Part shown: one piece after another, positions 1 to 34,866 of the stretch
Layout of the letters: each line of letters begins with the position of its first letter
Numbering within the stretch: position 1 is the stretch's first letter
From: Nitrospirota bacterium
GTDB taxonomy: Bacteria; Nitrospirota; Thermodesulfovibrionia; Thermodesulfovibrionales; SM23-35
Length of the DNA stretch: 34,866 nt
Direction: 5' to 3'
Assembly (NCBI GenBank): GCA_014859105.1
Contig: JACUUX010000026.1
Span: 1 to 34,866, forward strand
The notes under the pieces: model-generated
What the model was told of the DNA's origin: nothing
Databases searched by the model: none
The model's input: the letters and a program-made list of their open reading frames with translations, nothing else
Translations under genes and position numbers: made by a program

Positions 1-43
1 TGTTTATATGTGGCTTTATCCTCTCAAATTTAGCCTTTGCCAT
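1..43 (-). CDS. tuf: Elongation factor Tu, N-terminal fragment (cut by window edge)
   Basis: Reading the minus strand from position 43 gives MAKAKFERIKPHIN, the invariant start of bacterial EF-Tu, which delivers aminoacyl-tRNA to the ribosome as a GTP complex. Only 14 codons are inside the window, so no GTPase motif is visible. A strong ribosome binding site (GGAGGAG) lies just upstream of the ATG. It follows fusA on the same strand with a spacer of about 100 bases, the usual end of the str operon. Confidence 0.93.
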   Translation of the reverse strand, partial: MAKAKFERIKPHIN

Positions 44-60
44 ATCTCCTCCTTAATTTC

Positions 61-136
61 AGTCAATAGTCATCAGTCATTTATTATAGTATAAACTTCA
101 ATTTAACCAATGACCACTGACTGATGACTATTGACT
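61..136. repeat. 19-bp perfect inverted repeat between fusA and tuf
   Basis: The arms at 61-79 (AGTCAATAGTCATCAGTCA) and 118-136 are exact reverse complements, separated by 38 bases that carry partial extra copies of the GTCAT/TGAC unit. No T-tract follows on the minus strand, so it does not look like an intrinsic terminator. It resembles the short intergenic repeats built from AGTCATCAGT units found in many bacterial genomes. It could form an mRNA hairpin between fusA and tuf that changes the relative amounts of the two messages. Confidence 0.75.
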
Positions 137-146
137 ATCACTGTTG

Positions 147-2225
147 TTATTCACCCCTTACCATGGCTATAATTCCGTCAGATACCCCCTTTGGAACCTC
201 ATCATAATGTGAGAACTGCATTGTATATGTTGCTCTGCCCTGTGTCCTCGACCTCAAATCAGTAGCATAGCCAAACATCTCGGCGAGAGGGGCATGTGCC
301 TTTATGACCTGGACTTTACCCCTTTTCTCTATATTTAATACCTTTCCACGCCTGGCATTAAGGTCTCCGATTACATCACCCATGTATTCTTCAGGAGTAA
401 CGACTTCAAGGATAATTATAGGTTCAAGAAGTACAGGTTTAGCCTTTTTTGCAGCTTCTTTAAATGCCATTGATCCAGCTATTTTGAATGCCATCTCAGA
501 AGAGTCAACTTCATGGTATGAACCATCATAAAGTATCGCCTTAAAATCAACAACAGGATATCCTGCAAGAATACCCCTGTCTGCTGCTTCTTTTATTCCT
601 TTTTCAACAGCAGGTACATATTCTTTAGGTATAGTTCCGCCAACTATTTTATTCTCGAACTTAAACTCCTTACCGGGTTCCTGAGGCTCTATCTCAATAA
701 AAACATGGCCATATTGTCCCCGGCCACCTGTTTGTTTAATAAATTTCCCTTCTGACCTGGCTGCAGACCTTATTGTTTCTTTATAAGCAACCTGTGGTTT
801 TCCAACGTTTGCACTTACCTTAAACTCTCTTAGTAATCTGTCCACAATAATCTCAAGATGAAGTTCTCCCATCCCGGATATGATGGTCTGCCCTGTTTCC
901 TCATCATAAGAAACCTTAAAAGACGGGTCTTCCTGTGCAAGCTTGGCTAAAGATTGAGAGAGTTTCTCCTGGTCAGCCTTTGTCTTTGGCTCGATAGCCA
1001 CTGACATAACCGGCTCAGGGAATTCTATTGATTCGAGTATGATTGGATTGTTTTCGTCACACAATGTATCACCGGTAAGTGTCTTTTTTAATCCGACAAC
1101 CGCTGCTATATCACCAGCAGATAACTCTTTTACTTCTTCACGCTTGTTTGAGTGCATTTTTAATATTCTTCCGACCCTTTCTTTTACATCTTTTGTCGAA
1201 TTATAAACATAAGAGCCGGATGTTAAAAGCCCTGAATAAACTCTTATAAATGTTAGCTGGCCTACAAAAGGATCTGTCATTACCTTAAATGCAAGAGCAG
1301 AAAAAGGTTCCTGATCACTTGCATGGCGTACTATCACAGAATCGCTGCCAGGTATGGTTCCAACCACGGGAGGGATATCAAGTGGGGATGGAAGAAAATC
1401 AACAATTGCATCAAGTAAAAGATGGATCCCTTTATTACGAAATGCAGACCCGCACAGGACGGGTGTAAGTTTTCTTTCCAGAGTGCCTTTTCTAAGGGCT
1501 GACTTTATCTCATACACAGCTATCTCTTGTCTTTCAAGGTATTTCTCCATTATAGTTTCGTCAACATCTGCTAAAGCTTCAAGCATTTTTTCTCTATATT
1601 CAACAGCATAAGGCATAAGTTCTTGGGGGATATCTCCTTCTATGTATTTCGCACCAAGCGTTTCATCATCAAAATATACAGACTTCATCCTTACAATATC
1701 TATATGTCCTCTGAAACTGTCTCCGCTTCCTATAGGTATCTGGATAGGAACCGGTTTTGCATCCAGTCTTTCAATCATACTTTTTACACTAATAAATAAA
1801 TCTGCGCCAACTCTATCCATTTTATTCATAAAGGCGATACGTGGCACACCGTATCTGTTAGCCTGCCGCCAGACAGTTTCTGACTGGGGCTCAACACCTG
1901 CAACAGCATCAAAAACCGCAACAGCTCCGTCAAGTACGCGTAACGATCTTTCAACTTCGATTGTGAAATCAACATGTCCGGGTGTATCAATTATATTGAT
2001 CTTATAGTCTTTCCAGAAGCATGTTGTAGCGGCAGAGGTTATTGTTATCCCACGTTCCTGCTCCTGAACCATCCAGTCCATAACAGCAGTGCCTTCGTCC
2101 ACTTCGCCTATTTTGTATGTAACACCTGTATAAAAGAGGATACGTTCCGTGGTCGTAGTTTTCCCTGCATCTATATGTGCCATAATTCCGATATTTCTTG
2201 TCTTTTCTAAAGAAAACCTTGACAA
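147..2225 (-). CDS. fusA: Elongation factor G
   Basis: EF-G is the ribosomal translocase that moves tRNA and mRNA after peptide-bond formation and also helps recycle ribosomes with RRF. The 692-residue product has the full set of GTPase motifs: AHIDAGKT at 16-23, the RGITI switch I segment, DTPGH and NKMD, followed by the EF-G II to V domains with no truncation. The start is TTG at 2225, preceded by GAGGAG at a 7-base spacing; the next residues [13 protein letters not shown] match family N termini. It lies 21 bases after rpsG and upstream of tuf, so it is co-transcribed in the str operon and probably driven from the rpsL promoter. Length is normal for the family. Confidence 0.97.
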
Positions 2226-2246
2226 ATGAATTCTCCTCTATTCTTC

Positions 2247-2717
2247 CTACCATCTATAATGGGCAAATGCCTTATTCGCCTCGGCCATTTTGTGGGTATC
2301 TTCTTTCTTTTTAATAGAAGGCCCTGTATTATTAAAAGCATCTATTAGTTCACCAGCCAGCCTCTCCTGCATGGTCTTTTCGCTCCTGTCTCGCGAATAT
2401 TTAAGAATCCACCTGAAAGCCAGGGCTGTACGCCTGTGTGGTCTTATTTCAACAGGCACCTGATAAGTAGCTCCTCCAACCCTCCTTGGTTTAACCTCGA
2501 GGACCGGCTTGACATTTTCAAGTGCTGTCTTGAAAACCTTGAGAGGGTCGCTCCCGGTTTTGTTTTTCAATGTTTCGAATGCACCATAACAGATCTTTTC
2601 TGCTGTTGATTTCTTTCCGCTCTGCATTATTGCATTTATAAATTTACTTACAATTTTACTGTTGTATTTAGGATCCGGCAAGATGTCTCTTTTTTCTGCA
2701 ACTCTTCTTCTTGGCAT
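2247..2717 (-). CDS. rpsG: 30S ribosomal protein S7
   Basis: S7 nucleates assembly of the 30S head by binding the 3' domain of 16S rRNA and touches the E-site tRNA. The 156-residue product begins [16 protein letters not shown] and keeps the family length and the basic N terminus, the [16 protein letters not shown] segment and the C-terminal basic helix. The ATG start has only a weak Shine-Dalgarno-like GTAGGAT, and the gap to the rpsL stop is 14 bases, so translational coupling to rpsL is likely. In many bacteria S7 represses its own operon by binding the rpsL-rpsG spacer; the short spacer here gives little room for an E. coli-like structure. Confidence 0.97.
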
Positions 2718-2731
2718 ATTATCCTACTTTA

Positions 2732-3103
2732 TTATTTCGGCTTCTTGGATCCATATTTCGACCTTCCCTGCCTTCTGTCAGCAACTCCCATTGAATCAAG
2801 CGTGCCCCTTATTATATGGTATCTGACACCGGGAAGGTCCTTTACCCTACCGCCTCTAATCATAATAATAGAGTGTTCCTGAAGATTATGCCCTACACCG
2901 GGTATGTATGCTGTAACTTCAATTCCTGTCATCAGTCTCACTCTTGCAACCTTTCTCAAGGCAGAGTTAGGTTTTTTGGGCGTTGTTGTATAAACCCTCA
3001 CACACACCCCTCTCTTCTGTGGACACTCTTTTAGAGCAGGACTTTTGGTCTTGCTCCTGACCTTTTCACGCCCTTTGTTTACCAGTTGTGATATAGTAGG
3101 CAC
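2732..3103 (-). CDS. rpsL: 30S ribosomal protein S12
   Basis: S12 sits at the decoding centre and controls codon-anticodon fidelity. The 123-residue protein begins [14 protein letters not shown] and carries [13 protein letters not shown] with Lys43 intact and [13 protein letters not shown] downstream, so the classical streptomycin-resistance substitutions are absent. The start is GTG at 3103, preceded by GGAGGG with a 3-base gap, and no upstream in-frame alternative fits the family N terminus. It is the first gene of the str operon here: rpoC is not its neighbour, and a clear promoter lies about 60 bases upstream. Confidence 0.97.
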
Positions 3104-3162
3104 TTTCCCTCCGTAAATATATTATAAAAAAGTTTAAAAGCTGGATTCTACAGCAATTGGGA

Positions 3163-3191
3163 ATCTTACCAGAGAAGTATTTTTTTGTCAA
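3163..3191 (-). promoter_or_regulatory. Sigma-70 type promoter of the str operon
   Basis: On the minus strand a consensus -35 TTGACA (3191-3186) is followed after exactly 17 bases by TAAGAT (3168-3163), with a TGG just before it that makes an extended -10. The expected transcription start is about 50 bases before the rpsL GTG start. A full -35 plus extended -10 fits a strong constitutive ribosomal-protein promoter. Confidence 0.75.
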
Positions 3192-3242
3192 GGTATCCGT
3201 ATATTAATCGGAAACAAAACATGACTTAACCCTTCTTATTGA

Positions 3243-4340
3243 TTAAATGTCCCATTTGTTAAAATCTGTTTTTACCAGATAAGGCTGATGGTTCAACAAA
3301 AGCAGTATCTTATCCCGTACTTCTTCAGGAGTAATTATAGAACCGCCCGGTCTCCCGTAAAAAAATACCTCAGACCTTCCGTTAATTGAAAGTCTGACAT
3401 CCTCAACCATCTGGCCTGCGTTCATTTCCACTGTGATGAATCTTCTGTTATCCCCTGATAACATAAAGATTTCTTTTTCAGGAAAAGGAAAAAGCGTGAC
3501 CGGCCTGAAAAGTCCTACTTTGAATCCTTCATGCCTCAGCTTGATTACAGAGGAAAGCACGATTCTCGCCACAACTCCAAAAGCAACCACCAGAACTTCG
3601 GCATCTTCGGCATAATAACTTTCATACCTGACCTCTTTTCTTTTCATCGTTTTATATTTTTCCTGTAATATATTATTTCTCATTCCAAGCTCGCCGTCAC
3701 CCATGTAAAGGGATTTAACTACCCGCGGCTCCCTGTCTTTACATCCGTCAAGTATCCAGTCTTTTTCCGGAAGTCCGGATTTAATACATGGCGTGGGAAT
3801 AAAAGGTTCCATCATCTGACCGATGACTCCGTCGCCGAGTATCATAACAGGAGTTCTGTATTCGTCTGCCTTGTCAAATGCAAGCTTTGTCAGGTTCCAC
3901 AATTCCTGAAGACTGTATGGAGCGAATACTATCATTTTATAATCACCGTGTCCTCCACCTTTCACAGCTTGAAAATAATCAGACTGACTGCCTGAAATAT
4001 TTCCCAGACCCGGGCCTCCTCTCTGCATATTGACTATCACGGCCGGCAGTTCCGCACCTGCAAGATAAGATATGGTCTCCTGCTTAAGGCTTATCCCCGG
4101 ACTGCTCGATGAAGTCATAGCTCTCATGCCTGCTGCAGACGCACCATATACCATATTTATTGCAGCGAGTTCACTCTCGGCCTGAATGAAAATACCACCG
4201 ACCTCGGGCATTCGCCAAGACATGTATTCAGGTATCTCATTTTGAGGTGTTATTGGATAACCTGCATAAAAGCGGCAGCCAGCCTGTATTGCAGCTTCGG
4301 CAATTACTTCGTTACCCCTCATTAAAATCCTTTTATTCAT
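3243..4340 (-). CDS. vorB: 2-oxoacid:ferredoxin oxidoreductase, alpha subunit (VorB-like)
   Basis: This family oxidatively decarboxylates 2-oxoacids (branched-chain 2-oxoacids for Vor, 2-oxoglutarate for Kor) to the acyl-CoA, passing electrons to ferredoxin. The 365-residue product has the pyrimidine-binding domain of the thiamine-diphosphate enzyme: MRGNEVIAEAAIQAGCRFYAGYPITPQ at the start, the GASAAGMRAMTSSSSPGISL loop, QRGGPGLGN, then the C-terminal domain II. Its best match by eye is VorB; KorA cannot be excluded. The beta (TPP/FeS) and gamma subunits and the ferredoxin subunit normally adjacent are missing: the next gene downstream is rpsL. A TATAAT box lies only 8 bases before the ATG and there is no clear Shine-Dalgarno, so the transcript may be leaderless; Met7, with AAAGG upstream, is an alternative start. 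Confidence 0.88.
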   Translation of the reverse strand: MNKRILMRGNEVIAEAAIQAGCRFYAGYPITPQNEIPEYMSWRMPEVGGIFIQAESELAAINMVYGASAAGMRAMTSSSSPGISLKQETISYLAGAELPAVIVNMQRGGPGLGNISGSQSDYFQAVKGGGHGDYKMIVFAPYSLQELWNLTKLAFDKADEYRTPVMILGDGVIGQMMEPFIPTPCIKSGLPEKDWILDGCKDREPRVVKSLYMGDGELGMRNNILQEKYKTMKRKEVRYESYYAEDAEVLVVAFGVVARIVLSSVIKLRHEGFKVGLFRPVTLFPFPEKEIFMLSGDNRRFITVEMNAGQMVEDVRLSINGRSEVFFYGRPGGSIITPEEVRDKILLLLNHQPYLVKTDFNKWDI

Positions 4341-4358
4341 GACTCGAATTATACCACA

Positions 4359-4463
4359 TTAATTTATTTCAATCGCTATGCTTTTAAAAAGTGATAATAA
4401 ATTTACGAGTCCTAACTTCGCTGCCATTGATATCTGTTCCTGCTCACAAATTTTTATATTCAT
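4359..4463 (-). other. Short open stretch in the vorB upstream gap, possible gene remnant
   Basis: The 268-base gap between vorB and the nucleotidase gene holds a minus-strand reading frame that stays open for about 60 codons, from near 4540 to the stop at 4359, and reads as a plausible helical C terminus (GLRAVGLSVLKELCSYKDIM, then ending AIEIN). The first ATG in it is at 4463, giving 34 residues. There is no Shine-Dalgarno, the upstream frame is closed by TGA, and I recognise no family. It may be the tail of a decayed gene or chance. Confidence 0.2.
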
Positions 4464-4608
4464 AATATCTTTATAACTGCAGAGTTCCTTTAATACAGAT
4501 AACCCAACAGCTCGTAATCCCCGATTCCTTGTCTGAAGTTTTCAGAAGTGAAATTTTTGATATCGCTTTATTCATCGGAAATATTATGTTCACTCATGTT
4601 TGTATTGT

Positions 4609-5151
4609 CTATCTTCCTCCATTTAATTCTTTTAATAGATAGTCAAGAACCTCTTCCAGCGAATTGAAAAGCGGGTGTTCCGAGTTCTTATTCCATGGCC
4701 GGAGTAACCCTGTACAGATGAGCCCTTTCTTCTTTGCTTCGTCGAGAAGATGAGGTGCATCATCAACAATCGCTCTGCACGTATCAAAAAGTATAGTCTT
4801 GTCGTTACTCAAATGTAGCCCGGTATAAGGCAGATTGTATTTCTGCATGAATCTTTCCGTCGCTGCTCTTGAGTTTTCGTCCCTGTGTGAGGCTATTATT
4901 ACCTGATATCCCTCGTCAAGAAGTGAGTTAAGAAAAAAACGGGAAGCAGGAAAGGGTGTGAACAAGTCCTGTTCCCTGTGTATTTCATTACAGATACGGG
5001 AAAGTTCCTCTATGCTTATGTATTCCATATAGAAGTCCCATTCCCATTCGTTCACAGGCGGTATCTCAGGGGCAACTTCCTTTATCCTCTCCTGAAATAC
5101 AGATGCAAAATCCCATAATGTGTTGTCTATGTCAACGATAATCCTTTTCAT
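4609..5151 (-). CDS. HAD-superfamily 5'-nucleotidase-like phosphatase (NT5C type)
   Basis: Members of this HAD group remove phosphate from (deoxy)nucleoside monophosphates. In the 180-residue product motif I is DIDNT with Asp7 (nucleophile) and Asp9 (acid/base), motif II is the ASHRD segment with Ser88, Lys118 is the motif III candidate and DDAP with Asp130/Asp131 is motif IV binding Mg2+. The cap between residues 20 and 75 is helical and rich in aromatic and acidic residues, as in deoxyribonucleotidases. Substrate cannot be read from sequence. It is a single gene, with vorB downstream after a 268-base gap and the cupin gene divergent upstream; there is no convincing Shine-Dalgarno before the ATG. 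Confidence 0.75.
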   Translation of the reverse strand: MKRIIVDIDNTLWDFASVFQERIKEVAPEIPPVNEWEWDFYMEYISIEELSRICNEIHREQDLFTPFPASRFFLNSLLDEGYQVIIASHRDENSRAATERFMQKYNLPYTGLHLSNDKTILFDTCRAIVDDAPHLLDEAKKKGLICTGLLRPWNKNSEHPLFNSLEEVLDYLLKELNGGR

Positions 5152-5347
5152 TATGTCATCTTTATATAATTTTCATCATTTTCCTTAATTAATATACTGT
5201 AGTTTTTTCGTTATCTCAAGGGATCGATAGTATTTAAACATAAATCAGAATTAACCGTCACGCAACGAGATTACAGGGAATAAAAAGTTCTAAAAAATTG
5301 ATAAAACATCCTCAATCCCCTTAGAGGAAATTATTTTGTTACAATAT

Positions 5348-5376
5348 TTGACATAAAATATAAAGCTATATAGAAT
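5348..5376 (+). promoter_or_regulatory. Promoter of the cupin gene
   Basis: TTGACA at 5348-5353 and TAGAAT at 5371-5376 are separated by exactly 17 bases. Transcription would start near 5383, only about 10 bases before the ATG at 5394. The one Shine-Dalgarno-like GGAG (5377-5380) would then lie outside the message, so translation may start on a very short leader. Confidence 0.65.
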
Positions 5377-5393
5377 GGAGACATTTATATAAT

Positions 5394-5738
5394 ATGAAAA
5401 TCTTCTCTCTCGAAGAAACACCTTATGAGCCGGTAAACCATGACACCCGGCTGAAAAAGAAAGTATTGGCAAAGAATATTCTTCCTCACGTAAGCACGGT
5501 AAGTCATATTATTCTTCAACCAGGCAACTCTGTATCTGAACATACTCACCATGAGTTCTTCGAAGTATTTTACTGCATCCGTGGCGCTGTTGTTTTATCA
5601 GTAAAAGGGGAACGAGTTTCGATAAAAGATGGAGATTTATTATTTGTGGAACCACATGAGCCTCATGCAATTCCTGAAGTCGTAAAAGAAACAGAACTTT
5701 TATATTTTCATGTTAATTCGAGGAATGAAAACAGGTAA
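5394..5738 (+). CDS. Small single-domain cupin protein
   Basis: The 114-residue product is one conserved cupin barrel. Motif 1 is HTHHEFFEVFYCIRG with His50, His52 and Glu57; motif 2 is GDLLFVEPHEPHAIP with His88/His91 replacing the usual metal-binding His, so a bound divalent metal is likely. Such small cupins act as isomerases, dioxygenases, sugar or ligand binders, and the substrate cannot be inferred. No signal peptide is present, so it is cytoplasmic. Its last codons overlap the next gene on the same strand, which makes a two-gene operon and suggests a shared function with that unrecognised protein. Confidence 0.8.
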   Translation: MKIFSLEETPYEPVNHDTRLKKKVLAKNILPHVSTVSHIILQPGNSVSEHTHHEFFEVFYCIRGAVVLSVKGERVSIKDGDLLFVEPHEPHAIPEVVKETELLYFHVNSRNENR

Positions 5739-6678
5739 CCCTTCCGTTACTATCGGCTTTACATCACATCGCATTGAGACTATTGCCATTGCAAAACAAT
5801 CAATGGAAGAGCATGATATCATCGTAACAGAGGAAGCTCCGACCCCGCGATTTACTGATATGCTGAATAAGAAAATCCCAATTGCTGAATATATTAGAGA
5901 AGAATATCTTGAATTTCCAAAATTTTCATGGCGTTATTACAGGCTTCTCCGCCAACTTCATTATAAAGGAAAACAGATTCTTCAAATAGAACCATACATG
6001 GAAAGATTATTTCTGATTTACGAAATGTTTTCTGATGGCAAAAAACCCTCTGATGTTTTAGATATACCCGTATTAAAAGAAGTATATACAGCTGAAAAGA
6101 AAGTAACAGCAGCCCTTCTTGATTTCTATGAACATTCTCTTAAGAGCTCTTTTCAGGAAATAGTCAGGGCAGTCATGAGGTTTGCCGGGGTTGATGCTGA
6201 GAGATTCCGGTTAAGAGATATGATGCGAGCAGGGGCTATTGCAAAAGTTTTTACAGGAGATAAAAAGGTCTATGTGGAAGCAGGCGGAATTCATGTCTTT
6301 CTCGAAAGGGAACTGAGACAAAAATTGAGAGGAATAACTGATGTAAAAGCTCTGTTTTTACTTGAACCGTTCATTAGAAAAATATCCGGTAAGAAAGAAT
6401 TTCTGCCTCCGGGTGACCTTCTTACTATTCATTATATTCTGGACAAAAGAAAAAATGAACACTTTGAAACTCTACAGGCATCCAGAAGCCTTATTTACAT
6501 CATATTTCTTAACAAGGAAGAAATGATTCCGTCTAAAACAATAGAAGCACCGCATATCGAGGATGAAATAAAAATAAATGAATTTGTTAGTAGGCTGACA
6601 GTTCAGCAATGTGAAGAACTCTACGGCAAGATCCATTTACAGAAACGTGAAGATGCATTAAAAGCACTCAGGATTTAG
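5725..6678 (+). CDS. Uncharacterised protein, possible TraB/ChaN-like fold
   Basis: I do not recognise a named family with certainty. The roughly 317-residue product opens with a short strand, then a helix and a strand ending in paired acids (TIGFTSHRIETIAIAKQS, then HDIIVTEEAPTPRFTDML). That layout resembles the TraB/PrgY and ChaN/EreA-like group, where an early His and downstream Glu pair are conserved. It continues with YRLLRQLHYKGKQILQIEPY, a mostly helical middle and a C-terminal charged domain; there are no membrane segments. The start is ambiguous: ATG at 5710 has no ribosome binding site, and ATG at 5725 has GAGGA directly abutting it. Both overlap the cupin gene (stop at 5738), implying coupled translation. 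Confidence 0.7.
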   Translation: MKTGNPSVTIGFTSHRIETIAIAKQSMEEHDIIVTEEAPTPRFTDMLNKKIPIAEYIREEYLEFPKFSWRYYRLLRQLHYKGKQILQIEPYMERLFLIYEMFSDGKKPSDVLDIPVLKEVYTAEKKVTAALLDFYEHSLKSSFQEIVRAVMRFAGVDAERFRLRDMMRAGAIAKVFTGDKKVYVEAGGIHVFLERELRQKLRGITDVKALFLLEPFIRKISGKKEFLPPGDLLTIHYILDKRKNEHFETLQASRSLIYIIFLNKEEMIPSKTIEAPHIEDEIKINEFVSRLTVQQCEELYGKIHLQKREDALKALRI

Positions 6679-6695
6679 CTTAAGAACTGAATTTT

Positions 6696-7604
6696 TTAGA
6701 CTTTTTTCGAAAAGATTTCACCTAAGGCATCACGCAGGTCATTATATGAGAACTTGAACCCGTGCTTCAAAATTTTTGCCGGCATCATTCTCTGGCTGAA
6801 GGTTAGCACATCTGCAGTCTCCTGCAGCAGCAGTTTGAGAACCCATACCGGCAACGGGATGATAAGTGCCTTTCTGAATTCTCGCAGGAGATAAATAAAA
6901 TCCCTGTAGCGCACGGCGTGTGGAGATGAGGCATTCACCGGGCCTGATAGCCGGCCATCCATTGCCGCAGTGTGGTAAATCCGGATGAGGTCATCCATGT
7001 GTATCCATGAGAACCAGTTTAGTCCGGAACCGAAAAGGAAGGAGAAGCCGAATTTAAAGGATTTCATTAATTCTCCTAAAATCCCGCCTTTTTTATCGAG
7101 AACAGGCGCAGTTCTTACCTGAACTGACCTCATACCGAGTGACTCGGCACGTCGGGCTTCTTTCTCCCAAGCGATACATACTTCCGCAAGAAAACCCAGG
7201 CCATTGGGCGCGCTTTCATCGAGTTCCGTATCGCCTTTGTCTCCATAATATCCAACAGCAGAAGCAGAGACAAAAACTTTTGGCTTTTCTTCAAGAGTTG
7301 ATATAAAATCAATGAGATTTTTATTTACTGTTACACGGCTTCCCCAGATTGCATTTTTATTCTTTTTTGTCCATAGCGTGAAAATGTCTTTACCGCTTAA
7401 ATTTATGACAGCATCCACTCCCTCAAACCAACTCTTGTTGAACAATTCAGGTTTGAGCAGATCGATAGTAAACCATTTTAAATGCGGTGATTCTATTCTC
7501 GGTACATTTCTGTCAAGGATAACCACTTCAAGTCCCTGATCTAAAAGATATCTTGCCAGGCGCTGACCGATAAAGCCCCCTCCGCCGCCGATAAGAACTT
7601 TCAT
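6696..7604 (-). CDS. TIGR01777 family NAD(P)-dependent epimerase (SDR39U1-like)
   Basis: This is an atypical extended short-chain dehydrogenase. The 302-residue product has the Rossmann motif GGGGGFIG at 6-13, the DRN segment after beta 2, INLSGKDI, and the SASAVGYYGDKG region typical of TIGR01777. It ends in the DUF1731 C-terminal segment (MMPAKILKHGFKFSYNDLRD). Members include YfcH of E. coli and plant GC1/SulA, a plastid-division factor; the reaction is not established. The start has AAGGAGGG ten bases upstream. Its stop lies 17 bases from the stop of the preceding convergent gene, leaving no room for a classical terminator. Confidence 0.9.
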   Translation of the reverse strand: MKVLIGGGGGFIGQRLARYLLDQGLEVVILDRNVPRIESPHLKWFTIDLLKPELFNKSWFEGVDAVINLSGKDIFTLWTKKNKNAIWGSRVTVNKNLIDFISTLEEKPKVFVSASAVGYYGDKGDTELDESAPNGLGFLAEVCIAWEKEARRAESLGMRSVQVRTAPVLDKKGGILGELMKSFKFGFSFLFGSGLNWFSWIHMDDLIRIYHTAAMDGRLSGPVNASSPHAVRYRDFIYLLREFRKALIIPLPVWVLKLLLQETADVLTFSQRMMPAKILKHGFKFSYNDLRDALGEIFSKKV

Positions 7605-7657
7605 GACTTTATCCCTCCTTTAATCAATGATAGAAGAAATATATATCAAAAACAAGC

Positions 7658-8713
7658 TCACCACGGCCACCTGAATATCATCATTCTTCTCTCTCTTTTA
7701 TCAAGTCTGGCAATTCCTTCCTCGCGGGCTGCCCTCAATGCCTCCTCATATTCTTCAGGGGTTATACAGCGGTCCAAAGGCGGGTACCTGTATGCATTGC
7801 CGCAGGGCCGGTATTGATCCATTATGTTCACATAAGTATTTCTGGATATCTCCCTTGCTACGAAGCGCATGATCTCCCTCGTCCCTGCCACTCCACCAGG
7901 CATCACCAGGTGCCGCAGCATGATTCCTCTAAGGGCGATTCCATTTTCATCAAGAACTAAATCTCCCACCTGACGATGCATTTCCTTGAATGCCTCTCTT
8001 GCCCTTTCAGGATAGTCCGGTGCCTTTAAATATTTACGTGACATCTCAGGGTCCCAGAATTTGAAATCAGGCATATAAATATCGAATATTCCGTCCAGAA
8101 GTTTCAGTGTCTCAACTGAGTCATAGCCGCCTGTATTATATACAAGAGGCACATTCAGGCCACCATCTATCGCATGTGCCAATGAATCAAGAATCTGGGG
8201 TACCACATGGGTTGGAGTAACGAAATTGATGTTATGGCACCCCTGCTTCTGCAATTGAAGCATCATGCCGGCAAGTGTTTTCGGACTCACCTCGCTGCCC
8301 TCACCCAGATGGCTTATATCCCAGTTTTGGCAGAATACGCACAGAAGATTACAATTAGCCATGAAGATTGTACCGGAACCGTGTTTGCCCACCAGCGGGT
8401 CTTCTTCTCCGAAGTGGGGATTGTAACTCGATACCATAGCTAACCGGCCGGTGCGACAGAAACCTTTTTCATCCTTCAGCCTGTTGACTTCACATTCCCT
8501 CGGGCAGAGACGGCAATTTCCCAGTATCTTATATGCTATTTCTATACTCTCGGCCAGCTTTCCTGTGCGATAAGCATCTATGTATGACGCTGTGAACATT
8601 TTCTTGCCTTTCTCTATTTTAGCATTAACCCGGATAATGCATTTACAAATAAAAAGAGAGGGCATATGTGCAGAAAAAGCTTTCATATCGCCTTCTTTGT
8701 AAGACATAAGCAT
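7658..8713 (-). CDS. Radical SAM protein, PflX-like (pyruvate formate-lyase activase homologue)
   Basis: The core carries CNLLCVFC, the Cx3Cx2C that holds the radical SAM [4Fe-4S] cluster. It is preceded by a second Cys set (CRLCPRECEVNR, then GFCRTG) diagnostic of the PflX/COG1313 group. These proteins resemble glycyl-radical-enzyme activases, but their targets are unknown and no glycyl radical enzyme is nearby. Start choice is open: ATG at 8713 has AAAGGTGAG five bases upstream and gives 351 residues; ATG at 8599, with AAGG seven bases upstream, gives 313 residues and fits the usual family N terminus (MFTASYIDAYRTGKL). The extra 38 residues show no family similarity that I can see. The gene is divergent from tldD. 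Confidence 0.88.
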   Translation of the reverse strand: MLMSYKEGDMKAFSAHMPSLFICKCIIRVNAKIEKGKKMFTASYIDAYRTGKLAESIEIAYKILGNCRLCPRECEVNRLKDEKGFCRTGRLAMVSSYNPHFGEEDPLVGKHGSGTIFMANCNLLCVFCQNWDISHLGEGSEVSPKTLAGMMLQLQKQGCHNINFVTPTHVVPQILDSLAHAIDGGLNVPLVYNTGGYDSVETLKLLDGIFDIYMPDFKFWDPEMSRKYLKAPDYPERAREAFKEMHRQVGDLVLDENGIALRGIMLRHLVMPGGVAGTREIMRFVAREISRNTYVNIMDQYRPCGNAYRYPPLDRCITPEEYEEALRAAREEGIARLDKRERRMMIFRWPW

Positions 8714-8956
8714 ACAAACTCACCTTTCATGTTTTGATGTAAAATAAAGGGATTACACATATTGCCGGATTGCGATTCTGAAAGGTTTTTCTGTGCACAT
8801 GCCTGATATCAACTGCAATTTTCGGGTTAAGTCATTCTTAATAAAATTCCGGGTCTGTAATAAAGAGTGGCAGCATTTTATCACAATAAGTAAACTATAT
8901 TAAGATTCCTTTTATGGATATAATTAAGAAAGACAAAACATATAGAAGGGAGAGTT

Positions 8957-10321
8957 ATGTTTGATACATTAAGGTCAATTCTTTCAAAAGCAACAGCAGA
9001 TTATGCAGACATTAGATACGAAATAAAAAAAGAGACAAAAATTGTTTTTAACGGCAGAGAACTTTTTCATATCGGGTCAAATTCAAGTGACGGGTTTGTA
9101 ATAAGAATCCTTAAAGATGGCGGCCTGTCGTCGATAGCCTTCTCAATGGTAGATGATACTGAAAAGGCTTTGCGCACTGCTGAAGAGAATGCTTTACTTA
9201 TGGCGGGACATTCAAAAAAAAGTATAGAGTTTGCAGAGACCGATATAATAAAGGAGACCTTTCAACCTGAGATAGTTGAAGATCCACGGGATATCTCTAT
9301 TGATGAAAAACTTGAGTTAACTCAGAAGTATAACTCAATACCGTTAAAGTATGACAAGATTGTGACGACAAATATTTCTTACAATGAAGTTATCCGCGAA
9401 AAATACTTTATGAGCACAGAAGGAACCGAGAACAGGGAAGACCTCGTTACCACTTCATTAGGAGGAATGATTACAAGTAAAGAGGGGACTCTCACACAGA
9501 ATGTACGCGTTGCTGTTGGTGGAAGTCATGGGTACGCACTGTTGAGGAATCAGGAAGAAGAGTTTGAGAAAAGAACTTCAATAGCAATTGACCTGTTGAA
9601 TGCGAAACCTGTTGCAGGCGGGACATACAATGTAGTGCTAAACCAGGATATTGCCGGGGTATTCGCACATGAAGCATTCGGCCATTTCTCCGAGGCTGAT
9701 CTTATAGAAGACTCTCCAACAATGAGGGAACGGATGCAGATCGGAGCACATCTTGGCAATGAAGTGCTCAGTATCACGGATGACCCTACAATGCCCCGCC
9801 AGCTGGGTTTCTACTGTTACGATGATGAAGGCGTTAAGGCAAGAAGAACTCATCTAATGAACCAGGGAGTACTTGTGGGACATCTTCATTCAAGAAGAAC
9901 CGCCGCAGCTTTTGGAGAAAATGTAACCGGCCATTGTGTTGCAGAAGACTACAGGTATGCCCCGATAGTCAGGATGGGTAATATTTTTATTGAACCAGGT
10001 CAAAATACACTTGAAGAACTCCTCTCAATGCTTGGTGATGGTCTTTATATTCTCGATCACAAAGGCGGCCAGACTAGCGGCGAAAATTTCACTTTTGGAG
10101 CACAGTATGGATATATCGTATACAGGGGTAGAAAAGGAGATATGATTCGCGACATCAATATCTCCGGCAACCTCTACCATACTTTAAAAAATATCACAGC
10201 AGCAGGGAATGATCTTGTCCTGAGTAAAACAGGTGGATGTGGAAAAGGTCAGATGAATATACGTTCCTGTCACGGGGGTCCTCATATATTGGTCAAGAGT
10301 GTCGTTATTGGAGGGATATGA
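8957..10321 (+). CDS. tldD: Metalloprotease TldD, catalytic subunit
   Basis: TldD forms a heterodimeric zinc metalloprotease with TldE that degrades unfolded or threaded peptides; in E. coli it processes microcin B17 precursor and degrades CcdA. The 454-residue product keeps the catalytic HEAFGH (His238, Glu239, His243) and the C-terminal GGCGKGQ whose Cys is the further zinc ligand. The ATG has AAGGGAG upstream, and a TATAAT box sits at 8919-8924 without a good -35. Its TGA overlaps the tldE ATG by one base, so the two are translationally coupled. Length is slightly below the E. coli protein. No RiPP precursor gene is evident beside it. Confidence 0.95.
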   Translation: MFDTLRSILSKATADYADIRYEIKKETKIVFNGRELFHIGSNSSDGFVIRILKDGGLSSIAFSMVDDTEKALRTAEENALLMAGHSKKSIEFAETDIIKETFQPEIVEDPRDISIDEKLELTQKYNSIPLKYDKIVTTNISYNEVIREKYFMSTEGTENREDLVTTSLGGMITSKEGTLTQNVRVAVGGSHGYALLRNQEEEFEKRTSIAIDLLNAKPVAGGTYNVVLNQDIAGVFAHEAFGHFSEADLIEDSPTMRERMQIGAHLGNEVLSITDDPTMPRQLGFYCYDDEGVKARRTHLMNQGVLVGHLHSRRTAAAFGENVTGHCVAEDYRYAPIVRMGNIFIEPGQNTLEELLSMLGDGLYILDHKGGQTSGENFTFGAQYGYIVYRGRKGDMIRDINISGNLYHTLKNITAAGNDLVLSKTGGCGKGQMNIRSCHGGPHILVKSVVIGGI

Positions 10322-11613
10322 TGGAGCATTTACTGGAAAAGAGCAAAAAGTTCAGTGATAAGGTAGAAATATACTCAATGGATAGCAGCAGTGACAGTGT
10401 ATCATTTGAAAATTCAAGGTTAAAAGATATCGACAGCAGCATGCTGTACGGTATCAGCCTTCGAATCATCAAAGACGGCACACTGGGGTTTGCGTATACG
10501 AGAAACCTCGTTAATCATGATGAGCTCATCCGGAACGCCCTCGATTCCCTCAAAGGAGGGGTAGATGGTCTATTCGATTTTCCCTATACAAAAGATTTGC
10601 CTTTTCTTGATACATACGATCCTTCAATCGAACATCTGACAAATTCAAAAATGGTAGAAGAATGTGAGAGGATATGTGAAATTCTTGGCCAGAGAACAAA
10701 AGGACAGATCAACATATCAGCATACCGCTCGATAAGCATTAAAAAAATTATGAATAGTTCTGGGACAGACCTTTCATTAAAGTCCTCTGCCTATGTTCTG
10801 AATACAGAGATCCTTTACCCTTATACTTCTGCTTCTCTGCATCGTACTCTTGTGGCAAAATCCTTCAAAAAAGCTCCGGATGAATATCTGGATTATCTTG
10901 CAGATACATATAACCGCTCACTGAAGGAAATTATCCCTCAGAGAGAAAAAATTAAGGTTTTATTTTTGCCTGAAACAATGTATGTGCTAATGTGGAGATT
11001 GCAGACTGCAACAAGCGGTCTTAGCATTTATCAAAAGATCTCTCCGCTTGCTGGAAAAATCAGTGAAAAAATTTTAGATGAAAGACTGTCTGTGTATAAC
11101 AACCCGCTGGACGACTCCCTTCCCGGCGCAAGGGCATCCGATGACGAAGGGACTCAATGTAAGCATTTTCCGGTAGTCGAAAAGGGGATATTAAAAAACT
11201 ACTATTACGACATTTACTTTGCGCAGAAGCTCAGTGCATCTCCGACAGGACATGGATTCAGAGACTCAATATCCTCAAAGCCGGTCCCCTCAATGAAACA
11301 CCTTTCCATATCACCGGGCAATGCACCGTTTTCTGAACTCGTTCGGTCTATTGATTACGGAATCATAATTGCAGAAGCCCTGGGTGCCCACAGCGGTAAT
11401 ATCCCTCACGGAGATTTTTCAATAGGGGTATCCCCGGCAATATATGTAGAAAAAGGTGAGATAGCCGGACATATAAAAGACGCCATGGTTGCAGGAAACA
11501 TATATGATACTTTGAAAACCGTTGTTGAGATAGAAAACACCCTCCATCCATCTCACGGTGGCAATTATCCAGCAATATTATTTGATAATGTGAATGTAAC
11601 TGTAAAGAAGTGA
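10321..11613 (+). CDS. tldE: TldE/PmbA, non-catalytic partner of TldD
   Basis: The 430-residue product is homologous to TldD but lacks the HExxxH motif, as TldE/PmbA proteins do; it forms the other half of the dimer that creates the cleft. Recognisable segments are GISLRIIKDGTLGFAYT near the N terminus, SLPGARASDDEGTQC, and GAHSGNIPHGDFSIGVSPAIYVEKGEI near the C terminus. I chose ATG 10321, which overlaps the tldD stop (TGATG), because GGAGGG at 10310-10315 is five bases upstream; longer in-frame starts read back into tldD and do not match the family. It converges on ligA with a 60-base gap in which I see no terminator. Confidence 0.93.
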   Translation: MEHLLEKSKKFSDKVEIYSMDSSSDSVSFENSRLKDIDSSMLYGISLRIIKDGTLGFAYTRNLVNHDELIRNALDSLKGGVDGLFDFPYTKDLPFLDTYDPSIEHLTNSKMVEECERICEILGQRTKGQINISAYRSISIKKIMNSSGTDLSLKSSAYVLNTEILYPYTSASLHRTLVAKSFKKAPDEYLDYLADTYNRSLKEIIPQREKIKVLFLPETMYVLMWRLQTATSGLSIYQKISPLAGKISEKILDERLSVYNNPLDDSLPGARASDDEGTQCKHFPVVEKGILKNYYYDIYFAQKLSASPTGHGFRDSISSKPVPSMKHLSISPGNAPFSELVRSIDYGIIIAEALGAHSGNIPHGDFSIGVSPAIYVEKGEIAGHIKDAMVAGNIYDTLKTVVEIENTLHPSHGGNYPAILFDNVNVTVKK

Positions 11614-11673
11614 TCTGTCCCGTAGATGTTTTACCCGAAGTGGAAATAAGGTTACTGAAAGATTTTACGATTC

Positions 11674-14192
<2,519 letters not shown>

Positions 14193-14337
14193 AACAGATG
14201 AGGAATTATATAAAATTTATATGAAAGATTATAAAGAAAAAAAGTAAAATGTAAAAATTTTTATGATTTGACTCTATATAAGATGAAGGTTTTTTGATAA
14301 TTAAAAGGGCGTCCCTTAGAGATCTTTTCTGTTTAAG

Positions 14338-14484
14338 TTATATTTCTTCTTCCGGGCAATCTTCTATTATACAGTCCTGACAATCTTTTTCTTTTTTAGG
14401 GCATTTGTCAAGCTTTTCGTTTTTTCTGTATTTTTCTTTTTCATTTTCTTCTTTTGAAACTATTTTTTTGCTTTCTATATTCAC
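14338..14484 (-). CDS. Small Cys-containing charged protein, unrecognised
   Basis: A 48-residue minus-strand frame starts at GTG 14484 with GGGAGG six bases upstream, a near-ideal ribosome binding site. The first 30 residues are almost all Lys, Glu, Asn and Ser (MNIESKKIVSKEENEKEK), and the C terminus holds four cysteines in a CPKKEKDCQDCIIEDCPEEE arrangement, which could bind a metal. No signal peptide or membrane segment is present. It lies downstream of the candidate structured RNA at about 14650-14761 on the same strand, so that RNA could be its attenuator or an independent transcript. I do not recognise the family; the ribosome binding site and Cys spacing are the reasons to call it. Confidence 0.55.
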   Translation of the reverse strand: MNIESKKIVSKEENEKEKYRKNEKLDKCPKKEKDCQDCIIEDCPEEEI

Positions 14485-14563
14485 TGCTATCCTCCCTTCT
14501 CACTTCCTTCAAATCGGGCTTTTCGTTCTACCGTCGTGTCCCTAACAGAGAATACTTTCTGTC

Positions 14564-14584
14564 ACCCTGAATTTATTTCAGGGT
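14564..14584. repeat. Hairpin repeat ACCCTGAA-TTTAT-TTCAGGGT
   Basis: An 8-bp perfect stem with a TTTAT loop, flanked by TGTC on the left. Its layout, TGTCA then a 7- to 8-bp stem with a 5-base loop, parallels the arms of the two longer repeats at 20972-21037 and 27657-27757. It could be a single-arm relative of that family. It lies between the candidate RNA and the Cys-rich small ORF. Confidence 0.6.
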
Positions 14585-14649
14585 CACGTTTTCTGCTTTG
14601 CCTGTTTTATTTTTCCCCCTTTTGTTTGACGGTTGTTAATATTACTCCT

Positions 14650-14761
14650 GAAAAATAAAAGTCGAACTCTCTAAGGTTGATAATCACCTTATAACAGTTC
14701 GACCTTAAAATCCGCAAAACCCGCAAAATTCAGTTAAGAAAAAATTTGCAGGATCTTATTT
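14650..14761 (-). ncRNA. Candidate structured RNA with own promoter and intrinsic terminator
   Basis: On the minus strand a promoter at 14796-14768 predicts a start near 14761. About seven bases later a long hairpin can form between ATCCTGCAAA (14754-14745) and TTTTGCGGAT (14719-14710), with one bulged T; a second copy, TTTTGCGGG (14728-14720), offers a competing partner. Next comes a two-part hairpin, GTCGAACT/AGTTCGAC (14703-14696 with 14668-14661) enclosing AAGGT/ACCTT, followed directly by TTTTATTTTT (14660-14651), an intrinsic terminator. The result would be an RNA of about 110 nt. It may be a free-standing small RNA or a leader that attenuates the small ORF at 14484. I recognise no known riboswitch class. 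Confidence 0.55.
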
Positions 14762-14767
14762 TTGATT

Positions 14768-14796
14768 AACGTAACAGAACATTCTACATCTGTCAA
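14768..14796 (-). promoter_or_regulatory. Promoter of the candidate structured RNA
   Basis: On the minus strand a perfect -35 TTGACA (14796-14791) and a weaker -10 TACGTT (14773-14768) are separated by 17 bases. The -10 keeps the TA and final T of the consensus. A consensus -35 with poor -10 is often seen at regulated or activator-assisted promoters. Confidence 0.5.
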
Positions 14797-15028
14797 GCAT
14801 AAAAACCGATATAAAAACGAAATAGATAATAAAAAATAAACATATTTTCACTTAATCAGATTTTAATCTATATAATTTTGGTTAATCTGTCTGTTCTCAG
14901 CATCCCGGGTACGAACTTATTCAGGAGAAAGAATCCTTGTCTCGATAATCATAATTTTTGTTTTAACTTATTTAGATTTCAGGTGATAACTCCTCTTTGA
15001 AAATTTTTAAAAGTCCGGAAGGACTAAT

Positions 15029-15044
15029 GTGATGTAAATCACAA
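15029..15044. promoter_or_regulatory. CRP/FNR-family operator
   Basis: TGTGATGTAAATCACA is a perfect TGTGA-N6-TCACA palindrome, the CRP consensus; the inner TGAT-N4-ATCA also matches the FNR core apart from the outer base. It is centred at 15036.5, so a start near 15078 would put it at -41.5, the class II position, with AT-rich TTAATT or TATATA as -10. It is flanked by a perfect 12-bp inverted repeat, TTTTAAAAGTCC (15005-15016) and GGACTTTTAAAA (15078-15089), plus a local AGTCC/GGACT hairpin at 15012-15025. The likely target is the small membrane protein gene at 15100. Confidence 0.65.
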
Positions 15045-15099
15045 AAAAATTTGAAGAAATCTTACTTAATTATATAAGGACTTTTAAAAGAGGGTAGTG

Positions 15100-15321
15100 A
15101 TGGAAAATATGATTAGTTTATTTCAAGATCACCTTTTTGCAGGCATTGCCATTATCATATTACTACTTCTTTCATTCTATAGAAAACCGAAACTTTTTTT
15201 AGCGGTCTTCTTGCTTGTGGTGATTCTCAGCAGCACACTTTACCTGATTTTAAATATCTCTTCCATAGGTGCAACTTATAAAAAAGAACTTGTTCAGAAA
15301 TCTATAACAGATTCATTCTGA
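15100..15321 (+). CDS. Small two-helix membrane protein, unrecognised
   Basis: The 73-residue product begins MENMISLFQDHLF and has two hydrophobic segments, about residues 13-28 (FAGIAIIILLLLSFY) and 33-53, joined by a short basic turn RKPK that should face the cytoplasm. It ends in a 20-residue polar tail. ATG 15100 has AGAGGG five bases upstream; the GTG just before it is too close. The upstream CRP-type site suggests control by carbon or redox state. Its stop abuts the stop of the convergent PilZ gene with no base between. I do not recognise the family. Confidence 0.6.
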   Translation: MENMISLFQDHLFAGIAIIILLLLSFYRKPKLFLAVFLLVVILSSTLYLILNISSIGATYKKELVQKSITDSF

Positions 15322-15678
15322 TCATTTTCGTTCAAGCAACGACCTGACGAAATGCAGATAATTGATATCTTTCTCAATAATCTCCACCCCCATTCCATTG
15401 TGTACATATTTTTGCGTACCTGTTTGCTTCTCAAAAAGAGTTTCTACATCCCTTACGACTTTCCCTTTTAATTGAGAAATCGAGCCATCCGGGAGATGAA
15501 TCAGAATGTCAATTATCTTACCCGGAGGGAGAAGATGGATTGTTCTAATAAAAAAACCATTCAAAGAGAAATTGTCGGATAATCCTCTATAAGTTGTATT
15601 ATACGCTGTAAACTCTGTCTCGCAACGCTCTGTATATCTTTTCAAACGTCTCTTTTCCTTAGACTTTTCCTTTTTCAT
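15322..15678 (-). CDS. PilZ-domain protein (c-di-GMP receptor)
   Basis: PilZ domains bind cyclic di-GMP and control motility, exopolysaccharide or gene expression through partners. The 118-residue product is little more than one PilZ domain with a lysine-rich N terminus. The RxxxR motif is RRLKR (Arg10, Arg14), and the second motif is NFSLNG (Asn36, Ser38, Gly41), both intact, so binding is expected. I place the start at ATG 15678, which has AGGTGA eight bases upstream; the longer version from 15696 lacks a ribosome binding site. It has its own promoter with an overlapping palindrome at 15725-15760. No partner gene is adjacent. Confidence 0.85.
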   Translation of the reverse strand: MKKEKSKEKRRLKRYTERCETEFTAYNTTYRGLSDNFSLNGFFIRTIHLLPPGKIIDILIHLPDGSISQLKGKVVRDVETLFEKQTGTQKYVHNGMGVEIIEKDINYLHFVRSLLERK

Positions 15679-15724
15679 AATATCCATCACCTGCATTTAG
15701 AATTTTATCTGTAAAATAAACCAT

Positions 15725-15760
15725 TGACATTATTATAATCCAATGTCATAAACGTAACAA
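15725..15760 (-). promoter_or_regulatory. pilZ promoter with overlapping palindromic operator
   Basis: On the minus strand TTGTTA (15760-15755) and a perfect TATAAT (15737-15732) are 17 bases apart. The -10 lies inside an inverted repeat, TGACATT (15725-15731) and AATGTCA (15742-15748) with a 10-base spacer. A regulator bound there would block RNA polymerase, so repression is the likeliest effect. Confidence 0.55.
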
Positions 15761-15837
15761 TCTTTACATTTCTTCACCTGGCAGCAAACCGTGCACTTAT
15801 ACAGGATTTCAGGTTTCAAGGGCAGAACCTCATGGTC

Positions 15838-16014
15838 TCATGTGTCCCGATACATTGCCCCCATCGGAGTCCTGTTTATCTCTGTCCTGTCTATCCTGAT
15901 TCGGTTAGCATACCAGTTTCCGAGTCCTTCAGTAGGTAAGGGAATCTTATCAGGTGCGACAAGAAGGACATCAAGTTCTTTCAGGAGTTTCTTGGTGCAG
16001 TGGATGATTCTCAC
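15838..16014 (-). pseudogene. Truncated DUF6933-like ORF
   Basis: From GTG 16014 the minus strand reads MRIIHCTKKLLKELDVLLVA, then LGNWYANRIRIDR, which resembles the N terminus of DUF6933 proteins (IIHCTKKLLKEL and GxWYAN are its typical features; recognised by eye). The similarity fades after about 43 residues and a TGA closes the frame at codon 59. Past the TGA the same frame continues for about 36 codons with a cysteine-rich stretch (CTVCCQVKKCKDC) before TAA, overlapping the pilZ promoter. The family is normally much longer, so this is a decayed copy. It sits next to the mntA-hepT pair in an accessory pocket. Confidence 0.5.
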
Positions 16015-16048
16015 AGGCTTCTTATGTTAAGGGTTCGCTACGAGGTAT

Positions 16049-16396
16049 TTACAAGCTTTCGTGTTTGAGAAGGGCAAATATTTTTTTCTTAAGGGCTGGT
16101 ATTTGCTTCTTTGGTGTTTTCCACACTATTTCAATATCTACGCCAAAATATTCGTGAATAACTTTATCCCTCATGCCTGCCATTTTTTCCCAAGGGATAG
16201 AAGGGTTTTTGTCTCTGACAGCTTTTGGTAATTGTTTTGAAGCTTTCCCGATAACTTCGATGCTTCTTATTACTGCATTTATGGTTTTTTTATCCTTGAG
16301 AAAATCCTCATATGTCATTCCTTTTATAAAGGTTGCGATTTCATTAATGGCATCATAAATATCTTGCAGGTAGTCTCTATATTCCCGTTTCTTCAC
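16049..16396 (-). CDS. hepT: HepT-like ribonuclease toxin (DUF86)
   Basis: HepT is the HEPN-family RNase toxin of the MntA/HepT (type VII) system. The 115-residue product has the HEPN active-site motif RDKVIHEY (Arg76, His81, Tyr83), where Rx4HxY includes the tyrosine that MntA AMPylates to silence the toxin. The start is GTG at 16396, inside a 4-base GTGA overlap with the mntA stop, so antitoxin is made first and toxin is coupled to it. The pair acts in plasmid maintenance or defence in other hosts; here it is chromosomal and close to tRNA-Pro. Confidence 0.9.
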   Translation of the reverse strand: MKKREYRDYLQDIYDAINEIATFIKGMTYEDFLKDKKTINAVIRSIEVIGKASKQLPKAVRDKNPSIPWEKMAGMRDKVIHEYFGVDIEIVWKTPKKQIPALKKKIFALLKHESL

Positions 16397-16686
16397 AGGT
16401 AAACAACTTCCTCAAGGATACGCTTCCCTATGTACGGTTTCAATGCTTGCTTGGTAACAAGGTCAACCTTAATTCCGAGTATCTGCTCAAGATATTCTTC
16501 CAAGTCGAGAAACTCAAAAAAATCCACAGCCTTTTTGAACTCGACAAGAATATCAACATCACTTTTCTTCTTTGGTTTTCCTCTGACAAAGGATCCGAAA
16601 ACTCCAACAGTTTTTACTTTATATTTTGAAGCAAGAATTTCCTTGTGTGCTATTAGTGTTCTTTTAATTTCTTCTATGTCTTTCAT
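16393..16686 (-). CDS. mntA: MntA-like nucleotidyltransferase antitoxin
   Basis: MntA antitoxins are minimal nucleotidyltransferases that add AMP to the HepT active-site tyrosine. The 97-residue product has the signature GSFVRGKPKKKSDVDILVEF, with Gly31-Ser32 and the DxD pair Asp43/Asp45, all intact. An AGGC stretch seven bases upstream is a weak ribosome binding site, and a TATAAT box lies at 16725-16720 on the same strand with a poor -35. The four-base overlap with hepT supports a working module. Confidence 0.9.
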   Translation of the reverse strand: MKDIEEIKRTLIAHKEILASKYKVKTVGVFGSFVRGKPKKKSDVDILVEFKKAVDFFEFLDLEEYLEQILGIKVDLVTKQALKPYIGKRILEEVVYL

Positions 16687-16895
16687 ATTTTTGCCTATGG
16701 TATTTGTAAATTTCTAAAAATTATATCTTATGATTGAAGTAAATATAAAGTGCTAACCCTGAAAACACGAAAATTTATATTGAAGAAACGAACCTAATAT
16801 GTGAGGGGAATGTGCCATATAAAAATGTTGCCCTACTTTTGTCCTGCTTTTGACCTTTTGGGCAGGTCTAAGTATTGATTTTTGAAGAAAATTGA

Positions 16896-16974
<79 letters not shown>

Positions 16975-16986
16975 AATCTTCGATGG

Positions 16987-17697
16987 TCAGTAATTAAGGA
17001 TTTCCAGATAATCAATAATGTCTTTTTCTTCTTCACCCTTTGCCTTAAATCTTTTGTCCTTGAGATCTTCTATCGCCTTCTCTCTGTTACCTTTGTAGAA
17101 AGGGTCAAACTCTATCGCACGCATGATAGCAGTGGCTGCATCACCATATTGTCCTTTCGCATTATAGCAGAGAGCCAACCCGTAGTAAGGCGAGGGAAAA
17201 CTGGAATATCTCTTGAGAGCCTCTTTAAAAGCAGATATGGCATCATCCAATTTTGAAATTCTATAGTATACCATACCCATGTTATTCAAGGCCATTGCTG
17301 TATTCTTATACTGGGGGTTTGCTATCGCCACTTTGTATGCCTGGATGGCCTCATTGTATTGTCTCATGTTTGCATAGGCATTACCAAGGTTCGTTGCTGC
17401 CTCTGAAAAATTTTTATCTATGTTCAGAGCCTGCTGGAAATGCTTAATCGCCTTAGGATAGTCTTCGAGCTTCATGAGGTATATAACACCCAGTGCGTGA
17501 TGACTCTCCTTGTCGAGGGGATTCAGTTCAATGGCCTTTTGAAATTCAACAAAAGCAGGCTGTATATTATTGTCGTTCAGATATGATACCCCTAATTGAT
17601 AGTGGGCACTGGCTTTTTGGGCATCCTTTACCGAACCGGTACTTGCGCAGGAGCTCAAAAATAAAATCACAAAAATAAAAAAGATATATACCTTCAT
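16987..17697 (-). CDS. TPR-repeat lipoprotein (PilF/PilW/Tgl-like)
   Basis: The 236-residue product starts with a lipoprotein signal (MKVYIFFIFVILFLSSC), with Cys17 as the lipidation site, so it is an envelope lipoprotein. About five tetratricopeptide repeats follow, with clear consensus such as SHHALGVIYLMKLEDYPKAI and AATNLGNAYANMRQYNEAI. Outer-membrane TPR lipoproteins of this size include PilF/PilW/Tgl, the pilotins that assemble the type IV pilus secretin; assignment to that role is only a suggestion, as no pil genes are nearby. I chose ATG 17697, which has GGAG nine bases upstream; the longer version starts at a TTG that overlaps that same GGAG. It lies 48 bases after mfd. Confidence 0.88.
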   Translation of the reverse strand: MKVYIFFIFVILFLSSCASTGSVKDAQKASAHYQLGVSYLNDNNIQPAFVEFQKAIELNPLDKESHHALGVIYLMKLEDYPKAIKHFQQALNIDKNFSEAATNLGNAYANMRQYNEAIQAYKVAIANPQYKNTAMALNNMGMVYYRISKLDDAISAFKEALKRYSSFPSPYYGLALCYNAKGQYGDAATAIMRAIEFDPFYKGNREKAIEDLKDKRFKAKGEEEKDIIDYLEILNY

Positions 17698-17745
17698 CTT
17701 TATATTCTCCAATTTTTAAAATCTTATTAAAGGTATCAGAAATAT

Positions 17746-20700
17746 TCAGACAAGTAAAGAGGTGCTTTTGCTCAGTTCATAAAGAGTCTCTGAAATTCTT
17801 CTGAAGACTTCTTTCCATTGAAGTCCTCTGATGTCAAATTCAAATCCATCCGGAAGGAATCTAATCTCAAAATCCAATTTGCAATTAAGTTCGAATATAT
17901 CCCGTGGTTCAATATTTGTTTCAGCGGAAAAAGATATTTGAATTCGTCCATCCACATCCTGTATTTTAGTTATGAACAGTTCGCGTGCCATTATTTTTAA
18001 GTCCATAATATCGAGAAGGTTTTTAACCTCTACCGGGATTTTGCCGAATCTGTCCTCCATCTCGGTCTCCATTGTCTTTAATGCATCATGTGTCTTTGAA
18101 GATGCAATTCTTCTGTAAAGGCTGAGCCTTAGTGTAACGTCCTCTACATATTCTTCCGGTATAAATGCCCTTATCTTCAGGCTTATTACAGGCTCGAACT
18201 CATCCTCAATCTTCACCCCTTTCAGTTCAGCTACAGCCTTTTCCAGCATCTCCATATAAAGGTCAAAGCCAACAGCATTTATATGCCCGGATTGTTCCGG
18301 ACCGAGAAGATTTCCTGCTCCCCTGATTTCCATGTCTTTCAATGCAAGCCTGAACCCCGCTCCCAAATAGCTCATTTCCTGTATTGCCTGCAATCTCTTT
18401 TTAGCCTCTTCGGTGATGATATCTTCACCGGGAATAAAAAAATAGGCATATGCCCTGACATTCCCCCTCCCAACACGTCCTTTGAGTTGATAAAGGTCAG
18501 CAAGTCCCATCAGATCTGCCCTGTTGATAATTATTGTATTGGCAGTGGGAATATCAAGTCCCGAGCCAATTATGGCTGTAGAAACGAGCACATCCAGTCT
18601 TTGTTCATAAAACGTGTGCATCACTTTCTCGAGATTCTTTTCGGCCATCCGGCCATGTGCAAATGCTATCCTTACTGTGGGAAGAAGCATTTTAAGATAT
18701 TCTGCAATCTTATATATACCGTTAATCCTGTTATGGACAAAAAATACCTGGCCATTCCTCTCAATTTCTCTTTTTATAGTTTCTCTTATCAATTCCTTAT
18801 CAAAAATGGAAACGATGCTTTTGACAGCAAGTCTCTCCTCAGGAGGTGTCTCGATCAAACTCATATCCCTTATATCAGAAAGAGCCATGTGAAGTGTTCT
18901 TGGTATAGGCGTTGCAGTGAGTATCAGAACATCTACCCCTTTTTTGAGTTCTTTTATTTTTTCTTTCTGTCCCACCCCGAACCTGTGTTCTTCATCAATA
19001 ATTAGAAGTCCGAGTTTATGAAAGTCTATATCCTTGCCCAGAAGGCTGTGAGTCCCTATGATTATATCTATGTCACCATTTGATAAAGCTTTAATCGTCA
19101 CTTTCTGCTGGTTTTTTGATTTGAACCTGCTTAAAAAGTCTATGTTTACCGGAAAGGCAGAAAACCTTGTTTTAAAAGTCCTGTAATGCTGTTCAGATAA
19201 TATTGTTGTTGGCACAAGCACAGCCACCTGCATTCCGTCATATACTGCCTTGAACGCCGCACGCATTGCGACCTCTGTCTTTCCATAGCCAACATCTCCA
19301 CAGATAAGCCTGTCCATTGGCCTTTCTGATTCCATGTCACTTTTAATATCTTCTATTGCCTTTAACTGGTCGGCCGTTTCCTCATATGGAAAGAAACTTT
19401 CAAATTCATAGTGAAGTTCTGTGTCGGGACTGAATGAGAATCCTTTATAAACCTCTCTCTCAGCATATAAAGAGAGCAGTTTTTCAGCTAACTCATGAAC
19501 CTTCTTTTTCACTTTCTCTTTCGTCCTCAGCCATCTTTTGCCGCCAAGCCTGTCAATATTTGGTGTGATACCTTCTTCAAAATGGTATTTATGGATGTTA
19601 TTAATCCTCTGAAGTGGCAAATAAAGCCTTCCACCTTCATATTCAATCAGCATAAGGTCTTCTTCTGTGCCTTCTATGCTCTGGTGAACAAGTCCTTTGA
19701 ATATTCCTATGCCGTGTTCTTTATGCACGACAAAATCGCCAGGCCCCAGGTCATCGAGCGATGTAAGAAGCCTTGAAACCTTTGATTTCTTAATAGGTCT
19801 GTAGCCGGGCCTTCCCCCGAACAACTCCTTTTCTGTAAGAATCAGGATGCCCGGAAGAAACAGCCCTGACGAAAGCTCTCCTACTGTTATCGAAATCCTT
19901 CCTTCACATTCAAAGATTTCTTTTTTTTCTATTACCGGCGCAATAATTCCTCCGTCTCTTAATATGTTTTTCAGCCTTTCAGCCTGCCCTTTTGATGAGG
20001 ATATGATTGCAATGCGATTTTCTCTCAGGAGATCTCTAATTTTCTGAGGTAATTCTTCTATATGTCTTCTCTCTTCAGGCAGGATTCCAAGACCTTTAAT
20101 TGAGAGAACCCCTGCATTATAACCAGGCCCTTCAAAAGAGTATTTCGAGAAAAAAACGGAGTCATAAGGGATACCACCTCTGTCCTGTATCGAATCAGAG
20201 AAAAAATATCTTCTGTCGTTCATCATTTCTAACAGCGTGATACCGGAGACAGGATCTGCTGCCGGAAAGACAAGGAAACCGGAGATATTCTCTAAAGTTC
20301 TTTGTGTGTCAACATCAAACGTTTTTATGCTTTCAATCTCGTCTCCAAAAAGTTCAGCCCTTAGAGGAGATTCTGACATAGATGGAAAAATGTCGAGAAG
20401 CCATCCTCGCCGGCTAAATTCGCCTTTTTCCACAACCAGTGAAACACTTTTGTACCCTATCAGATGAAGCTTTTCGTCAAGTTCAGACCTGTTAATCTCC
20501 ATGCCTTTCTTTAAATTTATGATGCTCCACTGCAATTCATTTTTGCCCCATATAATAGAAGTCTGATTTCTAAAAGAGCTCACGAGGGAATCTTTTTCTT
20601 TTAAAGAATAAATTACCTTTGCCCTTTCGCCCGAGAGAGAAGGGCCGTTAGTTTCAGGAAGAAAAAAAACCTGTTCTTTTTTCAGGGCTTCTCTGAAAAA

Positions 20701-20874
20701 ATTGATATCCTTAAATAGTTCTTCTGAAAGTTCTTCTGTTAATTCAACAGCAAGGAACGGTTCATTGCAGAGAGCAAGAAGAAAGGCTGAAGATGAGCCT
20801 GTCAAGTTATAAATCCGGGTACCTGCGGGACACTTCTGAAGGATATTCAAAAAAGGTGTGAAATCTATTTGCAT
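17746..20874 (-). CDS. mfd: Transcription-repair coupling factor Mfd
   Basis: Mfd removes RNA polymerase stalled at DNA lesions and recruits UvrA. The 1042-residue product has the UvrB-like N-terminal domains, the RNA polymerase interaction domain (DLGPGDFVVHKEHGIGIFKG), helicase motif I GDVGYGKTE, motif II DEEH (LIIDEEHRFGVGQKEK), LTATPIPRTLHMAL, the VHNRI and GRVGRG motifs and the TRG region. The C-terminal D7 domain follows (RLSLYRRI...FGKIPVEVKNLL). It is about 100 residues shorter than the E. coli protein, mainly in the N-terminal half. The ATG at 20874 has no clear Shine-Dalgarno. Confidence 0.96.
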   Translation of the reverse strand: MQIDFTPFLNILQKCPAGTRIYNLTGSSSAFLLALCNEPFLAVELTEELSEELFKDINFFREALKKEQVFFLPETNGPSLSGERAKVIYSLKEKDSLVSSFRNQTSIIWGKNELQWSIINLKKGMEINRSELDEKLHLIGYKSVSLVVEKGEFSRRGWLLDIFPSMSESPLRAELFGDEIESIKTFDVDTQRTLENISGFLVFPAADPVSGITLLEMMNDRRYFFSDSIQDRGGIPYDSVFFSKYSFEGPGYNAGVLSIKGLGILPEERRHIEELPQKIRDLLRENRIAIISSSKGQAERLKNILRDGGIIAPVIEKKEIFECEGRISITVGELSSGLFLPGILILTEKELFGGRPGYRPIKKSKVSRLLTSLDDLGPGDFVVHKEHGIGIFKGLVHQSIEGTEEDLMLIEYEGGRLYLPLQRINNIHKYHFEEGITPNIDRLGGKRWLRTKEKVKKKVHELAEKLLSLYAEREVYKGFSFSPDTELHYEFESFFPYEETADQLKAIEDIKSDMESERPMDRLICGDVGYGKTEVAMRAAFKAVYDGMQVAVLVPTTILSEQHYRTFKTRFSAFPVNIDFLSRFKSKNQQKVTIKALSNGDIDIIIGTHSLLGKDIDFHKLGLLIIDEEHRFGVGQKEKIKELKKGVDVLILTATPIPRTLHMALSDIRDMSLIETPPEERLAVKSIVSIFDKELIRETIKREIERNGQVFFVHNRINGIYKIAEYLKMLLPTVRIAFAHGRMAEKNLEKVMHTFYEQRLDVLVSTAIIGSGLDIPTANTIIINRADLMGLADLYQLKGRVGRGNVRAYAYFFIPGEDIITEEAKKRLQAIQEMSYLGAGFRLALKDMEIRGAGNLLGPEQSGHINAVGFDLYMEMLEKAVAELKGVKIEDEFEPVISLKIRAFIPEEYVEDVTLRLSLYRRIASSKTHDALKTMETEMEDRFGKIPVEVKNLLDIMDLKIMARELFITKIQDVDGRIQISFSAETNIEPRDIFELNCKLDFEIRFLPDGFEFDIRGLQWKEVFRRISETLYELSKSTSLLV

Positions 20875-20971
20875 TGTAAGTTTATCGTAGCTTATGATAA
20901 ATCAATTATTCTTAATGTATTTATGCTATTAATCATCAAAGATCTTAAAAGTTGTTTAAGTTTTTCAATTC

Positions 20972-21037
20972 TGTCATTCTGGCTTGTCCAGAATCTTTCT
21001 TCGCTTACAGAAGGATTCCCGACAAGCGGGAATGACA
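20972..21037. repeat. Inverted hairpin repeat (MITE-like), copy A
   Basis: A 66-bp element bounded by TGTCATTC and GAATGACA. Each arm is itself a hairpin with a CTTGT loop: ATTCTGG-CTTGT-CCAGAAT on the left and, read on the minus strand, ATTCCCG-CTTGT-CGGGAAT on the right. The arms differ only at stem positions, and each difference is matched on the other side of its own stem. It lies between mfd and hisG. Copy B is at 27657-27757. Confidence 0.8.
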
Positions 21038-21132
21038 ACCTAACATATCAACCATTGGAACAGAGTTCGTTATGAATAATTTAATTATATCATAATGATC
21101 TGAGCATTATGCCTTGACGAAAGGATAATACC

Positions 21133-22014
21133 ATGAATAAGAATAAGATATTAAAGCTCGGCCTTCCTAAAGGAAGTCTGCAGGAATCAACACTGAAACT
21201 TTTCGGAAAGGCTGGATACCATATTACTATATCAGCCCGCTCTTACTATCCAACCTTCGACGATCCCGAAATTCAGGCCATGTTAATCAGGGCTCAGGAA
21301 ATGGCCGGTTATGTCGAGGCGGGGATACTCGACTGCGGCCTTACAGGTAAGGACTGGATACTTGAGCAGAAAGCATCTGTGCATGAAGTTGCTGAACTTA
21401 TTTATGCAAAAGAAGGTCTCAGGCCTGTAAAATGGGTAATTGCGGTTCCAAACGATTCGAAGATAAAGACCTTAAAAGACCTGAACGGAAAGCGTATTGC
21501 GACAGAGCTTGTCGGGTTTACCAGGAGATACCTTAAATCGAAAGGGGTTAAGGCAGAGGTAGATTTTTCATGGGGTGCAACTGAAGTTAAACCGCCTCAT
21601 CTTGCTGATGCAATTGTCGAACTGACAGAGACAGGCACTTCTCTGGAGGCGAATAACCTCAGGGTTATTGACACTATCCTTGAATCGAGTACAAGATTTA
21701 TTTCGAACAGGAAGGCATGGCATGATAAATGGAAAAAACAGAAGATGGAGAACCTAGTTTTACTTCTCAGGGGTGCACTTGCCGCTGAAGAAAGGGTAGG
21801 TCTTAAAATGAATGTCCATATTAAGGCCCTCAAAAGGGTTATGAGCCTTCTGTCTGCCATGCATTCGCCGACTATCTCTCAACTTGCAGATGAGAACTGG
21901 TACGCACTTGAAGTCATGATTGACGAGAAGACTGTTCGTGACCTTATCCCCAAGCTCAAAACAGCAGGGGCTTCAGGAATCGTCGAATACCGGCTCAATA
22001 AAGTAATACCATAG
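21133..22014 (+). CDS. hisG: ATP phosphoribosyltransferase, long form (HisG)
   Basis: HisG condenses ATP with PRPP, the first step of histidine synthesis. The 293-residue product is the long form: catalytic periplasmic-binding-like domains with [22 protein letters not shown] and the [16 protein letters not shown] region, then a C-terminal ACT-like regulatory domain ([16 protein letters not shown] to [13 protein letters not shown]) for histidine feedback, so HisZ is not needed. AAAGGAT lies eight bases before the ATG. It stands alone: no other his gene is in the window. Confidence 0.96.
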
Positions 22015-22366
22015 CTGAGATTTTGGAATACTCTCTAATCTGACCCAAATAGGTCTCCATCTGTGCAAATTTACGCGTGCTACGCAGACCTGACGGGAAC
22101 ACACACTCATCCCTATAGTAGACCGCCCAACTCTTAGCTGTCATGCCTTAGCCCCATGTTAGCAATACCCCATACGCACTTTTCATCTGCCGTTCTGCTT
22201 ATGTTAAAGCTTCGTTCTGATGTGATAATTTCAGAAAGAAGCTGCAAATCAACTTAAGGCTATTTCAGCATCTCATATATATTTGTAAGGCTTTATAGGA
22301 CTAAATGTATTTTTTTGGTTAAAATAAGATAATTCTCATAAATAATTTTCTTAAAGGGGTGAATTT
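22015..22366. other. 352-base gap, no recognised gene
   Basis: Between hisG and the next gene I see no clear gene. On the minus strand a 49-codon frame from ATG 22144 to TGA 21995 begins MTAKSWAVYYRDECVFPSGL; it has no ribosome binding site and runs into the hisG 3' end. The neighbouring frame is also open just upstream of it (ADEKCVWGIANMGLRHDS). The composition is higher in GC than the flanks. This could be a fragment of a mobile-element gene, but I cannot name it. The right end is AT-rich and probably holds the promoter of the next gene. Confidence 0.35.
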
Positions 22367-22993
22367 ATGGTTGAAATAGGAAAAATTAAAAAGCCAGAAG
22401 CTGAAGATTACGCTGATAAAAGAAAACTTTATTGTGTGGCAAATATTTACACTATCGAGGAGGCACCTGATGATTTTAAGCAACTTGTCAATAGATACTG
22501 GGATGAGGTAGTTCAGCAGATAGATAAGCTTGAAGCTGCGGGAAAGACAAAAAAGATATTCTGTGAAATTATTTACCAGCCTGCGGACGAGGCGCTTGAT
22601 ATACTGTCAAAGATAAACGAACGAATTTCACAGATTATAAAAAAGAAACTTGAAGAAGGGGGAACCTTGTTCCCCCTCGAAAAAGAAGAAATAATAGGAC
22701 CTTATACTGATTGGAGTAACTGTTTAAGGATTGTTTATACAGAGGAGGTGTTTAAAAAGATTATAGAGTTCTATACAGAAATATCAAATAAAAGGCTACA
22801 GCATATTCTTGAAGTAATAGACCTTAATTTGTCAGAGTCAGAGGCAGGATTACTCATAATGAAAGATGAAGACAGGGCAAAGCTCCAATTCCCCGGGGAT
22901 ATAGAGGTATTTCTTATAACACCTCCGTCTTACGATGACATAATAAGATGGTTCAGGGAAAAACTGGGCAGAAAATCACAAGAGAAAGAATAA
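22367..22993 (+). CDS. Conserved-looking hypothetical protein, 208 aa
   Basis: I do not recognise the family. The product is soluble, without signal or membrane segments, and is charged and mostly helical. Features: an opening strand KLYCVANIYTIEEAPDDF, a helical segment with VNRYWDEVVQQIDKLE, a strand KIFCEIIYQP, a long basic helix (ERISQIIKKKLEEGG), then GPYTDWSNCLRIVYTEEVF and a final PPSYDDIIRWFREKLGRKSQEKE. AAGGGGTGA precedes the ATG with good spacing, so it is a real gene. It lies in the accessory stretch between hisG and tRNA-Val. Confidence 0.65.
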   Translation: MVEIGKIKKPEAEDYADKRKLYCVANIYTIEEAPDDFKQLVNRYWDEVVQQIDKLEAAGKTKKIFCEIIYQPADEALDILSKINERISQIIKKKLEEGGTLFPLEKEEIIGPYTDWSNCLRIVYTEEVFKKIIEFYTEISNKRLQHILEVIDLNLSESEAGLLIMKDEDRAKLQFPGDIEVFLITPPSYDDIIRWFREKLGRKSQEKE

Positions 22994-23090
22994 TTTTTCA
23001 GCTCCTTTTAAATATTTTCTGGCCTTTTCCGTTTAGTTATTTTTAGGATTTATTTTTGCAGAGGACTCTACTGAATGTCTATTTTCAGGA

Positions 23091-23327
23091 CTATTTCTTA
23101 GTTCTCCTTGTTTTTGTTTCCGTTTTCTTGATAATTTGTTTTGTTGTCGATGCATTTGTCTTTTCTGGAGAAGAAGACGATTCTGCTTCAAGCTTTTCTT
23201 CTTCTCTGTGTCGTTCCATTACAATTCTTTCTGCTTCAAGCCAGTTGTCGAGATCACAACCCTCTCTTTTCCCGCTTTTTTCATAAAGTTCACGTGCAAT
23301 CTTTGCTATTTCGTCATACCATTTCAT
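23091..23327 (-). CDS. DUF2934 protein
   Basis: The 78-residue product carries the DUF2934 pattern at its N terminus: IAKIARELYEKSGKREGCDLDNWLEAERIV, a helix, a Gly-rich turn and the DxxNWLxAE core. It then ends in a basic Ser/Thr/Lys tail rich in KKTETKTRRTKK, which suggests nucleic-acid contact. Function is unknown for the family. GGAGG lies six bases before the ATG, a strong start. It stands alone, on the opposite strand from its neighbours. Confidence 0.8.
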   Translation of the reverse strand: MKWYDEIAKIARELYEKSGKREGCDLDNWLEAERIVMERHREEEKLEAESSSSPEKTNASTTKQIIKKTETKTRRTKK

Positions 23328-23604
23328 TTTATTCCTCCAAATAAATTGATTTTGATGATTTGTGGATGAGCTTTAGCTTTGTTCAGTATATCACAAGAGC
23401 GACTTTCAGAAAGAACTCAATACAGTTCTTAAACTTTCCAAATTGACATGCCTTCGCATGTCCGTTCGTCCAGGACACATTTACCGGCATATAGACTGAT
23501 CTAATATTGCACGTGTTAAAATGATATCAGACAGGTCGGGAGAACATGATTTGATAAGTAGATCTTTAGAAAAGTTATTAAATAACGTAGATTAGAATTG
23601 GCTA

Positions 23605-24495
23605 ATGAGAACATATTTAGATTGCATCCCTTGTTTTTTTAGACAGGCACTCGAAGCTGCAAGGATTTCTGGGGCAGATAAGATAACACAGAGGAAAATT
23701 TTAAACAAATTGGCAAAGACATTGCCAGAATTTTCCCTGAATGCTACGCCTCCAGAAATGGCTTGCATTATTTATGGAATGGTGAAGAAAGCAACGCATC
23801 AAGACGATCCTTATAGAAAAATAAAAGCAAAAAGTAATAAACTTGCTCTGAAGATTTATGCAGAATTGAGAAGTAAATTATCAAAATCAGACGATAGATT
23901 ACTAAAAGCCGTCGAGATGGCTATTGCAGGCAATATCATTGATTATGGAGTAAAAAATTCTCTCAATATAAAAGAAGAGTTAAAAAGAATTTTGAATACA
24001 GAGGAAAATATTTTTAAAAAGAACAAAAATGTCTTTATTCACTATGCAGATTTTAAGAATATTTTAAAGAAGGCAAAAAATATTCTTTATTTGGCAGATA
24101 ATGCAGGTGAAACGGTTTTCGACAGGGTTCTTATCGAAGAGATAAAAAGGATTGATGAGAATAAAAAAATTATTTACGCTGTTAAAGACAAACCTATAAT
24201 TAATGATGCCTTGATTGAAGATGCATACATATGTGGTATTGATAAGATAGCAACAATTGTATCATGTGGTTCTAATGCACCGGGGACAATATTATCTTTA
24301 TGTTCAAAAGAATTTCTAAAAATATATAAACAAGCTGATATTATTCTCAGCAAAGGGCAAGGAAATTTTGAGGCACTGTCAGAAGAAAAAAGGCCGATCT
24401 TCTTTATGCTCATGGCAAAATGCCCGGTAGTTGCAAAAGACATTGGATGCAGTGTCGGAGAGATAGTTTTGCTCTTTAATTTAAAAAGGAGCTGA
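23605..24495 (+). CDS. DUF89/ARMT1-like protein (damage-control phosphatase family)
   Basis: DUF89 proteins are metal-dependent phosphatases proposed to remove damaged phosphometabolites. The 296-residue product fits subfamily I: CIPC (Cys7, Cys10) and FRQALEAAR at the N terminus, then LADNAGETVFDRVLIEEI holding the conserved Asp-Asn-Gly-Glu and Asp for the metal, and KGQGNFEAL near the C terminus. Substrate is unknown. The codon choice looks richer in AT than surrounding genes, and it lies directly before the integrase remnant, so transfer with a mobile element is possible. The ATG has no strong Shine-Dalgarno. A perfect 7-bp hairpin (GACATGC-CTTC-GCATGTC, 23445-23462) lies upstream. Confidence 0.85.
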   Translation: MRTYLDCIPCFFRQALEAARISGADKITQRKILNKLAKTLPEFSLNATPPEMACIIYGMVKKATHQDDPYRKIKAKSNKLALKIYAELRSKLSKSDDRLLKAVEMAIAGNIIDYGVKNSLNIKEELKRILNTEENIFKKNKNVFIHYADFKNILKKAKNILYLADNAGETVFDRVLIEEIKRIDENKKIIYAVKDKPIINDALIEDAYICGIDKIATIVSCGSNAPGTILSLCSKEFLKIYKQADIILSKGQGNFEALSEEKRPIFFMLMAKCPVVAKDIGCSVGEIVLLFNLKRS

Positions 24496-24515
24496 ATCTG
24501 TAAAATGTATCCTAA

Positions 24516-24713
24516 ATACCGTCAGGACATAAGACCCTTGCAATGGCCCTGAGATATTCACACTTAGCACCATCGCACAAGGTTAAAGCGGTAGATGTAT
24601 TGGATAATGCCTTAAATGCTAAGCTCAGCAGGAGAACGCTTGCTTCAAACGAACTATACAAAAACTATACAATTCGGGGTAGCAGGAAATGCTTAAAGCT
24701 CGTAAGTTACTGA
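24516..24713 (+). pseudogene. C-terminal remnant of a tyrosine integrase next to tRNA-Val
   Basis: After a TAA at 24513 the frame reads SGHKTLAMALRYSHLAP, then KVKAVDVLDNALN. This is the box II end of phage-type tyrosine recombinases: the conserved His of GHK lies nine residues before the catalytic Tyr in RYSH, the family spacing. Everything upstream, including the catalytic Arg and HxxR, is missing, as the DUF89 gene ends 20 bases earlier. It ends at 24713, about seven bases from the CCA end of tRNA-Val. This is the normal position of an integrase gene relative to its attachment site, so it marks an old insertion that has decayed. Confidence 0.8.
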
Positions 24714-24719
24714 TTTATA

Positions 24720-24794
24720 TGGTAGGCGCGAGGGGGATTGAACCCCTGACTTCTTCCGCGTCAAGGAAGCGCTCTCCCACTGAGCTACGCGCCT
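24720..24794 (-). tRNA. tRNA-Val (anticodon GAC)
   Basis: The minus strand folds into acceptor AGGCGCG/CGCGCCT, D stem GCTC/GAGC, anticodon stem CTTCC/GGAAG with loop TTGACGC (anticodon GAC), T arm AGGGG-TTCAATC-CCCCT, discriminator A and encoded CCA (24722-24720). All stems are paired, so it still works despite the integration scar at its 3' side. Confidence 0.97.
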
Positions 24795-24850
24795 GTATAG
24801 AAAGATATTTAACATAAAAACATCTAAACGTGTCAAGGCATCCAAACTGC

Positions 24851-25264
24851 TCAATGAATCTCGATTGAAGAAAAAAAGTATGGTATCTCGTACGAGGCAG
24901 ACTCTTTAGAATCTGAGCCATGTACGATATTATGCTCTATGTCTGACGCAAAATCAGCCCTTATTGTACCGGGAGCTGTATCCTTTGGATTGGTTGCTCC
25001 CATGGTCTCCCTGACTTTGCTGATTGCATTTTCACCCTCAACTACCATTACAACTATTGGTCCTTCTGTCATAAAGCCAGTAAGACTCTCATAGAAAGGT
25101 CTTTCCTTATGTATGATATAGAATCCTTTTGCATCGTCTTTAGACATCTTGAGCATTTTAAGCGCTGCAATCCTCAGTCCCTGCTGTTCAAATCTCTTTA
25201 TTACTTCACCGATCAGATTCTTCTTCACACCATCAGGTTTAACGATGGATAATGTTTTCTCCAC
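24851..25264 (-). CDS. ndk: Nucleoside diphosphate kinase
   Basis: Ndk transfers the gamma phosphate of ATP to nucleoside diphosphates through a phosphohistidine. The 137-residue product has [18 protein letters not shown] at the start, the [17 protein letters not shown] segment and NIVHGSDS with His115 as the active site. The start is GTG at 25264 with GGAGG four bases upstream. It lies 35 bases after mdh on the same strand and is probably co-transcribed with it. Confidence 0.97.
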
Positions 25265-25299
25265 TGCGCCTCCAATTGTTAATCTTTTCCAGCAATATT

Positions 25300-26226
25300 C
25301 TACATACCTAACTGTTTCACTAATTTTTTTACTGATGCATATGATTTTTTGAATTGTATTTTTTCTTCCCTGGTAAATTTTACTTCAACAACCTTTTCAA
25401 CACCTTCTTTCCCCAGAACAACGGGCACACCCATATAAACATCCTTCATGCTATATTCACCATTTAAGTATGCAGCACACGGTATTAGTCGCTTTTCATC
25501 AAAAATAATCGCCTTTATCATCTTGAAAGTAGATGCAGCCGGAGCATAATACGCACTGCCTGATTTAAGCAGGGAGACTATTTCTGCCCCGCCATTTCGT
25601 GCCCTTTCTATTAATTGATTAATCTTCTTTTTTGATAAAAGTTCGGTTAGGGGTATACCTTTGACGGTGGTAAATCTGTGAAGCGGTACCATATCATCAC
25701 CATGTCCTCCGAGTACGAGTGCTTCTACATCTTCAGGTGAAACATCTAATTCCCATGAGATAAATGCTCTCAACCTCGACGCATCAAGTATCCCGCCCAT
25801 TCCCATAACATGCCTGCAGGAGAAGCCGGTAGTTTTCCATGCGAGTTGTGCCATAACATCCATTGGATTCGTTACAACAATGACAACAGCATCAGGAGAA
25901 GTCTTTGCAATCTCAGCAGAAGCTGCGATTACAATATCGGCATTTGCATGAAGAAGGTCACTCCTCGACATCCCCGGTTTTCTTGCCAAACCGGCGGTGA
26001 TAACGACAATATCTGACCCTGCTGTGTCAGAATAACTGTTCGTTCCTTTAATTTTTGAAGTCGAGTCCCAGAGGGGGCATGCCTCTGCCAGGTCGAGGGC
26101 TTTTCCCTGCGGCATTCCCTCAACAATATCAAGGAGTACCACATCTGCAATTCCTGAATGTACAACAAGCTGAGCGGTTGTAGCGCCGACATTACCCGCA
26201 CCAATTATGGATACTTTTTTCTTCAT
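25300..26226 (-). CDS. mdh: Malate dehydrogenase (lactate-dehydrogenase-like type)
   Basis: Mdh interconverts malate and oxaloacetate with NAD. The 308-residue product has the Rossmann [10 protein letters not shown] motif, [16 protein letters not shown] with the Asp that selects [16 protein letters not shown] with the malate-selecting Arg pair, VVTNPMD, and GGHGDDMVP with the catalytic His. It belongs to the LDH-like group (MDH type 3). Its product oxaloacetate is the substrate of the citrate synthase encoded about 3 kb away on the same strand. The gene opens a unit that continues into ndk. Confidence 0.96.
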
Positions 26227-26278
26227 TGCAGTTAGAAATTATAATAGAAAGGGTATGATAAAGTCTAATGAGGCCTGA

Positions 26279-27583
26279 TTATTTTTGTTCAACTTTTTCT
26301 GGCAGGTTCTCGATCTTTACTTTCGATATCCTTCTTCCAACCATCCCGATGATTGTCAGTTTCTTGTTATCTATGTTTATTTCGTCACCTGACTGCGGTA
26401 TCCTCTGAAGATGTGTTACTATGAAACCTCCGAGTGTCTCATATTCTGGCGATTCCGGTATTGCAATGTAATAATCCTCATTAATGTCCCTGATGCTGAT
26501 CGATGCGTCTATGATCATAGTTCCGTCACCGAGTTGTATTACCGGGCTCTCGGTATCATATTCGTCCCTTATTTCTCCTACAATCTCTTCGATAAGGTCC
26601 TCTAATGTCACCAGCCCTGATACGGATCCATATTCATCTATAACTATAGCCATGTGGATTCTCTTTTTTTGCATTTCTCTTAAAAGTGTGCCTATTTTCA
26701 GCGTTTCAGGAATGAAGAGCGGGGACTTGATAATTCTGCGTATATTAACACTGCCTGTGATTAGAAGGCTGTTGAAAAAATCTTTGGCGTACAGGATACC
26801 CCTTATGTCATTCAAGTCTTTTCCTACAACAGGATATCGGGAATACTGCTCTTCTGAAATTATTGTCTTGACTTCATCAACCGTCATGTTGATGCCCATT
26901 GTAACCATCTGAGGAGCGGGGACCATGACTTCTTTTACAAAGATATCTGTAAATTCAAATACGCTGTGTATTAGTTCTTTTTCTTCTGCTTCAAAGATGC
27001 CCCTTTCCCTGCCCTCTTCAATAATCATCTTTATCTCTTCTTCAGAAATATAACCTCTTTCACTGAATGCCCTTTTACCAAAAGGTTTCAGTAAGATGTT
27101 TGTACTTATGGTCAGGATTTTAACGAATATGTTTGCCAGTTTGGAAAATTTGTCGATTAAAGGGGCGACGAACAAGCCGACAGTTTCAGGCTTTGATAAT
27201 GCTATGGTTTTTGGAATAAGTTCTCCAAGAACGATTGAAAAATAGGTGATAATAATAGCGGCCACTCCTATGGCTATTGCATCGCTTGAGATGGCAATGG
27301 CAGGAATCGGTACGTTTTTGAGAACTGGCTTCAGGACTTTATGTGCAAGGGCGCCGCTGATGACGGAGGCAAGGGCGACTGCCAGTGTAACCCCAATCTG
27401 AATAGTAGCGAGGAACTTATCAGGTTCTTCCCTCAGCCTTTTTAAAATCGCAGCATTCTTTCTGCCTTCGTCGATTAATTGTTTTATTCGTGTTCTGCGG
27501 GCCGTTACAACAGCAATCTCGGCGGCAGCAAAAAATCCATTCAAAAGAATGAAAACAAAAATTAATACAATATCAAACCACAT
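26279..27583 (-). CDS. CNNM/CorC-type transporter-associated membrane protein (DUF21 + CBS + CorC_HlyC)
   Basis: The 434-residue product has an N-terminal DUF21 domain of about 200 residues with four hydrophobic segments (starting MWFDIVLIFVFILLNGFFAA) and the GELIPKTIAL motif. A CBS pair follows (VPAPQMVTMGINMTVDEV and RIHMAIVIDEYGSVSGLVTLED), then a C-terminal CorC_HlyC domain (ETLGGFIVTHLQRIP). Relatives are linked to Mg2+ or Co2+ homeostasis; older labels call them haemolysins without proof. The ATG lacks a Shine-Dalgarno. It stands between the mdh unit and the repeat-filled gap. Confidence 0.93.
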   Translation of the reverse strand: MWFDIVLIFVFILLNGFFAAAEIAVVTARRTRIKQLIDEGRKNAAILKRLREEPDKFLATIQIGVTLAVALASVISGALAHKVLKPVLKNVPIPAIAISSDAIAIGVAAIIITYFSIVLGELIPKTIALSKPETVGLFVAPLIDKFSKLANIFVKILTISTNILLKPFGKRAFSERGYISEEEIKMIIEEGRERGIFEAEEKELIHSVFEFTDIFVKEVMVPAPQMVTMGINMTVDEVKTIISEEQYSRYPVVGKDLNDIRGILYAKDFFNSLLITGSVNIRRIIKSPLFIPETLKIGTLLREMQKKRIHMAIVIDEYGSVSGLVTLEDLIEEIVGEIRDEYDTESPVIQLGDGTMIIDASISIRDINEDYYIAIPESPEYETLGGFIVTHLQRIPQSGDEINIDNKKLTIIGMVGRRISKVKIENLPEKVEQK

Positions 27584-27656
27584 ATTGAATTAAAAAAATG
27601 ATAGATTAACATACAGATGAAAAACCTAACAAAGATGATCTCCTACACCATATTAC

Positions 27657-27757
27657 TGTCATTCCAGCTTGTCTGGAATCTTTCTTCTTATGAACAACCC
27701 CCTGGCCCCCTTTATTAAGAGGGATTAAAAAAGGATTCTGGACAAGCCAGAATGACA
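27657..27757. repeat. Inverted hairpin repeat (MITE-like), copy B
   Basis: A 101-bp element with the same TGTCATTC/GAATGACA ends as the repeat at 20972-21037. The left arm is ATTCCAG-CTTGT-CTGGAAT and the right arm, on the minus strand, ATTCTGG-CTTGT-CCAGAAT. Between the arms lies an extra C-rich module (CCCCCTGGCCCCCTTTATTA). A related module in inverted orientation follows at about 27790-27830 (CTAAGGGGGAGAATGGAGGG). Together they fill most of the 279-base gap between the CNNM gene and icd. Confidence 0.8.
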
Positions 27758-27862
27758 GAGAGGAAAAGATGTTTTCGAAGAGAACTATCTTGCTTTTGTC
27801 CCCACTTGCTAAGGGGGAGAATGGAGGGGTGTTTGATGAACTGTCGGTTTCCATTTAAGAGT

Positions 27863-28939
27863 TTAGATTAATTTCTTGATAATAGCATCTGCTACCATTG
27901 ATGTTGTTGAGGCTGTCGGGTCATCAGGTGCCGGTTTCATATCATATGTCAGATATCGTCCCTCCTCTATTACAGAGAAAACAGCATTTTCCAGTCTCTC
28001 TGCTGCTTTCTTTTCTCCTAAATGTCTGAGCATCATGACACCTGAAAGTATCATAGCAAGAGGGTTCACTTTGTTCAAGCCCTTATATTTTGGAGCACTG
28101 CCGTGGACAGGCTCAAAGACAGCATAATCTTCTCCGAGGTTAGCACCCGGAGCAAGACCCAGACCTCCGATAAGGCCGGCTGCCAGGTCAGATACGATAT
28201 CGCCGTAAAGATTAGGGAGAACTATTACATCATAAAGCTCGGGCTTCTGTACGAGCTGCATACACATATTGTCAACTATTTTATCTTCAAAATCAATGTC
28301 AGAGTATTTCTTTGCAACATCCCTTGCAGTTTCAAGAAAAAGACCGTCAGAATATTTCATTATATTTGCTTTATGGACAACGGCGACCTTTTTTCTATTA
28401 TTTTTTCGTGTATATTCAAATGCGAATCTGACGATTCTTTCGGTAGCGTAAACAGATATCGGTTTTATACTTATACCTGAATCATGTCTGATAGTTTTCC
28501 CGGTTAGTTGGTTAATTAGATCTGTGATCTTCTTTGCACCATCTGAGCCTTTCTCAAATTCGATGCCGGCGTATAAGTCCTCTGTATTTTCTCTTATTAT
28601 AACTATATCGACATTGTCGAATTTTGTCCTTGTGCCTTTAAAAGTCTTAGACGGCCTGAGACAGCAATAGAGATCGAGATTCTGTCTTAAAGCAACATTG
28701 ACACTTCTGAAACCAGTTCCAACAGGAGTTGTTATAGGGCCTTTCAAGGCAACTTTATTCTTTTTTATCGAATCGATCACCCGTTGCGGCAAAGGTGTCC
28801 CTTCTCTTTCAAAAACATCAAGCCCTGCTTCCTGAACATCCCACTCGATGGGTACGTCGATAGCTTCTATTACCCTTTTTGTAGCTTCGCTGATTTCCGG
28901 ACCGATCCCATCACCTGGAATTAAAGTGATTTTGTACAT
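27863..28939 (-). CDS. icd: Isocitrate dehydrogenase, NAD-type
   Basis: This decarboxylating dehydrogenase family makes 2-oxoglutarate from isocitrate. The 358-residue product has [10 protein letters not shown], the substrate segment [22 protein letters not shown], where the SxNxxLR pattern marks isocitrate rather than isopropylmalate, the [18 protein letters not shown] metal and cofactor region and [12 protein letters not shown]. The short length and form fit the NAD-dependent group; homoisocitrate dehydrogenase is the alternative. The ATG overlaps the stop of the upstream synthase gene by one base (TAATG), so the two are made together. Confidence 0.88.
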
Positions 28940-30174
28940 TATGGATCTACTGTGAGTATTTTTTTCACAATTTCAGGATACATTGCAACAAATCTCAACT
29001 CATCGTCCGTAAGCGGCTTCTGCGTATGCAGGTTTGCATACTGAACGAGTTCAAGCACCCGCCTTGCCTCATTGTCATCATGAAAGTGGATACCGAGCTT
29101 ATCATAGACATGTCTGAATCCTTTGATACCGCCGTATTCACCTGTTGTTATTATCCTTCCGGTTTCTGCTAATTCCGGTTCTCCCCTCCCTACATCTTCA
29201 GGGTCGTAAAGTTCATAATTGCGCCTATCTTTCAAGGCTCCGTCAGCGTGAATCCCTGATTCGTGGGCAAATGCATTAGCACCTATTCCCGGCTGATTTA
29301 TAGGTATGGGTATATTAAAAGCGTATGATGCATATCTGCCAATTTTCCATGCTTTCTTAAGGTCTACATTTTCATCGAGGGGAAGTTTATCTTTCAAACC
29401 CTGAGAAAACTTAAGCGACAGGATTGTTGATACAAGGTCGCAATTACCGCAACGTTCACCATAACCGTTGACAGTTGTATTGATATAGGAATTAACTCCG
29501 CATTCCACAGCTCCCTGCGCACCTGCGATGGAAACCGCCTCAGCCATTCCGAGGTCATTGTGACAGTGCATTTCTATTGGAAACATTGTTGCAAGGGCAA
29601 GTGTCTTAATCCTCTCATATATGGTTATAGGGTCATCTGTTCCGAGCGTATCACAGTATCTGAAGCGGTCTGCTCCTGCTTCCTTGCCCGCAATGATAAA
29701 TTCGATCAGCCTGTCAATACTTGTCCTCGAAGCATCCTCGGCATTGACACCAACAGTCTCTGCTCCTATGTCTCGCGCAATTTTTACAGACTCCGAAAGT
29801 GAATTAATTATGTCTTTGAAAGTTTTTCTGCCCTGAAACTTTCCTTTGATCATTGTGTCCGATGTTGAGATAGATACATTGATATGCCTTAGATCGGGAC
29901 AATTTTTGAAACTCAGCCTTACATCTTCAGGGACAGCCCTGCACCAGCCTTCAAGGTGAATCCTCTTTACAACACCGAGCTTTACCAGTTCCAGATTTGT
30001 ATTTATGTAGTTGATTTCATGTTTTAATGTCGGGAAGCCAATTTCACTCTGGTATATGCCCATCTCATCAAGATAAATGTTCAACATAGTTTTTGAGAGT
30101 TTAGGGAGCAATATCCTGGATGTTTGCACTCCATCTCTGTTTGTTACATCGATCAGATATACTTTACCTTTCAT
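28939..30174 (-). CDS. Homocitrate-synthase-family enzyme, probable Re-citrate synthase
   Basis: A DRE-TIM metallolyase that condenses acetyl-CoA with a 2-oxoacid. The 411-residue product has NRDGVQTSR (Arg13, Asp14), the EMHCHND metal site near residue 200, [15 protein letters not shown] and [23 protein letters not shown]. The [20 protein letters not shown] opening and the rest match the Re-citrate synthase type known from anaerobes (Clostridium kluyveri, Syntrophus) better than NifV or LeuA; I judge this by memory of family motifs. No si-type citrate synthase is in the window, and its partner gene is isocitrate dehydrogenase, which supports the citrate role. Homocitrate or citramalate synthesis is the alternative. 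The ribosome binding site is weak (GAGA). Confidence 0.75.
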
Positions 30175-30260
30175 TTTTTTTCTCTATCATTTAAAATTTC
30201 ATACCCCGGGATAAAAAGTAAAAGGGTATGGATTTAACGGAAATAAAATCTTTCAGGTAG

Positions 30261-30308
30261 AGGTTAAGGTTGCAGTTGAATAATTTAGGCCTTAACCTTA
30301 GCCTTAAC
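30261..30308. repeat. AGGTTAAGG inverted and tandem repeat
   Basis: AGGTTAAGG (30261-30269) is the exact reverse complement of CCTTAACCT (30290-30298), and a further CCTTAAC follows at 30302-30308. It lies in the divergent gap between the synthase gene and fabG. The spacing would allow a 9-bp stem, but no T-tract follows, so it is not an obvious terminator. Confidence 0.6.
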
Positions 30309-30438
30309 ATTCATATTATTAACATAAATTACTTAATATTACAATATTTCTAAACATCATAAAAATTGCAAGACGAATAATGACTGGAAAAGACAGGAAC
30401 TCTTTGTTAAAATTAAGATCGGTTTTGAGGAGAAAAAA

Positions 30439-31179
30439 ATAAAGTTTAAAGATCAGACAGGAATAGTTACAGGTGGCACGCGTGGAATAGGCAAGGCGAT
30501 TGCTGAAGAACTCGCGAAGCGCGGGGTTAATTTAGTTGTTGCTGGAAGAAACATAGAAACTGCAGAAGAAGTTGCAAATTCACTAAAACAGTATGGTGTC
30601 AAAACCCTGGGGTTGAAACTTAACGTGTCTGATTCCGAAAATGTTGAGAATGCATTTGAAATAATACGGAAGGAATTTCAAAAGATAGATATATTGATTA
30701 ATAATGCAGGTATAGCTAAAGACGGCCTTTTGATGAGAATGGGAGAGGAAGCATGGGACGCGGTTATAGATATTAACCTTAAGGGTGTATTCCTCTGTAC
30801 AAGAGAAGCAATAAAGGATATGGTAAGTCAAAGGTACGGTAGAATAATTAATATCACTTCTGTAGCAGCATTCATGGGTAACCCGGGACAGGCGAATTAC
30901 AGTGCATCAAAGGCAGGGATCGTGGGATTTACGAAGACGGTTGCCAGGGAGTATGCAAGGAGGGGTATAACGGTAAATGCTGTTGCCCCTGGTTTTATAA
31001 CAACAGCAATGACAGATGTCCTTCCAGACCGTGTGAAGGAAGAGATGAAGAAATTGATACCATTGGACAGGTTTGGAACAGTAGAAGATGTCGCAAATGC
31101 CGTAATTTTTCTTGCATCACCTGATTCGGGATATATTACAGGTCAGGTAATACATGTAAATGGTGGAATGTATATGTAA
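30439..31179 (+). CDS. fabG: 3-oxoacyl-ACP reductase FabG, apparently started at ATA
   Basis: FabG reduces 3-oxoacyl-ACP with NADPH in fatty acid elongation. The NADPH motif TGGTRGIG (residues 11-18), the NNAG strand, catalytic Ser in NITSV, the YSASK dyad and the ITGQVIHVNGG end are all present, for 246 residues, the normal length. The reading frame upstream of the motif contains no ATG, GTG or TTG back to the stop at 30325. GAGGAG at 30427-30432 is six bases before ATA 30439, where family proteins begin (KFKDQTGIVTGG). So the start is ATA, or an ATG lost by mutation or sequencing error, or a change in the A7 run at 30433-30439. It leads the operon fabG-acpP-fabF-rnc. Confidence 0.9.
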   Translation: MKFKDQTGIVTGGTRGIGKAIAEELAKRGVNLVVAGRNIETAEEVANSLKQYGVKTLGLKLNVSDSENVENAFEIIRKEFQKIDILINNAGIAKDGLLMRMGEEAWDAVIDINLKGVFLCTREAIKDMVSQRYGRIINITSVAAFMGNPGQANYSASKAGIVGFTKTVAREYARRGITVNAVAPGFITTAMTDVLPDRVKEEMKKLIPLDRFGTVEDVANAVIFLASPDSGYITGQVIHVNGGMYM

Positions 31180-31262
31180 AAAAATTTCTACGACTAAATC
31201 CCAAATCTTAAATTTTGTAATTCGGAAATTAGAATTTAGAAATTAAAATGGAGGTGCATTAT

Positions 31263-31496
31263 ATGGTAGAAGATAAGGTAAAAGAGATTATATCGAAGCA
31301 ACTTGGGGTGAGCACATCTGAGGTTGTGCATGAGGCTTCCTTTATTGAAGACCTTGGTGCAGATTCGCTGGATACGGTCGAGCTTGTCATGGCATTCGAG
31401 GAGGCATTTGGAATCGAGATACCCGATGAAGATGCAGAAAAAATAGTGAAGGTCAAAGATGCAATTGATTACATTAATAACAGGAAAAAGTCATAG
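31263..31496 (+). CDS. acpP: Acyl carrier protein
   Basis: ACP carries growing acyl chains on a 4'-phosphopantetheine arm. The 77-residue acidic product has the four-helix form and the attachment motif [10 protein letters not shown] with Ser35. I chose ATG 31263 because GGAGGTG sits six bases before it; the upstream ATG at 31248 reads through that ribosome binding site and adds residues the family lacks. It lies 83 bases after fabG and five bases before fabF. Confidence 0.97.
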
Positions 31497-31501
31497 TATA
31501 T

Positions 31502-32746
31502 ATGAGTAAAAGACGGGTTGTTATCACAGGAGTCGGTATGATTAACCCCCTTGGACTAAATGCAGAGAATAGCTGGAATAATCTTTTAGCAGGCAAATCA
31601 GGTATCAGGAGGATTACATATTTCGACACTACTAATTTCCCTTCGCAGATAGCAGGCGAAGTAGAAGGTTTCAATCCCGAGGATTATATCGAACCAAAGG
31701 AAATAAAAAAGATGGACCGTTTTATTCATTTTTCTATTGCCGCAACAGCCATGTCATTAAATGATGCTGGGTTAAAAATAAATGATAAAAATGCTGAAAG
31801 GACAGGTGTAATTGTAGGCTCGGGAATAGGCGGACTTCATGCTATTGAACATTATCACTCTGTATTGCTTGAGAAAGGACCAAAAAAAATAACCCCTTTT
31901 TTTATACCCATGCTGGTAATAAATCTCGCATCGGGGCAGATATCGATCAGATTCGGGGCAAAAGGTCCAAATTCAGCGGTATCCACTGCATGTGCCACAG
32001 GAAGTCACTCAATTGGTGATGCTTTCAAGATTATTCAAAGAGGTGATGCAGACATCATGATTGCAGGTGGGACAGAGGCTGTCATAACTCCTTTAGGAAT
32101 AGGTGGGTTTACTGCGATGAAAGCTCTTTCAACAAGAAACAACGAGCCTGAAAAGGCAAGCAGACCATTTGATTTTGACAGAGACGGGTTTGTGATGGGA
32201 GAGGGAGCAGGAATATTAATCCTCGAAAGTCTCGAAAGTGCTATGGACAGAAGCGCCAGAATATATGCAGAGATAGCAGGTTATGGCATGACTGCTGATG
32301 CATACCATATAACTTCTCCTCCTCCGGATGGGGAGGGTCCTGCAAGATGTATGGAAATTGCTTTGAAGGACGGGGGAGTAAATCCTGCAGACATCGATTA
32401 TATCAATGCTCACGGAACATCAACAAGACATGGAGACGAGATCGAAACGAAAGCTATAAAAAATATTTTCGGAGAACACGCTTATAAAATAGCCGTGAGT
32501 TCAACAAAATCTATGACAGGTCACCTGCTGGGCGGAGCAGGCGGGGTAGAAGCAGTTATCACTGTTCTGAGTATATATAATGATATTGTTCCACCCACGA
32601 TAAATCTTGACAATCCAGACCCTGAATGTGACCTTGATTATGTGCCTTATAGATCAAGAGAAATGACGGTCAATAACGCTCTTAAAAATTCATTTGGGTT
32701 CGGCGGAACCAATGCCTGCCTTCTTTTTAAAAAATTTAAAGATTAA
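31502..32746 (+). CDS. fabF: 3-oxoacyl-ACP synthase II FabF
   Basis: FabF (KAS II) condenses malonyl-ACP with acyl-ACP. The 414-residue product has the thiolase fold with the catalytic Cys164 in VSTACATGSHS, the NAHGTST His near residue 304 and the KSMTGHLLGGAG His near 341, and the C-terminal NSFGFGGTNA. The length is standard. It begins five bases after acpP with no good ribosome binding site, which suggests re-initiation by ribosomes leaving acpP. Confidence 0.96.
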   Translation: MSKRRVVITGVGMINPLGLNAENSWNNLLAGKSGIRRITYFDTTNFPSQIAGEVEGFNPEDYIEPKEIKKMDRFIHFSIAATAMSLNDAGLKINDKNAERTGVIVGSGIGGLHAIEHYHSVLLEKGPKKITPFFIPMLVINLASGQISIRFGAKGPNSAVSTACATGSHSIGDAFKIIQRGDADIMIAGGTEAVITPLGIGGFTAMKALSTRNNEPEKASRPFDFDRDGFVMGEGAGILILESLESAMDRSARIYAEIAGYGMTADAYHITSPPPDGEGPARCMEIALKDGGVNPADIDYINAHGTSTRHGDEIETKAIKNIFGEHAYKIAVSSTKSMTGHLLGGAGGVEAVITVLSIYNDIVPPTINLDNPDPECDLDYVPYRSREMTVNNALKNSFGFGGTNACLLFKKFKD

Positions 32747-32766
32747 TATTTTATTCAATCTTTTTA

Positions 32767-33480
32767 ATGGATTTATATCGTTCTATGTTTGAGTGTGACA
32801 TTTCTGAATCAGAAAATAGCCTGGGTTATCATTTCAAGAATAAAAAGCTTCTCATCGAAGCCCTGACACACAGGTCTTTCTATCATGAAAACCCTGAAAA
32901 GGCAGAATCGTACAATGAGAGGCTGGAATTTCTTGGGGATTCAGTGCTCGGATTAATAATAGTTGAATATTTATTTTTGTCAGACAGAAAGCTCCTGGAA
33001 TCAGTTATGGCTAAGACTAAATCCTATCTTGTAAAGGAATCCGTACTATCTGAGATAGGAAAATCCATATCACTCGGGAAATACCTGAGACTGGGAAAAG
33101 GTGAGGAAGCCACAGGAGGCAGGACAAAGAAATCCCTGCTCGCAGATGCTGTCGAAGCTATTATCGGAGCAGTTTATATTGACGGCGGCTATGAAAATGC
33201 GAAAAAGCTAATCTTGAGATTATTCAAAGACAGGATAGACGACATACTGAGTTCAGGGGAATTCCATGATTTTAAAACAGAACTGCAGGAAAAAACCCAG
33301 TTGCTATTCACTGCAATCCCTGAATATAAAATAGTAAGGCAGGAAGGTGAGGAACACAAAAAAATTTTTACAGTAGAGGTTTATATAGCCGGAGAAAAGT
33401 TTGGTACAGGTTTTGGAAAGAGCAAGAAAGAGGCAGAGACCAATGCTGCGAAAGAGGCACTACATAAGCTTCAGCAATAA
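32767..33480 (+). CDS. rnc: Ribonuclease III
   Basis: RNase III cuts double-stranded RNA in rRNA maturation and message decay. The 237-residue product has the catalytic motif NERLEFLGDSVLGL, the second metal-binding segment ADAVEAIIGAVYIDGG, and a C-terminal double-stranded RNA-binding domain from FKTELQEKTQ to TNAAKEALHKLQ. It follows fabF by 20 bases, the usual order. The ATG at 32767 has no ribosome binding site; Met7 is an alternative. Confidence 0.96.
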   Translation: MDLYRSMFECDISESENSLGYHFKNKKLLIEALTHRSFYHENPEKAESYNERLEFLGDSVLGLIIVEYLFLSDRKLLESVMAKTKSYLVKESVLSEIGKSISLGKYLRLGKGEEATGGRTKKSLLADAVEAIIGAVYIDGGYENAKKLILRLFKDRIDDILSSGEFHDFKTELQEKTQLLFTAIPEYKIVRQEGEEHKKIFTVEVYIAGEKFGTGFGKSKKEAETNAAKEALHKLQQ

Positions 33481-33535
33481 AAGTTTTATTAATATTATTC
33501 AGACCTAATTTGAGCGATTCTTTTGACAAATCAAT

Positions 33536-33554
33536 GACAGGCGTCTCGCCTGTC
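33536..33554. repeat. Perfect hairpin GACAGGCG-TCT-CGCCTGTC
   Basis: An 8-bp GC-rich stem with a 3-base loop lies 55 bases after rnc. The following bases (TCAGCGGTATT) are not a T-tract, so it is not a classical intrinsic terminator. It may stabilise the 3' end of the fabG-rnc message. Confidence 0.6.
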
Positions 33555-33662
33555 TCAGCGGTATTATGAAATAATAAACAGCTTAAATTAGATTAGACTA
33601 TGTTTGACCTTCCCTCGATTTTTTGATAATTTGTATTTAATAATGGTAAGGAGGTGATTATA

Positions 33663-33818
33663 TTGGCAAAAGACCCTGTGTGCAATATGAATGTAGATGA
33701 GAAAAAAGCATCGGTCACAAGCGTGTATAAAGGTGTGACCTATTATTTCTGTGCAGCAAGCTGCAAAGAGAAATTTGAAAAAGACCCCGAGAAATTTGCA
33801 GCAAAAGAAAAGAAATAA
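33663..33818 (+). CDS. YHS-domain mini-protein
   Basis: The 51-residue product begins MAKDPVCNMNVDEKKA and contains YYFCAASCKEKFEKDPEKF, the YHS/TRASH-type pattern with Cys7, Cys30 and Cys34 that binds metal ions such as copper or iron. It is essentially one YHS domain. The start is TTG at 33663, preceded by AAGGAGGTGA, a near-perfect complement of the 16S tail, with five bases spacing; so this short gene should be well translated. It lies 11 bases before the next gene and likely shares its message. Confidence 0.85.
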   Translation: MAKDPVCNMNVDEKKASVTSVYKGVTYYFCAASCKEKFEKDPEKFAAKEKK

Positions 33819-33829
33819 GCGAGGGCATT

Positions 33830-34204
33830 ATGAAAATGTCAAAAGAAAAGGGAGTATCAATTTTATATCTGAAAATCCTTTTTATTATTCTAATTGTTCT
33901 ATCTCTTTTTGCAGGGTCTTCCTTAGCTGTTGCGGAGGAAGACCCTTGCAGAGAAGAAGGTATAGTTGTTAAAAACCTGACACTAACTAGCCTATGGTTT
34001 AAACGAGATGGTGGAGATTGTTATATATGGCAACGAAATAAAATCTTTGTAATAAGACCTCAAGACAATATAGAAATATTTTCAGACCTTACATGTGAAA
34101 CGAAATATTGTAATGATCTGACGTATAAAGATTATAAGTCTTTTGATGAGGATGGAAACTGCCGCGTGAGAATCCTCACCGGCTGTACTCTATCGGATAT
34201 GTAA
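33830..34204 (+). CDS. Secreted six-cysteine protein, unrecognised
   Basis: The 124-residue product has an N-terminal signal peptide (basic MKMSKEKG, then a hydrophobic core ILFIILIVLSLFAGSSLAVA) with a probable cut after AVA, leaving about 90 residues. The mature part has six cysteines, well spaced for three disulfides, and no membrane segment. I do not recognise a family. GAGGG lies four bases before ATG 33830. It directly follows the YHS gene, so a metal or redox role in the envelope is possible but unproven. Its stop is followed by a decayed SHOCT-like frame. Confidence 0.7.
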   Translation: MKMSKEKGVSILYLKILFIILIVLSLFAGSSLAVAEEDPCREEGIVVKNLTLTSLWFKRDGGDCYIWQRNKIFVIRPQDNIEIFSDLTCETKYCNDLTYKDYKSFDEDGNCRVRILTGCTLSDM

Positions 34205-34272
34205 TAGTTTATGAGACTGGAGAAATCAATAAGGAAGAGTTCGAAGAAAAAAGAAGAGAGCTGGGGAAATAG
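34201..34272 (+). pseudogene. SHOCT-like C-terminal remnant
   Basis: Overlapping the stop of the secreted protein, another frame reads VIVYETGEINKEEFEEKRRE, then ends LGK and TAG. This matches the SHOCT helix pattern (LxxxGEIxxEEFxxKKxxLL) that normally ends larger proteins. Nothing upstream in this frame is SHOCT-like, so it looks like the tail of a lost gene. Chance similarity is possible at this length. Confidence 0.4.
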
Positions 34273-34298
34273 CTTAGGAGAAATATCAAGTACGCTTA

Positions 34299-34332
34299 TA
34301 AAAATGAAGGCAGCCAGAAAATACTGGCTGCC
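34299..34332 (-). terminator. Intrinsic terminator of the Met/Gly-rich protein gene
   Basis: On the minus strand GGCAGCCAG (34332-34324) and CTGGCTGCC (34317-34309) form a perfect 9-bp stem with a six-base loop, followed by TTCATTTTTAT. It lies 30 bases after the stop of the gene at 34363 on that strand. Confidence 0.8.
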
Positions 34333-34362
34333 AAGAGGCGGGGGTTGTGGAGCTTATTAAAA

Positions 34363-34842
34363 TTATTGCCACCAGCATCCCTGAGGAGCTTTTGAATAGA
34401 TATTTTCCTGGAGATCACGAATCTCTTTTTCAAGCTTTGTAACAGATTCGGGGGTTGTCTTCGGATTGCGTATTGCCTCAAAATAATCGTATCTTTTGTT
34501 GTGTAATTCTTTTCTCAATCCAGCAGTTTCATCGAAGAATTTCTGGCAGGCTTCGCTTTGGCCATAATAACCGTGTCCCATCATCCCCGGACCCATCATG
34601 CCACCACCCATTCCTGGGCCCATGCCATAACCGCGGCCCATCATTCCGGGACCCATGCCATAACCGCCACCCATCATACCAGGTCCCATACCTCCTCCAC
34701 CGGGACCAAGATATTGTCCGCAATAAGGGCAATAATTCCAGCCTTGCTGGCCGCTCCACATCATACCCGGACCCTGGGCATAGGTAGCAGCTGCGATTAT
34801 AAGGATTGATATAATGGCTAATAATATTACTGATTTTTTCAT
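34363..34842 (-). CDS. Exported Met/Gly-rich protein with CxxC, ZraP/Spy-like
   Basis: The 159-residue product has a signal peptide (MKKSVILLAIISILIIAAATYA) and a short N-terminal part with CPYCG. Repeats of GYGMGPGMMG, four or five units at about residues 48-90, follow, then a helical C terminus (KFFDETAGLRKELHNKRYDYFEAIRNPKTTPESVTKLEKEI) like that of ZraP/Spy periplasmic metal-stress chaperones. The methionine runs could bind copper. AGGAGGTGA lies three bases before the ATG. The upstream promoter is outside the window. Expect stress or metal control by analogy, not from visible sites. Confidence 0.8.
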   Translation of the reverse strand: MKKSVILLAIISILIIAAATYAQGPGMMWSGQQGWNYCPYCGQYLGPGGGGMGPGMMGGGYGMGPGMMGRGYGMGPGMGGGMMGPGMMGHGYYGQSEACQKFFDETAGLRKELHNKRYDYFEAIRNPKTTPESVTKLEKEIRDLQENIYSKAPQGCWWQ

Positions 34843-34866
34843 ACTTCACCTCCTCTCATTATTGTT

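Follow-up and report, generated by a model that had tools for sequence, protein, structure and literature searches.

A probable attenuator-type leader in a Nitrospirota contig, with a terminator stem shared by FKBP gene leaders of the same family

The minus-strand site at 14650-14800 of the DNA analysed here (the window, a stretch of 34,866 nucleotides forming contig C106 in an assembly of 3.16 Mb) is probably an attenuator-type 5' leader of a transcription unit, and a small RNA derived from this leader may be released as well. Its terminator stem, GTCRAACT...AGTTYGAC followed by a U-run, was found at four other loci of the same Nitrospirota family, each time in the 5' leader of a gene for an FKBP-type prolyl isomerase, and one of these loci (on contig C117) belongs to the same genome as the window. 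Judged from sequence, the element is a new, narrowly distributed leader within the known kind of leader terminators, and a limited search of the open-access literature found no earlier description of such an FKBP leader.

The genes and sequence elements around the site are collected in Table 1. The CinA protein encoded in the window had its nearest relatives, among those found, in Nitrospirota MAGs. Just upstream of cinA stands a strong promoter-like site, TTTACA-16-TATAAT (14255-14228, minus strand), so that cinA could be independent of the leader; when synteny of the region upstream of cinA was compared in relatives, nothing homologous was found at that position. On the other side of the leader, orthologs of the 74-aa membrane-protein gene adjoin PilZ-like genes in two related genomes (G008 and G017), and a perfect CRP/FNR-like palindrome, TGTGATGTAAATCACA, lies at 15029-15044 (plus strand), ∼55 nt upstream of this gene.

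Table 1. Positions of genes and sequence elements in the window around the candidate RNA.
Feature	Position	Strand	Remarks
PilZ gene	15696-15322	-	0.6 kb upstream of candidate RNA
74-aa membrane-protein gene	15097-15321	+	Opposite direction to candidate RNA
Promoter TTGACA-N14-TGT-TACGTT, extended -10	14768-14796	-	From sequence; pattern shared with five other leaders, rare in background
5' hairpin CCTGCAAA (14752-14745) / TTTGCGGG (14727-14720)	14720-14752	-	Pair probability 0.74-0.97
Second TTTTGCGG, alternative partner of 5' arm	14712-14719	-	Pair probability ∼0.03; no overlap with terminator
Terminator hairpin AAGGTCGAACT...AGTTCGACTTT, conserved stem GTCRAACT/AGTTYGAC	14658-14706	-	From fold, model searches and covariation
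U-run TTTTATTTTT	14651-14660	-	From sequence; relatives have TTTTGTTTTTT, TCTTTGTTTTTT, TTTTTGTTTTTT
Possible remnant of FKBP RBS and first codons	14595-14627	-	33-nt alignment, about two thirds identical to FKBP start of C117
Dispersed palindrome ACCCTGAATTTATTTCAGGGT, REP-like	14564-14584		Between leader and 48-aa ORF
48-aa ORF, GTG start, SD GGGAGG at 14496-14491	14338-14484	-	Downstream of candidate RNA
cinA, C-terminal type	14192-13710	-	After 48-aa ORF, before ligA

A preliminary description of this DNA had placed a structured RNA candidate of roughly 110 nt, lying between a promoter and a terminator of its own, in the interval given above, and the interval, the -35 hexamer with its 17-base spacing, and the two-part hairpin running into a U-run all proved correct. 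The -35 TTGACA (14796-14791, minus strand) is followed after exactly 17 nt by TACGTT (14773-14768, minus strand), which by itself is a poor -10 element (3/6) and was missed by a generic promoter scan; it is part of an extended form, TGT-TACGTT. The general pattern TTGACA-N14-TGN-TANNNT occurred four times on both strands of the 155.7 kb of DNA that served as the background for its rarity, three of the four being leaders of the kind described here, and a reversed-pattern control occurred nowhere in the same DNA. The predicted start (near 14761) and 3' end (near 14651) on the minus strand give an RNA of ∼110 nt. The segment 14655-14755 of this strand folded with -33.1 kcal/mol, compared with -17.1 ± 2.9 kcal/mol for shuffled sequences (z = -5.59; none of 200 as good), and most of this strength came from the terminator hairpin, whose stable stem and U-run are those of an intrinsic terminator. 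Rfam covariance models detected no family at the gathering threshold in the candidate RNA, and permissive thresholds gave nothing relevant (the top sub-threshold match, E 0.4, was to an irrelevant lncRNA), in agreement with the earlier statement that no known riboswitch class fits.

The stem recurs in relatives of the window. A search with the pattern GTCGAACT-N-AGTTCGAC found it in 2 of 101 genomes, at three loci, namely the window, C117, and a locus of genome G018, where the hairpin stands directly before the FKBP gene. Inspection of FKBP leaders yielded an altered stem, GTCAAACT...AGTTTGAC, in G017, and a covariance model search of the family (20 genomes) returned five loci at E ≤ 1e-8, the fifth being the FKBP leader of G012. 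Extending the search to the order, with 176 genomes, added no strong locus. The next-ranked matches had E 0.003-0.005, and one of them is a looser copy in G017 (contig C67), which has the same promoter and the stem GTCGAACA/TGTTCGAC ahead of a gene labelled SH3-domain from its sequence, with no profile search behind the label. Of the other weak matches inspected, which we rejected, several resemble terminators of the GEMM or another type, one is inside a coding gene, and one is an ordinary 3' terminator. The closest FKBP gene of G008, which is of the same genus as G017, has no hairpin, and the strict stem pattern had no match in viral contigs. When the 161-bp region was searched at the nucleotide level against its own genome and 100 relatives, only the region itself and short chance matches were returned; an 84% match in G016 was rejected because it lies inside a coding gene.

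The arrangement around the stem recurs as well. The extended promoter pattern precedes the stem at all six loci, 11-64 nt before it and with no gene between promoter and terminator; the distance from the -10 element to the stem is 57-64 nt at four loci, 25 nt in the SH3 leader, and 11 nt at C117, where the 5' part with the first hairpin is missing and a single hairpin is present. The spacing of the stem arms also varies (15, 19, 23, or 27 nt). An ORF with a Shine-Dalgarno sequence stands just downstream at the four other loci, where it is the FKBP gene, while the copy in the window has only the 48-aa ORF there, ∼170 nt on. In G018 and G012, the FKBP Shine-Dalgarno sequence directly follows the U-run, so that expression of these genes needs read-through of the terminator. 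At C117, the interval examined contains no same-strand gene between a divergent lexA-like gene and the promoter, and the hairpin is therefore a leader terminator rather than one that closes a gene further upstream.

The preliminary description had named the lack of stem conservation in related genomes as evidence against its candidate, and had called for covariation in both stems. The terminator stem is conserved in related genomes, with compensatory changes of its pairs, whereas the sequence of the 5' hairpin is not conserved. On the alignment of five sequences, 96.4% of the stem cells are paired, compared with 23.6-52.7% when the stem is slid along the alignment; two pairs change on both sides, including G-C to A-U at pair 7, and the SH3 leader adds U-A to A-U at pair 11. 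The covariation score was, however, reached in 45 of 500 shuffles; the alignment has five sequences, among them a pair of the same genus and a pair of the same genome, and the support that covariation lends to the stem is modest.

The 48-aa ORF links the window to C117. Its predicted protein has a charged N-terminus and four Cys, spaced C-x6-C-x2-C-x4-C in the window copy, and searches of 60 related genomes and of plasmids detected no relative outside its own genome. Within that genome it has one paralog, at C117 (L058 1492-1638, minus strand), with 54% identity, and the DNA of the two loci aligned with E 1.7e-17. The order at C117 is a hairpin leader with U-run, the FKBP gene, and the 48-aa paralog, so that the small gene is downstream of the hairpin at both loci. 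The window has the hairpin and the 48-aa gene in common with C117 but no FKBP gene, and a tblastn search of the window for FKBP fragments gave matches at chance level only. Since the leader and FKBP gene of C117 are accompanied by the paralog, the site in the window has the appearance of a second, paralogous leader-FKBP-48aa unit from which the FKBP gene is missing; the simplest history would be duplication of the unit followed by loss of FKBP through deletion. The alignment of the possible FKBP remnant in Table 1 is weak, as 42 of 1000 shuffles were as good. Counting the query itself, a search of the own genome returned 22 matches to the palindrome ACCCTGAATTTATTTCAGGGT at E ≤ 1, and two of them are exact over 26 nt.

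Several other readings of the site were weighed. The first hairpin does have the two alternative partners for CCTGCAAA claimed for it, and these had raised the idea that a riboswitch, or a switch between alternative pairings, governs the 48-aa ORF. In the partition function computed for the predicted RNA, the first pairing is strongly favored (Table 1) and the terminator has a probability of ∼1.0; a structure forced into the alternative pairing is 1.1 kcal/mol less stable and keeps the terminator intact, and neither pairing overlaps the terminator. The ensemble calculation thus yielded no mutually exclusive antiterminator for the window RNA, nor an alternative stem that excludes the terminator. 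As the choice between the two pairings has no bearing on termination, such a switch is unlikely, and with no matching Rfam class, the repeat TTTTGCGG absent from the leaders of relatives, and no conserved core among them, we regard the switch reading in general as extremely improbable. The 5' hairpin is weak by itself (z = -1.7; 9 of 200 shuffles as good), and although long leaders among the relatives also contain a 5' hairpin, again weak alone, its sequence is unrelated between genera.

A free-standing, trans-acting sRNA of ∼110 nt, with FKBP genes in relatives merely downstream or sharing its promoter, is unlikely. The promoter-to-terminator unit claimed for such an RNA is complete in the window, it folds strongly, no ORF follows immediately, and the 48-aa ORF begins well past the U-run. 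However, only the stem and U-run of the terminator are conserved; the unpaired or 5' portion in which a seed would lie is unrelated across genera and nearly absent from C117, and the position of the FKBP Shine-Dalgarno sequence in G018 and G012 leaves no space for a second promoter. A conserved trans-acting seed is unlikely, because no unpaired segment is conserved. Both descriptions could hold at once, but leader terminator is a better one than free-standing sRNA gene because in relatives the element forms the 5' leader of four FKBP genes and one SH3 gene. The hairpin might otherwise be the ordinary terminator of an upstream minus-strand gene, either the PilZ gene ending at 15322 or a transcript reading through; such a gene does lie 0.6 kb upstream and intrinsic terminators are common, but a promoter just before the hairpin at six of six loci, the lack of a same-strand upstream gene in the interval examined at C117, and conservation of the stem sequence at unlinked loci make this very unlikely. 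The arms GTCRAACT/AGTTYGAC, being conserved in sequence near promoters of chaperone-type genes, could also form a CIRCE-like palindrome in the DNA, an operator to which a regulator of FKBP genes would bind, instead of an RNA element. This, too, we judge to be highly improbable, given the variable spacing of the arms, as expected of an RNA stem, the U-run on the gene side in every case, and compensatory changes that maintain pairing.

According to the preferred explanation, an attenuator-type leader, RNA polymerase would start at the strong extended -10 promoter, make the ∼110-nt RNA, and meet the intrinsic terminator at 14706-14651, where most transcripts would end, while a fraction may continue into the Cys-rich ORF of 48 aa and possibly as far as cinA. 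The module would originally have belonged to an FKBP-type prolyl isomerase gene, and the leader presumably controls the output of the downstream gene by regulating read-through. The label attenuator rests on position, because the analysis turned up neither a conserved antiterminator nor a leader peptide or ligand core. The site offers a concrete, testable case of leader termination ahead of FKBP folding genes in a poorly studied phylum, the Nitrospirota, and one in which the leader apparently persisted after the gene under its control was gone. That the arm sequence, and not just any hairpin, is conserved raises the question of what reads it. A bolder and distinctly unlikely version is a lineage-specific riboregulator family, in which the terminator stem of FKBP leaders would be read sequence-specifically by a factor setting read-through of folding genes, and in the window would have been freed from FKBP as an independent sRNA or as the control of the four-Cys small protein.

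Other leaders in these genomes provide points of comparison. Terminators of c-di-GMP-I (GEMM) riboswitches, with stems of the GCCGAGCT/AGTTCGGC type and U-runs, appeared among the weak model matches, and Rfam detected no GEMM match in the FKBP leaders or the window; GEMM-like sequences before exported proteins were recognised by eye in related Nitrospirota (L128 and L141, ∼1400-1560). In G275, a layout resembling the FKBP leaders, with an unrelated stem, was seen ahead of a FAD-linked oxidase-like gene: a TTGACA promoter-like site, a leader, a GC-rich hairpin, and TTTGTTTTTTTT (L127, ∼1380-1560, oriented to the match). FKBP-type prolyl isomerases (PF00254) follow the leader at the four other loci and are absent from the window. 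ANTAR sites require hexanucleotide loops in which an A and a G are fixed. The ANTAR/EutV antitermination leaders (PMC3369931) likewise have two successive hairpins of which the second is the terminator, but the loops here are of other sizes and C117 has only one hairpin, and this class was rejected. Premature termination in 5' UTRs is well documented, for example by 3'-end mapping in E. coli (PMC7815308). Compared with the known attenuators, the FKBP leaders have no known trigger, antiterminator, or leader peptide, and the element is peculiar to the FKBP leaders of a single Nitrospirota family, with no FKBP gene at the window copy; what they share with leader intrinsic terminators and attenuators (PMC7815308) is a promoter, a short leader, and a hairpin with U-run, followed by a Shine-Dalgarno sequence and an ORF.
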